From Clostridia bacterium (lineage in GTDB: Bacteria; Bacillota; Clostridia; Oscillospirales; QAKW01), in the NCBI GenBank assembly GCA_017436525.1, contig JAFSCX010000049.1, forward strand, positions 1-59,124: a stretch of 59,124 bases of DNA, written 5' to 3'. A program made the position numbers and the translations under genes. The notes under the pieces are model-generated. The model saw only the letters and a program-made list of their open reading frames with translations. It searched no databases and had not been told where the DNA came from. Each line of letters starts with the position of its first letter. Position 1 is the first letter of the stretch. Shown here piece by piece: positions 1 through 59,124 of the stretch.

Positions 1-345
1 TCCGGCGATGCATCGGGAATGTGCAGGATGAAAGACATAGATTTATCGATTGTTTTGGGGAATATTTTGGATAATGCATTGGAAGCTACCAAAGAGATCA
101 ATCATGCAGATATTGAACTGCATTTTTATATTAAAGGAAATCATCAAAATGTTGTTTGCAAAAATACCATTAATCAATCGGTATTAAAAAATAATCCTCT
201 GCTCCATACAAAGAAGAACGAAAAGGAAGATCATGGTTTCGGCATACGTTCCGTCGCAGAAACCATGGAAAAATACGGTGGTTCCTTAGAATTTTTTGAA
301 GAAGATCATATGTTTTGCGCCCATATTATGCTGCCATTAATATAA
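1..345 (+). CDS. AgrC-like GHKL sensor histidine kinase, C-terminal fragment (5' end outside window)
   Basis: This is the ATP-binding end of a peptide-sensing type histidine kinase. The reading frame is open to the left edge, so the sensor domain and phosphoacceptor region lie outside. The visible fragment has the GHKL N-box LGNILDNALEA (fragment residues 19-29) and a G-box HGFGIRSV near residue 76, the usual spacing in AgrC/ComD/VirS-type kinases, which pair with LytTR response regulators. No regulator gene lies in the window; it is probably just upstream. The gene is followed by a hairpin terminator and then by a separately promoted ABC-transporter operon, which is a plausible target of the kinase. 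The family is clear. Ligand and target are inferred. Confidence 0.85.
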   Translation, partial: SGDASGMCRMKDIDLSIVLGNILDNALEATKEINHADIELHFYIKGNHQNVVCKNTINQSVLKNNPLLHTKKNEKEDHGFGIRSVAETMEKYGGSLEFFEEDHMFCAHIMLPLI

Positions 346-352
346 TAGCTTA

Positions 353-389
353 AAAGAACGCTTGATTATTTCAAAATCAAGCGTTCTTT
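353..389. terminator. Intrinsic terminator after the sensor kinase gene
   Basis: A perfect 15-bp inverted repeat (353-367 and 375-389) with a 7-base loop begins 8 bases after the kinase stop codon. The stem ends in a short T run, and the opposite strand also carries a T run, so it could stop transcription both ways. Confidence 0.8.
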
Positions 390-426
390 ACTATTTATCC
401 CTAAAACGATGCCGTTTGTCCCGAAT

Positions 427-456
427 TTTACATTTTTTTCAAATGAACATTATAAT
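427..456 (+). promoter_or_regulatory. Promoter of the ABC transporter/LRR operon
   Basis: TTTACA (427-432) and TATAAT (451-456) are 18 bases apart and lie 42 bases before the first start codon of the operon. Just upstream, the segment at 411-426 (GCCGTTTGTCCCGAAT) contains a CCGTTTGT word that resembles one half of a LytTR-type operator. A convincing second half-site was not found, so control by a LytTR regulator is only a suggestion. Confidence 0.6.
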
Positions 457-497
457 GGGATCATGAGGTCTCAAAAATATGAAAGGAAATCAAAGTA

Positions 498-1268
498 ATG
501 AAGATGAAATATTATTTCAAACGCATCATTAATAACAAAATAAAGCTTGGGGTCTTTCTATTGATTATGGCATTCCCAATTTATGATATTTATATGATCA
601 TAAAAGAGATCGGAAAAGGTCAAACCGCATTGGATCCTAATATAGCCTCGTTCCTATCCAGCAGCATCTTTAATTCTGCGCAAATTCTTTTGCTTTGGTA
701 TCTGCCGCTCTACTTCTTAATTCTTGCAGCAGATGATTGCATTGAAGATCATAAACTGGGCTATAAAAATCTTTTGGTTGCCAAGTGGGGAAAAAGATCA
801 TATTTCAGAACCAACATCATCAAAGGCTTTCTCATCGGCTTCTTCGCTATTTTGACATCCCTCTCCCTGAATTTAATTTTGACGCAAATCGCTTTTGCCG
901 GCGGCACTGACATCGGCTTTGATTCAGAGACGATTGAGACACTTGATAGTTTGAGAGTTGCTTTCGAACATCCATTTTTGCGAAATATAGAATGTATTCT
1001 TCTGCTGGCGTTGATCGCAGGAATCGTATCTATGGGGGCGGTTGCTATGGGTATGGCATTGCGCAATCGGCTATTAGTATATCCCATTGTATTTTCCATG
1101 TGGTATATCCCATCCTCAACCTTTGAAAGACCGATTATGCTTGCGGTAGACCCCTTTTCGGAATATACCATTCAGGATTGCGTGCCCAGCATTATATTTG
1201 CAGTTGGGATCAATCTTGCGGCGGTTGCATTTGCCTATATCAAGGAGATCAAGTATGAACAGGTCTAA
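498..1268 (+). CDS. ABC-2-like membrane protein, transporter subunit 1
   Basis: A 256-residue hydrophobic protein with about six predicted membrane segments: residues about 17-35, 70-88, 113-133, 167-188, 192-210 and 234-250. There are short basic loops and no signal peptide. It is the first gene of an operon whose fourth gene is an ABC ATPase, so it is most likely a permease subunit; no diagnostic sequence motif was recognised. The start ATG has AAAGGAA about 9 bases upstream. It overlaps the next gene by 14 bases, implying translational coupling. Peptide or bacteriocin export and immunity complexes often have this layout of small permeases plus one ATPase, but the substrate cannot be read from the sequence. 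Confidence 0.6.
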   Translation: MKMKYYFKRIINNKIKLGVFLLIMAFPIYDIYMIIKEIGKGQTALDPNIASFLSSSIFNSAQILLLWYLPLYFLILAADDCIEDHKLGYKNLLVAKWGKRSYFRTNIIKGFLIGFFAILTSLSLNLILTQIAFAGGTDIGFDSETIETLDSLRVAFEHPFLRNIECILLLALIAGIVSMGAVAMGMALRNRLLVYPIVFSMWYIPSSTFERPIMLAVDPFSEYTIQDCVPSIIFAVGINLAAVAFAYIKEIKYEQV

Positions 1269-2016
1269 ACGAAATACATATCTTATTATTTTGCTATTTA
1301 TGACCCTTGGATTGATCCTCTCATGGCTTTTTCCCACTCTCTTTATTATGAAAAATTTAAGGACCAATGATCTTATCGATATTACTGAGCAGCAAGTCTT
1401 TCATTCGATTCAAGGAACGAACGGTAATTATCTTCACCCCAATAGCATAATGGTGCTGTATGTTTTTGCGGTTATATTTGCGTTATTTTTCATCTTTTTT
1501 AAGGATAAGCCCGGTTTTATTGTCCGCTTGAAAAGCAGGGATGACTACGTAAATAAACATTTATGGGATATTGTACTCATCGCCTTTTCCTTCTCTCTTC
1601 TGATCGAGGTTATAAATATCACCTTTTCATTTGCGCTATTTGACGCTGAGATCGTATTGGAATCTAATCTTATTTTCTATTCGGTTCTCGATTTCTTTAC
1701 AGAATTTTTATTCTATATGCGGACAGGCTTGATTCTTTTTATTACCGGCATCATCTTCAATAAAAAAATTGCTCCATTTATCGCGTTTGCTCTTTATTTC
1801 TCGGAATATTTCTCAACAGATATTTTCCCGTTTCTCTATTCAGCATGGTTGCCATACAAGGATGCTGTGGCCATAACAAATTTGATTGCAGGAGATCTTT
1901 CCCCTTGGGGCGTGATTCCCATGGTTTTGCGGGGGATCACCATGAATTTGGCATTGATCTGGCTTGCTCGCCGCCTATTTATGAAAAAGGATATGATCCA
2001 AAATGAAAAGAGATAA
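1255..2016 (+). CDS. ABC-2-like membrane protein, transporter subunit 2
   Basis: A 253-residue membrane protein with about six hydrophobic segments, starting with one at residues about 9-30. The start chosen is the ATG at 1255, which has AAGGAG at 1242-1247. An in-frame ATG at 1198 would lengthen the overlap with the previous gene and has no ribosome-binding site. It overlaps subunit 1 by 14 bases and subunit 3 by 14 bases. No family signature is recognised; the permease role is inferred from the shared operon with an ABC ATPase. The paired membrane proteins may form a heteromeric channel. Confidence 0.6.
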   Translation: MNRSKRNTYLIILLFMTLGLILSWLFPTLFIMKNLRTNDLIDITEQQVFHSIQGTNGNYLHPNSIMVLYVFAVIFALFFIFFKDKPGFIVRLKSRDDYVNKHLWDIVLIAFSFSLLIEVINITFSFALFDAEIVLESNLIFYSVLDFFTEFLFYMRTGLILFITGIIFNKKIAPFIAFALYFSEYFSTDIFPFLYSAWLPYKDAVAITNLIAGDLSPWGVIPMVLRGITMNLALIWLARRLFMKKDMIQNEKR

Positions 2017-2701
2017 AGTATTCCTTACATTCCTTTTTGCATTATCCATTTTTTTGCAGATTTATTATTTTCGCGGCTCGCCTTATTATTATGAATATGG
2101 CTTTTCTATTGGATATAGCGCTGAATATACAAGGCCGGATGCAGGGACCGAATTGATTTGTGTATTACTTCCGCTATTGTTTATTATATTTTTAATCAGC
2201 GGATCTATCAGCAAACTGACCGATGGATATGGAAAATTATGGATCATCAGAAACTATTCTAAGAGCAAGCTATTTTTGAAAAATACATATAAAAATATTC
2301 TTATTGCGGCAGGTGCGACAGGATTACAGGTGATCGTTTATTATTTTTTTAATGATTTGTTTCTCCCGATTGAGCAGGGTGTGGGGCGATCTGTTCTTCT
2401 CTATTTTCTGATTCTGCACGGGATCATCCTTTTGCAATCAGTGCTGGAGCTTTATATGCAACCCCATATTGCCAATATCGGAATTTTTATTTTCAGCTTT
2501 GCTTCTTATTTCACTGCCCATATCATGACCCAACATCCTATTGTTAAAATAATCCTGTTCCCCTGCCTCCTTTTCGGGATGGAAAACGGTGCGATTGACA
2601 ACAAAGAAATTTATTCTTTATACCTGACAGCAGCAGTGCTTCTCAATATTACGCTGCTGATCATCGGACTGATCAAATTTAGAAAAACAGATATTTTTTG
2701 A
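2003..2701 (+). CDS. ABC-2-like membrane protein, transporter subunit 3
   Basis: A 232-residue protein with an N-terminal hydrophobic segment (residues about 7-23), a polar region rich in tyrosine, then five or so further membrane helices ending near residue 225. The style resembles small permeases of the DUF2705 kind that accompany lantibiotic-type ABC transporters, but that assignment is tentative. It overlaps the previous gene by 14 bases and ends 9 bases before the ATPase gene, so the two are made from the same message. Confidence 0.55.
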   Translation: MKRDKVFLTFLFALSIFLQIYYFRGSPYYYEYGFSIGYSAEYTRPDAGTELICVLLPLLFIIFLISGSISKLTDGYGKLWIIRNYSKSKLFLKNTYKNILIAAGATGLQVIVYYFFNDLFLPIEQGVGRSVLLYFLILHGIILLQSVLELYMQPHIANIGIFIFSFASYFTAHIMTQHPIVKIILFPCLLFGMENGAIDNKEIYSLYLTAAVLLNITLLIIGLIKFRKTDIF

Positions 2702-2710
2702 GGTGATAAA

Positions 2711-3334
2711 ATGATTGAACTTAAAAATGTAAATAAAACCCTGAGCAAAAGAAAAGTGTTGGATAATATTAACTATACCTTTGAGTATGGAAAAGTATAT
2801 GGGCTTTGCGGACCAAACGGTTCGGGAAAGACCATGCTGCTGCGAGCCATCTGTGGATTAATTGTCCCGGACAGTGGTGAAGTAATCATCGATGGTAAAG
2901 TCCTTCATAAAGAGATTTCCTTTCCGCCTAATGCAGGAATCGTTATCGAAAATATGACTCTTCTCCCCCAATATACAGCCTTTGATAATCTGAAATTAAT
3001 TGCAGATTTAAGAAAGATCGCGGGAGATAAAGAGATAAATGATACATTGAAGCGAGTGGGGCTGGATTCAAAGCTAAAGGTGCGAAAATATTCTCTTGGA
3101 ATGAAGCAACGCCTGAATATTGCGCAGGCAATCTTTGAAAAGCAAAACATTATTCTTTTGGATGAGCCCACTAATGCTTTGGATCAGGAGGGAGTTCAGC
3201 AGATCTATCAGCTGATTCGCGAGGAGAGAGATCGAGGCGCGCTGGTCATTATCGCGACTCATCATGCGGAGGATCTTAATGAAATGTGCGATCGGATTCT
3301 TTATGTTGCGGAGGGAAGATTGAATGAAAAGTAA
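2711..3334 (+). CDS. ABC transporter ATP-binding protein
   Basis: A single-domain ABC ATPase of 207 residues that should energise the three membrane proteins encoded just upstream. Walker A is GPNGSGKT (34-41), the ABC signature is SLGMKQ (128-133), Walker B is IILLDEPT (147-154), and the switch histidine is in IATHH near residue 188. It is short for the family, with no C-terminal extension. AGGTGA precedes the ATG by four bases. The last 11 bases overlap the leucine-rich-repeat gene. Subfamily and direction of transport are unknown; similar small ATPases act in peptide export or antibiotic self-protection. Confidence 0.9.
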   Translation: MIELKNVNKTLSKRKVLDNINYTFEYGKVYGLCGPNGSGKTMLLRAICGLIVPDSGEVIIDGKVLHKEISFPPNAGIVIENMTLLPQYTAFDNLKLIADLRKIAGDKEINDTLKRVGLDSKLKVRKYSLGMKQRLNIAQAIFEKQNIILLDEPTNALDQEGVQQIYQLIREERDRGALVIIATHHAEDLNEMCDRILYVAEGRLNEK

Positions 3335-4313
3335 ACTGCTTACCAATAAGGGTTGGATCGCCGTTGCTGTCGTCTTGGCTTTATTGATGGCTGCTTGCTA
3401 CTATGCAAACAGAACGGTGATTCAAGATCGTATTGACGAGATGAATTATGATGAAGAATATAAGTCAAAACGCTCTCCGGACGGGTTGTACTATATCGGT
3501 TTCGCTCCCAATGAAAAGGGAGAAAAAACAGGAACCATCAGCTATTTCATTGGCAAGGGATTTGTCTTGGATGAATCAGAACCTCCTGCTTATTATGAAG
3601 ATATCAAAATATTGAGAGTTGAAGAAAGCGCATATTCTGAATGTTCCGGACTTAAAAAGGTAACTCTTCCTCCAACTATTGCGGCGATTGATAAAAAGGC
3701 ATTTATGAATTGCAAGGAGCTTAAGGAGATTTACATTCCTGCAAGTGTAAAAGAAATTCATAAAGATGCATTTGCAGGGACAGAGCATTTTATAATGTAT
3801 GTTGAAGAAGGATCCTATGCTGAAAAATACGCAAAAGAAAAAGAAATTCCCTATGATTATTATGCGCCGGCTCCCGTTTCAAACGAGAGGCCCGATTATT
3901 CTAAAGAAGTTTATGAGAAGGACTACGAAAATTTCCTATACAGCGTTTATTATCATAAAAATAAGCCTTATTGCGCGATTATCAACTGCAACCCCATGAC
4001 CAAAGAGGAGCATGTTACGATACCGGCGGAGATCAATGGTGTACCTGTAGCGGCCATTGCTGAACAATGCTTTGTGCATTGCCAGAATATTAAAACCATC
4101 ACTCTGCCTGATACGGTAACCAATATCGGAGACTATGCTTTTGCCGCCTGCAATGAATTGGATAAAGTAATCTTTACCGAAAAAGTTTCAACCATCGGAA
4201 AAGAACTTTTTGATAATTCAAATCATGCTGTCATCAATGGGCCTTCCGGCTCTTATGCACATCAATATGCCAAAATGAATCAAATTGATTTTGAACCGCA
4301 GACAGACACATGA
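3324..4313 (+). CDS. BspA-type leucine-rich-repeat surface protein
   Basis: A 329-residue exported protein with an N-terminal hydrophobic segment (residues 10-25, ending in MAAC, a marginal lipobox) and two leucine-rich-repeat blocks of the BspA/LRR_5 type. Block one is about residues 105-175; block two is about 228-325. Typical repeat words are LKKVTLPPTIAAIDKKAF and IKTITLPDTVTNIGDYAF. Each block closes with a matching GSYA..YA cap. Such proteins sit on the cell surface and bind partners. It overlaps the ABC ATPase gene by 11 bases and is the last gene before a terminator, so it is co-expressed with the transporter. Whether it is a lipoprotein or membrane-anchored is open. Confidence 0.85.
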   Translation: MKSKLLTNKGWIAVAVVLALLMAACYYANRTVIQDRIDEMNYDEEYKSKRSPDGLYYIGFAPNEKGEKTGTISYFIGKGFVLDESEPPAYYEDIKILRVEESAYSECSGLKKVTLPPTIAAIDKKAFMNCKELKEIYIPASVKEIHKDAFAGTEHFIMYVEEGSYAEKYAKEKEIPYDYYAPAPVSNERPDYSKEVYEKDYENFLYSVYYHKNKPYCAIINCNPMTKEEHVTIPAEINGVPVAAIAEQCFVHCQNIKTITLPDTVTNIGDYAFAACNELDKVIFTEKVSTIGKELFDNSNHAVINGPSGSYAHQYAKMNQIDFEPQTDT

Positions 4314-4325
4314 TCTAAACGAAAT

Positions 4326-4366
4326 AAAAAACGTAATGCTTCCATTTGAGAAGCATTACGTTTTTT
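4326..4366. terminator. Bidirectional intrinsic terminator between the LRR operon and yesL
   Basis: Inverted repeat AAACGTAATGCTTC / GAAGCATTACGTTT with a 7-base loop, an A run on the left and a T run on the right. It ends exactly where the yesL stop codon begins, so it serves the two convergent transcripts. Confidence 0.9.
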
Positions 4367-5122
4367 TTAATCTAATTCATCCGGAATCGGCTCATCAAAG
4401 CCTTCATACTTTTCTTCTTCCAGCTTTTCGCCTGTTTGCGGATCATAACCGTCGATCATATATTTTTTTATGGTGGGATTAACCATAAAATTGATTAAAA
4501 GACCGAAGGTTGAAAAATATAGAGTTGCAACCAAGAACAAGAGCAGGAAGAAATTCATCTTAAATACCATCAGCCATGTGATGATGATAATCAACGCGGT
4601 CAGAAGGATATTTTTGAAGAATGCCGCCCAGCAGAAGATAAAAGCGTTTTTTAATAATTGGCGAAGGTTCAGCTTGAAGGTTACCATCATGCTATAGACA
4701 TAATAGCGCATAAAAGCGGTAACAACCAACGCAAAGAGAATTCCTGCTGTGCAGATGGTGATCAGCATTTTATTCGGGAGCGCTGCTACGCACATTAAAT
4801 CAAATATTAAAAATACGGTTACAAAAAGATCGAGAAGCCAATATAAAAAGCCTTGCTTAAAATTCTTCTTGAAGGTTTCTAAAAAATCACCCCAAAGGAA
4901 GGCGTGCTCTTCTCTGGCATAATTTCTAAGAATTTTTGTCATCGCTGCAGTGGCGGGTCCGATTGTAATAATCGGAATGCAAAATGCAATATAAAGAAGG
5001 TTCAGGCTGATCAGATTCCAAAATTTACGAAAATAAATTTGGAAAAAGAGAATTAAGCGAGGGGTATTTTGCTCCTTGCTTACGCCCTTCCCCTCTTTAA
5101 GATAATTATTGAAAAGACCCAT
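4367..5122 (-). CDS. yesL: YesL/DUF624 family membrane protein
   Basis: A 251-residue membrane protein with about five to six helices and the family hallmark GPATAAM near residue 56, following the first membrane helix. YesL-type proteins are of unknown function, although many are encoded near carbohydrate uptake genes in Bacillus and Clostridia. Here the gene directly follows xerD (TAAATG junction, AGGTGA upstream) and not a sugar transporter. The acidic C-terminal tail (last 30 residues) is cytoplasmic by charge. It is the last gene of the spoIIM-xerD-yesL unit and ends at the convergent terminator. Confidence 0.8.
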   Translation of the reverse strand: MGLFNNYLKEGKGVSKEQNTPRLILFFQIYFRKFWNLISLNLLYIAFCIPIITIGPATAAMTKILRNYAREEHAFLWGDFLETFKKNFKQGFLYWLLDLFVTVFLIFDLMCVAALPNKMLITICTAGILFALVVTAFMRYYVYSMMVTFKLNLRQLLKNAFIFCWAAFFKNILLTALIIIITWLMVFKMNFFLLLFLVATLYFSTFGLLINFMVNPTIKKYMIDGYDPQTGEKLEEEKYEGFDEPIPDELD

Positions 5123-6025
5123 TTATTCACCTGCTTTCACTGCGCGGGGATGGCAATGCTCATATGTGGTTAAGTATTTATTCTTCAAAAGCTTTGCATA
5201 TACTTTGGTAGAATTGATGGAAGAATGGCCCATCATATCTTTTACCATATTGATATCGGCTCCATTTTCTAAAAGGTGGGCCGCAAAGGAATGGCGCAAA
5301 GTTTTTGGGGTGATATCCTTTTCGATTTTTGCTGCGGCAGTATAGCCCTTAACCAATTTCCAGAAACCTTGACGCGTCATGGGTTGTCCGTTGGTGTTTA
5401 AGAAAAGGGTTGTTTCTTTGGAATTGGCGCAAAGCAGGGGTCTGCTTTCGTTAATATAGCTTTTTAGGGCTTGTACCGCCAAAGAATAAAGGGGAATGAT
5501 TCTTTCGTTATCGTCATGATGATTCATCATGATATAGCCGATCTCCAGATTAATATCGGCAAGTTTAAGATTCAAAAGCTCGCTTGCGCGGATGCCGGAG
5601 GCATATAATACCTCGAGCATCGCTTTATCTCGAATCCCTTTGCAGGTCTGAATATCCGGCTGCCAAAGCAAGAGGGATACCTCATCCCCTGTCAAAATCT
5701 CAGGAGGGCGGGAGACACTGCGCTGCCCTTTGATCCCCGTCATGGGATTCAAAGAAACGATTTTCTTGGAAAGAAGATATTTATAAAAGCAACGCATTGT
5801 AGACATAGAACGAGAAATAGTAGCATCACTCTTTTTTGCGCGCTTGAGAGAATCAAAATATTCCGTCAAAATCTCATCATTCACTTGCGCCCAATTACTG
5901 ATGCTTTTAGTCTGCAAAAAGATCATTAATTGACGCAAATCTCTTTGATAGGAAGCGAGCGTATTGGCGGACGTTCCCTTTTTAGTCATAAGATAATTGC
6001 AAAAGTTTATATAGGTCCGTTCCAA
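5123..6025 (-). CDS. xerD: XerC/XerD-family tyrosine recombinase with substituted active-site residues
   Basis: A tyrosine site-specific recombinase of normal XerD length (300 residues), with the SAM-like core-binding domain in the first 105 residues, then the catalytic domain, and the XerD-style ending HPRA. Catalytic Arg (GIRASEL), second Arg (TLRHSF), His (MMGHSS) and Tyr nucleophile (TKVYAK) are present. Two expected residues are not. The beta-hairpin Lys of XerD (GKGNKER) aligns with His in NHHDDNER, and the box II His (HxLRH) is Lys in PKTLRH. The TTG at 6025 is the chosen start because AAGGAGG lies 8 bases before it; a GTG at 6034 would be inside that site. The normal role is chromosome dimer resolution at dif. 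This copy may be weak, specialised or inactive. Confidence 0.8.
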   Translation of the reverse strand: MERTYINFCNYLMTKKGTSANTLASYQRDLRQLMIFLQTKSISNWAQVNDEILTEYFDSLKRAKKSDATISRSMSTMRCFYKYLLSKKIVSLNPMTGIKGQRSVSRPPEILTGDEVSLLLWQPDIQTCKGIRDKAMLEVLYASGIRASELLNLKLADINLEIGYIMMNHHDDNERIIPLYSLAVQALKSYINESRPLLCANSKETTLFLNTNGQPMTRQGFWKLVKGYTAAAKIEKDITPKTLRHSFAAHLLENGADINMVKDMMGHSSINSTKVYAKLLKNKYLTTYEHCHPRAVKAGE

Positions 6026-6041
6026 TCTGCTCACCTCCTTC

Positions 6042-6629
6042 TTAAATGAAATTCAAAATGATTGGGACAACTTTCCATTCCCATAAAGCACCGATTGAAA
6101 TGGCGGGCAATATAGGAAGAATGCAATAAATATGATGGATTAATTCGCGGTATGTAGCACTATGCTTTCCCCTGCCTCGAATCAATTCAAATAACGACAA
6201 AGATAATCTTGCAGAAGAATAACATACAAAATAACCAAGAAAAGCATATAAAAAATTCTGAAAAAAGAATGCCGGAAATCCTACCAATAATCCTTTGGGG
6301 CCATGAAGAAGAATGGCGAGAGCCACTATAAGCCCTAAGGAAAATCCTTTATAAAGCGGATAAAGCGGCAGAAGCGGGATTCCTACGGCTGTGAGACCTA
6401 ATAGAAATACAATTCCGAAAAAGAGCGCCTGCTGCAAAAAAGCCGGCCAAAAATTGCAGCAATTTTCAGGGCTGAAAAGCAAACGTGCTTGCTCAGAAAA
6501 TTGATCTCGCATTAAAATTGCGGCTATCATTCCGATTAAGCCGCCGATCAAATAAATTGCACCATATATTTTGATGATGGGCAATTCTTCTAAATAGGAA
6601 TTCTTAATTTTTTTCAAAATACGAACCAC
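6042..6629 (-). CDS. spoIIM: Stage II sporulation protein M family membrane protein
   Basis: A 195-residue membrane protein with five or six helices, matching SpoIIM, which with SpoIID and SpoIIP thins septal peptidoglycan during engulfment in endospore formers. The N-terminal cytoplasmic stretch, the first helix near residue 20, and the glycine-rich middle helices (GIVFLLGLTAVGIPLLPLYP) fit the family. The start is best placed at the GTG of 6629, which has GAGGTG six bases upstream. An ATG at 6677 adds 16 residues but has no ribosome-binding site. It precedes xerD by 16 bases. SpoIIM homologues also occur in non-sporulating bacteria, so spore formation is suggested but not proven. Confidence 0.8.
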   Translation of the reverse strand: MVRILKKIKNSYLEELPIIKIYGAIYLIGGLIGMIAAILMRDQFSEQARLLFSPENCCNFWPAFLQQALFFGIVFLLGLTAVGIPLLPLYPLYKGFSLGLIVALAILLHGPKGLLVGFPAFFFQNFLYAFLGYFVCYSSARLSLSLFELIRGRGKHSATYRELIHHIYCILPILPAISIGALWEWKVVPIILNFI

Positions 6630-6978
6630 ATCGATCACCTCGATATAATTTACGAGGGATTGTCCGCAATTATGCAAAAAATTATGTAAAGATGAAATTC
6701 GCCGCCCATTTTTCCGGCGGCGAATACAATTTTACCTTAAATTTATGAGATAATCAAGCATTAAAAACCATAAAAAATTTTTTTGTAAAAGATGACCAAA
6801 TACAATTATGTAAACCAAGTTGTAATTATTATGTAAACTTATACTTTTGGTATTGGCACCCACTATATATTGATATTCTTTATCATGAAACACGCCAAAT
6901 CATGTTGTTTTGAATTGTCAAGAGGAAAAATGATTTTATTTTTTCAAAAGAATCAGTTTATGCAAAATGCCAATAGGA
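6630..6978. other. AT-rich intergenic region with short repeats and a GC-rich hairpin
   Basis: No gene was found in this gap between spoIIM and the TIGR04086 gene. It contains a hairpin (6697-6706 with 6716-6725, stem ATTCGCCGCC) and three copies of ATTATGTAAA at 6681-6690, 6805-6814 and 6828-6837. The last two extend to ATTATGTAAAC and are 23 bases apart. The spoIIM promoter must lie here, but no single strong promoter was recognised. Confidence 0.5.
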
Positions 6979-7377
6979 TTATTTTTTTATGGACGCTCCT
7001 ACCACTCCTCCTGCAAGGGAAAATATGATAGTAAATAGGATGCCGATTAAACCATTCACAGTGAAGTAACCACCAAGATCCATTGTATGATTTCCTATTA
7101 ATTTGATTGCAACCGCAACAACCGCCACGATTAAAGCCGAAAAGATTCCTTTGATCTTTGTTTTAACAGTCATAAAGGCAGAAGAGATGAGCAGCCCTAC
7201 TCCCCCTCCGATCACGCTCCCAATTTTCAAAAGGCTTTCCGGAAGATTCGTATGCTGAACCAGCAAGGCAGTCAGTGAGGCGATTGCAAGTATCGATGCA
7301 GTGCCTATTAAAAGGGCGATAAAAGAAAAAATCACAACGCCAAGCGCTGTGATTTTTTGAGAATCTTCATATTTCAT
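6979..7377 (-). CDS. TIGR04086/YrzE-type four-helix membrane protein
   Basis: A 132-residue protein with four hydrophobic helices (about residues 12-35, 48-65, 78-95 and 108-128), separated by short glycine-rich loops (IGGGVGLL, SLAGGVVGA). This is the pattern of the TIGR04086 family, commonly found directly after yajC in Clostridia; its function is unknown. The ATG at 7377 is used because GGAGG is eight bases upstream; a GTG at 7392 lies within that ribosome-binding site. It follows yajC by 53 bases, a gap that holds a small hairpin on the minus strand but no clear terminator, so it is likely cotranscribed with queA-tgt-yajC. Confidence 0.75.
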   Translation of the reverse strand: MKYEDSQKITALGVVIFSFIALLIGTASILAIASLTALLVQHTNLPESLLKIGSVIGGGVGLLISSAFMTVKTKIKGIFSALIVAVVAVAIKLIGNHTMDLGGYFTVNGLIGILFTIIFSLAGGVVGASIKK

Positions 7378-7430
7378 AATCTCATCCTCCACACAGTTGG
7401 TTAATAATAACTATGTGGGTAGCATGACGA

Positions 7431-7709
7431 TTATTCGTCGATCTTACCTGCGATCGCCCATCTTTTGAAGCGAAGCTTGGTCTTATCCGCGCCGCTCTCA
7501 ATAACGATGGTCTCAAGATCTTTGGTAGATACAACCTTGCCGATAATGCCGCACTCCATGAGAACGGTATCGCCGACCTCAAGATTATTTTGCATATTTC
7601 TGCGCTCTTCTTGGCGCTTTTTGTCCTTACGGCTCATGAGGAAGGTAAAGCCTATCATCACAACTAAGATAATAATCATACCGCCGTAGCTTGCTAAAAA
7701 TTCTGCCAT
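7431..7709 (-). CDS. yajC: Preprotein translocase subunit YajC
   Basis: A 92-residue protein with one N-terminal membrane helix (residues 9-25), a basic cytoplasmic stretch (RKDKKRQEERR) and the conserved YajC core LEVGDTVLMECGIIGKV. YajC associates with SecDF at the Sec translocon and helps protein export. AAAGGAG lies in good position before the ATG. The queA-tgt-yajC order is a long-standing bacterial cluster. SecD and SecF genes, which usually follow, are not in this window; a TIGR04086 membrane protein gene takes that place. Confidence 0.93.
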   Translation of the reverse strand: MAEFLASYGGMIIILVVMIGFTFLMSRKDKKRQEERRNMQNNLEVGDTVLMECGIIGKVVSTKDLETIVIESGADKTKLRFKRWAIAGKIDE

Positions 7710-7772
7710 TTTCTTTCTCCTTTATTAATTGATTATTTGAATTATATCCAAATTTTATCAGATTGTCAATAA

Positions 7773-8903
7773 TTAAATCCTTTTGGAAAGCATTTGGACC
7801 TGCTCCTCTTTCCACGGATGAAAATCACCTGCAGCCAGATGATTTCGGATTTCTTCCATCAAATGATTATAAAAATATAAATTATGGAGCACGCATAGCC
7901 GCATTGCCAGCATCTCACCTGCTTTGAAAAGATGCCGAATATAGGCACGGGTGAAATTCCTGCATGCAGGGCAGTTGCATCCTTCGTCGATGGGGCGCTC
8001 ATCTAATTCATATTTTTTATTCAAGAGGTTCATAACGCCTTCTTTGGTAAACACATGAGAATGGCGCGCATTTCTTGAGGGCATTACGCAATCGAAAAAG
8101 TCGATCCCGCGCGCTACTCCTTCTAAAATATTGACCGGCGTACCCACGCCCATGAGATAGCGCGGCTTATCCTCCGGTGCATAGGGCAGCACATCATCAA
8201 GAACACGATACATTTCTTCTGCGCTCTCCCCTACAGCCAAACCGCCAATAGCATAACCATCCGCACCAATCTCGACAATTTGCTTCATATGCTCAATTCT
8301 CAGATCACTGAAGGTGCATCCTTGATTGATGGCAAACAATAATTGATGGGGATTTATCGCATCAGGTTTCGCTTTTTGCTTTTCAAGCTCAACCTTGCAG
8401 CGTTTTAACCATCGTGTGGTACGGCCGATGGATTCCTTGGCATATTCATATTTTGCAGGATTTTCCACACATTCATCAAAAGCCATTGCAATAGTGGAGC
8501 CTAAATTGGCCTGAATTTGCATACTTTCTTCCGGCCCCATGAAGATTTTTCTGCCATCAATATGAGAAGCAAAGGTTACCCCTTCTTCCTTAATATTACG
8601 AAGTTTTGCAAGAGAAAATACCTGAAAGCCGCCGCTATCGGTTAGGATCGGGCCATCCCAGCGGGTCATTTTATGGATTCCGCCCAATTTTTTTACAATT
8701 TCATCACCGGGCCGAAGATGCAGATGATAGGTATTACAAAGTTGAACCTGGCAATCAATCTCTTTGAGATCTAAGGCAGAAACTGCACCCTTAATAGCAC
8801 CGCAAGTAGCTACATTCATAAATACAGGGGTCTGAATTGTGCCATGGACCGTTTCAAAGGTGCCCAATCTTGCGCGCCCATCTTGTTTCATTAATTTATA
8901 CAT
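7773..8903 (-). CDS. tgt: tRNA-guanine transglycosylase
   Basis: A 376-residue enzyme that swaps guanine 34 of tRNAs with GUN anticodons for preQ1 (or queuine), starting queuosine formation. Visible landmarks are the substrate-binding Asp in LTDSGGFQVFSL, the nucleophile Asp in FDCVMPSRNARH, and the zinc site CNCPACRNFTRAYIRHLF (three Cys and one His). Length is usual for the bacterial enzyme. AAGGAG is five bases before the ATG. The gene lies 9 bases after queA, which performs the next step on the same tRNA base. Confidence 0.97.
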   Translation of the reverse strand: MYKLMKQDGRARLGTFETVHGTIQTPVFMNVATCGAIKGAVSALDLKEIDCQVQLCNTYHLHLRPGDEIVKKLGGIHKMTRWDGPILTDSGGFQVFSLAKLRNIKEEGVTFASHIDGRKIFMGPEESMQIQANLGSTIAMAFDECVENPAKYEYAKESIGRTTRWLKRCKVELEKQKAKPDAINPHQLLFAINQGCTFSDLRIEHMKQIVEIGADGYAIGGLAVGESAEEMYRVLDDVLPYAPEDKPRYLMGVGTPVNILEGVARGIDFFDCVMPSRNARHSHVFTKEGVMNLLNKKYELDERPIDEGCNCPACRNFTRAYIRHLFKAGEMLAMRLCVLHNLYFYNHLMEEIRNHLAAGDFHPWKEEQVQMLSKRI

Positions 8904-8912
8904 ATACGCTCC

Positions 8913-9938
8913 TTATTGAATAAACATTGCATCGCCGAAGCTGAAAAATCGGTATTTTTCTTCTACAGCCTCATGATAAGCATTTAGGATATTTTCCCTG
9001 CCTGCCAGTGCGCTTACCAGCATCACAAGGGTGCTTTTAGGCAGATGAAAATTGGTAATTAACCCATCAATCACCTTAAAGGAATAGCCGGGATAGATAA
9101 AAATGTCGGTATCCCCTGATTTTTTGATGAGATTAAGATGTTCATCAAAGCCACTTTCTAAAGTACGGGTGGCAGTCGTTCCGACAGAGATAACGCGCTT
9201 CCCTGCCGCTTTGGTTTCGCGGATCAGCTGAGCGGTTTCGTCGGGGATAGAAAAATACTCAGAATGCATGATATGCTTGCTCAAATCCTGCTCTTTAACG
9301 GGGCGAAAGGTTCCCAGGCCCACATGAAGGGTAACCGGAGCGACCTTCACATTCATCTCTTTAATTTTTTCAATGATTTCTTTTGTGAAATGCAGACCGG
9401 CTGTGGGTGCCGCTGCAGAACCGGGATCCTTTGCATAAACCGTCTGATACCGATCCTTATCTTTCAATTGCTCGGTAATATAGGGCGGAAGCGGCATATT
9501 ACCGATGCGATCCAATACTTCGTAAATCGTTGAAGCTTGATGCTCAAATTGAATCTTACGCTTACCATCTTCCAATAATTCAAGCACCGTACCGACCATT
9601 CCCTCTTGAAATTCCAAGCGTTGGCCAACCCGCGCCTTTTTTCCCGGTTTCACCAGAACTTCCCAAACGTCTTCTTCCAGGGCGCGCAGAAGCAATACTT
9701 CTACCAAACCGCCGGTGCCCGCGCGAGTGCCGAAAATACGGGCCGGAATAACCTTGGAATCATTAACAACCAAGAGATCACCCTCTTGAAGATAATCGAG
9801 AATATTATAAAAGTGCTTATGGCTGATGCTGCCATCCTTTCGATTCAGCACCAGCATGCGGGAATGATCACGAGGCTCTATGGGGGTTTGTGCGATCAAT
9901 TCTTCCGGTAATATATAATCAAACTCATCAAGAGTCAT
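8913..9938 (-). CDS. queA: S-adenosylmethionine:tRNA ribosyltransferase-isomerase
   Basis: A 341-residue QueA, which transfers and isomerises the ribose of S-adenosylmethionine onto preQ1 in tRNA to give epoxyqueuosine. Family words include the N-terminal DYILPEELIAQTPIEPRD, DPGSAAAPTAGLHFT, HVGLGTFRPV and the C-terminal FHLPKSTLVMLVSALAG. Length matches the family. It is the first gene of the queA-tgt-yajC unit, with a good ribosome-binding site (AGGAGG) and a promoter in the divergent gap before dapA. Confidence 0.97.
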   Translation of the reverse strand: MTLDEFDYILPEELIAQTPIEPRDHSRMLVLNRKDGSISHKHFYNILDYLQEGDLLVVNDSKVIPARIFGTRAGTGGLVEVLLLRALEEDVWEVLVKPGKKARVGQRLEFQEGMVGTVLELLEDGKRKIQFEHQASTIYEVLDRIGNMPLPPYITEQLKDKDRYQTVYAKDPGSAAAPTAGLHFTKEIIEKIKEMNVKVAPVTLHVGLGTFRPVKEQDLSKHIMHSEYFSIPDETAQLIRETKAAGKRVISVGTTATRTLESGFDEHLNLIKKSGDTDIFIYPGYSFKVIDGLITNFHLPKSTLVMLVSALAGRENILNAYHEAVEEKYRFFSFGDAMFIQ

Positions 9939-9986
9939 GAATCAATTCCTCCTATATCAGAATTTATTGTTGCGCTCATTCATATT

Positions 9987-10015
9987 ATTATAAATGTAAA
10001 ATCATCTTATTGCAA
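9987..10015 (-). promoter_or_regulatory. Promoter of queA-tgt-yajC
   Basis: Reading the minus strand, TTGCAA (10015-10010) and TATAAT (9992-9987) are 17 bases apart, about 50 bases before the queA start. A weaker plus-strand promoter for dapA (TTGTTG at 9967-9972 with TATAAA at 9989-9994) overlaps it, so the two divergent promoters may share control. Confidence 0.65.
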
Positions 10016-10046
10016 CCTATTTTTTGAATCTAAGGAGGAGATTATA

Positions 10047-10928
10047 GTGAAACAACCGCTTTTTGAGGGAGCAGCCACTGCTTTAATTACGCCCTTCAAA
10101 CCATCGGGAGAATTGGATCTTGAAGGGCTTGAAATTTTAATTGAACGGCAAATTGATGAGGGAATCAGCGCCTTGGTTTTAGCGGGAACTACAGGTGAAG
10201 CCTCAACCTTAACCTTTGAAGAATTCGGCCGATTAATTGCCTCGGCTTGTAAGGCAATCCGAGGCAGAGTGCCGCTCATTGCAGGCACCGGCAATAACAA
10301 TACTGCAAAAGCAATAAAATGGAGCTTAGAAGCCCAAAAAAGAGGAGCTGACGCCATCTTATCAGTAACTCCTTATTATAATAAAACTACGCAAGAAGGT
10401 TTAATTCGCCATTATGAGATGATCGCCAATCATACAGAGCTTCCGATCATACTTTATCATATTCCATCTCGGACAGGAATGAAGATGGATCCCAAAACAG
10501 TGAAGGCATTATCAGAGCACGAAAGAATAATCGGCATTAAGGAAGCAAGCGGAGATCTTTCATTTGTGGCAGATATTGCCTCTCTTTGCCCGCAATTTCC
10601 AATTTACAGCGGCAATGATGATCAGATATTACCAATCCTTTCCCTCGGCGGCTGCGGCGTAATTTCGGTACTTTCCAACATTGCTCCGAAAGCAGTTCAA
10701 AATATTTGCCGCTTCTTTTTTGAAGGAGATTTCCGGAACGCTACCGCCGTGCAGCTGCGTATGATTCCGATGATCCGCGCACTTTTTTCCTCAGTAAATC
10801 CCATTCCCGTAAAAAAAGCTTTGGAACTGATGGGGCTTCCTGCCGGAAAGCCAAGAATGCCATTGGTGGAATGCGATGAAAAAGCGGCGGCTCAACTAAA
10901 GTGCATGCTGAATGAATTTGGGATATAA
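10047..10928 (+). CDS. dapA: 4-hydroxy-tetrahydrodipicolinate synthase
   Basis: A 293-residue class I aldolase that condenses pyruvate with aspartate semialdehyde, the first committed step to diaminopimelate and lysine. Active-site residues are all present: Thr48-Thr49 in AGTTGEASTL, Tyr111 in PYYNK, Tyr137 in ILYHIPSRTG and the Schiff-base Lys165 in GIKEASGD. The start is a GTG at 10047, supported by AAGGAGGAG six bases upstream; no nearer ATG fits. It stands alone, divergent from queA, with a new promoter starting two bases after its stop codon. Confidence 0.96.
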   Translation: MKQPLFEGAATALITPFKPSGELDLEGLEILIERQIDEGISALVLAGTTGEASTLTFEEFGRLIASACKAIRGRVPLIAGTGNNNTAKAIKWSLEAQKRGADAILSVTPYYNKTTQEGLIRHYEMIANHTELPIILYHIPSRTGMKMDPKTVKALSEHERIIGIKEASGDLSFVADIASLCPQFPIYSGNDDQILPILSLGGCGVISVLSNIAPKAVQNICRFFFEGDFRNATAVQLRMIPMIRALFSSVNPIPVKKALELMGLPAGKPRMPLVECDEKAAAQLKCMLNEFGI

Positions 10929-10930
10929 TA

Positions 10931-10959
10931 TTGCATTTTCTTGCCGAAAAAGATATAAT
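10931..10959 (+). promoter_or_regulatory. Promoter of the threonine aldolase gene
   Basis: TTGCAT (10931-10936) and TATAAT (10954-10959) are exactly 17 bases apart and begin two bases after the dapA stop. The expected transcript start near 10966 rules out the TTG at 10962 as a start codon and supports the ATG at 10986. Confidence 0.75.
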
Positions 10960-10985
10960 AGTTGAAAAAACACGGAGTTAAAATC

Positions 10986-12011
10986 ATGCTATATTTTGAA
11001 AACGATTATTCAGAAGGCGCGTGCCCCGAAGTACTCGAAAGTTTGATTCAGACAAATTTGAAATCTCTCTCCCCTTACGGCAACGATTCATACAGCGCCT
11101 CCGCAAAAGAAAAGATCCAAAAAGCCTGTGGGCTTAAGCAATCGGACATCTATTTTTTGGTGGGCGGAACCCAGACCAACCAGACGGTCATCGATGCAGT
11201 GTTGAGCCCGTATCAAGGGGTTATCGCAGCGCAGAGCGGCCATGTCAGCCTTCATGAGGCCGGTGCTATTGAATATACCGGCCATAAAGTTTTGACACTA
11301 CCGCAAAAAGACGGAAAAATCTCTGCTGAAACGCTCAAGGATTATGTTGCTGATTTTTATGGAGATGAAAACCACGATCATATGGTTTTTCCCGGTATGG
11401 TCTATATTTCTCATCCCACAGAGTATGGCACGCTTTATACAAAGAATGAGTTAAAAAGCCTTTCTGAAGTATGCCGCCATTATCATCTCCCGCTTTATTT
11501 GGATGGTGCACGCCTTGGTTATGGCCTTGCAGCAGAAAATACCGATGTATCGTTAATTGATATTGCGAAGTATTGCGATGTCTTCTATATCGGCGGCACC
11601 AAGGTGGGCGCCCTTTGCGGAGAGGCTGTGGTATTTACTAAAAATAATACACCGCCCCACTTTATGACGCTGATAAAGCAGCATGGCGCTTTGCTTGCAA
11701 AAGGCAGATTGACCGGAATCCAATTTGATCGGCTTTTTACCGATGATCTTTATTTTAGAATCAGCAAAAGAGCCATTCAATATGCATCGCAATTAAAAAG
11801 TGCATTAAGAGAAAAAGGATATCGCTTCTTTATTGATTCCCCTACCAATCAAATCTTTATCATCTTAGAAAATCATTTTATGAACCAACTAAAAGAAAAG
11901 GTGCGATTCAGCTTCTGGGAAAAATTTGATGATCAGCATACGGTTGTTCGTTTTGCGACAAGCTGGGCCACCACTCAAGAAGATATTGATCAGTTGATTG
12001 AAATCTTATAA
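10986..12011 (+). CDS. Low-specificity L-threonine aldolase family PLP enzyme
   Basis: A 341-residue fold-type I PLP enzyme that should cleave L-threonine or allo-threonine to glycine and acetaldehyde. Recognisable features are the N-terminal NDYSEGACPEVL, His90/Glu91 in SLHEAGA, Asp173 and Arg176 in YLDGARLGYG, and the PLP lysine Lys206 in IGGTKVGALCGEA. The ATG at 10986 has GGAG eight bases upstream. The gene is monocistronic, with its own promoter and a shared terminator with the convergent mannosidase gene. A related beta-eliminating lyase activity is possible, because the family contains several specificities. Confidence 0.85.
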   Translation: MLYFENDYSEGACPEVLESLIQTNLKSLSPYGNDSYSASAKEKIQKACGLKQSDIYFLVGGTQTNQTVIDAVLSPYQGVIAAQSGHVSLHEAGAIEYTGHKVLTLPQKDGKISAETLKDYVADFYGDENHDHMVFPGMVYISHPTEYGTLYTKNELKSLSEVCRHYHLPLYLDGARLGYGLAAENTDVSLIDIAKYCDVFYIGGTKVGALCGEAVVFTKNNTPPHFMTLIKQHGALLAKGRLTGIQFDRLFTDDLYFRISKRAIQYASQLKSALREKGYRFFIDSPTNQIFIILENHFMNQLKEKVRFSFWEKFDDQHTVVRFATSWATTQEDIDQLIEIL

Positions 12012-12069
12012 TAAGCAGAATTCTTTTATTCTCTTATTTTCTGCGGTCTGTGCCTTTTTTGACAGTCTG

Positions 12070-12104
12070 AAAAAGAACTCCTCCCGATGGGAGGAGTTCT
12101 TTTT
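12070..12104. terminator. Bidirectional terminator between the aldolase and mannosidase genes
   Basis: A strong 16-bp inverted repeat with core AGAACTCCTCCC / GGGAGGAGTTCT and a 3-base loop, flanked by A and T runs. The mannosidase stop codon overlaps its right edge, and it also ends the aldolase transcript. Confidence 0.9.
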
Positions 12105-14952
12105 ATTTTTCGATACGAAGCTCTGCTTGCATATGGGGCAAAAGATTAAACTTTGCATGCCTATCTTTAATATCGACAGTAATATCCAATGGATTCCCAA
12201 AGAGATCGCAGAGGCTTGCCTTTTTAATTTCTTGATTCAATGAGATGGCAATTGTATCCTCTTCGCCAAGCACTTCATACATACGCGCAGAAATCATTCC
12301 TTCTCTTTGCGCAATACCGGACAAAATCGAATGATCGGCCTTCATGCGAAGAAGAGACTGCTCTGCAGGAAGAGTGCCGCTATGGGAAGTATTAGTTGCA
12401 TATTGCAAAGGATTCATGCAGGACTCGGTAATGGTTGCCAATTTAATTGCATCACATTCTGCAATAATGATGTAAAGCTCAATCTCATGAATTCCACGTT
12501 CGGGATAAGGATCCGGATCGCGGGAGGTATTAATGAGGGTAACATATAAGTCGTCTTTATATAAACGATAACCATATTTGCAATTAGATGCCAAAGCTAC
12601 CGCCTGATGATCCATCATTTCTGCAGCAGCATAGCGTAAGCAAGGTACATCCTGCCCTTGATCTACTCTCCATTGAATTCCGCCGGGAACATCGCAAAGA
12701 ATTCTCTTCGTTCCATCTATTAACGGAAGGCGGTATGTGAGAAGATGCTGGGGTTCCCCTTTACTCATCTTTTCATTCCAATCGACCTTCAACTCAATCC
12801 GCAGAAAACGATCATTTCTACCCAAAGAAATATTCGTGGTTACGGTGGAATTCTTGATGGACGAGACAGAGGTAATGGTAGAGACTACCTTCCCCTTTAC
12901 CATCTTCATTTCAATGGGCGCTTCCATCTTTTCAATGTTGCTGTAGCGATTGATTTGCCAAGCTGTATGGGTTTTATCCTGCGCATCAATATAGCGTAAA
13001 CCACCGCTTTCTCCGGCGCGAATACGCTCCTTATCGGTTGTCTTATCAATAAGGGAAATCAACTCTCCGGTATGGATATCAAATTGCGCTCTGATATAGT
13101 CGTTCTCAAGCACATAATCCTCGACAGGGCGATGGAAATATTGCCATTCCATATTCCAAATATGAGAAGAAGTTACCTCTTTCGGATCCCGCTCTTTTAA
13201 GAAGATTGTAGTATAACCGCAAGAAGGGACAGCAACCTCCACTTGAATATCCATGAATTCATGGGCCCAATAAGAAGAGGAACGAATAATATCATAGTCC
13301 ATGGAATTTCCGTTTACATCAGTGATTTCCAAGAGATCGACATCTCCGGGCCAATCCCATATAGTGATCTTCGCATTATCCTTGCGATCAAAAGCGGAAG
13401 TGTTGAATAAATGGATAATACGATTGATACCGACGCCACTCTCATGGGTAGGAATAGACCCTTTTCCGACACCATACCCAACACCAGCGCCGATACTGCG
13501 CTCAAAACAATCCTCTCCGATATGATAGGCAGAAGTATCGATTGCGGCGGTAAATTTTTCAATGGCTAAAGCAGAGCGGGTTTGAGCAAAGGATAAAGCA
13601 TCCTGATAAAGCCCCATTGCATATTCTCTGGAATCCTGAACACAAGATCCGGTAAGAATATCATGGAAATGGGTCAGCAATGTATTTTGCCATACACGCT
13701 CAAATCCCTTACTATTATAATCAAAGCCAAATTGATCGGACGCGAAAGCGGAAAGCTGCTCTGCGTTGCAAAGGGCAAGTTCTGCACGCCGATTTCCGCG
13801 TTTTATGCGGCTCTGGGTTGTATAGCAACCGGTAAAGACATTGTTGAGCTCATAATCAACAACGGGCATCTTCTCTCGCACCGTTTCAGCTGCCGCAAAA
13901 TAATCGCGAATACACCCAAATTCCAAGATCGGGAAGATTGGCCACTCTTGCATCTCCAGCGCGCGATTGAGATCTCTTCTGGTGGGGCCGCCGCCATGGT
14001 CGCCTACTCCATATACATGGAGACCGACTCGAAGGCCTGCGCAGCGGTTAGCAATTCGCGGTAAACCGATTCCAACTTCCGGAGTGATGCCGCTATTATA
14101 CCAATAAGGCTCCTTATAGTTTAATAATTCAACACCATTGGGCGCCTTCCAACGATAAAGGGTGATATCCTCCTTCAAGCCGCGGCAATGGTATTGATAG
14201 CATATGCCGCCTAATTGATCGGTAATCGGCACATACGCGCTGTGCCCAAAGGTATCGGGAAGAAAATCAATTTTCAAAGAAGCGGGATCAATTCCCCAAT
14301 GCTCCTCCAGATATTTTTTGGTATAGAGTATATGATTCATCAAGGATTCAAGAGAGGGCATATTTTTGTCTGTCTCAACCCAATTGGTAGCAGTAACCTC
14401 CCAACGCCCTTCTTCAATTCTTTTTTGAATCATCGGCTTTAATTCCGGCGCATAATCCTCAATGATTTTATAGGTGGAAGCCTGAGATTGAGAAAAGCAA
14501 AACTTTGGATATTCATCCATCAATTTCAAGACCGTCTTAAAAGTTGCGATGGTAATTGCAACCGTCTCATCCCAGCCCCATTGCCAGTTCATATCGATAT
14601 GAGCATGGCCCGCCATGATCACGCGATATGATTTGGCCTCATCCTTCAAAGGGAGAAGAAGATTTTCCGCTTCTCTGCATGCACCATCGGTAAGAACACC
14701 GTCCGTTGCATAAGCATTCTCCAATGATGTAAGCGCTTTTTCAATAGGAGCGGCATCAATGCCGCTATGAAGATGCATCTGCAAAGAAAAATCAAGCTCT
14801 GCCAAAATGCGGCGATGCCAAGGGTTGACAGGCGTATAATGCTCCTGCTCAATCTTAGGCAAGGTCTGCGTAACACTATGGCATTTGATTTCTTTCGCGC
14901 CTTCAATCATGCGATGAATTGCGCGAAAACGTTTATCCAAAGAATTAGACAT
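12103..14952 (-). CDS. GH38 alpha-mannosidase
   Basis: A 949-residue family 38 glycoside hydrolase that should remove alpha-mannose from glycans. The zinc site starts with HAHIDMNW (His118, Asp120), the catalytic nucleophile is the Asp of FLPDTFGHSAY (about residue 233), and a further zinc ligand pair is in THFHDILTGS. The central helical domain and the large beta-rich C-terminal half have normal family proportions. There is no signal peptide, so it acts inside the cell on imported oligosaccharides. The start at 14952 is preferred over upstream in-frame codons because a promoter at 14975-15003 would place the transcript start within that upstream stretch; GGGGGG lies just before the ATG. Confidence 0.92.
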   Translation of the reverse strand: MSNSLDKRFRAIHRMIEGAKEIKCHSVTQTLPKIEQEHYTPVNPWHRRILAELDFSLQMHLHSGIDAAPIEKALTSLENAYATDGVLTDGACREAENLLLPLKDEAKSYRVIMAGHAHIDMNWQWGWDETVAITIATFKTVLKLMDEYPKFCFSQSQASTYKIIEDYAPELKPMIQKRIEEGRWEVTATNWVETDKNMPSLESLMNHILYTKKYLEEHWGIDPASLKIDFLPDTFGHSAYVPITDQLGGICYQYHCRGLKEDITLYRWKAPNGVELLNYKEPYWYNSGITPEVGIGLPRIANRCAGLRVGLHVYGVGDHGGGPTRRDLNRALEMQEWPIFPILEFGCIRDYFAAAETVREKMPVVDYELNNVFTGCYTTQSRIKRGNRRAELALCNAEQLSAFASDQFGFDYNSKGFERVWQNTLLTHFHDILTGSCVQDSREYAMGLYQDALSFAQTRSALAIEKFTAAIDTSAYHIGEDCFERSIGAGVGYGVGKGSIPTHESGVGINRIIHLFNTSAFDRKDNAKITIWDWPGDVDLLEITDVNGNSMDYDIIRSSSYWAHEFMDIQVEVAVPSCGYTTIFLKERDPKEVTSSHIWNMEWQYFHRPVEDYVLENDYIRAQFDIHTGELISLIDKTTDKERIRAGESGGLRYIDAQDKTHTAWQINRYSNIEKMEAPIEMKMVKGKVVSTITSVSSIKNSTVTTNISLGRNDRFLRIELKVDWNEKMSKGEPQHLLTYRLPLIDGTKRILCDVPGGIQWRVDQGQDVPCLRYAAAEMMDHQAVALASNCKYGYRLYKDDLYVTLINTSRDPDPYPERGIHEIELYIIIAECDAIKLATITESCMNPLQYATNTSHSGTLPAEQSLLRMKADHSILSGIAQREGMISARMYEVLGEEDTIAISLNQEIKKASLCDLFGNPLDITVDIKDRHAKFNLLPHMQAELRIEK

Positions 14953-14974
14953 ATTAGATCCCCCCCTTTTGGAC

Positions 14975-15003
14975 ATTATATCATACCATTTTTTTCGATT
15001 CAA
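14975..15003 (-). promoter_or_regulatory. Promoter of the GH38 gene
   Basis: On the minus strand TTGAAT (15003-14998) and TATAAT (14980-14975) are 17 bases apart. They sit in the 93-base gap after the DUF4037 gene, so the mannosidase can be expressed apart from the upstream operon. Confidence 0.7.
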
Positions 15004-15045
15004 GAATTGCCATTTGCAAACCGCTATACTTATAGTAGAACGATT

Positions 15046-15975
15046 TTATTCTGCACCGAATTCCATTAAATGCAATTGAAGCAATGCAGGATCCTGAATT
15101 CTTTTGGTTACCTCTTTTGCCTGCGCCTCTAAAAATGTTTCATTTGATGAGGAGAAGCCTCTGCGTTGGAGTTCGGTTGTGATTCTATTGGCAATCATCT
15201 CAATCCGATCGATCAAATGCCATCCGATAGGTTCCGTTGTAAACTCTTCGATATCATGAGCAAGCCCCGCTAAAAACGGAAGTTCACTGGCTGCGCGAAA
15301 ACGCCATTTATAATATGGTGTATAGCTGCCATTCAAAATAAATAATACATGAAGGGAATGGTCAATAAATTCATAAAGCGCTAAAGCGGCAGCAGAATTC
15401 TCTTGGCGCTTAAGTGAGCGCGGAAAATTATATTGGCCTGATTGCGCCATCAGAGCAAGATGCCCTGCAAGTTTTTTGAGAGCAACATCCTGAGGAAAGC
15501 CCTCAGATAATTTTTTGCGTATTGCAGAAAAGGCACCCAAGTCATCACGAAATACCGCCCCATTGACAGCAGTTGCCAATGCATATTCCGGAATACACAT
15601 CCACTCATTGTTAGCCGAAGGATGCGAAGGGTGCCCAATTAATTGTTTATAAAATTGTTCGATGGTAAATACACCGCTGCGATCGGGTGCAAATTCACCT
15701 GCTTCAATCGCAATATGGCGATAAGCATCTTTGAGAGCCATGCCGATTTTTTGATCATCTTCCCTTGTGATCCAAAGGAAAATCCTTTTCCCGAAATCAT
15801 GATCTTGGGAAATGGCATCATCAAATCCAAAGCATTCAGACCCTTGCCCTACCAAACCAACCGCGATTCTATGCTCATATTCCGGAAATTTTGCATGTAG
15901 CATCGGTGCTATTGAAGCTCTATAAAAATTTTCGGAAATTTCAATTCCCTTCATAAATACGATCTGCCCTTTCAT
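15046..15975 (-). CDS. DUF4037 protein with nucleotidyltransferase-like motif
   Basis: A 309-residue protein of the DUF4037 family. Its N-terminal part has the pattern of a minimal nucleotidyltransferase: a GS pair (VGQGSE, residues 43-47) followed by an acidic DHD (residues 58-60 in ISQDHDFG). A helical C-terminal domain follows. Such folds transfer nucleotides to small molecules or proteins, but no activity is established for this family as far as is known here. Its start overlaps the TPR gene by 35 bases, so the two are tightly coupled and may form a complex. The ATG at 15975 has GGGA upstream; an ATG at 15954 is possible but less well placed. It ends the cysteine synthase operon. Confidence 0.75.
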   Translation of the reverse strand: MKGQIVFMKGIEISENFYRASIAPMLHAKFPEYEHRIAVGLVGQGSECFGFDDAISQDHDFGKRIFLWITREDDQKIGMALKDAYRHIAIEAGEFAPDRSGVFTIEQFYKQLIGHPSHPSANNEWMCIPEYALATAVNGAVFRDDLGAFSAIRKKLSEGFPQDVALKKLAGHLALMAQSGQYNFPRSLKRQENSAAALALYEFIDHSLHVLFILNGSYTPYYKWRFRAASELPFLAGLAHDIEEFTTEPIGWHLIDRIEMIANRITTELQRRGFSSSNETFLEAQAKEVTKRIQDPALLQLHLMEFGAE

Positions 15976-16687
15976 TTAGTTCCCGCTCTACCTGAAACCA
16001 ACCAAAATGGCCGAATGTAGGCGCGCATTTACGGCATACGAACGCATAATAGCCATTGCGCGGAAGAGAGGAATCATTCAGATAATAAAGCGCCTGCTCC
16101 AATGATTGATCAATTAAATGATTACTATCCCCGATTCGCTCAAAAAGCTCAGCGATATTCATCAAAGTTACCGCAACCTCTAAATGACCGTTTTCGACGC
16201 AGGACATTACATCTATAGCCTCTTGATAGCGATCAATCGCATCATCATAACGCCCCACATCAGCTAATGCCAATGCGTAATTATTAAAGAATCCGCCCCA
16301 TAGTTTATCATCCTTCGGTAGATTTCCCTCAAAACATTGATATGCTTTTTCATAATAAGGGATTGATTCTTGAGGTTGACCAAAACATTTCAAGGTGGTG
16401 GCACCATTGAGATAAATTGTGCCGGCGGTGGTGCCGGAAATATTTAAGATTTCAATTAATTCAAAGCAACGCCATACTGCAGATAGGCCGCCCTCTTTAT
16501 CATTAATGCGCCTGCTAAATCCCAAGAGTTCATTGAGAATTTCAAGTTCTCCTCTAAGATCGTTGATATTGCGCGATTCATCTTTCCAATATAAAAGCAG
16601 ACGATGAGCGCTTGCATAATCTTCGCGATTGAGATACATATCCAACTTGCTGATGATCGATTCAATAGGAATTCTATGGTTTTCCAT
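15941..16687 (-). CDS. Tetratricopeptide-repeat protein
   Basis: A 248-residue all-helical protein with TPR-like repeats from about residue 20 to 200. Words such as AGTIYLNGATTLKCFGQPQE, NNYALALADVGRYDDAIDRY and AVTLMNIAELFERIGDSN show the alternating small and aromatic residues of TPR helices. There is no signal peptide. It probably acts as a scaffold for the DUF4037 protein encoded next, since the genes overlap by 35 bases. The start ATG overlaps the stop of the GDPD gene (TAATG), so translation is coupled on both sides. The exact role is unknown. Confidence 0.8.
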   Translation of the reverse strand: MENHRIPIESIISKLDMYLNREDYASAHRLLLYWKDESRNINDLRGELEILNELLGFSRRINDKEGGLSAVWRCFELIEILNISGTTAGTIYLNGATTLKCFGQPQESIPYYEKAYQCFEGNLPKDDKLWGGFFNNYALALADVGRYDDAIDRYQEAIDVMSCVENGHLEVAVTLMNIAELFERIGDSNHLIDQSLEQALYYLNDSSLPRNGYYAFVCRKCAPTFGHFGWFQVERELNERADRIYEGN

Positions 16688-17514
16688 TATTTATGCTTCC
16701 CTTTTTTACGAAGAAGATCTAATATAACGTCCGGATTATTGCAGGTAATAAGAGTGGCTCCGCGATCAATAGCCATATCGACTGTTGCCTCATCTTTAAC
16801 GGCAGCGCCCGCCCAAGGCTCAACACCCAATGACGCGCAATAATCGAATTCTTCCTTTGTTGCAATATTTACAGGGTTCCAAAAACTGCGAGACATACAG
16901 CAGCAATAAGCATATTCAAAGGGATCGCGAGTCAATTCGCTCAAATGGGCCACAGGGTAATAGATATGCTGGCGGTATTTCTTTCCATAGTGGTCGTTGA
17001 TATACTCATGAAGCTTTCCGCTGAAAGTATTAATAACAACGCGGTCTGAAAATCCGTAATCATCAATTATTTTTAACACACGATCGCAGACCTCATATGC
17101 AATTTCTTTTTTTCCATCAACATTCTCTTTTCTGTAGTTAAACGGATATTCTTTCAACTCAATATCAAGGGTCATTGTCGGATGATCTTTGATCAATTCC
17201 ATAAATTCAATTAAAGTGGGAATTTTTACGCCCTTGAATTGCTCTCCCGCCTTAATTCCCGCATCAAGCTCCCTTAATTCGCATAAAGTAAAATCTTTTA
17301 CTAAACCATGACCATTGGTTGTCCTGTCGACCATAGCGTCGTGAATCAATACAAGCTCTCCGTCTTTGGTGATCCGCACATCTGTTTCAAGCTGATCAAC
17401 GCCTAAATCGATTGCTTTTTGGAAAGCAATCATCGTATTTTCGGGATATTTATCTGACCAACCTCTGTGAGCTGCTACATAAATGTTTTCTTTGCTTTGA
17501 TTCCAATAATTCAT
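16687..17514 (-). CDS. Glycerophosphodiester phosphodiesterase
   Basis: A 275-residue cytoplasmic GDPD-fold enzyme that should split glycerophosphodiesters from phospholipid turnover into glycerol 3-phosphate and an alcohol. The catalytic pair is in AAHRGWSDKYPENT and LIHDAMVDRTTNGHG, the metal ligands in QLETDVRITKDG, and DIELKEYP is the central acidic strand. Length fits the family, and no signal peptide is seen. It follows the cysteine synthase gene by 17 bases and overlaps the TPR gene by one base. Two unusual cysteine-rich words (YAYCCCMSR) occur near residue 200. Confidence 0.9.
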   Translation of the reverse strand: MNYWNQSKENIYVAAHRGWSDKYPENTMIAFQKAIDLGVDQLETDVRITKDGELVLIHDAMVDRTTNGHGLVKDFTLCELRELDAGIKAGEQFKGVKIPTLIEFMELIKDHPTMTLDIELKEYPFNYRKENVDGKKEIAYEVCDRVLKIIDDYGFSDRVVINTFSGKLHEYINDHYGKKYRQHIYYPVAHLSELTRDPFEYAYCCCMSRSFWNPVNIATKEEFDYCASLGVEPWAGAAVKDEATVDMAIDRGATLITCNNPDVILDLLRKKGKHK

Positions 17515-17531
17515 TTGATCGACTCCTTCAG

Positions 17532-18461
17532 TTAATCTTCAAAAAGCGGTGTTGAAAAATAACGCTCTGCGGTATCCGGCAAGATGGTAACAACAGTCTT
17601 CCCTTTTCCGAGTTTCTTAGCAAGGCGAAGCGCTGCTGCAACATTCGTGCCGCTGCTGATGCCACACATAATTCCTTCCTTGCGGGCAAGATCCTTAGAT
17701 GCTTGTAAAGCCTCTTCATCTTTGACAATACATACATCATCATAGATCTCTTGATTCAGAATCTCGGGAATAACTCCATCTCCGATTCCCATCTGCACAT
17801 GGGTGCCGATAGAACCGCCGGATAGGATCGCAGCATTTTCGGGTTCTACCGCCCAAATAGTCATATCCGGATTTTCTGCTCTCAAAGTTTCACCAATACC
17901 GGTGATCGTTCCGCCGGTACCGATGCCGGAACAAAATCCATGGATCGGCCCTTCCACCTGCATCAGGATTTCCTTTCCGGTGCCCGAGCGCTGGATTGCA
18001 GGATTGGCGGGATTTTCAAATTGCTGGGGTACAAATACATTTGCATCCTCTTGCTTCATCTTTAAGGCTAATTCCACGCATTTTTCAATGCAGAGGCCGA
18101 TGTTGCCATCATCATGCACCAGGATCACTTCTGCACCATAATGACGCACTAATTTTCTTCGCTCTTCGCTTACAGAATCGGGCATAATGATCTTTACTTG
18201 ATATCCGCGCACTGAACCCACCAAAGCAAGACCGATTCCTTGGTTTCCGCTTGTGGGCTCAACTATGATGGTGTTGGAATGAAGCAGACCTTTTTCCTCG
18301 GCATCTAAAATCATATTAAATGCAGTACGGGTTTTAATAGAACCGCCTACATTCAAGCCTTCAAACTTCACTAAAATTTCCGCATCATCCGGACCGGTCA
18401 TATGCTGAAGCCGAATAATCGGCGTATTGCCCATTGCATCTAAAATATTATTGCAAATCAT
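17532..18461 (-). CDS. Cysteine synthase family PLP enzyme (CysK-like)
   Basis: A 309-residue fold-type II PLP enzyme that probably makes cysteine from O-acetylserine and sulfide. Residues seen are the PLP lysine Lys43 in GGSIKTRTAF, the cofactor and substrate loop VEPTSGNQGIG, the phosphate loop SGIGTGGTITG and the C-terminal ILPDTAERY. The lysine motif is SIKTR where classical CysK has SVKDR, a variant seen in some clostridial relatives. The nearest good ribosome-binding site (AGGAG) is about 15 bases before the ATG, which is long, and no closer start exists. It leads the operon with GDPD, TPR and DUF4037 genes and has its own promoter. Confidence 0.87.
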   Translation of the reverse strand: MICNNILDAMGNTPIIRLQHMTGPDDAEILVKFEGLNVGGSIKTRTAFNMILDAEEKGLLHSNTIIVEPTSGNQGIGLALVGSVRGYQVKIIMPDSVSEERRKLVRHYGAEVILVHDDGNIGLCIEKCVELALKMKQEDANVFVPQQFENPANPAIQRSGTGKEILMQVEGPIHGFCSGIGTGGTITGIGETLRAENPDMTIWAVEPENAAILSGGSIGTHVQMGIGDGVIPEILNQEIYDDVCIVKDEEALQASKDLARKEGIMCGISSGTNVAAALRLAKKLGKGKTVVTILPDTAERYFSTPLFED

Positions 18462-18496
18462 TGATATGTATTTTATCTCCTATATTTTGTTTCATT

Positions 18497-18525
18497 ATTA
18501 TAGCATGAATCAATTAATATTTCAA
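18497..18525 (-). promoter_or_regulatory. Promoter of the cysteine synthase operon
   Basis: On the minus strand TTGAAA (18525-18520) and TATAAT (18502-18497) are 17 bases apart, with TGC directly before the -10 (extended -10). It lies about 35 bases before the start codon. Confidence 0.75.
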
Positions 18526-18551
18526 TACGATAAGCATCTACTTTGAAATAA

Positions 18552-18586
18552 AAAAAATCCAAGTCCAAAAAGGACTTGGATTTTTT
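18552..18586 (-). terminator. Terminator directly after tRNA-Leu
   Basis: A 15-bp inverted repeat with core TCCAAGTCC / GGACTTGGA and a 5-base loop begins at the last base of the tRNA CCA end. T runs are present on both strands. Confidence 0.9.
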
Positions 18587-18672
18587 GGTGCCGGTGGCCG
18601 GACTCGAACCGGCACGGTGTCGCCACCGGTGGATTTTGAGTCCACTACGTCTGCCAATTCCATCACACCGGC
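18586..18672 (-). tRNA. tRNA-Leu (anticodon CAA)
   Basis: An 87-base type II tRNA with an encoded CCA end. The acceptor arms GCCGGTG and CACCGGC pair fully, the D-loop has GGCAGAC, the anticodon stem GTGGA/TCCAC encloses the loop CTCAAAA (anticodon CAA, reading UUG), the long variable arm is CGGTGGCGACACCG, and the T-arm holds GGTTCGAGTCC. It has its own promoter and terminator and stands alone. A36/A37 context suits modification by MiaA and MiaB, both encoded in this window. Confidence 0.97.
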
Positions 18673-18692
18673 ATTCATTGAGAACGTTAATC

Positions 18693-18721
18693 ATTATAAA
18701 CCATAGATTCACAAAAATCAA
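18693..18721 (-). promoter_or_regulatory. Promoter of tRNA-Leu
   Basis: On the minus strand TTGATT (18721-18716) and TATAAT (18698-18693) are 17 bases apart, ending 20 bases before the tRNA 5' end. Confidence 0.75.
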
Positions 18722-18735
18722 GTATTATTTTCAAA

Positions 18736-18770
18736 TTAATAAGACCCTTCCAAAAGAAGGGCCTTATTAA
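18736..18770 (-). terminator. Terminator of pfkA
   Basis: A 15-bp stem (18756-18770 with 18736-18750) holding AAGGCCCTTC / GAAGGGTCTT with one G-T pair on the minus strand. It starts two bases after the pfkA stop codon. The following T run is weak. Confidence 0.75.
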
Positions 18771-18772
18771 GC

Positions 18773-19732
18773 TTAAATAGAGATATCGTTGCAGATCTTA
18801 TAAAGATCCATGGGGAACTCTTTTTTCATTGCAAGAGCCTCTTGAATATCATGATCCACGATCTTTTCCTTATGAATACCAACTACGCGATTACTCTTAC
18901 CTTCCACAAGAAGATCTACAGCATAACTACCCATGGTGCTTGCCAAAATGCGATCGCGTGAAGTAGGAGAACCTCCGCGCTGCACATGGCCGAGAATGGT
19001 AGCGCGCGTTACAATGCCGGTGGCTTCCTGAATTTGCTCAGAAAGCTTTTCCGCATGGCCTACCCCCTCTGCTACGATAATAATAAAACTGGATTTCCCC
19101 AAAGCACGGCCGGATTCAATCTTTTTAATTGCATCCTGCACCGAGCTATCAACCTCGGGCACCATAATATAGGTTGCACCGGTAGCAATCCCTGCATGAA
19201 GCGCCACATAACCTGCATGGCGCCCCATAACCTCAACGACCGAGCAACGGTCATGGGAACGCATGGTATCGCGAATACGATCCACCATCTCAGTTACACA
19301 GTTTACGCAAGTATCAAAGCCGATGGTATAATCGGTAGAAGTGATATCATTATCAATTGTACCGGGCAGAGCGATGCAAGGAATCCCGCGTGCAGAAAGA
19401 TCTGCCGCACCACGGAAAGAACCGTCTCCCCCAATTACCACCAAGCCTTCAATTCCATTATCCCTGCAAGTTTTGATCGCTTTTTGCATTCCCTCTTCAG
19501 TGCAGAATTCCTTGCTTCTTGCAGAATAAAGCATGGTACCGCCATCCTGCAGAATATTTGAAACCGAACGAGCGTTCATTTCAAAAAGCTCACCGGCAAT
19601 CAAACCGGCATAACCTCTGCGTACACCTACAACCTCAAGACCTTTGGAAATAGCGGTACGGGTAACGGCGCGAATCGCTGCATTCATACCCGGCGCATCT
19701 CCGCCGCTGGTTAAAATACCTATTTTCTTCAT
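18773..19732 (-). CDS. pfkA: ATP-dependent 6-phosphofructokinase
   Basis: A 319-residue bacterial-type PfkA that phosphorylates fructose 6-phosphate in glycolysis. ATP-binding GGDGS is at 101-105, with Gly after the Asp, which marks the ATP-using and not the pyrophosphate-using type. The catalytic Asp127 is in GTIDND, and MGRHAGY and EGVGH contribute to substrate binding. Length is standard. It follows dnaE by 78 bases in the classical dnaE-pfkA order, and a promoter in that gap lets it be made on its own. Confidence 0.97.
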   Translation of the reverse strand: MKKIGILTSGGDAPGMNAAIRAVTRTAISKGLEVVGVRRGYAGLIAGELFEMNARSVSNILQDGGTMLYSARSKEFCTEEGMQKAIKTCRDNGIEGLVVIGGDGSFRGAADLSARGIPCIALPGTIDNDITSTDYTIGFDTCVNCVTEMVDRIRDTMRSHDRCSVVEVMGRHAGYVALHAGIATGATYIMVPEVDSSVQDAIKKIESGRALGKSSFIIIVAEGVGHAEKLSEQIQEATGIVTRATILGHVQRGGSPTSRDRILASTMGSYAVDLLVEGKSNRVVGIHKEKIVDHDIQEALAMKKEFPMDLYKICNDISI

Positions 19733-19779
19733 AGTTACACCTTCCTTGAACTAATAACCAAAAATTAACACTAACGCGA

Positions 19780-19808
19780 ATTATACACTATTCGTGGAGA
19801 AAAATCAA
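19780..19808 (-). promoter_or_regulatory. Internal promoter for pfkA
   Basis: On the minus strand TTGATT (19808-19803) and TATAAT (19785-19780) are 17 bases apart, within the 78-base dnaE-pfkA gap. Confidence 0.7.
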
Positions 19809-19810
19809 TG

Positions 19811-22800
19811 TTATTTTACCACAATTTCGTCTTTTTTCAGGATTTTACAGAGTTCTTGCAATAAATTTTCTTGAATATCGATGCCGAATCTATTTAAGGT
19901 TGAAAAACTTTTTTGAGTATCTTCAAAATAAAAGATACATTCATGAACACCGGGATATTTTTCCAAAACACCCAAAACCCGATTGAATTCAGCCGAATTT
20001 TGGCTTTTCATCTTCATATAAAGACGCTTGGATTTTTCATTGATTTCCTTATTGGTGGGATATCGCAATTCATCAATCAAAAGTTTTGTGCCGCGAAGTT
20101 CATCCTTTTGCAGCTTTCCCCTTACAAACGCAAATGCACCTTTAACCAAGGATGAGCGCCAGCGTGCATAGGATTTGGGGAACAAAATTCCCTCTAAGTT
20201 CCCGTTGATATCTGAAAGCGCAAGATATCCCATTTCAGCACCATTTTTCGTCTTTACAGATTTGAAGGAATCAATCTGCACAAAGACCCAGATTTCAGCT
20301 CCATCCTCCACTTGATCGGCTGCTACAGACGAAAGAGTGGTAATATCCTTTCGATTATAAATATGCCGATACGGCTCAAAGGGATTATCCGAAAGATGAA
20401 GACCAAGCATTTCCTTCTCAAAGGCAAGCTTTTCTGCCTTCTCAAATTCTTCTTGCGGCTCCTTGAAAAAGCGCGAACCGAAATCATTGGTACTCTCTTG
20501 ATCCGAAAAGAAGGATAATTGCCCTTCTACCTGGTTGCGCTTTTCATCCGAAATGCAATCAAACAATTGCTCAAATACCATAGTAAGGTGCCTTCTTGAA
20601 TATTTGAAACAATCAAACACCCCGCATTTGATCATACTTTCTATGGCGCGATTATTAATATCTAAATCACATACACGATTGGCAAAATCCGTAAAATCGC
20701 GATATTCTCCATTTTTCTTCCGCTCATCAATAATGTCCTGAAGCATTTTTACTCCAACATTTTTGATGGCAAGAAGACCATAGATAATGCCATGTTCCGT
20801 CGCAGTAAAGGTTGCCTCGCTTTTATTGATATGAGGCGGAAGAATCTTAATGCCGAGCCGCCTGCATTCTTCAATATATTCCACCGTTTTATCGGTATTG
20901 CCAATCACGCTTGTCAGCAAAGCGGCAAGATAAGCGGTTGTATAATGAGTTTTGAGATATGCAGTCTGATAGGCGACCTTTGCATAGCATGTTGCGTGCG
21001 ATTTATTAAACGCATATTTTGCAAAATCAATCATCTGATCAAAGATCTGATTTGCAATCGTTTCATTGATCCCGTTTCTGAGAGCACCGGCAATCACAAT
21101 GTTACCATCTGCATCTTTTTCGCCATGAAGAAAGATTTGACGTTCCTTCTCCATTACATCGCTTTTCTTTTTGCTCATGGCGCGGCGTACCAGATCCGCT
21201 CTGGCATAAGAATATCCGGCCAGATTGCGCACAATCTGCATCACCTGCTCCTGATAGACGATACAACCATAAGTTACCTTTAAGATCGGCTCCAATTCCG
21301 GAGTCAGATAACGCACCTTTTGCGGATTGGATTTATTCTCAATATAAGTGGGAATTGAATCCATCGGACCGGGCCGATAAAGGGATATTACTGCTATAAT
21401 ATCTTCAAATTCAGTAGGTTTTAATCGAGAAAGAACCTGCCTCATTCCGGCACTTTCCATCTGGAAGATTCCAATGGTATTTCCGCTTGCAAGAGTCCTG
21501 AAAGTTTTTTCGTCATTAAGGGGTATATTACGAATATCAAATTGAGGGTTCCTCTTTTGAATCAGTTTTTCGGTATCACGAATAATGGTCAAATTGCGAA
21601 GACCCAGAAAATCCATTTTCAAAAGACCAAGCTCTTCAAGGGTTGTCATGGGGAATTGGGTAACATATGAATCTCCGCTTAACGATACCGGCACAAAATC
21701 GCTCACCTGATGCTCTGTAATGACAACACCAGCCGCATGGGTGGAATTATGGCGGGGAAACCCCTCCAATTTCAGGGCTTGATCCAAAAGACGGCGCACG
21801 GTTTGATTGGTCTCATAAAGCTCTTTTAATGCGGGAACATCGTCGATGGCATTTTGCAAAGTGATGCCTAATCTGAATGGAATCATCTTTGCAACTGCAT
21901 CTACCTGGGCATAAGGAATCGCCATGGCACGGCCTACATCTCGAACCGCTTGCTTTGCAGCCATGGTACCGAATGTAACAATTTGAGCCACATTATCTGC
22001 GCCGTATTTATTGATGACATAGTCGATGACCTGCCCGCGCTTTTCATAGCAAAAATCAATGTCGATATCCGGCATTGTAACACGCTCAGGATTCAAAAAA
22101 CGCTCAAAAAGCAAATCATATTTGATCGGATCGATATCGGTAATCCCTAAGCAATATGCCACAAGAGAACCCGCTGCGCTTCCTCTGCCGGGGCCTACGG
22201 GAATATCATTATTTTTGGCATAGGAAATGAAATCGCTTACGATTAAAAAGTAATCTACATAACCCATATCGCGTATGGTCGATAATTCATAATTCAAGCG
22301 ATCATTCAGTTTATCCGTGATCGCATTATAGCGATTATTCAATCCGGTGCGGCATAATTTTTCGAGATAAATATAACTATCGCTCTCCCCTACCGGAAGA
22401 TCGAATTTAGGCAGATGAAATTTGCCGAATTCAAAATCATAATTACATTGCTCGGCGATGCGGCAGGTATTTTCGATGGCGCCTTCATATGGGGCAAACA
22501 TAGCCGCCATTTCATCCCCGCTCTTAAGATAGAATTCATCGGTCTCAAATCCGGCTGCATCCTCATCATTAAGTGTTTTATTCATTTGGATGCACATCAG
22601 CACCTTCTGAGTATAAGCATCCTCTTTTCTAAGATAATGAGCATCATTGGTGGCGACCATCGGAATCCCTGTCTCCTCATGAATCCGAAGAAGACCCGCT
22701 AATATTACGGCATCCTCACGATATCCATGATTCTGAAGTTCAAGATAATAATCATTTCCAAATATAGAGCGATAGCGCAGCGCTTCGGCTTTAGCGCCTG

Positions 22801-23257
22801 CATAATCATCTTGGAGGAGCTTTTGCTGAACCGATCCGCCAATGCATCCGGAAAGGCAAATTAACCCTTCATGATATTGCTCCAATAATTCAAAATCAGC
22901 ACGGGGCTTATAATAAAAGCCTTCAATAAACCCTTTAGATACAATCTTTAATAAGTTATGATATCCGATTTTATTTTTGGCCAATAAAATCAAATGGTAA
23001 TAACGATTATCCAGATCATATTGCTTGTCTGCCCTGCCACGGGGTGCAACATAAATTTCACAACCGATAATCGGCTTTATCCCCTCTTTTTTGCAAGCTT
23101 TATAAAAATCCACCGCACCATACAGTACACCGTGATCCGTGATCGCAAGGGCGCACTGACCTAAAGCCTTTGCTTGAGCGGGCGCTTCGCTGATCTTGCA
23201 AGCGCCGTCGAGAAGGCTATACTCGGTATGAAGATGCAGGTGAACAAAATCTTTCAT
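19811..23257 (-). CDS. dnaE: DNA polymerase III subunit alpha, DnaE type
   Basis: A 1148-residue C-family polymerase. In PolC-containing Gram-positives DnaE extends RNA primers on the lagging strand before PolC takes over. The N-terminal PHP domain starts with FVHLHLHTEYSLLDG (His at 6, 8 and 10). The polymerase core has GPGRGSAAGS (355-364) and two catalytic aspartates in PDIDIDF (396-402). Helix-hairpin-helix and OB-fold regions follow in the last third. No exonuclease domain is present, as is normal for DnaE. Its start codon overlaps the whiA stop (ATGA). Confidence 0.97.
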   Translation of the reverse strand: MKDFVHLHLHTEYSLLDGACKISEAPAQAKALGQCALAITDHGVLYGAVDFYKACKKEGIKPIIGCEIYVAPRGRADKQYDLDNRYYHLILLAKNKIGYHNLLKIVSKGFIEGFYYKPRADFELLEQYHEGLICLSGCIGGSVQQKLLQDDYAGAKAEALRYRSIFGNDYYLELQNHGYREDAVILAGLLRIHEETGIPMVATNDAHYLRKEDAYTQKVLMCIQMNKTLNDEDAAGFETDEFYLKSGDEMAAMFAPYEGAIENTCRIAEQCNYDFEFGKFHLPKFDLPVGESDSYIYLEKLCRTGLNNRYNAITDKLNDRLNYELSTIRDMGYVDYFLIVSDFISYAKNNDIPVGPGRGSAAGSLVAYCLGITDIDPIKYDLLFERFLNPERVTMPDIDIDFCYEKRGQVIDYVINKYGADNVAQIVTFGTMAAKQAVRDVGRAMAIPYAQVDAVAKMIPFRLGITLQNAIDDVPALKELYETNQTVRRLLDQALKLEGFPRHNSTHAAGVVITEHQVSDFVPVSLSGDSYVTQFPMTTLEELGLLKMDFLGLRNLTIIRDTEKLIQKRNPQFDIRNIPLNDEKTFRTLASGNTIGIFQMESAGMRQVLSRLKPTEFEDIIAVISLYRPGPMDSIPTYIENKSNPQKVRYLTPELEPILKVTYGCIVYQEQVMQIVRNLAGYSYARADLVRRAMSKKKSDVMEKERQIFLHGEKDADGNIVIAGALRNGINETIANQIFDQMIDFAKYAFNKSHATCYAKVAYQTAYLKTHYTTAYLAALLTSVIGNTDKTVEYIEECRRLGIKILPPHINKSEATFTATEHGIIYGLLAIKNVGVKMLQDIIDERKKNGEYRDFTDFANRVCDLDINNRAIESMIKCGVFDCFKYSRRHLTMVFEQLFDCISDEKRNQVEGQLSFFSDQESTNDFGSRFFKEPQEEFEKAEKLAFEKEMLGLHLSDNPFEPYRHIYNRKDITTLSSVAADQVEDGAEIWVFVQIDSFKSVKTKNGAEMGYLALSDINGNLEGILFPKSYARWRSSLVKGAFAFVRGKLQKDELRGTKLLIDELRYPTNKEINEKSKRLYMKMKSQNSAEFNRVLGVLEKYPGVHECIFYFEDTQKSFSTLNRFGIDIQENLLQELCKILKKDEIVVK

Positions 23258-24144
23258 TTGGATTCCTTTATGCTTTTAGAAATTTCAATAATTTTATTAA
23301 GCTTGCGGCTGAGACTTGGCTTGCTAAGCCTACCGTTGGCCGCAGCCGCAAGTTCTGTAAGGTTCATGGTTGGATTTTGCTTGCGCAATTGAGCAACAAA
23401 AGCAAGATCTTCTGCCAATGAACGAAAGCCAACTGTCTTTTCGATTCGCTCAATGGCCCGCATCTGCTCAACCGCTTTATTCAATGCTTTATCCATGTTG
23501 TAGGCTGCGCAATTATCCATACGATTATTATTATTGTTGGTTTCTTTTTCTATCTTTATGTTCATTAACTCAAATGCACAGGAACGAGCGCCAACCATAT
23601 ACAATAAATTATAGATCTGCTGGCTGTCTTTGAGATATACGACATAATTCGAGCGGCGAACAACCATCTTGCAAGGAATATCCCATTTATTCAATTCAGA
23701 AAGAGTAGATTTTGCTAAGGAATAATAGGGTGTAACCAATTCAAAATGATAGCTGCTTTGGGGGGCGCTGAAATATCCACCACTCAAAACAGCCCCTCTC
23801 AGAAAAGCCGAAAACTGCTTTTTCTTTTGAATAAACAATGGATTGATTGCAATGGGGTCCATGGTAATAGAGAATGCGCGATAAAGACCTTCTAAAGCAG
23901 CATCTTCCATGGTGGCAATATATGCATTCATTGTCTCTTCCATAGAAAAGAATGTGCCCGGAATTTCACTGCAGTGGCTTTGGAGGCGGTTAATCACCAA
24001 TACATTCTCGGTAGTGATTTTAAGCTTATTCGCCTCCAACGATTGCCCAAAAAGGATCATGCCATAAAACTCAGCAAGGCGGCAGGCGGCATCCTTTTCT
24101 TCAATTCTGCAGAGTTCTTCTTTAACCTCAAAACTAAAAGACAT
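23254..24144 (-). CDS. whiA: WhiA DNA-binding division regulator
   Basis: A 296-residue protein with an N-terminal LAGLIDADG-like region and a C-terminal helix-turn-helix (about residues 235-290). The linker word RMDNCAAYNMDKA is characteristic of WhiA. In Bacillus it affects Z-ring formation and chromosome segregation. A strong ribosome-binding site (AAGGAGG) lies upstream. It sits 17 bases after rapZ, whereas in most Firmicutes yvcK stands between them. It overlaps dnaE by four bases. Confidence 0.95.
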   Translation of the reverse strand: MSFSFEVKEELCRIEEKDAACRLAEFYGMILFGQSLEANKLKITTENVLVINRLQSHCSEIPGTFFSMEETMNAYIATMEDAALEGLYRAFSITMDPIAINPLFIQKKKQFSAFLRGAVLSGGYFSAPQSSYHFELVTPYYSLAKSTLSELNKWDIPCKMVVRRSNYVVYLKDSQQIYNLLYMVGARSCAFELMNIKIEKETNNNNNRMDNCAAYNMDKALNKAVEQMRAIERIEKTVGFRSLAEDLAFVAQLRKQNPTMNLTELAAAANGRLSKPSLSRKLNKIIEISKSIKESK

Positions 24145-24161
24145 TCCTCCCGCCTCCTTTC

Positions 24162-25034
24162 TTATTTTTCAATATCGCGGTGAATGGTAGTAACATTATA
24201 ACCCAGCTCTTCAATAACTTCGCTGAGCTTACGGGCAAAGGATACGCTTCTATGCTGCCCTCCGGTGCAGCCAAAGGCAATATTGATACTGCTTCTGCCT
24301 TCGCTTGAAAACAGCGGTAAAGTATAGCAGACATAATCCTTTAGTTTATCAAATAATTCACGGGATTCTTGCCATTGGAATACATAATCATATACCGCAT
24401 CATCAAGGCCGGTAAGAGGCCGAAGATCGGCTAAATAATAGGGATTGGGAAGGCAACGCACATCAAAAAGCATGTCCGCATCCGATTGAGGCCCATGCTT
24501 AAAACCAAAGGACATGATTGTAACAGACATATTATGATTCATGCCGCTGAATTTTTTTGAAATAAGCTCTCGAAGAGTTTTGACCGTAGAGAGCGAAGTA
24601 TCGACAACAATGTCCGCCTCTTCCTTGGCTCGCTGAAGAATTTTTCGCTCCGCTTGAATAGCAGCAGAAATACTGCCACCCGCTGCATTCTCTAAAGGAT
24701 GGCGCCGCCGCGTCTCTTTATATCTTCGCTTCAGCACCTCATCAGAGGCGTCTAAGAACAGCATTCGATAGCTTAATCCGCGCTCTTTGAGTGTATGTAA
24801 CTCTCCATAAAGGGTTTCAAAAAGCTCCCCGATTCTGCAATCCACCACAATGCACAGACGAGTGAAATTTGCGCCGGGGCCGCGGCAGATTTCAATAAAT
24901 TTTGTAATCAAGGAAGGCGGGATATTATCAGCACAGTTATATCCCAAATCTTCAAATACCTCAATGGCACGAGATTTTCCTGCACCGCTCATCCCTGTAA
25001 TTATAATCGTTTGTGGAAGTTTATTCTGCTCCAA
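24162..25034 (-). CDS. rapZ: RapZ/YvcJ-type nucleotide-binding protein
   Basis: A 290-residue P-loop protein with Walker A GMSGAGKS (14-21), the family word NCADNIPPSLI and the C-terminal GCTGGQHRSV. In E. coli RapZ controls the glucosamine 6-phosphate synthase sRNA pathway; in Bacillus YvcJ hydrolyses nucleotides and its role is less clear. The start is TTG at 25034, with GAGGT eight bases upstream; the coding region overlaps the murB end by 14 bases. The neighbours murB and whiA are typical. Confidence 0.95.
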   Translation of the reverse strand: MEQNKLPQTIIITGMSGAGKSRAIEVFEDLGYNCADNIPPSLITKFIEICRGPGANFTRLCIVVDCRIGELFETLYGELHTLKERGLSYRMLFLDASDEVLKRRYKETRRRHPLENAAGGSISAAIQAERKILQRAKEEADIVVDTSLSTVKTLRELISKKFSGMNHNMSVTIMSFGFKHGPQSDADMLFDVRCLPNPYYLADLRPLTGLDDAVYDYVFQWQESRELFDKLKDYVCYTLPLFSSEGRSSINIAFGCTGGQHRSVSFARKLSEVIEELGYNVTTIHRDIEK

Positions 25035-25926
25035 GCTCTCTTACCTCACATTCAAGTTGTACGTCAAATTGCTTTTTAACTTCCTGCTGCACATAGCGGA
25101 TCAACTCTTTTATATCTTTGCAGCTTGCACCGCCTGCATTAATAATAAAACCGCAATGCTTTTCGCTTACCTGCGCTCCGCCAATGGAATGTCCGCGAAG
25201 GCCTGCATCTTGAATCAATTTTCCGGCAAAATACCCTTCCGGCCTCTTAAAGGTGCTTCCTGCGCTGGGATATTCCAAGGGTTGCTTTTCTTTGCGGCGA
25301 TTTTGCAAATCTTCAATAGTTGCTAATATTTCTTTTTTATCACCGGGCTGCAGCTGCAAGCGAGTTTCAATAATCAAATAATCCGGATGCTCTGTAAAAA
25401 AGCTATGCCGATATCCGAATTGATGCCGTTCCCCTTTCAAAATATGAGGATCGCCATTGGAATCCAAATAGCGGGTTTCAATCACGATCTGATCCATTGA
25501 TCCCCCATAGGCGCCTGCATTCATAAAAATAGCTCCACCCATGGAACCGGGGATTCCATAAGCAAATTCCATGCCTGTCAGACCCTCTTTTGCCGTAAAG
25601 GAAGATGCCTTTACAAGACGAACTCCCGCTCCTACGGTCAATACATGATTTTTATCAAGTTGCAGCCTATTAAGACCCTCCGTTTTAAGGATCCAATTTC
25701 TGCATCCATCATCACTGCAAAGGACATTAGAGCCATTTCCGAGGAAAATCAGTTTTTCCCCTTGCTTTTTAGCAAAGCGAATCAAAGCGGTACATTGCTC
25801 CTCAGTAGAAGGATATACCACCATATCCGCTTTCCCGCCGATCTTAAATGTAGAAAGATCAGCAAGGGTAAGATCTGTGCGGTAAATGATTTGATTTTTA
25901 ATCAAAAAATCTTCCAATTTTTTCAT
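25021..25926 (-). CDS. murB: UDP-N-acetylenolpyruvoylglucosamine reductase
   Basis: A 301-residue flavoenzyme that reduces UDP-GlcNAc-enolpyruvate to UDP-MurNAc in peptidoglycan synthesis. FAD-binding words are FLGNGSNVL and GIPGSMGGAIFMNAGAYG, the proton-donor serine is in SAGSTFKRP, and IQDAGLRG precedes the C-terminal domain with HCGFIINAGGAS. This is the type IIb form common in Gram-positives. GAGGT precedes the ATG. It starts 11 bases after polC and overlaps rapZ. Confidence 0.97.
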   Translation of the reverse strand: MKKLEDFLIKNQIIYRTDLTLADLSTFKIGGKADMVVYPSTEEQCTALIRFAKKQGEKLIFLGNGSNVLCSDDGCRNWILKTEGLNRLQLDKNHVLTVGAGVRLVKASSFTAKEGLTGMEFAYGIPGSMGGAIFMNAGAYGGSMDQIVIETRYLDSNGDPHILKGERHQFGYRHSFFTEHPDYLIIETRLQLQPGDKKEILATIEDLQNRRKEKQPLEYPSAGSTFKRPEGYFAGKLIQDAGLRGHSIGGAQVSEKHCGFIINAGGASCKDIKELIRYVQQEVKKQFDVQLECEVRELGAE

Positions 25927-25937
25927 AATTACCTCAT

Positions 25938-28900
25938 CTAAAAATCAAACAAACTCATTTGTGCGCTGACAGGGATATCTCCGAAGACCCCTTCGCGATT
26001 TAACAGTTCTTGCACGGTAGTAGAAATTCCTGCTCTCACGCGAAACTCTTCCTGAGAGAGGATATCTCCTTCATCACGCGCCTTCACAATATTGATGGCT
26101 GCATTCTCCCCTACACCGCTTAATACGCTGAAGGGCATCCGAATCCCCTCTTCCTCGATGGAAAAGGCGGTAGCCTTAGATTTATAAAGATCTACCGGCA
26201 AAAAGCGCACGCCTCTCGCCATCGCTTCCACTACTACTTGATAAGTATTAATCGTTTCTTCGTCTTTAGCGGTCTTCGCTTTTCCTAAGTTCTCAAGATT
26301 GCGAATAACCGACCGAACATGATCAATTCCCTTCGCTACATCCACAGCATTGAATCCTTCCGGACGCACCGTAAAGGTTGCGCAATAAAATTCGGTGGGG
26401 TAATGAATTTTATAGTAGCCCAACCGCATCGCACCCATTACATATGCAGCTGCATGGGCTTTGGGGAACATATACTTAATTTTAAGACAGCTATCAAGAT
26501 ACCAATCGGGCAGATCATGGCTTTTCATCGCTTCGATCATCTCGTCGGTCAATTGCTTTTTCGCTTTTCCTTTTCGCACAATCTCCATGATCTTAAATGC
26601 CATGCTGGGTTCAAGACCTTTATGGATGAGATAAACCATGATGTTATCACGTGTACCGATTACATCCTTAATCTCACATTTTCCTTCACGGATTAAATCC
26701 TGCGCATTACCGATCCAGACATCCGTGCCATGGGAAAGGCCGGAAATCTGCAAAAGCTCCGAGAAATTCTTGGGTTTTGCTTCCATCAGCATCTGACGCA
26801 CAAATTTAGTGCCCATTTCAGGAAGTGCGAGTGTTCCTGTCTCACAATCGATTTCTTCCGGCGTAACCTTCAGAGCAGCAGTGCTGGTAAGGAGGCTGTA
26901 AACCTCGGGATCATTCATGGGAATATCCGCAAACTTCAGAGGAGTCAGATCCTCCAGATGCTTGAGGAGGGTCGGCACATCGTGGCCGAGAATATCCAGC
27001 TTCAAAATTGTATCGTGAAGAGAATGGAAATCAAAGTGGGTTGTTAATATATCCGAATTCTGATCGTCGGCCGGATGCTGAATCGGGCAAAAATCATATA
27101 CACTGTATTGCTTGGGAATTACAACCATTCCAGCAGGGTGCTGACCGGTAGTACGCTTAATACCAACGCATCCATCAACCAATCGTTGCTCTTCCGCCTT
27201 ATTGAGCTTCATTCCTTTGCTTTCAAGATATTTTTTGACATATCCATAGGCTGTTTTATCAGCAAGTGTACCGATTGTACCGGCTTTGAATACATAGCCC
27301 TCGCCAAAAAGTTCTTCTACATATTTATGGGCAGTTGTCTGATATTCACCCGAGAAATTAAGATCAATATCGGGTACTTTATCCCCCTTAAAGCCTAAGA
27401 AGGTTTCAAACGGAATATCATGGCCATCTGTCTTCATAAGAGTGCCGCATTGAGGGCAATTCTTATCGGGGAGGTCAAATCCGGAGCCTACCGATCCGTC
27501 TTCAAAGAATTCACTATGCTTACAATTAGGGCAGACATAGTGAGGCGCAAGAGGATTAACCTCCGAGATTCCGACCATGGTTGCCGCAAAAGAAGAGCCT
27601 ACAGAGCCACGGGAACCGACAGAATAGCCCGCCTCATTGGATTTCATAACCAACTTTTGAGAGATCATATACATGACCGAATATCCATTACCGATAATAG
27701 AATCCAATTCTCTGGAAAGCCGCTTTTCTACAATCTCAGGTAAAGGATCTCCATAAATGCGATGAGCGGTATCCCAAGCAATGGTACGCAGCTCATCTTC
27801 CGCCCCTTCCATCTCCGGAGCCCTCATCCCTTCCGGAATGGGGATCAATTCTTCTACTTGATCAGCAATTTTTTGCGTGTTTTCCACTACAATTTCATGA
27901 GCTTGCTGATAAGGCAAATAATCAAATTCAGCAAGCATTTCTTCGGTCGTGCGGAAAAACAGAGGCGCTTGATGATCCGCATCTGTGAATCCGTTTCCGG
28001 CCATTAGAATACGGCGGAATACCTCGTCCTTTGCATCAAGGAAATGCGCGTCGCACGTAGCCACAACCGGCTTATTCAGCAATTCACCGAGGCGGATAAT
28101 TTGCTTATTAAAAGCAATCAAATCCTCCTCCCCTTTGGCAAGGCCGCTGCGGATCATATATTCATTATTACCAAGGGGCTGTATTTCAAGATAATCATAG
28201 AATGAAGCAATTTTTAATTGCTCCTCCTCGCTTTTTCCTTCAACTACAGAGCGGAAAATTTCACCGGCTTCGCAAGCGCTTCCGATGATCAACCCTTCTC
28301 TTAATCGCTCAATCTCTGAGCGATACATTAAGGGTCTTCTGTAAAAATGCTTAATGCTGGAAAGGGTGATCAACTCATAAAGATTACGAAGACCCACCAT
28401 ATTTTTCACTAAAAGAATAATATGGTAACGCTTGGTCGTTTTTGAGCGGAAACTCTCCTGAGGGTCAAAGCCTTCCACTGTATCATCTACCAAATAGCCT
28501 TCAACGCCATAAATCATCTTTATGCCGCATTCTTTGGCCGCAGAGCAAGCGCTGGGGTAGTTTTGAAGATTACCATGGTCTGTAATCGCAATCGCCTTAT
28601 GGCCCCACATTGCGGCGCGTTTAACATAGGCATCGATGGTGCTTACAGCATCCATAGAGGACATATTGGTATGTAAATGAAGCTCTACCCTCTTTTCGTC
28701 TGCATGGTCCTGACGTACAACATACTTTGCTTCAAAAATGCATTTGACGTTTATGACATAGTCTTCCTCATATTTATCATACACCGGCTGACCGGAAGCG
28801 CCGATGGCTTTTCCGGATTTCAGCTTGCCGGAAAGCTCATCTGCTTTCTCTTGAGGGACCATGAATTTCAAAATAATGGAACCGGTATAGTCGGTGATAT

Positions 28901-29690
28901 ATACAGAAAAACGGACATTCTTTTGATCCCATGTAGGCCGGCTATCGCATTTGAAGATATTTCCCATTACCGATACAGAGCCATTCACCTGCGCCACATT
29001 ATCAAGAGAATAAAAATTTCTTGCCACACGATCGCCATAAATGATATGATCTGTCAACTTAAAAGGAATCTTCGGCATCTCGGTAACCACAGGCGCCGGG
29101 CGCTTCCACTCTCTTTTAACAGGTTCTTTTACAGGCGCAGGCTCCATTTTAGGCGGAGGAGGAAGTTCTTCTGCTTCCGGCTCAGGAATCTCTTGGAGAT
29201 TATTTTGGTCCACAGTGGTAGAACCGGAAAATTCAAGCTTGATTTTTTCATCAAACCAATCGTTCAATATTGTTTTTAAGGTGGCGGGAACCCCTAAGGC
29301 TTCCATGATATCCAATCCGCCATATTGCAGATTGACCGTTACGGTATCATCAAAATAAGTTACCGTTGAATCATTTAAGAAGCCATTTACTCCGCCGTTT
29401 TTTCGTTTTGCAGCCTCAATAATATCGCTCCATTTATCAGAATCAAAAGAAATGCCTGAAAATTGCGGGATAATTTCAACATGATGCAGTTGATACGCCT
29501 CAATAATTCGATTTTCAATTTTTTCAATTACCTTATAAGGCAGATAACGCGGAAAAGCAACGAGCGCTTTAATCGCCCGATGCTCCTGATTTGCTTCAAC
29601 CTTTACAGCAGACGCTCCGGCCAAAAGGGACCGTTCCTCATCAGTAAAGGCGCAACGTTTGAAAAATGAAAGAAAATCCTTATTGGCCAT
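25938..29690 (-). CDS. polC: DNA polymerase III PolC lacking the inserted exonuclease domain
   Basis: The replicative Gram-positive polymerase: N-terminal domain (1-160), proline-rich linker, OB-fold (about 210-325), PHP domain starting RVELHLHTNMSS (335-346) with AIAITDHGN, Cys4 zinc motif (VCPNCKH and DKNCPQCG), and catalytic PDIDLNFSGEYQ. It has 1250 residues, against about 1440 for Bacillus PolC. The difference lies inside the PHP domain, where a DnaQ-like 3'-5' exonuclease is normally inserted. Here KMIYGVEGYLVDD (391-403) runs within about 17 residues into KRYHIILLVKN (420-430), with no exonuclease motifs. Proofreading must come from another protein, or be weak. The start overlaps ispG by 11 bases, with GGAAG upstream. 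Confidence 0.95.
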   Translation of the reverse strand: MANKDFLSFFKRCAFTDEERSLLAGASAVKVEANQEHRAIKALVAFPRYLPYKVIEKIENRIIEAYQLHHVEIIPQFSGISFDSDKWSDIIEAAKRKNGGVNGFLNDSTVTYFDDTVTVNLQYGGLDIMEALGVPATLKTILNDWFDEKIKLEFSGSTTVDQNNLQEIPEPEAEELPPPPKMEPAPVKEPVKREWKRPAPVVTEMPKIPFKLTDHIIYGDRVARNFYSLDNVAQVNGSVSVMGNIFKCDSRPTWDQKNVRFSVYITDYTGSIILKFMVPQEKADELSGKLKSGKAIGASGQPVYDKYEEDYVINVKCIFEAKYVVRQDHADEKRVELHLHTNMSSMDAVSTIDAYVKRAAMWGHKAIAITDHGNLQNYPSACSAAKECGIKMIYGVEGYLVDDTVEGFDPQESFRSKTTKRYHIILLVKNMVGLRNLYELITLSSIKHFYRRPLMYRSEIERLREGLIIGSACEAGEIFRSVVEGKSEEEQLKIASFYDYLEIQPLGNNEYMIRSGLAKGEEDLIAFNKQIIRLGELLNKPVVATCDAHFLDAKDEVFRRILMAGNGFTDADHQAPLFFRTTEEMLAEFDYLPYQQAHEIVVENTQKIADQVEELIPIPEGMRAPEMEGAEDELRTIAWDTAHRIYGDPLPEIVEKRLSRELDSIIGNGYSVMYMISQKLVMKSNEAGYSVGSRGSVGSSFAATMVGISEVNPLAPHYVCPNCKHSEFFEDGSVGSGFDLPDKNCPQCGTLMKTDGHDIPFETFLGFKGDKVPDIDLNFSGEYQTTAHKYVEELFGEGYVFKAGTIGTLADKTAYGYVKKYLESKGMKLNKAEEQRLVDGCVGIKRTTGQHPAGMVVIPKQYSVYDFCPIQHPADDQNSDILTTHFDFHSLHDTILKLDILGHDVPTLLKHLEDLTPLKFADIPMNDPEVYSLLTSTAALKVTPEEIDCETGTLALPEMGTKFVRQMLMEAKPKNFSELLQISGLSHGTDVWIGNAQDLIREGKCEIKDVIGTRDNIMVYLIHKGLEPSMAFKIMEIVRKGKAKKQLTDEMIEAMKSHDLPDWYLDSCLKIKYMFPKAHAAAYVMGAMRLGYYKIHYPTEFYCATFTVRPEGFNAVDVAKGIDHVRSVIRNLENLGKAKTAKDEETINTYQVVVEAMARGVRFLPVDLYKSKATAFSIEEEGIRMPFSVLSGVGENAAINIVKARDEGDILSQEEFRVRAGISTTVQELLNREGVFGDIPVSAQMSLFDF

Positions 29691-30738
29691 TTGCTACTTC
29701 CTTTGTCATTTTGTTAATCTCATCCATCAGAGCGTCATAAAGCTGCTCTTCGGGAACTTTTCTAATAATTTCACCTTTTTTGAAGATTAAACCTTCTCCA
29801 TTGCCGCCTGCAATGCCGATATCTGCCTCTCTTGCCTCACCGGGGCCATTAACAGCGCACCCCATTACTGCCACTTTAAGGCCGCTTCTGTTTTTGCGTA
29901 AAGCTTCCTCGACACGATTGGCAATTTCAATTACGGGAATTTTTGTCCTGCCGCAGGTGGGGCAGGAAATTAATTGGCAAGCACCTTCTAAAAGATCAAG
30001 GGCTCTTAAAATTTGATATCCGGCAGCAATTTCTTCAACAGGATCAGCAGTGAGAGATACGCGCAACGTTGCGCCGATTCCATCTGCCAAAAGGCTGCCG
30101 ATACCAATTGCATTTTTTACAATTCCAATCTCTTTCGTCCCCGCTTCGGTTACGCCCAGATGGAAGGGATAATCGCAAATCTGATCTAAAAGCCGATAAG
30201 CCTTGATCATATTTTGAACATTAGAACTCTTGATGGAGATTACAGTATCATAAAAATTGAATTTTTCCAAAAGCCGTACATGCCGCATAGCACTTTCAAC
30301 CAAAGCCTGAGGGGTAGGAGCACCATATTGCTCTAAAAGATCTCTTTCCAAAGATCCTCCGTTCACGCCGATACGGATCGGAATTTGATTTTCTTTACAC
30401 GCATCAACAACCGCCTTGACCTTCTCATCAGAGCCGATATTACCGGGATTAATGCGAATTTTATCAACACCTGCCTTAACAGAAGCGAGAGCCAGGCGAT
30501 AATCGAAATGAATATCGGCTACAATCGGCATAGATACGGCTTTCTTCAAGCGGCGAATGGTCTCAAGAGAGGCTTCGTTTGGAACACTCAAGCGAAGAAT
30601 ATCACACCCTGCTTCTTCCAAAGCTTTTGCTTGGATGATTGCAGCATCATGATCTCCTGCAAGAGTGTTGAGCATAGATTGCACATAGATGCGTTTTCCA
30701 CCTAATGTGAGATTTGCGACTTTCACTTCTCTGCTCAT
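29680..30738 (-). CDS. ispG: 4-hydroxy-3-methylbut-2-enyl diphosphate synthase
   Basis: A 352-residue 4Fe-4S enzyme, the next-to-last step of the MEP isoprenoid pathway. The cluster ligands are Cys259 and Cys262 in SCPTCGR and Cys294 in MGCAVNGPGE, with Glu301 as the fourth. The TIM-barrel part has RLSVPNEAS and RINPGNIG. Length matches the short bacterial form. GGGGGAA precedes the ATG. It lies between rseP and polC, the usual clostridial order. Other MEP enzymes in the window are Dxr and IspH. Confidence 0.97.
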   Translation of the reverse strand: MSREVKVANLTLGGKRIYVQSMLNTLAGDHDAAIIQAKALEEAGCDILRLSVPNEASLETIRRLKKAVSMPIVADIHFDYRLALASVKAGVDKIRINPGNIGSDEKVKAVVDACKENQIPIRIGVNGGSLERDLLEQYGAPTPQALVESAMRHVRLLEKFNFYDTVISIKSSNVQNMIKAYRLLDQICDYPFHLGVTEAGTKEIGIVKNAIGIGSLLADGIGATLRVSLTADPVEEIAAGYQILRALDLLEGACQLISCPTCGRTKIPVIEIANRVEEALRKNRSGLKVAVMGCAVNGPGEAREADIGIAGGNGEGLIFKKGEIIRKVPEEQLYDALMDEINKMTKEVANGQ

Positions 30739-30749
30739 ATCAATTCCCC

Positions 30750-31781
30750 CTAAAATAATCCCATAATATCTTTAAGCGTAACCACACACATCAGACCCAT
30801 CAGTATAATTAAACCAATCCCGTTGATTGCCATTTCAAACTTGGGGTTGAGCGGTTTTCGCCGAATTGCTTCAACAGCGAGAAGAAGGATACGGCCGCCA
30901 TCCAGCGCCGGAAACGGCAAAAGATTCATCACACCCAAATTGATGGAAATCAGGGCGATCATCATTAGCAATGAGGATAGACCAACAGTCGCACTTTGAC
31001 CGATTGCCGTCGCTGTGCCAACAGGTCCGCTCACTTGGCTGTAATCTGCTTCTAAAGTAAAGATTGATCCAACAAAGGAATAGATCGATCGGCAGACCGA
31101 GATTGTATAGCCAAAGGAATATCGAAATACCGAAAACACATTTCGATTTTCACCATAGACCTTAAAATCTGTATCATAAAATGATCCATATGTTTCGTCG
31201 GTGATTTTCGGAAATCGCACATCTTCAAGGCGAACCTTTTCTCCGCCGCGATCTACTGTAATATCAAAATTTTCAGCTTGACTGTCTTTCGTGAGGGCAT
31301 AAGAGATATCCATATAGGAAAAAATTCGATAATCATCAATAGCGAGAATCTTATCACCCTCACGCAATCCACCATCCGAAGAAACAGCATTTTCATTAAA
31401 CTGCGCTACAATGGTTGTAGGATAACGGGGCGTTGCCGCATTAATGCAGCAAATCAGCAAAAAGCCCATCAAAATATTCATTGCTGCGCCCATTACCAGC
31501 ACCAAAAAACGCTTCCATTTCGGCTTATTGGAAAAAGCATTTTCATCATCGCTATCTCCGTCTTCCCCTTCCATCTGGACAAATCCACCGATAGGAAAAG
31601 CGCGAATACAAAAACGGCAAACCTTCCCCTCGCGCTTAAAGATGGCCGGGCCCATTCCGATTGAGAACTCATGAATTTTGATCTTTGCCCAAAGTGCAGT
31701 GAAGAAATGACCGGCCTCATGGGATAAAATTAATAAGCCAAAAACAAATACTGTAATAACAATGTTAAATATAGTTTGCAT
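30750..31781 (-). CDS. rseP: Site-2 metalloprotease RseP/RasP
   Basis: A 343-residue intramembrane zinc protease. HEAGH (21-25) in the first helix and LDGG in the last third supply the metal and catalytic residues, and a PDZ domain with LREGDKILAIDD lies between. In Bacillus RasP cleaves anti-sigma factors and remnant signal peptides. The start ATG overlaps the stop of dxr (TAATG). Its place between dxr and ispG is conserved in Clostridia. Confidence 0.95.
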   Translation of the reverse strand: MQTIFNIVITVFVFGLLILSHEAGHFFTALWAKIKIHEFSIGMGPAIFKREGKVCRFCIRAFPIGGFVQMEGEDGDSDDENAFSNKPKWKRFLVLVMGAAMNILMGFLLICCINAATPRYPTTIVAQFNENAVSSDGGLREGDKILAIDDYRIFSYMDISYALTKDSQAENFDITVDRGGEKVRLEDVRFPKITDETYGSFYDTDFKVYGENRNVFSVFRYSFGYTISVCRSIYSFVGSIFTLEADYSQVSGPVGTATAIGQSATVGLSSLLMMIALISINLGVMNLLPFPALDGGRILLLAVEAIRRKPLNPKFEMAINGIGLIILMGLMCVVTLKDIMGLF

Positions 31782-32932
31782 TAAAAATTGCCCTTTTCAA
31801 ATACGGATAAGACCTTTTTGCGCGCTCTACAATCAGCGTCTATCACTTCATCCAATGTTAAACCATCACCCGTTGGAGTTTCAGCCAGAGCCGCTTCAAC
31901 CAATTTAGAAATTCCAAGAAACGGAATAGATCCCTGCAAAAAGAGCGCAACCGCCTGCTCATTTGCACCGTTGAGTACAGTGGGATGCAAACCACCGGCA
32001 CGGCTCGCTTTCTTTGCAAGCTTCAAACAGGCGAAAGTCTCCTCATCTGCTTGCTCAAAATGAAGGGTTTTTCCTATCAAAGAAAGATTGAAATTTCCGC
32101 TTGGCTCTCTGGCGGGGTAGGTCAGCGCATATTTTATGGGTAAATACATGGAAGGAACACCCATCTGAGCAATAATAGAATCATCGCTAAATTCAACTGC
32201 AGAATGGACAATGCTCTCCCGATGGACCAGAATTTCAATCTGATCATCAGATATATCAAAAAGCCATTTTGCTTCCATCCATTCAAGGCCTTTATTCATA
32301 AGGGTGGCGCTATCAATAGTAATTTTAGAGCCCATGCTCCAATTCGGATGTTTGAGCGCATCGGCAGCAGTAACCCCTTCTAAATCCTTGATTTTCTTGC
32401 CAAAAAATGGACCGCCGGAAGCTGTGAGAAGAATTTTTTTAATTTGATTGCCGCCCTTCCCTTGCAGGCATTGAAAAATAGCACTGTGCTCACTATCTAC
32501 CGGAAGAATCCGAACCCCTTTTTCTCTTGCTCTTTTCATTACAATTTGCCCTGCACAAACTAAGGTTTCTTTATTCGCAAGGGCAATATCTTTTCCTGCA
32601 TCAATTGCCGCAAGAGTGGGCTTCAGACCAATCATGCCCATCATGGCTGTTACAACAATGGACGCATCTTGCGCTTGTGCAACAGCGCAATTCCCATCAT
32701 TACCCGAAAGGATAGTGCAGGAAAAATCGCTCAGTCTTCCTTTTAGTATCTCCGCTTGCCTTTCATCATATACGCTGGCAAGAGGGACATTGAACTCACG
32801 AATTTGCTGCTCAAGCAAATCAATATTGCGCGCCGCACTAAGCCCAGCGACGGAAAGGCCCAGATCCCTGCAAACTGCAAGGGTCTGGGTACCAATTGAT
32901 CCGGTTGAACCGAGAATTGAAATCTTCTTCAT
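31781..32932 (-). CDS. dxr: 1-deoxy-D-xylulose 5-phosphate reductoisomerase
   Basis: A 383-residue enzyme that turns DXP into MEP with NADPH, the second step of the MEP pathway. The nucleotide-binding GSTGSIG is at 8-14, the metal-binding acidic pair is in PVDSEHSAIFQ, and MNKGLEWMEAKWLF and GASEN-type loop words are as in the family. The ATG at 32932 is chosen because it gives the usual MKKISILGSTG start and GGGTGA lies five bases before it; a GTG nine bases further up is possible. It follows cdsA by five bases. Confidence 0.95.
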   Translation of the reverse strand: MKKISILGSTGSIGTQTLAVCRDLGLSVAGLSAARNIDLLEQQIREFNVPLASVYDERQAEILKGRLSDFSCTILSGNDGNCAVAQAQDASIVVTAMMGMIGLKPTLAAIDAGKDIALANKETLVCAGQIVMKRAREKGVRILPVDSEHSAIFQCLQGKGGNQIKKILLTASGGPFFGKKIKDLEGVTAADALKHPNWSMGSKITIDSATLMNKGLEWMEAKWLFDISDDQIEILVHRESIVHSAVEFSDDSIIAQMGVPSMYLPIKYALTYPAREPSGNFNLSLIGKTLHFEQADEETFACLKLAKKASRAGGLHPTVLNGANEQAVALFLQGSIPFLGISKLVEAALAETPTGDGLTLDEVIDADCRARKKVLSVFEKGNF

Positions 32933-32937
32933 TTCAC

Positions 32938-33792
32938 TCACCCGATAAAACTTTCAGTATTAATCAATGCATAAAACATCGGTGCAATAAAAATCAGGCT
33001 ATCAAGCCGATCTAAAAAGCCGCCATGGCCGGGCAAGACCTTTCCAAAATCCTTGATTCCATAAGATCGTTTAATATACGAAAAGGAAAGATCTCCGATT
33101 TGGCTGATGACTGTGCAGCACAAACTATAAAGCAGCACCAAAAGCCAATTAAATTCAACGCCAGCGATCCCCTGATAGATTCTGCAGGCAATAAAATAAA
33201 CAACAATGGAGCATAAAGCTCCGCCGATACAGCCCTCAATTGATTTTTTAGGGCTGATATTCGGAAACGGACGATGCTTACCGATTAAGATTCCCACAAG
33301 ATATGCGAAGATATCGGTGCACCAAGCGCTGCATACAATGCAAAGCACCATATAGAAAAATCCGTGATTTTCGATTCTGCGAATAAAAATAATGTTTGTA
33401 AGGAAGCAAGTAATTACAAAAGTTACAAACATTGCAATCGTTGCTTCGCTAAACTTTGTGGCCTCAAAATTTGCCATTAGTATGACAAAGAGTGTCAAAA
33501 GGAAGATAAAGGATGCGATAATCACTCCGTAATATGGGCTTCTGCCCGGGAACAGCCAATCCTTTGCTATAAATGAAAGCGGAACAGCAGCACCATATAT
33601 CAGGCATGGAATAAGCAGTTTCTTTTGTGTGGCGCATCCGGTACAGGTAAGCGCCTCATATAAGCAGAGGCAAATTAAGATTGCAACAGAGATTTCGAAA
33701 AATGGAGAAAAATCAGAAATTGCAAACAAAAAGATAAACATCCCAAGTATTATGAACGATGTCCAGAGTCGCTGCAAAAAATTCTTCATCAT
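32938..33792 (-). CDS. cdsA: Phosphatidate cytidylyltransferase
   Basis: A 284-residue membrane enzyme with about eight helices that makes CDP-diacylglycerol, the precursor of phospholipids. The family signature runs through SQIGDLSFSYIKRS and KDFGKVLPGHGGFLDRLDS near the C-terminus. It overlaps the uppS stop by four bases (ATGA), with AGGAGG about 11 bases upstream. This uppS-cdsA-dxr order is widely conserved. Confidence 0.96.
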   Translation of the reverse strand: MMKNFLQRLWTSFIILGMFIFLFAISDFSPFFEISVAILICLCLYEALTCTGCATQKKLLIPCLIYGAAVPLSFIAKDWLFPGRSPYYGVIIASFIFLLTLFVILMANFEATKFSEATIAMFVTFVITCFLTNIIFIRRIENHGFFYMVLCIVCSAWCTDIFAYLVGILIGKHRPFPNISPKKSIEGCIGGALCSIVVYFIACRIYQGIAGVEFNWLLVLLYSLCCTVISQIGDLSFSYIKRSYGIKDFGKVLPGHGGFLDRLDSLIFIAPMFYALINTESFIG

Positions 33793-34526
33793 ACCCCGCC
33801 AAACCTCCTATTGCGTTTTTGATATTCGAGAATCGCCTGGTCCAGATGAGCAGGCTTAAAATCGGGCCATAAAATATCGGAAAACCAAAACTCCGCATAG
33901 GCCGATTGCCAAAGAAGAAAATTAGAGAGGCGAAGCTCCCCACTCGGACGAATGATCAAATCTACTGCATCACAATCGTCAAAATAAAGCATTTTTCCAA
34001 ATGCATCCGGAGTGAGTTCATCAGGCTGAAGCTCCCCTTTTTGAGCAAGCGCCATTGCCTTCTGCACTCCATGAACAATTTCATGTTGGCCGCCATAATT
34101 CATCGCAATATTTAAGGTGAGGCCGGGGAAATGATCCGTTACCGCAACAATGCGGTCCATTTTTTCGCGAAGCACACCGGTAAAAACCGAGGTGTCCCCT
34201 AAAAAGCGAATACGAACCTTCTCTTTTTCAAACGTATTCAAAGCATCATCAATAAATTCTTCCAAAACCTTCATGATGCGGGATACTTCTTCCTGAGGAC
34301 GTTGCCAATTTTCGGTAGAAAATGCATATACGGTCAGGTTCTTAATTCCAATATCGCGCGCATAATACGCAATGGTTTTGAATACCTTTGCACCTGCTAC
34401 ATGGCCGGCATAACGGGGCAGACCGCGCTTTTGCGCCCATCTGCCGTTGCCATCCATAATGATTCCCACATGATTAGGGAGGCGATCCGGATCAATATTC
34501 ACTTTTGTTTTCTTAAAAAGCCCCAT
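33789..34526 (-). CDS. uppS: Undecaprenyl diphosphate synthase
   Basis: A 245-residue cis-prenyltransferase that makes the C55 lipid carrier for cell-wall synthesis. The catalytic Asp25 is in IIMDGNGRWA, followed by HVAGAKVFK, FSTENWQRP and the C-terminal RPSGELRLSNFLLWQ. The ATG at 34526 has AAGGAGG seven bases upstream; an in-frame GTG at 34544 would bury that site. It follows frr by 24 bases. Confidence 0.97.
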   Translation of the reverse strand: MGLFKKTKVNIDPDRLPNHVGIIMDGNGRWAQKRGLPRYAGHVAGAKVFKTIAYYARDIGIKNLTVYAFSTENWQRPQEEVSRIMKVLEEFIDDALNTFEKEKVRIRFLGDTSVFTGVLREKMDRIVAVTDHFPGLTLNIAMNYGGQHEIVHGVQKAMALAQKGELQPDELTPDAFGKMLYFDDCDAVDLIIRPSGELRLSNFLLWQSAYAEFWFSDILWPDFKPAHLDQAILEYQKRNRRFGGV

Positions 34527-34550
34527 AATCAGCCTCCTTTTCACTAAAAT

Positions 34551-35102
34551 TTATACAGCCATGATTTCCTTTTCTTTCTCACTGACCATCTTATCAATTT
34601 CAGCTACATACTTATCGGTCAGTTTCTGAATATCGGTTTCAATATTCTTTAATTCATCTTCGGTAATTTCATGGGCTTTTTCCTGCTTTTTGAATTTATC
34701 CAAAGCATCACGGCGAACATTGCGAATCGCTACCTTTGCATCCTCGCCATATTTCTTAGCATCTTTTGCCAGCTCTTTTCTGCGCTCCTCAGTAGGTTGA
34801 GGGAATGTAAGACGAATCACCTTGCCATCGCTGGTGGGAGTGATGCCGATATCAGAAGCAAGGATTGCCTTTTCGATTTCTTTCAGAACGGATGCATCCC
34901 AAGGCTGAATCACCAGCATACGGGGCTCAGGAACACTCACTGCCGCAACTTCATTGATTTTGCTGGGAGTACCGTAATACTCTACGCGCAAACGATCAAG
35001 GATTGCAGCATTTGCGCGGCCGGCGCGCAAGCCGGAATAATCGTTGCCGAGAGCAACAAGGGTTTTCTTCATCTTATCTTCAAATTCAGTGTAGTTAGCC
35101 AT
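34551..35102 (-). CDS. frr: Ribosome recycling factor
   Basis: A 183-residue RRF, which splits post-termination ribosomes together with EF-G. Family words are LRAGRANAAILDRL, VSVPEPRMLVIQPWD and LTFPQPTEERRKEL, and the two-domain length is standard. The ATG at 35102 follows AAGGAG by nine bases; an in-frame start further upstream would overlap pyrH. It starts four bases after the pyrH stop. Confidence 0.97.
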   Translation of the reverse strand: MANYTEFEDKMKKTLVALGNDYSGLRAGRANAAILDRLRVEYYGTPSKINEVAAVSVPEPRMLVIQPWDASVLKEIEKAILASDIGITPTSDGKVIRLTFPQPTEERRKELAKDAKKYGEDAKVAIRNVRRDALDKFKKQEKAHEITEDELKNIETDIQKLTDKYVAEIDKMVSEKEKEIMAV

Positions 35103-35106
35103 TTTA

Positions 35107-35823
35107 TCATTCTCCTTTATCAATTGTTGTACCGATATCCTCACCCTTTACTGCAGATACAATATTTTCGGGGTTGGACATATCAAAGACATAAATAGGG
35201 ATGTTATTATCGTTGCAAAGAGCAGCAGCAGCACTATCCATAACCTGCAGCTGATCTTTCAATACATCGATATAACGGATATGATGCAGCTTCTTTGCCT
35301 TAGGATCCTTCTTCGGATCAGCGGTATACACACCATCAACATTGGTCGCTTTGAAGATCACATCTGCATTAACCTCGGCGGCACGAAGAGCCGCGCATGT
35401 ATCGGTAGAAAAGAAGGGATTTCCCGTACCGCTTGCAAAAATCACCACTCTCCCTTTTTCCAAATGGGAAATCGCACGATTACGAATAAAAGGCTCTGCA
35501 ATCTGCCGCATTTCAATCGCACTCATAACGCGGCAATCAAGCCCATGCTGCACCAATGCATCTTGCACAGTCAGCGCATTCATGGTGGTGGCGAGCATAC
35601 CGATGTAATCCGCACGAGTACGGTCCATTTGCTGGTTACTTCTGCCGCGCCAATAGTTACCACCGCCTACAACGATAGCAACCTGAACTCCCAGCTCCAC
35701 ACATTCCTTAATGTGAGAACCGATCTTTAAGACATAGTCAAAATCAATACCGGTTTTATTTTTACCGGCAAGGGCTTCGCCGCTTAATTTCAAAAGAATT
35801 CTGCGATAAGCAATATCTGCCAT
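35107..35823 (-). CDS. pyrH: UMP kinase
   Basis: A 238-residue bacterial UMP kinase of the amino-acid kinase fold, forming UDP for nucleotide and cell-wall precursor synthesis. Words seen are [20 protein letters not shown], the [14 protein letters not shown] loop and [14 protein letters not shown]. The ATG at 35823 has GGGAG ten bases upstream. It is the first gene of the long block to pfkA. In many Firmicutes rpsB and tsf come before it; here thiT does. Confidence 0.97.
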
Positions 35824-35858
35824 AAAAATCACACTCCCAGTTCATTTTATTTATAGTT

Positions 35859-35888
35859 ATTATAATATATTATATACCTATTTGTAAA
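35859..35888 (-). promoter_or_regulatory. Promoter of the pyrH-frr-uppS operon
   Basis: On the minus strand TTTACA (35888-35883) and TATAAT (35864-35859) are 18 bases apart, between the thiT terminator and the pyrH start. Confidence 0.65.
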
Positions 35889-35896
35889 GTAAAATA

Positions 35897-35929
35897 TAAA
35901 AAAAGAGGAGACGTTTTTCGTCTCCTCTT
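35897..35929 (-). terminator. Terminator of thiT
   Basis: Stem AAGAGGAGACG / CGTCTCCTCTT with a 5-base loop, followed on the minus strand by seven T. It starts eight bases after the thiT stop codon. Confidence 0.92.
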
Positions 35930-35936
35930 CCATTAT

Positions 35937-36590
35937 CTATTTTTTGATAACAATATTGGGGATCCTTGCAATCAGCAATGCCGCAAGACCGGTTATAATG
36001 ATTTCAGGAAGCATATACATTCCGTTATATACGACACTATAAGTAAATCCGAGCATCTCTGCACCTAACGTTTGGCAAAGCTTAGCGCCCCAAGCCGGAA
36101 ATCCTTCTTGCGTAAAGAACCACTCGGCCCATCCGGAAAAAAGAATATAGCCCGATACAACATGGACAAGATATCTGAAAAAGGTGGCCACAATACTGCC
36201 GCACATTAAGGATAGCCCTGCATTTTTGATTTTATTTCTAAAAAGCCCGCCAAGGCCCAAAACCGTATACGCAAGCAAATAATCAAGAAAAACCATAATA
36301 ATTGCATTCAATAGCAAGGTGCCTTCCCCGAAGTAACCGGGTTGAAATGCGGCAGAAACAGTCTTTATTCCAAGGCCCATCTGCAATACTGAATAAGCAA
36401 TACCGCAGAAAAATCCCCATCGCACCCCATGGCGGTATGAAATTAAAATAATCGGCAGCATACTGGCTAATGTAAGCTGACCCCCAAAAGGCATTTCGGG
36501 GATTAAAATTTTACTTACAAGCTCCAACACAGCTCCCAGCGTTAAAAGCATAGCGCTCTCCACCAATACATGCACACGTTCTTTTTTCAT
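35937..36590 (-). CDS. thiT: Thiamine transporter substrate-binding subunit ThiT
   Basis: A 217-residue membrane protein with six helices, the thiamine-specific S component of an energy-coupling factor transporter. Words typical of ThiT are MLPIILISYRHGVRWG and the VFLDYLLAYTVLGL helix. It works with the shared EcfA/EcfA'/EcfT module, which is not in this window. Expression is controlled by a TPP riboswitch with a terminator that ends just at the ribosome-binding site (GGAGG seven bases before the ATG). It has its own promoter and terminator, so it is a single-gene unit between rluD and pyrH. Confidence 0.92.
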   Translation of the reverse strand: MKKERVHVLVESAMLLTLGAVLELVSKILIPEMPFGGQLTLASMLPIILISYRHGVRWGFFCGIAYSVLQMGLGIKTVSAAFQPGYFGEGTLLLNAIIMVFLDYLLAYTVLGLGGLFRNKIKNAGLSLMCGSIVATFFRYLVHVVSGYILFSGWAEWFFTQEGFPAWGAKLCQTLGAEMLGFTYSVVYNGMYMLPEIIITGLAALLIARIPNIVIKK

Positions 36591-36602
36591 TTTTTACCTC
36601 CT

Positions 36603-36643
36603 AAAAAATTTAGCCTGCGCAGAAAGATGCTACGCAGGCTAAA
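36603..36643 (-). terminator. Riboswitch-controlled attenuator before thiT
   Basis: On the minus strand a hairpin (TTTAGCCTGCG at 36643-36633 with CGCAGGCTAAA at 36619-36609) is followed by six T that touch the thiT ribosome-binding site. Its 5' arm (CCTGCGT, 36638-36632) can pair instead with ACGTAGG (36669-36663) of the riboswitch 3' end, giving an antiterminator. Confidence 0.85.
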
Positions 36644-36660
36644 ATAAGGCAAAAATATAA

Positions 36661-36743
36661 TTCCTACGTCGGCATTACCCGCATCAGGTTCATGGGTTAG
36701 ATGAATCCATTCATCCTCTCAGCCGAGTCGCACTCAGCACCCC
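36661..36743 (-). promoter_or_regulatory. TPP riboswitch (THI element)
   Basis: The minus strand carries the conserved TPP aptamer parts in order: GGGGTGC at the 5' end (36743), GGCTGAGAG in the pyrimidine-sensing arm, a short variable stem-loop, ACCCATGAACCTGAT, GCGGGTAATGCCG and CGTAGGAA at the 3' end. Binding of thiamine pyrophosphate should favour the downstream attenuator and switch thiT off. Confidence 0.96.
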
Positions 36744-36762
36744 TTTTTATTCTGTTGCAAAA

Positions 36763-36792
36763 AATATATCACATTCTATCAAGCTTTGTCAA
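36763..36792 (-). promoter_or_regulatory. Promoter of thiT
   Basis: On the minus strand a perfect -35 TTGACA (36792-36787) and TATATT (36768-36763) are 18 bases apart. The -35 lies inside the last codons of rluD, and the predicted start of the transcript is about 12 bases before the riboswitch. Confidence 0.75.
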
Positions 36793-37686
36793 GATATTTT
36801 TGAAATAATCAGGCAATGGGCTCTCAAAATATAAACGCTTCCCTGTAATCGGATGGTCAAAGCCCAATACACGTGCGTGAAGACATTGCCCCTCAAACTC
36901 AACATTAAAATTAGGAATTGCCCTTCCGTAAACCATATCACCAATGACAAAATGACCGATTGAGGATAAATGAACTCGAATTTGATGCGTTCGGCCGGTT
37001 TCTAATTTACAAGAAAGATGGCTAAAACGCTCATATTGCCGTATCACCGAATAATGCGTAACAGCTCTTTTGCCGTTTTTTGCACCAACTGCCATCTTTT
37101 TTCGATCCTTGCTGCTGCGGCCGATCGGAGCATCTACGCTTCCTTCCGGCCGCTGCATTTTTCCATAAACAATGGTTTCATAAATCCGATCAATCGAATG
37201 TTTTTCAAATTGCTTTGAAAGGCCTTGGTGGGCTGCATCATTTTTTGCAACTACTAATAAACCGCTGGTATCTTTATCAATTCGATGGACAATCCCCGGC
37301 CGCTTTTCCCCATTAATTCCGGATAAGCTTTCTCCGCAATGGGCCAGCAAACCATTCACCAATGTATCGCCGGTATGGCCTGCCGCAGGATGAACGACAA
37401 CGCCTTTCGGCTTATTAACCACTAAAAGGTCATCATCCTCATAAACAATATCCAAATCCATTTCCACGGCAACGGGAGCCACCTCTTCCAAGGGTGGAAT
37501 TTCAATGGTAACGACATCACCTATTTGTGTTTTTACACTCTTTACTGCATGATCCCCATTGACAGTAACTGCACCGTTCTTAATCAAGCTCTCAATCCGA
37601 GAGCGAGAAAGCTCTTGACAATTAGAGGCAATAAAAACATCAAGCCGCACGCCTTGGCAATCAGAACAAAGCAACACCTTATTCAT
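36769..37686 (-). CDS. rluD: RluA-family 23S rRNA pseudouridine synthase with S4 domain
   Basis: A 305-residue pseudouridine synthase. An S4 RNA-binding domain occupies about residues 13-65 (RLDVFIASN, SRSRIESLIKNGAVTVNG). The catalytic domain has Asp137 in HRIDKDTSGLLVVAK and the RTHQIRVHL motif. By position next to lspA it equals Bacillus YlyB, and it likely modifies helix 69 or a similar site of 23S rRNA. It overlaps lspA by eight bases, with GAGG upstream of the ATG. It ends the miaB-to-rluD block, and no terminator of its own is seen before the thiT leader. Confidence 0.92.
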   Translation of the reverse strand: MNKVLLCSDCQGVRLDVFIASNCQELSRSRIESLIKNGAVTVNGDHAVKSVKTQIGDVVTIEIPPLEEVAPVAVEMDLDIVYEDDDLLVVNKPKGVVVHPAAGHTGDTLVNGLLAHCGESLSGINGEKRPGIVHRIDKDTSGLLVVAKNDAAHQGLSKQFEKHSIDRIYETIVYGKMQRPEGSVDAPIGRSSKDRKKMAVGAKNGKRAVTHYSVIRQYERFSHLSCKLETGRTHQIRVHLSSIGHFVIGDMVYGRAIPNFNVEFEGQCLHARVLGFDHPITGKRLYFESPLPDYFKNILTKLDRM

Positions 37687-38185
37687 CGGTCAACGCCTCA
37701 TCTTGCGTTCTTTTAACATCAAAATCATGGGTGAAAAAGATATAAAAGGCCAGCATAAAGGTCCCGCAGCAGACAAAAATATCCGCCACATTAAATACAG
37801 CAAACTGATAGCCCCAAAAATTAAAGGCAAAAAAGTCGATAACCTCACCTAAAAATAATCGATCTATCATATTGCCGATTCCACCGCCGATCACTAAAGC
37901 CAACGAGACAATACCCCATGGATTTTTAATCTTTCCTTTTTGAAGAAAATAGACAGCTACAAGAATAATTGCAACAGTAAAAATCATAAACACCCATCTT
38001 TGGCCGGCGAATATGCCAAAAGCGGCACCGGTATTGCGGACATGGGTCAAAGAAAAGAAATCGGGAATGACAACTATCGAATCATGAATCGGAATCAGCG
38101 CATCAACAATATATTTAGAAATTTGATCCAAAATAACCGCAAGTGCAGAAATTAAAATCCAATATTTACGCTTCAAGAAATTCAA
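37679..38185 (-). CDS. lspA: Lipoprotein signal peptidase
   Basis: A 168-residue membrane aspartyl protease with four helices that removes signal peptides from prolipoproteins. Catalytic aspartates are Asp108 in GGGIGNMIDR and Asp135 in FNVADIF. The start is a TTG at 38185 with AAGGAG seven bases upstream; no ATG is suitably placed. It follows divIVA by 11 bases and overlaps rluD by 8 bases, as in many Firmicutes. Confidence 0.95.
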   Translation of the reverse strand: MNFLKRKYWILISALAVILDQISKYIVDALIPIHDSIVVIPDFFSLTHVRNTGAAFGIFAGQRWVFMIFTVAIILVAVYFLQKGKIKNPWGIVSLALVIGGGIGNMIDRLFLGEVIDFFAFNFWGYQFAVFNVADIFVCCGTFMLAFYIFFTHDFDVKRTQDEALTDE

Positions 38186-38196
38186 TGAGATGCTCC

Positions 38197-39033
38197 TTAT
38201 TTATCGTCGTTGATATTATAATCAACACCGAATTTAAGATTTTCAAATTTAGAGGGTTTGACGAACGGCTCGGCTTTTTCTTCTTTTTTCTCATTCAGCT
38301 TAAATTCCACTGTAGTATCATCGGCTTCAGCAGCATTTTCAACGATCTCCTGCTTCTCTGGTTCAGCGACTTCAATAGGTGCAGCAGGAGTATATTCCAC
38401 CTTCTCTTCAGCTGCAGGCTCAGCGACTGCAACCTCTTCTTCCTCGGGCTCATTGAAATCGGGAAGTTTGGAGATAGAGGTAACATGAGCACGATAAATA
38501 TCCAGAATCGTCGTCTTAAATTCTGAAACCTGCTTGCGCAAATAATCAAGCTTCTTCTGCTCTGCAGTAACTTCTTTTTGAATGGCGCGGATTTCTTTAT
38601 CGCATTTCTTTTGCTCTGCATCAATCTCGGCTTTGCATTGCTCTCTGGCTGCATTTACAGCATCAGCAGAATCTTTTTCCGCCTTTTCGATGATTGCAGC
38701 AGCTTTGGCTTCAGCTTCGGCTACAATGTTTGCAGCAGCCTCCTTGCTCGCCATTTCAACTTCTTTTTCTTTTTCTTCAATTTCTTTAAGAGTGGTTTCA
38801 TTTAATTTCTGCGCATTGATAATTGCATTTTTCAAGAAGGTTTCATCCTTCTTATATTCCTCGATCTTGGCAAGGCAAACCTTAAGTTTTTCTACCATAT
38901 CTTTGTTTTCTTCAAAAAGCTTGCGATAATCGGCTTCTACCTCATCTAAAAATGCGTCCACTTCATCTCTGCGGTAGCCGCCAAGGACACTTTGCTCAAA
39001 TTCTTTGCTCTGAATTTTTTCAGGGGTCAACAT
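38197..39033 (-). CDS. divIVA: DivIVA-family polar and septal protein
   Basis: A 278-residue coiled-coil protein that recognises curved membrane at septa and poles. The N-terminal lipid-binding domain has the hallmark GGYRRDEVDAFLDEV (18-32). Long coiled coils run from about 35 to 165, with an alanine- and lysine-rich portion. An acidic, proline- and glutamate-rich tail (about 185-260) follows and ends in a short conserved-looking block near KFENLKFGVDYN. It is longer than Bacillus DivIVA because of that tail. Strong AGGAGG lies upstream. Neighbours are ylmH and lspA. Confidence 0.95.
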   Translation of the reverse strand: MLTPEKIQSKEFEQSVLGGYRRDEVDAFLDEVEADYRKLFEENKDMVEKLKVCLAKIEEYKKDETFLKNAIINAQKLNETTLKEIEEKEKEVEMASKEAAANIVAEAEAKAAAIIEKAEKDSADAVNAAREQCKAEIDAEQKKCDKEIRAIQKEVTAEQKKLDYLRKQVSEFKTTILDIYRAHVTSISKLPDFNEPEEEEVAVAEPAAEEKVEYTPAAPIEVAEPEKQEIVENAAEADDTTVEFKLNEKKEEKAEPFVKPSKFENLKFGVDYNINDDK

Positions 39034-39046
39034 CTTATAAATCCTC

Positions 39047-39790
39047 CTAAATATATTTTTTACATTCTAAAACAATTCTGCCTTTTTTGGTTGTGCCATC
39101 GCATGAATCGAGAATCCACTTCCCTTTTCCGCGAATCACAACTCGATCCCCGCCAAAAATCTCTTTGGTTTTCTTTACTACGGGAATATGATTGACCGAG
39201 ATACTCCCCGCCTCGATCATCTGACATGCCTGATCACGAGAAATTTTTGCCAATGCAGCAACCACCGCATCAAGGCGCATGGATGCAACAGTAAGCCGAA
39301 GAGACTGATACTCCGGTTCGGGAACATGAATCTCTCCATAGACTTCGTTTAGCCGAACATGTTGATTTCCAATTTTGCTCAGATTTTCAATCAAAAAAGG
39401 CGCAATATGCGCAGCAACGACCATCAGAAGAACCCCTTTGCGCGCCACAATATCACCCAAACAATCTCTGCGAACACCGGTGGCCATTACTGCACCTAAA
39501 ATATCACGATTCGATATCAATTCCGGCCGATACGCTTCAATTGAAAGCATAGCAATAGGAAAGCATGGCTTGAGAAGAGTATGCTCCATTGATGAAACAC
39601 CCAGCATTTTACGCTCCGCATGATCAAATCCACCATAAAGCAAATAAGGAGCACCGGCATTTTTGCAAATAGACGCAGCGGTCTCCCCTTCCTCGGCAGT
39701 AAGAAAAGAGGAAAAAACCATTTCCTCTCCGTGGGCTTCTCTTCGAATCAGATCGTGAATCTTTCCGCCGAAATAATTTTGCTCATTCAT
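39047..39790 (-). CDS. ylmH: YlmH, S4-domain RNA-binding protein
   Basis: A 247-residue protein with an N-terminal domain containing YGGFDHAERKMLG and GVRRDCLGDI, and a C-terminal S4 domain (about 170-240: MRLDAVVAALAKISRDQA, GGDRVVIRG). YlmH-type proteins bind RNA or ribosomes; in Bacillus YlmH has been linked to rescue of stalled ribosomes. The gene is part of the division cluster. It overlaps ylmG by four bases (ATGA). Confidence 0.93.
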   Translation of the reverse strand: MNEQNYFGGKIHDLIRREAHGEEMVFSSFLTAEEGETAASICKNAGAPYLLYGGFDHAERKMLGVSSMEHTLLKPCFPIAMLSIEAYRPELISNRDILGAVMATGVRRDCLGDIVARKGVLLMVVAAHIAPFLIENLSKIGNQHVRLNEVYGEIHVPEPEYQSLRLTVASMRLDAVVAALAKISRDQACQMIEAGSISVNHIPVVKKTKEIFGGDRVVIRGKGKWILDSCDGTTKKGRIVLECKKYI

Positions 39791-40074
39791 GGCAAAAGAT
39801 AAGCCAAGCGGGTAAGCAAGGAAATGAAAACCCTTAAAAGCAAAAACAAGATCAATGGTGAAAAATCAATCGGTGAATTTCGAAAATATGAATAACGACT
39901 CAAAAAACGCCGAATGGGAACCAACGGCGGCTCAGCAATCGCTGCCAAAAAGGATATAAAACGATTGGAGGGATCACGAATAAACCAGGTTGTAAGGCAA
40001 TAAATAAGCATAATTACGGCATATAGACTAATCAACCGTTCAATAATATACAGCAATAATTGAAACAAAATCAA
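39787..40074 (-). CDS. ylmG: YggT/YlmG family membrane protein
   Basis: A 95-residue protein with two hydrophobic helices (about 4-25 and 68-88) and the family word FIRDPSNRFISFLAAIAEP followed by PIRRFLS. YggT proteins are linked to membrane organisation and division in bacteria and plastids; biochemical function is unknown. The start is TTG, either at 40074 (overlapping the sepF stop) or two codons later, where the GAGGAG spacing is better. It sits in the sepF-ylmG-ylmH order typical of Gram-positives. Confidence 0.9.
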   Translation of the reverse strand: MILFQLLLYIIERLISLYAVIMLIYCLTTWFIRDPSNRFISFLAAIAEPPLVPIRRFLSRYSYFRNSPIDFSPLILFLLLRVFISLLTRLAYLLP

Positions 40075-40511
40075 TACTCCTCGTCTCTCGAATCATCACT
40101 CAATTCGCCTTGAAGGCCCACATTGCGAGGTGTAACAGCGTAGGTGCTATGAGCAACACGTTGAAGATCTCCACCCTGGGCATAGACAACGCCGCTCAAA
40201 AAGTCCAAAATACGTTGAGCCATATCTTTATCACTATTTTCAAGATTCAGAAGGACGGCGCGATGATCCAAGATATGATCAGCGACAGTCCGAGCGTCGC
40301 TATAATCACTGGACTTGATAATCACCATATTTACTTGGCTTGCAGAAGAAACTCTGCTGACAGGCTTAGAAGCCGCACGCCGCTCTGTGGGTCTTGCAAT
40401 TTCAGCAGGAGCGGGGCGCTCAACCTCATCCATGTCTTGTTCATCATCACCCATGATATCGCTATCATCAGGAAGACCGATTGCAGCTTTAAGCTTATCC
40501 CATTTACCCAT
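40071..40511 (-). CDS. sepF: Cell division protein SepF
   Basis: A 146-residue SepF that anchors FtsZ filaments to the membrane. It begins with the amphipathic membrane-targeting helix MGKWDKLKAAIGL, then an acidic and proline-rich linker, and the folded domain (about 62-135) with DARTVADHILDHRAVLLNLE and DFLSGVVYAQGG. The ATG at 40511 follows GGAGG by 8-10 bases. Longer in-frame readings lack a start site and overlap ylmE. It follows ylmE by one base. Confidence 0.95.
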   Translation of the reverse strand: MGKWDKLKAAIGLPDDSDIMGDDEQDMDEVERPAPAEIARPTERRAASKPVSRVSSASQVNMVIIKSSDYSDARTVADHILDHRAVLLNLENSDKDMAQRILDFLSGVVYAQGGDLQRVAHSTYAVTPRNVGLQGELSDDSRDEEY

Positions 40512-40512
40512 G

Positions 40513-41199
40513 TTATTTAACCTCCGTTGAATTTCTTTGGCCAAAGATGCCGCGACCGACCCGTATAAAACTGCTGCCGGCTTTAATGGCATCTTCGTAA
40601 TCATCAGACATTCCCATTGAAAGGATGTCCATATTAATATTATCTAACTTTTTATTACTTATGTCAACTAACAATTGCCTCATTTTCAAAAAATATTCAT
40701 AATTTTGATGAGGTTCAATCTGAATTGGCGGAATTGCCATCAAGCCTCTTATTCTCAAGGAAGGTAAAGAGGAAATATTTTTCAAAAAATCGCACAATTC
40801 ATCCGGCAGGATTCCGCCCTTGGATTCTTCCCCGCCGATATTAATTTCCACCAAGATATCCTGCACTTTATTGATGGCAGATGCTCGCTTTGAAATCTCG
40901 GCAGCCAAGCGATAGGAATCAACCGAATGGATCAAATCGACTTTATCGATAATATACTTTACCTTATTGGTCTGGAGCCGACCAATCAAATGGATGGATA
41001 CATTTTCTCTTTGAATGTGGTCATATTTTTCCAGCAATTCCTGCACGCGGTTTTCACCAATATGGCGCACACCGCATGCGATTGCTGCGTTTATTTCTTC
41101 CGATGTCCTTGTCTTGGTAACGGCAATTAATTGCGTATCACTTCCTTCAAGACAGCGAAAAATTTTATTGATATTATTTTGAATGATGCTAAATTCCAT
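40513..41199 (-). CDS. ylmE: YggS/YlmE PLP homeostasis protein
   Basis: A 228-residue alanine-racemase-fold PLP-binding protein that keeps free PLP in balance and has no known catalytic role. PLP lysine is in AVTKTRT, then HIGENRVQELL, IHLIGRLQTNK, VEINIGGEESKGG and the phosphate-binding SMGMSDDYEDAI and IRVGRGIFG. The ATG at 41199 overlaps the stop of the HlyD-like gene by one base. It leads directly into sepF, as in most Gram-positives. Confidence 0.95.
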   Translation of the reverse strand: MEFSIIQNNINKIFRCLEGSDTQLIAVTKTRTSEEINAAIACGVRHIGENRVQELLEKYDHIQRENVSIHLIGRLQTNKVKYIIDKVDLIHSVDSYRLAAEISKRASAINKVQDILVEINIGGEESKGGILPDELCDFLKNISSLPSLRIRGLMAIPPIQIEPHQNYEYFLKMRQLLVDISNKKLDNINMDILSMGMSDDYEDAIKAGSSFIRVGRGIFGQRNSTEVK

Positions 41200-42422
41200 C
41201 AAGAAACCGCCTTTCCGTTATAAAGACCGGAACCTTTATAGACTACTTGATCGTGAACTCGAATTCCCTTTTCATCAATCGCAACATATTCAACGATTGC
41301 ATCAACGCCATCATTATAAAGCACATTGACTTTTTTATATTTTAATAAAAGACCAACCTTAACAAATACGCCATCTTCTCCATTTACTTTTCTAAGGGCG
41401 CTGTGGCGCAGGCGAATTCCGGAGTGTGTTTCCAAAATTAAATGAATATCCTCAGAACGCAAAGTAAGAATATTATTATTAATTACTGAGGAGGTAAGAA
41501 CAATTACAGCCTCTTCCCCACTCCTGCGAATGTCGGCCACCGTGCATTTAATCCGCTCGCTGCCAAAGCCCGGAATTCTAATATAAACGGTATCATTGGC
41601 CTCAAGGGTGAATATATCATGGGTTTTCACCTTCATACAAAGCGACCATGCATTATCATAGACCATCTTCCCCACTGAATTTTGATTAGTTGTAGTATTC
41701 TTACATAAATCCAGAGTTTCTTGGAAGTTATCCGCATTTACATTGCTTAAAACTTCAGGTGTCAACCGGGATTCCAAGCCATCGGTTAACAATGAAAAAT
41801 ATCCACTGCCATTTGCCATAATTGTCTTTTCGCTGGATTCTCCTTTGGCTCTCAAAGCAGAAAGCTCAGATTTAAGAGAATCTAATACCTTATCATAGCC
41901 AACTAAATCGCCGGATGCAATTTTGCTTTTCATAATATTGATTGTCAAATTATCCGCTATTTCAAATGCAGCAGAACTACCGTTCAAAGAAGTGGCAGCG
42001 ATCATTTTTAAGTTTGAATTAATGGCTTGATTAATTCCTTTGGCGGCGCTTTCGTAAGAACCGCTATTCTCAAGGACCTCTTCATATGTTTTGATTTTTG
42101 CCTCTACGCTTCGGATTTCTTTTTGAACCATCGCTGAGGATTCGCTTGAGTAGACGCGGGCAATAATACCATTTTCGGAAACACGCTCTGCTTCCGTTCT
42201 CACTACATCAAGATAATGATATCCGCCATTATCAATGACTTCTTCCTCTCTGAAAAAGATAGCCTTGCCTTTTACAACCTCTTCCATTTCGCCCATCACA
42301 GCATCCTCTGTCTTGATGGAGACAAAATTATATTTATACAGTTGATATCCAATCATAACGACCGCAAAGATCGAAAAGACACCGATAATGATTCGAATAA
42401 AGCTGAGTCCACTACTCTTCAC
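41199..42422 (-). CDS. HlyD-like membrane-anchored adaptor protein
   Basis: A 407-residue protein with one N-terminal membrane helix (9-29), a large extracytoplasmic part with alpha-helical coiled coil (about 100-205), and a beta-rich C-terminal half. This is the architecture of HlyD/MFP adaptors. No ABC transporter gene is nearby. In Clostridia a similar protein is often found beside ylmE, pointing to a role at the division site or cell wall, but none is proven. It begins with GTG at 42422, overlapping the miaA stop (TAGTG), with GGAGG ten bases upstream. Expression is coupled to miaA and ylmE. Confidence 0.75.
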   Translation of the reverse strand: MKSSGLSFIRIIIGVFSIFAVVMIGYQLYKYNFVSIKTEDAVMGEMEEVVKGKAIFFREEEVIDNGGYHYLDVVRTEAERVSENGIIARVYSSESSAMVQKEIRSVEAKIKTYEEVLENSGSYESAAKGINQAINSNLKMIAATSLNGSSAAFEIADNLTINIMKSKIASGDLVGYDKVLDSLKSELSALRAKGESSEKTIMANGSGYFSLLTDGLESRLTPEVLSNVNADNFQETLDLCKNTTTNQNSVGKMVYDNAWSLCMKVKTHDIFTLEANDTVYIRIPGFGSERIKCTVADIRRSGEEAVIVLTSSVINNNILTLRSEDIHLILETHSGIRLRHSALRKVNGEDGVFVKVGLLLKYKKVNVLYNDGVDAIVEYVAIDEKGIRVHDQVVYKGSGLYNGKAVS

Positions 42423-43360
42423 TAAATTGTATCCTCCAAAAAGTTTTCTGCAAGGTTGATTGCATTATTAATCAAACAATCATGGTCCATATCGTCAGGA
42501 TAGAACCAATGAATCTCTTTATTACGCCGGAACCAAGAAAGCTGACGCTTCGCGTAATTTCTGCTCTTTTGCTTAATTAATTCCACGGCATCATCAATAG
42601 AATATTTTCCTTCCAATGCATCGATCAATTCCTTATAACCGATTGCTGCGCGTGCGGTATCAGAAAGCCGATAATTCTCCAAAAGGTTGCTGACTTCTTG
42701 CAGCAAGCCACGCTCCATCATAAGGTCAACCCGCAGATTAATCCTTTGATAAAGCAGATCGCGATCTTTATAATTCAGCCCAATATACAACGGCTCATAA
42801 TGGCTCAGACGCTTGCTTTCTTTTTGAAATTCAGAAAGACGCTTCCCTGTTGATTCATAAACCTCAAGGCCACGTATAATCCGCTTTGTATCATTGGGAT
42901 GAAGATGCGCTGCAAGGGCAGAATCTCTTTCCAAAAGAAGATTAAAAAGAGAATCATTTCCTTTTTCTTTTTGAATTTTTTGATAATGGGCTCTGATTTT
43001 TTCATCAACAGGAATATCAAAAAATTCAGTTGATTCCAAAAGGTGCTGAATATAGAGACCGGTGCCGCCGCATATAATTGGGACAACCTTGCGCTTTTCC
43101 AAAATCTTTAGGACATCCCCTGCTTGCTCGGTATATTCAGCCACACTATATGTTTCATCAACCCCGATATGCCCCATTAAATGATGAGGAATTCCTTCCC
43201 GTTCCTGCTCATCGGGTTTTGCAGTACCAATCTGCATTTCCCGATAAATTTGCATAGAATCGGCAGAAACAATCTCTCCTCCGAAATGCTTGGCCAGCGC
43301 AATAGAAAGAGCCGTTTTGCCGGAAGCGGTCGGTCCTACAACAACAATGATTTTTTGCAT
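42422..43360 (-). CDS. miaA: tRNA dimethylallyltransferase
   Basis: A 312-residue enzyme that adds a dimethylallyl group to A37 of tRNAs reading UNN codons. Walker A-like GPTASGKT is at 9-16, followed by SADSMQIYREMQIGTAKP, GGTGLYIQHLL and the C-terminal YAKRQLSWFRR. Its product is the substrate of MiaB, encoded in the same operon. The ATG at 43360 is preceded by AGGTGA. It follows mutL by nine bases, as in many bacteria. Confidence 0.97.
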   Translation of the reverse strand: MQKIIVVVGPTASGKTALSIALAKHFGGEIVSADSMQIYREMQIGTAKPDEQEREGIPHHLMGHIGVDETYSVAEYTEQAGDVLKILEKRKVVPIICGGTGLYIQHLLESTEFFDIPVDEKIRAHYQKIQKEKGNDSLFNLLLERDSALAAHLHPNDTKRIIRGLEVYESTGKRLSEFQKESKRLSHYEPLYIGLNYKDRDLLYQRINLRVDLMMERGLLQEVSNLLENYRLSDTARAAIGYKELIDALEGKYSIDDAVELIKQKSRNYAKRQLSWFRRNKEIHWFYPDDMDHDCLINNAINLAENFLEDTI

Positions 43361-43369
43361 ACAATTCAC

Positions 43370-45274
43370 CTATATTCGCTTAAATGCTTTTTCAATGGTT
43401 TTTTTATCATATGCAATCATAACGGGGCGGCCATGAGGACATTGATGAACCTCATCATCTTCAATCAGCTTTGTTACAAGCGCACGTAATTCTTTTGTAT
43501 CATTCAAATTACCGGCCTTTATTGCTGCTTTGCAGGCAACTGTCTTAAGCGCTGTATTCTCACGCTCAGTGGCATTGATTTTTCCGCCATGCATCCAGTT
43601 GTTAAGGATTTCGCAAAATGCATCGGCAGCTCCTTCATTTGTTAAGCAAACCGGACGGCTGCGCAATAGAATTTCCTTCGCACCGAATGTACTGATTTCA
43701 AAACCGATTTCCATAAATTCAGCAATATGCTGCTCGGCGTAAGAAAGCTCTTCCGGGCTCAGCATGATTTGCTCCGGAACTAAAAAGGCTTGCGCCGAAA
43801 TCTTTTGGGATCCACGCTCTTTCAAAAGCCCCTCGAAGATCATGCGCTCATGGGCAGCATGCTTATCGACAAGATATAATTGATCATCACTTTCAATCAA
43901 AATGTAGGTCTTAAAGATCTCGCCGATATATCGGTAAGGGATTTCTTTTTTTATTTCTACCAAAGTTTCCTGCATAGGAGCAGGAGCAGATTCTTCATGT
44001 AAAGTTTTTTTACTTGTCAGCGTAAAGGCGGATTTTTTTGGAATTGATACAAAATAATCTTCCTCCTCCGCTTTATCAGCCTTCTTCTCGGTAACGCTTA
44101 TCTTCTCAAGGGGCTTCGGTTCTGCCTGAGGCTGAATCTTTATTTCTTCATTTTCAATATTTTCAATCAAAGGCTTAGGCTTTTGGAGGATGGTTACCGC
44201 TTGAAAAGGATCCTTTTTATTTTGAAGCGCCTTCTTTGGCTCAACACGATTCTGATCCAATTTGATCGGCTCATCCTTTTTCAATAATGTCTGTTTATTT
44301 AATGCATTTTTAATTGCATAATAAACTGCTTCAAAGATCAGCTTCTCATTAGAGAATTTAACCTCCATTTTGTTGGGGTGAACATTAACATCCACCAACC
44401 CATAAGGAAGGTTAATCTTTAGGATGCAGACAGCATGACGCCCATGAAAAAGATTATTGCGATATGCTTGATCAATGGCAGCAAAAACAGTCTGGCTGCG
44501 CACCAATCGACCATTAATATAGCAAAGCTGATAATTGCGATTGGGCTTTGTCAGCGTAGGCTCTCCGACATAACCATATACACGGATTTGCTGCATTTCT
44601 GTATCCGCTTGGAGCATTCCTTTGGTCAACTCTTTTCCCCAAAGAGAATAAATGACATCCAAAAGCTTTCCGTTTCCGTTGGTTGAAATTATATTTTTTC
44701 CATCTTGAATGAATCTGATGCTGATCTCAGGATGGGAAAGGGCCAATCGCTCCATAAGCGCTGCAACATATCCGCTTTCACTGCGATCAGATTTCAAAAA
44801 TTTCATTCTGGCGGGCGTATTATAGAATAAATCCCGCACAATAATGGTTGTCCCCTTTGGAGCGCCGGTATCATCGCAGGAGAGCTCTTTACCGCCTTCA
44901 AGGATTAGTTTAGTACCTTCCTCCCCTTCGGGAGCTGTGATCAATTCAATTTTGGATACAGCCGATATGGCGGCGAGAGCCTCACCGCGAAATCCTAATG
45001 TAGAAATAGCATATAAATCAGCTATATTGCTGATTTTGCTTGTTGCGTGGCGCATGAAGCAGCATCGAGCATCTTCCTTTTTCATACCACAGCCATTATC
45101 CGTTACCCGCATATAAGTAACACCGCCGTTGCGAATCTCAACGGTAATTGAAGTTGCTTCTGCATCAATGGCGTTCTCAACCAATTCCTTGATTACGCTT
45201 CCGGGCCGCTCGACCACTTCACCGGCTGCTATTTTATTAGCAATATCCTGATCCAAAATCTGAATCTTCGGCAT
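43370..45274 (-). CDS. mutL: DNA mismatch repair protein MutL
   Basis: A 634-residue MutL with an N-terminal GHKL ATPase (ELVENAIDAEA, VTDNGCGMK, LGFRGEALAAIS), a variable acidic linker (about 340-440), and a C-terminal dimerisation and nuclease domain. The endonuclease metal motif appears as VDKHAAHERMIFE (Lys where most have Gln), with ACKAAIKAGN and CPHGRPV further on. It is therefore likely a nicking MutL, as expected where MutH is absent. It starts one base after the mutS stop, with AGGAG upstream. Confidence 0.97.
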   Translation of the reverse strand: MPKIQILDQDIANKIAAGEVVERPGSVIKELVENAIDAEATSITVEIRNGGVTYMRVTDNGCGMKKEDARCCFMRHATSKISNIADLYAISTLGFRGEALAAISAVSKIELITAPEGEEGTKLILEGGKELSCDDTGAPKGTTIIVRDLFYNTPARMKFLKSDRSESGYVAALMERLALSHPEISIRFIQDGKNIISTNGNGKLLDVIYSLWGKELTKGMLQADTEMQQIRVYGYVGEPTLTKPNRNYQLCYINGRLVRSQTVFAAIDQAYRNNLFHGRHAVCILKINLPYGLVDVNVHPNKMEVKFSNEKLIFEAVYYAIKNALNKQTLLKKDEPIKLDQNRVEPKKALQNKKDPFQAVTILQKPKPLIENIENEEIKIQPQAEPKPLEKISVTEKKADKAEEEDYFVSIPKKSAFTLTSKKTLHEESAPAPMQETLVEIKKEIPYRYIGEIFKTYILIESDDQLYLVDKHAAHERMIFEGLLKERGSQKISAQAFLVPEQIMLSPEELSYAEQHIAEFMEIGFEISTFGAKEILLRSRPVCLTNEGAADAFCEILNNWMHGGKINATERENTALKTVACKAAIKAGNLNDTKELRALVTKLIEDDEVHQCPHGRPVMIAYDKKTIEKAFKRI

Positions 45275-45275
45275 T

Positions 45276-47876
45276 TTATAACTCCTTTGCTTTTTTGCTC
45301 AATTCATAGAGGATTCCCATTGTCTCTATAGGGCTTAAGGTATTGACATCAAGGCCCCTCAAACGCTCAATAATTGCGCATTGCTCCATATAGCCGAGGC
45401 TGATTTGCGCCTCTTCTTCAGGAGCTGAGTCAATTTTTTGGGGCATATCAATCGTAGGCTTATCAATCTCTTTCAATATCTTTTTCGCATTGCGGACCAC
45501 TTCGTTGTTGACGCCGGCCAACGCTGCTACTTCAATACCATAGCTTTCATCCGCACCACCGGCCACAATCTTTCTAAGGAAGATGATATCATCTCCCCTT
45601 TTCTTTACTGCAACGTTAAAATTCACAATCCCGCTTCCGTTATCACCAAGCGCACAAAGCTCATGGTAATGAGTGGCAAATAAAGTTTTTGCGCCGATTT
45701 TTGCAGGATTATTGACATATTCCATCACCGCTCTCGCGATGCTCATTCCGTCATAAGTAGATGTTCCGCGGCCAATCTCATCAAAGATCAGCAAGGAGGA
45801 GGAAGTGGCATTTTCTAAAATATGAGCCACCTCCGTCATCTCCACCATAAAGGTAGATTGACCGGAAGAAAGATCATCAGACGCGCCCACGCGGGTAAAA
45901 ATTTTATCCACAATTCCGATATGAGCACTCTTCGCCGGCACAAATGAGCCGATTTGCGCCATCAAGACAATTACAGCCACCTGACGCATATAGGTTGATT
46001 TACCGGCCATATTGGGACCGGTAATCAGCGCGAGGCGACGATCCGATTGATTCAGCAAGGTATCGTTAGGAACAAACAAAGTATCTTTTACCAAACTTTC
46101 CACAACCGGATGGCGACCATCTTTAATGCTGATTTCATCGCTTTCATCCACAACAGGGCGTACATAATTATTCTCCTGCGCCACTTTCGCAAAAGAGCAA
46201 AGAACATCCAAGCATGAAAGCGCATTGGCGGCTTTTTGAATCTCTTTGAATCGCTCTCCTACCGATTTTCTCACATCGCAAAAAAGCTCATACTCTCTTG
46301 CTTGGCAGCGTTGATTGGCATAGAGAATCTTTGTCTCAAGCTCCTTCAATTCTTCGGTAATATAACGCTCACAATTTACTAAAGTCTGCTTCCGAATATA
46401 ATTTTCGGGGACAAGCTCATTATAAAGCTTTGTTACCTCAATATAATAGCCAAATACTTTGTTATAACTAATCTTGAGAGTTTTGATTCCGGTACGTTCT
46501 CTTTCATCCGCTTCCCATTGACGCATAATTTGCTTGGAATCTTTAGTCATAGCGCGGCATTCATCCACTTCTGCATCGTATCCATCGCGGATGATATCCC
46601 CTTCTCTTACAGAGAGCGGAGGATCTTCGGAAATGGCAGTTTTAATCAGATGATAAAGATCCTTCATATCCGAAAGGTTTCGCGCTGCATCTTTGATTAA
46701 AGAAGAATGAAATGCACCAAGATTATCTTTAATGGCAGGAAAAGTCCCGAAGGTCTGCCCCAAGGCATTAAGATCTCTGCCGTTACAGGTGCCGAGCATC
46801 ACCTTTGTCATCAAGCGTTCTAAATCATAGGTGGATGCTAAAAGCTCACGAAGATCATCCCGAAGCATCATAGATTCCTTCAACTCTTCCACCGCTTGAA
46901 GGCGGCGGTTAATTTCACTCATATTCACCAAAGGACGCTCCAGATATGCGCGCAAAAGACGAGCACCGGCTGAGGTCTTTGTTTTATTTAACACATAATA
47001 GAGAGAGCCTTTTTTATCATTACGGCGAATGGTCTCCATCAATTCAAGATTTCGGCGGCTTGAAGCATCAAGCTCCATATATTGATCGGGCTGGAATACC
47101 TTCAATTTATCGAGATAGCTGATATCGCATTTTTGAGTCTGGGATACGTATGCCAGCAAAAAGTATAGAGATAGAACGCTTGCCTCATCATCGGGCACGC
47201 CAAGTTCAGCCAAAGAAGAAGCCCCAAAATGACCTAAAATCGCTTCGATCGGCTCCAAGCCTTCCATCTCTTCAACGCCGGTAACCAAAGCGCCCAAACG
47301 CTCCTTTATAAAGCCGATGATATTCTTTTGCTCAAAGAGCCGATCATTAACCAAAACTTCGCTGGGCGAAAAGCGGCTAAGCTCATTGATGAGCCCACTG
47401 CCATCACCAAGATCCAACAAAGTATGCTCGATATCACCGGTCGAAATATCGGCAAAGGATAGCGCCACCTTTACGCCGCTTAAAAATACGCAGGCAAGAT
47501 AATTATTACGGCTCTCATCAAGCATGCTGCTTTGAGTAACCGTACCCGGAGTAATTACTTTAATTACATCACGCCGCACAAGCCCCTTGGCATCCTTAGG
47601 ATCTTCCACCTGCTCGCAGATACCGACCTTATAGCCTTTCGCGACTAATTTTGCAGCATAATTTTCATAACTATGAAAAGGTACGCCGCACATCGGTGCC
47701 CGATCAGCCGCACCGCAGTCTTTTCCGGTCAAAGTGAGTTGAAGTTCCTTAGATGCAGTAATTGCATCATCATAAAACATCTCATAAAAATCACCGACAC
47801 GGTAGAATAAAATATAATCCTTATAGCGGCTTTTAATTTCAAAAAACTGCTCCATCATCGGAGAAAGCTTCGCCAT
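45276..47876 (-). CDS. mutS: DNA mismatch recognition protein MutS
   Basis: An 866-residue MutS. The mismatch-reading Phe-x-Glu is in YRVGDFYEMFYDDA near residue 37. The ATPase has Walker A GPNMAGKSTYMRQ (about 615-627), followed by GASDDLSSGQSTFMVEM, LIFDEIGRGTSTYDG and THYHEL. Length is usual. GGAGGA lies upstream of the ATG. It is coupled with mutL and follows ylbF by 38 bases. Confidence 0.97.
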   Translation of the reverse strand: MAKLSPMMEQFFEIKSRYKDYILFYRVGDFYEMFYDDAITASKELQLTLTGKDCGAADRAPMCGVPFHSYENYAAKLVAKGYKVGICEQVEDPKDAKGLVRRDVIKVITPGTVTQSSMLDESRNNYLACVFLSGVKVALSFADISTGDIEHTLLDLGDGSGLINELSRFSPSEVLVNDRLFEQKNIIGFIKERLGALVTGVEEMEGLEPIEAILGHFGASSLAELGVPDDEASVLSLYFLLAYVSQTQKCDISYLDKLKVFQPDQYMELDASSRRNLELMETIRRNDKKGSLYYVLNKTKTSAGARLLRAYLERPLVNMSEINRRLQAVEELKESMMLRDDLRELLASTYDLERLMTKVMLGTCNGRDLNALGQTFGTFPAIKDNLGAFHSSLIKDAARNLSDMKDLYHLIKTAISEDPPLSVREGDIIRDGYDAEVDECRAMTKDSKQIMRQWEADERERTGIKTLKISYNKVFGYYIEVTKLYNELVPENYIRKQTLVNCERYITEELKELETKILYANQRCQAREYELFCDVRKSVGERFKEIQKAANALSCLDVLCSFAKVAQENNYVRPVVDESDEISIKDGRHPVVESLVKDTLFVPNDTLLNQSDRRLALITGPNMAGKSTYMRQVAVIVLMAQIGSFVPAKSAHIGIVDKIFTRVGASDDLSSGQSTFMVEMTEVAHILENATSSSLLIFDEIGRGTSTYDGMSIARAVMEYVNNPAKIGAKTLFATHYHELCALGDNGSGIVNFNVAVKKRGDDIIFLRKIVAGGADESYGIEVAALAGVNNEVVRNAKKILKEIDKPTIDMPQKIDSAPEEEAQISLGYMEQCAIIERLRGLDVNTLSPIETMGILYELSKKAKEL

Positions 47877-47914
47877 TCAACATCCTCCCCTACTTTGCAT
47901 TCCTTAGTTGGCCT

Positions 47915-48304
47915 TTAATGGCAACCGCCGCAAGTAGAACAATCATGAGTGCAATCAGTGGGCTCTTCACCGGTAACATAATAACCGATCACGCCGTTTA
48001 CTTGATTCAAAAGTTCCTGCACCGCTTTGCTGGCTGCTTGAAAATCCTGCATTTTCTCATTTTGCATAATTTTCTCATATACGCCTTTGATTCTTTCTTC
48101 AACCTCGCTGATGCGCTCCTGATCGGGATTTTCACCCTGAGTAAGAGTCATCATCGACATCTTATGAAGATTAAATTCCTTGATAAGACGTTGGATCTCC
48201 TCGTCATTGTCATAGGCTGCTTTAGAATCGTTAAATTTTTGCACCTGCTCACTTTTTTGGATCAGTGCGCCCAGTTCTTTGGTTTTTTCAATAATTTCTT
48301 TCAT
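47915..48304 (-). CDS. YlbF/YmcA family protein with C-terminal cysteine cluster
   Basis: A 129-residue, mostly helical protein of the YlbF/YmcA (RicF/RicA) family. The last 12 residues carry four cysteines, Cys118, Cys122, Cys125 and Cys128 (CTHDCSTCGGCH). In Bacillus the Ric proteins form a complex with YaaT that holds Fe-S clusters and affects RNase Y-dependent RNA processing, competence and sporulation. The cysteine tail here suggests a metal or Fe-S site in this copy. The gene lies between the Fe-S enzyme gene miaB (4 bases away) and mutS. AAAGGAG precedes the ATG. Confidence 0.85.
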   Translation of the reverse strand: MKEIIEKTKELGALIQKSEQVQKFNDSKAAYDNDEEIQRLIKEFNLHKMSMMTLTQGENPDQERISEVEERIKGVYEKIMQNEKMQDFQAASKAVQELLNQVNGVIGYYVTGEEPTDCTHDCSTCGGCH

Positions 48305-48308
48305 TTTC

Positions 48309-49715
48309 TTACTCCTTTATTTTTCCATCCAAAGACCATGATTTAGCCTTTGTAACAGTAATTTCGCAAAACGATCCAATCATAGAAGGATCGCCCTTAA
48401 AATCTACGGTTTTTCCACCCATCGTCTTGCCTGAAAGCATCTTTGGATTATTTTTACTCAAAGATTCTACATATACCGTATAATCCTTCCCTTCCATCTC
48501 TTTATTCTTCGCAAGGCAATTAGAGTGTTGAAGGGCCAATAATCGATTAAAACGCTCTTTTTTAATTTTTTCATCCACTTGATTTTCAGCGGTTGCCGCT
48601 TTGGTTCCGGTGCGTTTTGAATAAAGGAAGGTATATAGATTATCATACCCCACCTTTTCCACAAGATCCAAAGTACATTGAAAGTCCTCTTCCGTCTCCC
48701 CGGGGAATCCTACAATAACATCACTCGTAATGACAACATCCGGCATAACTTTTCTGGCATATTCAATCAAGCTATAATAGGATTCCGCCGTATAATTACG
48801 ATTCATTTCCTTGAGAATCCGATTACTGCCGGATTGAAAGGGAAGCTGAAGCTGATTACAGACTTTATCACATTCCGCCATGGTATCCAGCAATTTCAAG
48901 CTGCAATCCTTTGGATGGCTGGTGGTAAACCGAATCCAAAATTCCCCTTCAATATCATTGATGGCGCGTAATAAATCAGCAAAATCAAGCTCCCCTTCAA
49001 GGTCTTTACCATAGGAATTGACATTTTGACCCAAGAGAGTGATATCACGATAGCCTTCTTGAACCAATCCTCTAATCTCTTTAATAATTTCTTTAGAAGA
49101 TCGGCTGCGCTCTCTGCCTCGTACATATGGGACAATACAATAAGTGCAAAAATTATTGCATCCTGTCATGACCGATACCCAAGCTTTATGAGCATCATCT
49201 CTCAAGACGGGAATATCTTCGGCAATAACCGGAATCTCATCTCGCGTAAAAATCTTTTCCCGCTTTTCAAGGGCAGATTTCATCATGATGGGAAGCTCCG
49301 AGAACATGGAAGGCCCGAATACAATATCGACATGCTTATATTTTCTTTTAATTTGCTGCTGCACCGTTTCCTGCTGCATCATACATCCGCAAAGAATAAT
49401 CAGCATATCCGGTTTTTCTGCCTTAAGATGCTTGAGCGCGCCCACATTTCCATATACCTTTAATTCAGCATGCTCCCGTACAGCGCAAGTATTAAATAAT
49501 ATAAGATCCGCCTCTTCGGTATCATCTGTAAATTGATACCCCATTTCCGAAAGCTGCCCTTTGATTCGCTCACTATCCGCCACATTCTGCTGGCAACCGT
49601 AGGTGCGCACGCATGCAAAAGGAGGCTCATTTCTGCCGCTCATTTGCTTGGCTATCGCTAAAACTGCCTCTCTTCTCGCTTGCTCATTATGTTGAATTTT
49701 GTTGGTTTCCGTCAT
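48309..49715 (-). CDS. miaB: tRNA-2-methylthio-N6-dimethylallyladenosine synthase
   Basis: A 468-residue radical SAM methylthiotransferase that adds the 2-methylthio group to i6A37. The N-terminal domain has auxiliary cluster cysteines Cys41 (RTYGCQQN), Cys77 (NTCAVREHA) and one in LCGCMMQQ. The radical SAM cluster is CNNFCTYCIVPYVRGRERS, and a TRAM domain ends the protein. The ATG at 49715 is used; GGAG lies ten bases upstream. An ATG seven codons earlier has no such site. It heads the long operon through mutS, mutL, miaA and sepF, with its own promoter. Confidence 0.97.
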   Translation of the reverse strand: MTETNKIQHNEQARREAVLAIAKQMSGRNEPPFACVRTYGCQQNVADSERIKGQLSEMGYQFTDDTEEADLILFNTCAVREHAELKVYGNVGALKHLKAEKPDMLIILCGCMMQQETVQQQIKRKYKHVDIVFGPSMFSELPIMMKSALEKREKIFTRDEIPVIAEDIPVLRDDAHKAWVSVMTGCNNFCTYCIVPYVRGRERSRSSKEIIKEIRGLVQEGYRDITLLGQNVNSYGKDLEGELDFADLLRAINDIEGEFWIRFTTSHPKDCSLKLLDTMAECDKVCNQLQLPFQSGSNRILKEMNRNYTAESYYSLIEYARKVMPDVVITSDVIVGFPGETEEDFQCTLDLVEKVGYDNLYTFLYSKRTGTKAATAENQVDEKIKKERFNRLLALQHSNCLAKNKEMEGKDYTVYVESLSKNNPKMLSGKTMGGKTVDFKGDPSMIGSFCEITVTKAKSWSLDGKIKE

Positions 49716-49744
49716 TAAAAATTCACTCCGATTCATTTCAAAAT

Positions 49745-49773
49745 ATTATAACATATTTTTATTTCAATGTCTA
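49745..49773 (-). promoter_or_regulatory. Promoter of the miaB operon
   Basis: On the minus strand TAGACA (49773-49768) and TATAAT (49750-49745) are 17 bases apart, with TGT directly before the -10 (extended -10). Confidence 0.75.
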
Positions 49774-49784
49774 TAATAAATATA

Positions 49785-49817
49785 AAAATGCAGCATGGAA
49801 AATCCATGCTGCATTTT
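49785..49817 (-). terminator. Terminator of the ispH-rpsA operon
   Basis: A perfect 15-bp stem with core GCAGCATGGA / TCCATGCTGC and a 3-base loop, followed on the minus strand by a T-rich tract. It starts 11 bases after the ispH-rpsA stop. Confidence 0.92.
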
Positions 49818-49828
49818 AGTTGAAACGA

Positions 49829-51826
49829 TTATTCAGCAGTCTCTTCAGCGGGAGCCTCAACAGCCTCTTCAGCTGCAGGAGCCTCTACTTCAACTTCCTC
49901 TTCCTCGTTGAGAAGAGCGCGGATAGAGAGACCAACCTTCTGAGTCTCTTCGTTGATATCAACGATCTTAACCTCAACCTCATCGCCGACATTTAATACA
50001 TCAGCAGGTTTATTGATATGACGGTTGCTGATCTGAGAAATATGAATCAAACCATCAACGCCATCGATAATACGAGCAAATGCACCGAAAGGCATCAGAT
50101 TCATTACCTTAACGGTAACGATATCGCCGACATTATATTGATTGGTGAAGAGGACAAAAGGATTGTCCTCAGCCTTCTTATGGCCGAGAGAAATCTTCTT
50201 TTTCTCATCGTCGATAGCCTTGATGTATACATCAACGATATCACCAACATTCATGATATCGCTGGGGTGCTTAATCTTATTCCAAGACATCTCGGTGATA
50301 TGCAGCAAGCCGTCAACACCGCCAAGATCAATAAATGCACCAAAGGTTGTCAAGGATTTAACAATACCGTTGTAGCGATTGCCAACTGCGGCGTTATCCC
50401 AGAATTCTTTACGAGCTGCTTTACGCTTTTCATTCTCAAGAGCGCGCATAGAGCCAATTACTTTCTTGCGGCCACGAATGGTAGAGATCTCGGTAATCTG
50501 AAGCTCAATCTCTTCGTTCATCATGGTGTCAAAATCAAAATCACGGGGCTTGCCGGAAAGAGACTTAGGTACAAATACCCGAACACCTTCAATCATAACA
50601 GTAAGACCACCGTTGGTAACCTCGGAAACCTTACCGGTAAGAGTTGCTTTTTCTTCACATGCCTGCTCCAATTTCTCAAAGCCGGCCATAGCGTCAACCT
50701 TCTTCTTAGAGAGAGCAACAGTCCCCTCTACATCGTTAACGCGCAAGGCAATGCACTCGATTTCATCGCCGATTGCTACTGCGGTAGTCAGATCCAAAGA
50801 AGGATCAGCAGAGAAATTCTCTTTGGTGATGAAGCCGGAATACTTAGTGCCGAGATCAACATTGACTTCGGAAGCATTGAAGCCTACTACGATGCCCTTC
50901 ACTCGATCTCCGTTGCTGATTACTTTTAAGGAATTCTCGAGCATCTGCTCAAAGGTCATTTCTTCCTCAACCATGTTGACATTTTGTTCTGCCATAATAC
51001 GTTTTACCTCCTCGATGATACAAACGGGGGTGGAAGCCCCGCCTGCAATACCAATCCTCTCTTTATATAATAAATTTATTGGTACCTCATTTGCCTGCTC
51101 GATTAAAACTGTGCAGGGGCATACAGCCGAAGCGATAGAATGAAGCTTCGCTGTATTAGAACTCTCTTTCCCGCCCACGATGATCATTGCATCACATTCA
51201 GCGGCCAAAGCAGCAGTCTCTTGCTGCCTTATTTGAGTTGCTTTACATATTGTATCATAAAGTTTCAGATTTTCAAAGTTTTTTTTGAGAAAATTTGAAC
51301 ATTTTTCGAATTCAGTTAAATTAAAGGTCGTTTGCCATACAACTACTATGTATTTTGACGAAAACGACTGAATTGAATCCATCATATTCAGAAGATCCTC
51401 AAGATTTTTGAAGACAAATGTGCGCTCATTGCCATAGCTTCGAATTCCAATCACTTCGGGATGATCGGGATTTCCGCCGATTAAAATCACATTTTCATTT
51501 TCTTCGGCAACGATTTTTTGAATTTTTTCTACAAATGGGCATGTAGCGTTCACAAAGCGCACCTTGCTTTTTTCAAGATAAGCTAAATCTTCTTTCGGAA
51601 TCCCATGCGCACGAATGACAGCATAAGAATCTGCCGGAATTTCCTGCACATTTTCCACTATATGAACCCCTTTATTCTGCATCTCCTCAATAATTTGGGG
51701 ATTATGAATAATAGGTCCGATTGTATAAAGCGGAAAATGAGCGGCGTCGATTTCCTTTTCTAATAGCTCAATAGCACGGGAAACGCCAAAACAAAATCCG
51801 GCATGCTCAATTACAGATACAACCAT
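49829..51826 (-). CDS. ispH: Fusion of IspH (HMBPP reductase) and ribosomal protein S1
   Basis: A 665-residue two-part protein. Residues 1 to about 280 are IspH, the last MEP step, with cluster cysteines Cys12 (HAGFCFGVSRA), Cys96 (NATCPFVEK) and Cys194 (DTICKATQIRQ), and Glu124 in DHPEV. Residues about 305-640 hold four S1 RNA-binding repeats, such as GIVKSLTTFGAFIDLGGVDG and KVMNLMPFGAFARIIDGVDG. The protein ends in an acidic alanine-glutamate tail. This fusion is a known clostridial feature, tying isoprenoid synthesis to an S1-like translation factor. The ATG overlaps the cmk stop (TAATG), so it depends on upstream translation. Confidence 0.96.
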   Translation of the reverse strand: MVVSVIEHAGFCFGVSRAIELLEKEIDAAHFPLYTIGPIIHNPQIIEEMQNKGVHIVENVQEIPADSYAVIRAHGIPKEDLAYLEKSKVRFVNATCPFVEKIQKIVAEENENVILIGGNPDHPEVIGIRSYGNERTFVFKNLEDLLNMMDSIQSFSSKYIVVVWQTTFNLTEFEKCSNFLKKNFENLKLYDTICKATQIRQQETAALAAECDAMIIVGGKESSNTAKLHSIASAVCPCTVLIEQANEVPINLLYKERIGIAGGASTPVCIIEEVKRIMAEQNVNMVEEEMTFEQMLENSLKVISNGDRVKGIVVGFNASEVNVDLGTKYSGFITKENFSADPSLDLTTAVAIGDEIECIALRVNDVEGTVALSKKKVDAMAGFEKLEQACEEKATLTGKVSEVTNGGLTVMIEGVRVFVPKSLSGKPRDFDFDTMMNEEIELQITEISTIRGRKKVIGSMRALENEKRKAARKEFWDNAAVGNRYNGIVKSLTTFGAFIDLGGVDGLLHITEMSWNKIKHPSDIMNVGDIVDVYIKAIDDEKKKISLGHKKAEDNPFVLFTNQYNVGDIVTVKVMNLMPFGAFARIIDGVDGLIHISQISNRHINKPADVLNVGDEVEVKIVDINEETQKVGLSIRALLNEEEEVEVEAPAAEEAVEAPAEETAE

Positions 51827-52497
51827 TACTTTTCCAACCTTTCGGTTACAGTCTTATAAAGAAGCGCCAAGGATTCATCGAAGGTATTACCGGTTGTATC
51901 AACAATCACACTGTTTTCTGCAGGCTTCAAAGGAGCAATCGGACGATTGGTATCCTGCTCATCTCTTGCGATAACATCAGCGAGAATTTGATCATAAGAA
52001 ACCTCTTGCCCACGGCTTAAGAGTTCTTCATAGCGGCGAGTTGCTCGCTCTTCGGCAGAAGCAGTAAGAAAGATTTTGACATCTGCATTGGGCAGTACAA
52101 CCGTACCGATATCTCTGCCATCCATAATGACATCATGCTCTGCCGCCATCTTCTGCTGCATATGAAATAAAAATTGGCGCACTGCAGGAATGGCGCTGAC
52201 CAAAGAAGCATAATTGCTCACCTCATGAATACGAATATCAGCCGATACATCCTCATCATTCAAATAAACATGCTGCTCGCCGCCAATAAATTTTATCTCA
52301 ACTTCGATATCGGAAAGAGCGGCAATAACACCGTTCTCATCCTTGGGATCAATATCATTTCTCAGCGCATACAGACCTATGGTGCGATAAAGGGCGCCTG
52401 TATCCACATAAATGAATTTCAATTTTTCAGCAAGCTTTCTTGCAAGGGTGCTTTTCCCTGCACCGCTAGGACCATCGATTGCTACATTAATACCCAT
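51826..52497 (-). CDS. cmk: Cytidylate kinase
   Basis: A 223-residue CMP/dCMP kinase. P-loop GPSGAGKST is at 9-17, followed by FIYVDTGALYRTIGLYAL, VIMDGRDIGTVVLPNAD and the C-terminal VIVDTTGNTFDE. The ATG at 52497 follows AAGGAG by seven bases; an upstream in-frame codon would overlap the flavoprotein gene. It lies one base after that gene and directly before ispH-rpsA, matching the common cmk-ispH-rpsA order. Confidence 0.96.
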   Translation of the reverse strand: MGINVAIDGPSGAGKSTLARKLAEKLKFIYVDTGALYRTIGLYALRNDIDPKDENGVIAALSDIEVEIKFIGGEQHVYLNDEDVSADIRIHEVSNYASLVSAIPAVRQFLFHMQQKMAAEHDVIMDGRDIGTVVLPNADVKIFLTASAEERATRRYEELLSRGQEVSYDQILADVIARDEQDTNRPIAPLKPAENSVIVDTTGNTFDESLALLYKTVTERLEK

Positions 52498-52498
52498 T

Positions 52499-53719
52499 TT
52501 AATTCTCCTTAGAAGCATTGATTCCGGCTAATCTGCCGGTAGAATATGCGATTTGCAAATTATATCCGCCCGTCAGGGCATCCACATCCAAAATTTCTCC
52601 CGCAAAATAAAGATTTGGTACAATGCGAGATTCCATTGTGCGCGGATCAATGTCTTTTACATCCACCCCTCCGGCAGTTACGATCGCTTCGGAAAACCCG
52701 CTCTTTTTAGATAGTTTAACCTCAAAATGCTTGATTATGTAAACCAAATTGCGGCGCTGCTCACGAGTGATCTGATGGACCTTCATATCATGAGGAATAT
52801 TGCATTTATTTATGATCTGCGGAATGATCTTTTGAGGAAGCAATTTTCCCAAAGCATTGCGGAAAGCGCGATTGGTAAAGGCCTCAAAATCTCGGCAAAT
52901 TCGCTTGTCCAACGTTTCCTCATCCAAAGCCGGTTTCAAATCAATCATTGCTCTGCAAGAAAAATCATTATCTTCCAAATAGGAAGATGCCGAAAGCACC
53001 AATGGGCCGGAGATTCCTTCGTGAGTAAAAAGCATCTCCCCAAATTGAGAAAAAATCTCCTTACCCGCTTTATTTATGATTGTTAATTGAATGTTTTTCA
53101 AAGATAGGCCTGCCATATCGGCGCATATAGCCCCCTCTTCAAGCAAGGGAACCAAAGCAGGCCGGCAAGGGACAATATGATGGCCCATCGCCTTTGCAAT
53201 TTGATGCCCGTCTCCTCGGGAACCGGTAGCAGGATAGGATATGCCGCCGGTAGCAATAATTAAGGAATCGCAGGTATATTTTCCGCTTTCGCCTTCCAGC
53301 AAAAAAGGATCGATTTGGATTGTATGAATCCGATCATTCACACATTTGACCTTATTTTTCTGCAGCTTACCCTTGAATGCATCTCGAATATCTACTGCTC
53401 GATCCGATTCAGGGAATACGCGATTACCCCTCTCAATCTTCAAGGGCACACCACACTCCTCAAAGAATGCATAGGCATCATAGGCATTAAAAGCGGAAAA
53501 AGCAGAATATAAAAACTTAGGATTTCTGATCACCTGCGAAATCAATTCGTTTTCATCAGAAAAATTGGTAACATTGCAACGCCCTTTTCCTGTAATCAAA
53601 AGCTTTTTGCCCAATATTGAATTTTGCTCAATCAGGGTTACAGATGCCCCTTGCTCCGCGGCAGCATTTGCCGCCATCATTCCGGCCGGTCCACCGCCTA
53701 TTACAATTACTTTTTTCAA
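52499..53719 (-). CDS. BaiN/YhiN-type FAD-dependent oxidoreductase
   Basis: A 406-residue flavoprotein of the HI0933/YhiN/BaiN family. N-terminal FAD motif GGGPAGMMAANAAAEQGA, then LLITGKGRCNVTNF, IIATGGISYPATGSRGDG and the C-terminal NLYFAGEILDVDALTGGYN. Members are often just named aminoacetone oxidase-like or NAD(P)/FAD-dependent oxidoreductases; some reduce bile-acid intermediates, but the substrate here cannot be told. The start is TTG at 53719, with AAGGACG upstream. It leads the operon with cmk and ispH-rpsA, a frequent clostridial arrangement. Confidence 0.9.
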   Translation of the reverse strand: MKKVIVIGGGPAGMMAANAAAEQGASVTLIEQNSILGKKLLITGKGRCNVTNFSDENELISQVIRNPKFLYSAFSAFNAYDAYAFFEECGVPLKIERGNRVFPESDRAVDIRDAFKGKLQKNKVKCVNDRIHTIQIDPFLLEGESGKYTCDSLIIATGGISYPATGSRGDGHQIAKAMGHHIVPCRPALVPLLEEGAICADMAGLSLKNIQLTIINKAGKEIFSQFGEMLFTHEGISGPLVLSASSYLEDNDFSCRAMIDLKPALDEETLDKRICRDFEAFTNRAFRNALGKLLPQKIIPQIINKCNIPHDMKVHQITREQRRNLVYIIKHFEVKLSKKSGFSEAIVTAGGVDVKDIDPRTMESRIVPNLYFAGEILDVDALTGGYNLQIAYSTGRLAGINASKEN

Positions 53720-53749
53720 TATTCTCGTCCTTCAAAACATGATGCTTTT

Positions 53750-53778
53750 ATTCTATACTTTTTTCACCCAAAAAGCAA
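53750..53778 (-). promoter_or_regulatory. Promoter of the flavoprotein-cmk-ispH operon
   Basis: On the minus strand TTGCTT (53778-53773) and TAGAAT (53755-53750) are 17 bases apart, 30 bases before the TTG start codon. Confidence 0.65.
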
Positions 53779-53860
53779 GTACCAGTTCACCAAAAAAGAA
53801 AGAGCATTTTATAATTTAAGATATTAAACTTATAAAATCAGATATATGAAAGTTAATCAA

Positions 53861-53889
53861 TTGATTTTTTAACAAAAAATTGTTAGAAT
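53861..53889 (+). promoter_or_regulatory. Promoter of the GH20 gene
   Basis: TTGATT (53861-53866) and TAGAAT (53884-53889) are 17 bases apart, with TGT before the -10 (extended -10), 32 bases before the ATG. Confidence 0.7.
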
Positions 53890-53921
53890 TACATCAAGAA
53901 CATTGAAAGGAATCGTTCATC

Positions 53922-55760
53922 ATGAAACTGCATTTTACCAACATACCGGACGAATTAAAATTCCCTCTGAATGAAGTATTACCCTATCTGAAATTTCAAT
54001 TAAGCGATGATGGTTTTCCGATTGAAGTGGCGGCGAACCATGTGGGCCCAAAGCTTATCGTTAAAGAAGATAAAGCAATTTTAGAGTATCATAAGATACC
54101 GGAATTTTTCAGATTGCTTACAATGCTTCCCAATAAATTAAAAGCCACAGGTACTTATGAGGAGATTCCCGCCCATGAAGATCTATGCCTAATGGCCGAA
54201 TGCTCTCGTAATGCAGTATTCAATTTACCTTCCGCCAAGCGAATGATTCGCTATCTTGCATTGATGGGCTTCACTTCCATGATGCTCTATACGGAAGATA
54301 CTTATGAAATTCCCGAATACCCTCTTTTCGGTTATCTGCGTGGCAGATTTTCTCAAAAGGAATTAAAAGAAATCGATTCATATGCCGCAAAATTCGGAAT
54401 AGAGGTCATTCCTTGTATCCAAGTCCTTGCCCATTTGGAAGGCGCCTTGAAATGGAATTCCTTCGACGAAATTACGGATATAAGTAACATCCTGTTAGTC
54501 GGAGAAGAAAAGACCTATCACTTGATTGATTGCATGCTGAAAAGCTGCAGAGAATGTTTCAGATCTGATCGGATCAATTTGGGGATGGATGAAGCCTTTA
54601 TTTTAGGCGCCGGAAAATATCAAGTTAAAAACGGCCCCCGCCCTCGCCACGACATTATGCTGGATCATATGAAGCGTGTAGTTACTCTTTGCAATAAGCA
54701 TCATTACCGCCCGATGATTTGGAGTGATATGTTCTTTAGGGCCACCTTCGGCGAATACAGAATATCCGAAGGCGAAATTCCAAAAGAAGTAATTGCCGAG
54801 GTCCCCGAAGAACTAACTTTGGTATATTGGAATTATTATACTTTGCCGGAGGATGAAAAAACTTTCCGCCATATGATCCATTGCCACAAGCAATTTAATA
54901 ATCCCTATTATTTTGCAGGCGGAGCCTGGAAATGGGATAGCAATGCTCCAAGAAATTATTTTTCCTTGTATGTTAATGACCTTCACTTAAAAATCTGCAA
55001 AGAAGAAAAAATCCCCATGGTCATCGCAACTGCATGGGGCGACAACGGCGGTGAAGTCTCCAATTTCGCCATCCTCCCTACTCTGCAGCAATATGCAGAA
55101 TACTGCTATGCAAACGGCGATAATCGCGATTGGGTTAAGCAAAGATTTGAAGAGACTTATGATGTATCCTTTGATGAATTTCTTTTGTTGGATAGCTTGA
55201 ATCAATATAGCGATTTTGATACATTGGTTCGCAATGTACCCACATCAAAAGCCATGCTTTATAATGATCCCTTGGGCGGTTGGTTTGATTGCCATATCAG
55301 CCCTTGCTATGGTGCGGAATATGCCGAAAAAGCTCAAAAATTAGCAGCAGTAGAAAGCAGACAATTCGGCTATCTTTTCAAGACCGCCTCTCTCCTTGCC
55401 AAAACCTTATCCACCAAAGCAACGCTCTCATTAGATGCCCGAGATGCATATCGCAAAAATGACCGCTCCGCTTTAGGCGCAATCGCTTCAGAGCAAATTC
55501 CGGCCACGCTTTCTTCCTTGGAAGAATATCTTCGAGCCGCTCGCGATGAATGGTACTATGATAATAAAACCTTTGGATTTGATATCATCGAACTTCGCAT
55601 CGGCGGATTAAAAGAGCGCCTAAAAACTGCAAAGCGAACCATCGAGCAATATCTCGCAGGTGAGCGTGAATCCATCGAGCAATTAGAGCAAGAATTGCTT
55701 AATCTCCCCGATTTATTCGGAAGCTGGGTTAAATTTTCCAGCGCTTGTATCAATTACTAA
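53922..55760 (+). CDS. GH20 beta-N-acetylhexosaminidase-like protein
   Basis: A 612-residue intracellular glycoside hydrolase of the GH20 fold, with a short N-terminal alpha/beta domain (1 to about 95) and a TIM barrel. The catalytic acid pair is Asp223-Glu224 in NLGMDEAFILG. Substrate-site words include MLYTEDTYEIPEYPLFGYLR and AWKWDS near residue 345. A helical extension of about 150 residues ends the protein. No signal peptide is seen. It likely trims GlcNAc or GalNAc from imported glycans and may work with the GH38 mannosidase. It stands alone, with an extended -10 promoter and AAAGGA before the ATG. Confidence 0.87.
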   Translation: MKLHFTNIPDELKFPLNEVLPYLKFQLSDDGFPIEVAANHVGPKLIVKEDKAILEYHKIPEFFRLLTMLPNKLKATGTYEEIPAHEDLCLMAECSRNAVFNLPSAKRMIRYLALMGFTSMMLYTEDTYEIPEYPLFGYLRGRFSQKELKEIDSYAAKFGIEVIPCIQVLAHLEGALKWNSFDEITDISNILLVGEEKTYHLIDCMLKSCRECFRSDRINLGMDEAFILGAGKYQVKNGPRPRHDIMLDHMKRVVTLCNKHHYRPMIWSDMFFRATFGEYRISEGEIPKEVIAEVPEELTLVYWNYYTLPEDEKTFRHMIHCHKQFNNPYYFAGGAWKWDSNAPRNYFSLYVNDLHLKICKEEKIPMVIATAWGDNGGEVSNFAILPTLQQYAEYCYANGDNRDWVKQRFEETYDVSFDEFLLLDSLNQYSDFDTLVRNVPTSKAMLYNDPLGGWFDCHISPCYGAEYAEKAQKLAAVESRQFGYLFKTASLLAKTLSTKATLSLDARDAYRKNDRSALGAIASEQIPATLSSLEEYLRAARDEWYYDNKTFGFDIIELRIGGLKERLKTAKRTIEQYLAGERESIEQLEQELLNLPDLFGSWVKFSSACINY

Positions 55761-55762
55761 TC

Positions 55763-55795
55763 AAAAAACGGACTCATTAATGAGTCCGTTTTTTT
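55763..55795 (+). terminator. Terminator of the GH20 gene, overlapping the end of the DUF368 gene
   Basis: Stem AAAAACGGACTCA / TGAGTCCGTTTTT with a 4-base loop and T runs on both sides. The DUF368 gene ends inside the loop, so its last six codons form half the stem. Confidence 0.9.
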
Positions 55796-56589
55796 GATAT
55801 AAGAAAGATGGGTAAAAAACCGCAGAAAAACAAAAATATGCAGCTAAAATTCACCTCTCCCATTGGTGCTTCCTTAAATAGTTGAATCACCGATCCGACT
55901 ACAAATCCAAAGGTCAAAAGATAACTCTCCTTATGATATCGCGCCATTAAATCCTCTAAGAGACGAGATATAAAAAGGATTCCAAAAACCATTCCGATTC
56001 CAAAAGGAATGAGAGAAAGGAGTTTTAGCTCTGCAAGATGTTTCAGCAGTATCGTATATAGTCCTAAAATATATAAGACCTGAGATACGCTGATCCCCGG
56101 CAAAACCAATGCTGCAGCAGCTAAAACTCCGCATAAGCATTGAATCAACCATTGGAGTGGATCATTTGCCCCCATTGAAATCAAATTTGATGGCAATGAT
56201 GCAATCCAAAGCACCGCAGCAACGCCCAAAAGTGGATATACCACATCGGAACCTCGAAATATTTCGCCTCGAAACTCCCGTAATATTACCGGAAACCCTC
56301 CAACCACAGCGCCGGCAAATAGAAACGTCATCAAAAGCGGATAAAGCGTCATCGCTTTCAAGATCACACGGGATATTGAAAATATTCCAATTCCGCCGCC
56401 CAAAGAGAATATCAATATAAATTTAATATATTCTCTCTTTTCAACTCCCTTTTTGAAAATGCAGTTAAAGCTATGAATCAGCTGTGAATAGATGCCAAGA
56501 ACCAACGCCATCGATCCCCCGCTGACACCGGGGACCGTTAGTGTTCCTCCGATTATTAATCCTTTCATAAATACTCTTAATAAATCCAT
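55777..56589 (-). CDS. popT: DUF368/PopT-type polyprenyl-phosphate translocase
   Basis: A 270-residue membrane protein with about eight helices. Two inverted family words are seen: GGTLTVPGVSGGSMALVLGI near the start and LVLPGISVSQVLYILGLY in the second half. DUF368 proteins (PopT) have been shown in other bacteria to recycle undecaprenyl phosphate across the membrane for wall synthesis. The ATG at 56589 has GAGGG upstream; longer in-frame readings begin in a region without a start site. Its last codons lie in the GH20 terminator. Confidence 0.87.
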   Translation of the reverse strand: MDLLRVFMKGLIIGGTLTVPGVSGGSMALVLGIYSQLIHSFNCIFKKGVEKREYIKFILIFSLGGGIGIFSISRVILKAMTLYPLLMTFLFAGAVVGGFPVILREFRGEIFRGSDVVYPLLGVAAVLWIASLPSNLISMGANDPLQWLIQCLCGVLAAAALVLPGISVSQVLYILGLYTILLKHLAELKLLSLIPFGIGMVFGILFISRLLEDLMARYHKESYLLTFGFVVGSVIQLFKEAPMGEVNFSCIFLFFCGFLPIFLISKKRTH

Positions 56590-56654
56590 TGTTCCCTCGT
56601 AGTTAATAAAGATCTTATTAGAGTATAGTTTGGTTTCTTGTTTTTGATGATAAA

Positions 56655-57089
56655 TTATAAATATTTCCGAATATTGATGGTCAGTTTCTCTTCCAAATTG
56701 ATTAAACGCTTGCAAATATCCTTAGAAAATTCATCTGCTGCCTCATATTGATTCAAATACCGATTCAAGGATTTTACCCCCATATTGCAGCCATCTGTCA
56801 TTAAATCGGCAATGGTACGATCGGAATCCTCCATCTCAAGCATCACATTGGTCTTAAGCCAAGACATTCCTTTTGCCATAATATTAGGGTCCTTCCCCTC
56901 ATCATGAAAACGATCAAGAGATTCTTGTATTTCGCCATTTAATTTTTCATGTTCATCTTTGCACTGATTCAATAGTTCCTTAAATTCATGGTTTTCCACA
57001 TGATCAATCACATCCTCGATTGATTTTGTACCCATCTTTACCCCTGCATCACATTCCCGAAGCAGTTTAATGGTATCTTGCTCAATCAT
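56655..57089 (-). CDS. Ferritin-like helical bundle protein of unknown function
   Basis: A 144-residue protein predicted to be all alpha-helix, built as four helices with regularly spaced Glu, Asp and His (IDHVENHEF, CKDEHEKLNGEI, MLEMEDSDRTIADLM). It resembles ferritin-like domains of the DUF2383 kind, but a full metal-ligand set is not certain. It has no signal peptide or membrane segment. The ATG at 57089 follows GAGGAAA; an upstream in-frame ATG has no good site. It lies between popT (65 bases) and an SGNH hydrolase gene with a terminator between, so it is probably its own unit. Confidence 0.6.
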   Translation of the reverse strand: MIEQDTIKLLRECDAGVKMGTKSIEDVIDHVENHEFKELLNQCKDEHEKLNGEIQESLDRFHDEGKDPNIMAKGMSWLKTNVMLEMEDSDRTIADLMTDGCNMGVKSLNRYLNQYEAADEFSKDICKRLINLEEKLTINIRKYL

Positions 57090-57166
57090 TTTAATTTCCT
57101 CACTTTGTTTTTTTGATATTAGCATTTCCAAACAATTTGATAATATACTATTTTTTAGCTATTTAT

Positions 57167-57198
57167 AAAAAAGACAAGCCGCAAGACTTGTCTTTTTT
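57167..57198. terminator. Terminator after the SGNH hydrolase gene
   Basis: Stem AAAAGACAAG / CTTGTCTTTT with an 8-base loop and T runs on both strands, 19 bases after the hydrolase stop on the minus strand. Confidence 0.88.
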
Positions 57199-57216
57199 GA
57201 AACAAATTAATAACGA

Positions 57217-57855
57217 TCAAAATAAATTTTTAAGCTTTTCAGTAATTGCCTTTCCGATCAAAATATGTCCTTCCTCATTGGGATGACATCCATCGATTGT
57301 ATGCTCCCGCCAATCAAAGCCAAAATCCTTAAATAAATTCAAGCATGGAATTCCATTCTCATCAGAAATTTTTTCTATAACATTAGCATATTCCTTCAAT
57401 ATGTGCCCGTTATAATTCTTTTCGGTAGTATCATGCCGACCCGAATCCTTCCAAAAACTTCCACCCCAAAAATTTCCGATTCCGTTATGCGGATAAGGGG
57501 TTACAAACAAAGTGATTTTGTCGCTTCTTTTATCTTTCATTCGTTCTGCAAGCTTTCTTACCGCAAACTCAAAGAATTGGTCTCCTTTCCCAAATATCGG
57601 TTGATCGCTCCAAAAATAATCGTTTGTGCCACCAAATATTACCGCAATATCGGCATCATCTATCAGATAAGCTCGATCCAAAAAAGCATTTCCGTCAGAT
57701 TGATTTAATCCGGCTTTGGCAACCAAGGTTCCTGTGATACCAAAATTTAATTCTTCCATCTCCAAAGCAGAGCTTACAAATGTAGAGTATCTTTTTTCTT
57801 TATTCTCAAGCCCATATCCTAGAGTAATACTATCACCTAAAAACGCAATTTTCAT
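57217..57855 (-). CDS. SGNH/GDSL-family hydrolase
   Basis: A 212-residue esterase-fold protein. Block I GDSITLGYG has the nucleophile Ser9, block III is GGTND (75-79), and the catalytic pair Asp188 and His191 is in IDGCHPNEEGH. There is no signal peptide, so it acts in the cytoplasm on an acyl ester or acetyl group that is not known. AGGGG lies before the ATG. It is followed by a terminator and preceded by a 72-base gap to the Cap15-like gene. Confidence 0.9.
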   Translation of the reverse strand: MKIAFLGDSITLGYGLENKEKRYSTFVSSALEMEELNFGITGTLVAKAGLNQSDGNAFLDRAYLIDDADIAVIFGGTNDYFWSDQPIFGKGDQFFEFAVRKLAERMKDKRSDKITLFVTPYPHNGIGNFWGGSFWKDSGRHDTTEKNYNGHILKEYANVIEKISDENGIPCLNLFKDFGFDWREHTIDGCHPNEEGHILIGKAITEKLKNLF

Positions 57856-57870
57856 TATAGTACCCCTTTA

Positions 57871-57884
57871 TTGATGCGAAGCAT
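57871..57884. repeat. 14-bp direct repeat, copy 1 (beside the SGNH gene)
   Basis: The sequence TTGATGCGAAGCAT is shared exactly with 58548-58561. It contains the small palindrome GATGC-GAA-GCATC in this copy. The two copies lie on either side of the Cap15-like gene. Confidence 0.7.
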
Positions 57885-57927
57885 CTCATCCTTAGTTTCA
57901 GCATAGCATAAAAACAGCAAGGATTTG

Positions 57928-58443
57928 TCATTTACGAGTAAAAATTTGTTTGCCTTTTGTTTGTTTGACTCTATTTGTGTAATAAAATCCTTCTAATGTA
58001 TCTTTGTCTTTTACATATAGCACAGATGTTCCATAGTGCATATCATCATCATTGTTCTTTGGGTGAGTTAAATAAGTATAACAAAGAAACCATTGACCGT
58101 CATCGTTATATTTGTAAAGAGAAGATACTATCGATACACAAACACCATCGCGCATTTTTTCTGTAATGGTAATTTTTGATAGCGTCTGCTTGATTGTAAC
58201 ATCAGATTCATAATGTGTACCATTACCATAAGTAGATTCTATCTTAGTTTTATAATTACCATAAATTTTTGGGGTTTTATTAAATGGATCAAATCTCCAT
58301 AGGAACCTTTCATATGAAAAATATAAAAAAGTTGCAATTGAAACAGAATAAGAAATCGCATCTAAAACGTCAAATATTGTAATAAATATTACAAAGAGAA
58401 CAACTGCAATCCCACTTAAATTTTTAATAACCTCTTTTTTCAT
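57928..58443 (-). CDS. Cap15-like protein: two membrane helices plus beta-rich domain
   Basis: A 171-residue protein with two N-terminal membrane helices (about 8-24 and 28-45) and a beta-rich domain from about residue 48. The pattern of the domain (LWRFDP, KIYGNYKTKI, VTIKQTLSKITI, LCYTYLTHP, MHYGTSVLYV, LEGFYYTNR) agrees with the SMODS-associated 2TM beta-strand-rich effector family, the fold of CBASS Cap15. There, cyclic dinucleotides trigger membrane assembly and damage. No cyclase gene is beside it in this window. The ATG at 58443 is preferred to an upstream TTG at 58467. It lies between a hairpin array and an SGNH gene. The family call is by pattern only. Confidence 0.65.
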   Translation of the reverse strand: MKKEVIKNLSGIAVVLFVIFITIFDVLDAISYSVSIATFLYFSYERFLWRFDPFNKTPKIYGNYKTKIESTYGNGTHYESDVTIKQTLSKITITEKMRDGVCVSIVSSLYKYNDDGQWFLCYTYLTHPKNNDDDMHYGTSVLYVKDKDTLEGFYYTNRVKQTKGKQIFTRK

Positions 58444-58489
58444 TTTCCTATCCCTTTTCTTTAACAATTATAATTATCTTTTGATATTT

Positions 58490-58518
58490 ATTGTAGCATA
58501 AGTTTTCGCGAAGCGCAA
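58490..58518 (-). promoter_or_regulatory. Possible promoter of the Cap15-like gene
   Basis: On the minus strand TACAAT (58495-58490) is preceded by TGC (extended -10). A weak -35 TTGCGC (58518-58513) is 17 bases upstream. The spacer contains the first small hairpin of the neighbouring array. Confidence 0.45.
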
Positions 58519-58682
58519 CATCATTTGCACCATTAGGTGCAACATCGTTGATGCGAAGCATAACATCGTTTTTGACGAAGTCAAAACATCGTTTTGTCTC
58601 CGAAAGCGGACAATGATGTTGACCGAAAGGTCAAATGATGTTGCGAGTATACTCGCAAACGATGTTATGTCCCCCAAGGACA
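58507..58682. repeat. Array of small hairpins separated by an inverted 9-base word
   Basis: The word AACATCRTT occurs at 58517, 58541, 58562 and 58585, then its reverse complement AAYGATGTT at 58612, 58634 and 58658. Starts are 21-27 bases apart. Between the words lie hairpins with unlike stems: TTGCACC/GGTGCAA, ATGC/GCAT, TTTTGAC/GTCAAAA, TTGT..CCG/CGG..ACAA, TTGACC/GGTCAA (GAAA loop), TTGCGAGT/ACTCGCAA and TGTCC/GGACA. Forward and inverted words can also pair with each other, so the whole can fold into nested branches. It is not a CRISPR: the repeats are short and the spacers are palindromes. Confidence 0.85.
58548..58561. repeat. 14-bp direct repeat, copy 2 (inside the hairpin array)
   Basis: TTGATGCGAAGCAT, identical to 57871-57884 and 677 bases away, with the Cap15-like gene in between. 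Confidence 0.7.
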
Positions 58683-58689
58683 CAAACAC

Positions 58690-58727
58690 AAAAAACAAAG
58701 CACTTCCGAAGAAGTGCTTTGTTTTTT
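58690..58727. terminator. Bidirectional terminator next to the hairpin array
   Basis: A 17-bp perfect stem with core CAAAGCACTTC / GAAGTGCTTTG, a CGAA loop, and A and T runs on both sides. It separates the array from the recombinase region. Confidence 0.9.
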
Positions 58728-58771
58728 GGCTCTCCTGTTCGAAAAAGAACTGGTGAGAAACCCTTAATTTT

Positions 58772-58795
58772 ACTGGGTTTTGCCCAGTTTTTCTT
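58772..58795 (+). terminator. Plus-strand terminator
   Basis: Short stem ACTGGG / CCCAGT with a 5-base loop followed by five T, C and three T. No plus-strand gene ends here in the window, so it may act on transcripts through the array. Confidence 0.55.
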
Positions 58796-58817
58796 TACAA
58801 ATTAATTATACCATAAA

Positions 58818-58857
58818 AAATAACTTTCCGCAACAAAAAAATTGCAGAAAGTTATTT
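58818..58857 (-). terminator. Terminator of the serine recombinase gene
   Basis: Stem AAATAACTTTC.GCAA / TTGC.GAAAGTTATTT with one mismatch and a T run on the minus strand, 24 bases after the recombinase stop. Confidence 0.8.
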
Positions 58858-58880
58858 CATTTTATATTATTTTTTGAAAT

Positions 58881-59124
58881 TTATGCCGACTCTTCTTCAT
58901 CGGGAAACAAAGGCTCAATAATCTCTGCCCCACCCTTTATAAAAATTCTTAAATTGAGATCTTTTGTCACATGAATTGAATTCACAATTCGGTGAATAAT
59001 GGCGTCATCAAACTCGGTCATAACCGGTTTCATCTGCTTTGTGTAATTTTCAATCCGTTCAATTTCTTCTCGGGCTTTTTCATTACACCGAATATGCGCA
59101 ACAAGCATATCCCGTCTTTCCCGA
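58881..59124 (-). CDS. Large serine recombinase, C-terminal fragment (5' end outside window)
   Basis: The frame is open to the right window edge, and the 81 residues seen match the end of TnpX/phage-type large serine recombinases: a helical coiled-coil-like part (REEIERIENYTKQ), then TEFDDAIIHRIVNSIHV and a closing beta hairpin LRIFIKGGAEIIEPLF. The catalytic and zinc-ribbon domains must lie beyond the edge. Such enzymes move integrative elements between attachment sites. Its presence suggests that an integrated element starts here. Family by C-terminal pattern only; element type unknown. Confidence 0.7.
   Translation of the reverse strand, partial: RERRDMLVAHIRCNEKAREEIERIENYTKQMKPVMTEFDDAIIHRIVNSIHVTKDLNLRIFIKGGAEIIEPLFPDEEESA

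Follow-up and report, generated by a model that had tools for sequence, protein, structure and literature searches.

A word-hairpin array upstream of a Cap15-like gene and its probable kinship with IVP/S23 elements of gut Clostridia

The intervening sequences (IVSs) of 23S rRNA genes, among them the Coxiella and Leptospira types with the IVP/S23p protein (PF05635), have been called selfish, with transposition suggested and no mechanism given, and in the Coxiella IVS the start of S23p is immediately preceded by heptamer repeats (PMC4990558). IVP is similar to the Avd protein of diversity-generating retroelements (PMC10053308), and a figure legend on what CRISPR adaptation modules associate with also names it (PMC10910872). 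A second described relative is Gut-1 (RF01706), which was reported as a probable non-coding RNA (PMC2864571). The array described here has in common with the 23S rRNA IVSs the protein family of its sister elements, inverted end repeats and a scattered distribution suggestive of a selfish element; it differs in lying outside rRNA, in having hairpin arms between its words and a predicted promoter of its own, in lacking IVP and in preceding a Cap15 gene. With REP/REPIN repeats and their RAYTs it shares short, dispersed hairpin repeats, inverted pairs and possible movement in trans. Integron attC sites conserve single-strand structure over sequence, and group IIC introns insert behind intrinsic terminators; these resemble the arrays only in how they work, the arrays being members of neither, and neither integrase nor reverse transcriptase was found among the recurrent neighbours of 100 array loci. 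To our knowledge, IVP has no transposase or nuclease activity and no catalytic domain. A partial literature search found no description of IVP-linked word-hairpin arrays.

Layout and recurrence of the array

The stretch of DNA analysed (the window) is the whole of contig C44, 59,124 nt of a 1.75-Mb draft genome. At 58507–58728 it carries four AACATCRTT words, then three reverse-complement words and a terminator-like hairpin, as the first-pass annotation had described. The words start at 58517, 58541, 58562 and 58585 on the plus strand and at 58612, 58634 and 58658 on the minus strand, and these seven are the only AACATCRTT matches in the window (1.95 expected; maximum of 6 in 100 shuffles). 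Each gap between words holds one hairpin, and the loops run in order ATTA, GAA, GAA, GAAA (central, with a C.C mismatch), GAAA and a TATA-centred palindrome, which bears out the GAA and GAAA closures read at first. Start-to-start spacings are 24, 21, 23, 27, 22 and 24; these had been taken as close to two helical turns, a phasing that does not hold because the period in related arrays varies from ~18 to 27.

Read on the minus strand, the upstream boundary of the array is a bidirectional intrinsic-terminator-like hairpin (58689–58728, on neither strand in particular) with a perfect 18-bp stem, a loop of 4 and T-runs on both strands, in agreement with the strong terminator first reported. A terminator beside the array recurs at related arrays, and two ~90% identical copies of this one adjoin ATGTAATC arrays in the window's own genome. 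Next comes the entry hairpin H0 at the right end of the array, the TTTGTGTCC module (58668–58682, minus strand GTGTCC...GGACA, with TGTCC-CCCAA-GGACA), which is conserved across 30 aligned arrays (alignment A1). Word matching and reading of the sequence then place, on the minus strand, the word AACATCGTT (58658–58666), the hairpin GCGAG-TATA-CTCGC (58643–58657), the word AACATCATT (58634–58642), the hairpin TTGACC-TTTC-GGTCAA (58621–58633) and a further AACATCATT (58612–58620). A central hairpin, TTGTC...GACAA (58594–58611, assigned to neither strand), recognised from the sequence and from array comparison, joins the two inverted halves. The reversed half, on the plus strand, consists of AACATCGTT (58585–58593), TTTTGAC-GAA-GTCAAAA (58571–58584), AACATCGTT (58562–58570), ATGC-GAA-GCAT (58550–58561), AACATCGTT (58541–58549), TTGCACC-ATTA-GGTGCAA (58526–58540) and AACATCATT (58517–58525), the final word ahead of the promoter, and the left end of the array carries a CGC-GAA-GCG hairpin. 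The promoter predicted at this downstream end (58490–58518, minus strand) places its -35, TTGCGC (58513–58518), within the last unit, followed by a 17-bp spacer and an extended -10, TGCTACAAT (58490–58498); it scored below threshold in the promoter scan and was identified by comparison with loci L207, L079, L125 and L150. Neither this promoter nor the link to IVP described below had been part of the first-pass annotation.

Recurrence of the words outside the window, on which that annotation had staked its reading, was found: the word-gap-word pattern is present in 23 of 99 relatives, the reversed control pattern in none, and a three-word pattern occurs in at least 120 stretches of the named genome collection. 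Among the matches listed, most come from uncultured Clostridia and Oscillospiraceae of animal guts, and those found in other phyla are for the most part plain tandem repeats that form no hairpins. In named Clostridia the same word-hairpin arrays occur, with other stems. The window's own genome has ATGTAATC arrays at about nine sites that differ in their flanks; several follow tRNA terminators and one is beside a 5S rRNA gene. The window array is thus one of many dispersed copies of a DNA element in gut Clostridia. Carriage by phage is unsupported, most of the 19 pattern matches in viral contigs not being hairpin arrays of this kind.

IVP genes and stable-RNA sites

Clustering of the ORFs near 100 array loci identified the IVP/S23 four-helix-bundle protein, which matches TIGR02436 and the solved structure 2rld, as the largest recurrent gene family. 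It lies near 17 of these loci, in 16 of them within 1.5 kb and in many within 110 bp. Recombinases, beside which the first-pass annotation had proposed to look for further arrays, are not a recurrent neighbour at these loci. Conversely, when the upstream regions of 40 IVP genes in relatives were read, most of these genes proved to follow inverted arrays of words, which vary (AACATCRTT, AATATCACT, TATATCATC, ATGTAATC, TATTTCAT, TCTTCATTA, CAATTCATG and others); AACATCRTT words themselves occur in the IVP-bearing elements L207, L209 and L212. Hairpins are more frequent in the 320 nt upstream of 37 IVP genes than upstream of 120 control ORFs (4.27 versus 1.55, p 6e-10), and IVP is present in 14 of 16 genomes with the AACATCRTT pattern versus 21 of 43 others (p 0.008). 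One group of IVP clades has AT-rich words and no clear hairpins. At five loci of the AT-rich type (L200, L211, L213, L216 and L224), the host terminator has its 3' arm and T-run repeated in the middle of the array upstream of IVP, like a target duplication.

The word follows the IVP clade. Placed on the IVP tree, 17 word states, assigned by hand on reading, require 17 changes against a minimum of 16. Repeated 7-mers, the sole label-free test, are common to 68% of IVP pairs of at least 60% identity versus 8–21% of more distant pairs, and their sharing correlates with IVP identity (Mantel-type rho 0.33, null maximum 0.16). The association between IVP and the arrays is strong, and it suggests that the words are recognised by IVP.

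A typical IVP array has a terminator on one side, often belonging to a tRNA or tmRNA gene, and a promoter on the other. Of the 40 IVP genes, 17 follow a tRNA or tmRNA on the same strand at a distance of no more than 420 nt; with an estimated ~50 such genes in each genome, fewer than one would be expected by chance. In this order, a complete element consists of a host terminator (often of a stable-RNA gene), an inverted array of clade-specific words with hairpins, a promoter with its -35 inside the last unit, the IVP gene and sometimes cargo. Many IVP genes from other orders of the phylum are flanked on both sides by inverted word arrays, and the two flanks of one IVP align better than mismatched pairs do (p 6e-5; 12 of 28 above the 95th percentile). 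An Rfam test of IVP loci placed three inside 23S rRNA (L261, L266 and L273, with inverted words plain in L261 and L273) and one inside RNase P RNA. In the RNase P case, L268:1229-2003 (and also L270), inverted words stand at either end of an IVP ORF that interrupts the RNase P RNA gene, and the Rfam model matches at full length across the insertion. The window array accordingly follows the same plan as the classical 23S intervening sequence.

We regard it as probable that the window array is an orphan, IVP-less cis-acting end of dispersed elements built around IVP. In such elements, IVP oligomers may bind the words. On single-stranded or supercoiled DNA, words from one half would pair with those of the other, or would sit between extruded hairpins, giving a multi-arm DNA structure, and this nucleoprotein structure could be copied or moved into the terminators of stable-RNA genes. 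Host replication or repair enzymes would probably assist, because IVP has no known catalytic domain. Among the four identities first offered for the array, the small non-autonomous repeat and the protein-binding array came closest to this reading; the structured RNA and the recombination structure did not.

More tentatively, and as a proposal that we hold to be possible without favouring it, IVP and its clade-specific arrays may form a mobile or cassette-like system, so far undescribed, which recognises DNA in its folded form, targets stable-RNA genes and their terminators for insertion, sheds IVP, keeps the terminator-array-promoter unit driving cargo such as Cap15, and would explain both the 23S intervening sequences and Gut-1 RNA. 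The observation that bears on mobility is the dispersal of array copies with different flanks; for the window locus itself no empty site was found to set against the filled one, its DUF2383 neighbour having other surroundings in relatives, without synteny. The clade-specific word arrays are a concrete candidate for the recognition target of IVP.

The same arrays could be operators of a system that does not move: by binding the words, IVP or a different protein would repress or insulate the promoter, and the orphan arrays would make up a regulon. The retention of a promoter with its -35 in the last unit, in copies with and without IVP alike, is what such control would look like, as is a word that follows the IVP clade. 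A regulon is nevertheless hard to reconcile with the genes downstream of orphan arrays, which are inconsistent (none of 10 tested cargo proteins passed the Pfam cut-off), and both the stable-RNA terminators next to the arrays and the presence of IVP within genes for 23S and RNase P RNA point to insertion. Nor would a plain operator be expected to have hairpin arms that carry stable DNA loops. We therefore consider the operator reading unlikely, although it survives better than those discussed next, and retain an orphan end of IVP elements as the preferred reading.

Pairing, loops and Gut-1

The folding z-scores of the window array are -8.2 and -8.4 for RNA on the two strands and -10.7 and -10.0 for DNA, values to which the terminator and the inverted words themselves contribute a share. 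Across arrays, 118 of 176 distinct spacers form hairpins, versus a mean of 13 and a maximum of 22 in shuffles; under a looser criterion with stems anchored on the words, 161 of 171 do so, versus 59 shuffled (maximum 72). The word-anchored count comprises 963 Watson–Crick, 15 G-T, 7 A-C and 34 G-A pairs, and all four Watson–Crick pair types occur at each inner stem position. Pairing is therefore maintained while stem sequence changes, as had been proposed from the window alone, and in the aligned arrays the words stay constant as the stems vary. A recurrent hairpin with tandem G-A mismatches, CGAG facing CGAG, was also seen in spacers such as TCGAGCGAAGCGAG (L058, L059 and L066); this mismatch motif is stable in DNA.

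The loops are oriented with the words: among 133 loops of 3–4 nt on the AACATCRTT strand, 85 are G..A and 1 is T..C. Tetraloops are GNNA, with A 16, C 15, T 8 and G 1 at the third base, and not GNRA. GNA and GNNA loops are unusually stable as DNA. The GCGAAGC mini-hairpin, for one, has been employed for its stability (PMC4686876).

Gut-1 bears on whether the array acts as an RNA. Its Rfam matches coincide with halves of sister-word arrays directly upstream of IVP genes (L204:1756-1831, L218:2447-2523, L219:2177-2250, L227:314-384 and L230:2477-2548), and it is found in 19 of 24 genomes with IVP versus 3 of 16 without (p 0.0003), with 22 matches in the window's own genome. Taken with the strong RNA folding energy of the window array, these matches would fit an array that acts at the RNA level, either as a structured non-coding RNA similar to Gut-1 or as a 5' leader. 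Yet the Gut-1 matches are often inverted pairs, and the Gut-1 model does not match the window array at the gathering score or at E 10; an Rfam scan of the window array likewise returned nothing at the gathering score. Transcription of the array is not expected, because it lies between a terminator and a promoter that is directed away from it, toward the downstream gene. G-U pairs, moreover, number 15 of 1027, an excess over A-C that is not significant (p 0.13), and the loops are not of the GNRA type. From this position, the near-absence of G-U tolerance and the G..A and GNNA loops, we infer that the hairpins work as DNA rather than RNA. The structured RNA suggested at first is thus disfavoured, and we judge any RNA reading improbable. 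The RNA reading of Gut-1 itself is put in doubt, this orphan Rfam family being re-explained as halves of word-hairpin arrays.

Still less probable, in our judgement, is that the hairpins are functionless and were perfected by template switching on quasi-palindromes, with passive spread. Near-perfect Watson–Crick stems without tolerance of G-U would fit correction at the DNA level; such a by-product would not lead one to expect a loop type that tracks word orientation, fixed words with changing stems or linkage to the IVP clade. A REP/REPIN-type repeat moved by a Y1 transposase (RAYT or IS200-like) is scarcely credible, for all the short hairpin repeats, inverted pairs and many copies, since here the word is conserved and the stem variable, the reverse of REP, and no Y1_Tnp (PF01797) was found in the window's genome (G000) or in its most array-rich relative (G007).

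The window copy and Cap15

As a probable orphan end of IVP elements, the window copy keeps the terminator, inverted array and promoter of complete copies of this order. It has no IVP gene beside it, and with no IVP ORF inside it is properly an IVP-less derivative and not a full IVP/S23 element. The window's genome encodes four IVP genes, all with other words upstream and none with AACATCRTT, so recognition of the window array in trans would require an IVP gene that escaped detection; otherwise the array is a relic, perhaps one that persists as a terminator-promoter unit, or is maintained for another role. No stable-RNA gene adjoins its terminator by Rfam; the nearest and sole tRNA in the window is 39 kb off, and the contig ends 400 nt beyond.

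Among IVP-bearing copies, homology starts at the terminator (-52 to -77 relative to the first word) and runs on to around the IVP stop; among IVP-less copies it runs from -52 to just beyond the ORF start. Intermediates with a shortened IVP exist: in L061, IVP survives as its first four codons (GTGAGAGAAGAT, VRED), joined to a different ORF, and L121 retains a 5' fragment of IVP ahead of a lipoprotein gene.

Next to the array, on the minus strand, lies the Cap15-like 2TM CBASS effector gene (57928–58443, alternative start 58467; PF18153, E 2e-17), which is followed by a GDSL/SGNH hydrolase gene (57217–57855, minus strand). A CBASS operon would pair such an effector with a CD-NTase; the genes neighbouring Cap15 are GDSL and DUF2383. 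The Cap15-like flank named in the first-pass annotation thus stood, whereas the serine recombinase named on the other side is a partial ORF at the contig end without a Pfam or NCBIfam match. The end of the array in the window, AAACTTATGCTACAATAA, is nearly identical to AAACTTATGGTACAATAA in the IVP-bearing L207, and is followed by Cap15, which thereby occupies the usual place of IVP. Cap15 had no match among 11 relatives of the same family and only 3 weak matches outside its own genome in 295 genomes of the order, and the two homologues whose flanks were read have no obvious array. The GDSL gene likewise has no close relative in the family, and the absence of close family counterparts for both genes fits acquisition. 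The IVP gene may have been lost or replaced here, in which case the leftover terminator-array-promoter unit would drive Cap15 and GDSL in the leftward direction and insulate them from the gene upstream. An immune-effector-like gene can, on this comparison, sit under a predicted promoter borne by the element.

Genes after array or IVP units often encode small membrane proteins or lipoproteins that fall in no Pfam family and could be cargo, as at L073:4180-4632, L145:1651-2148, L066:1515-1967 and L084:3720-4163. In the window, a lone GATGC-GAA-GCATC hairpin lies at 57874–57887, between the Cap15 and GDSL genes.
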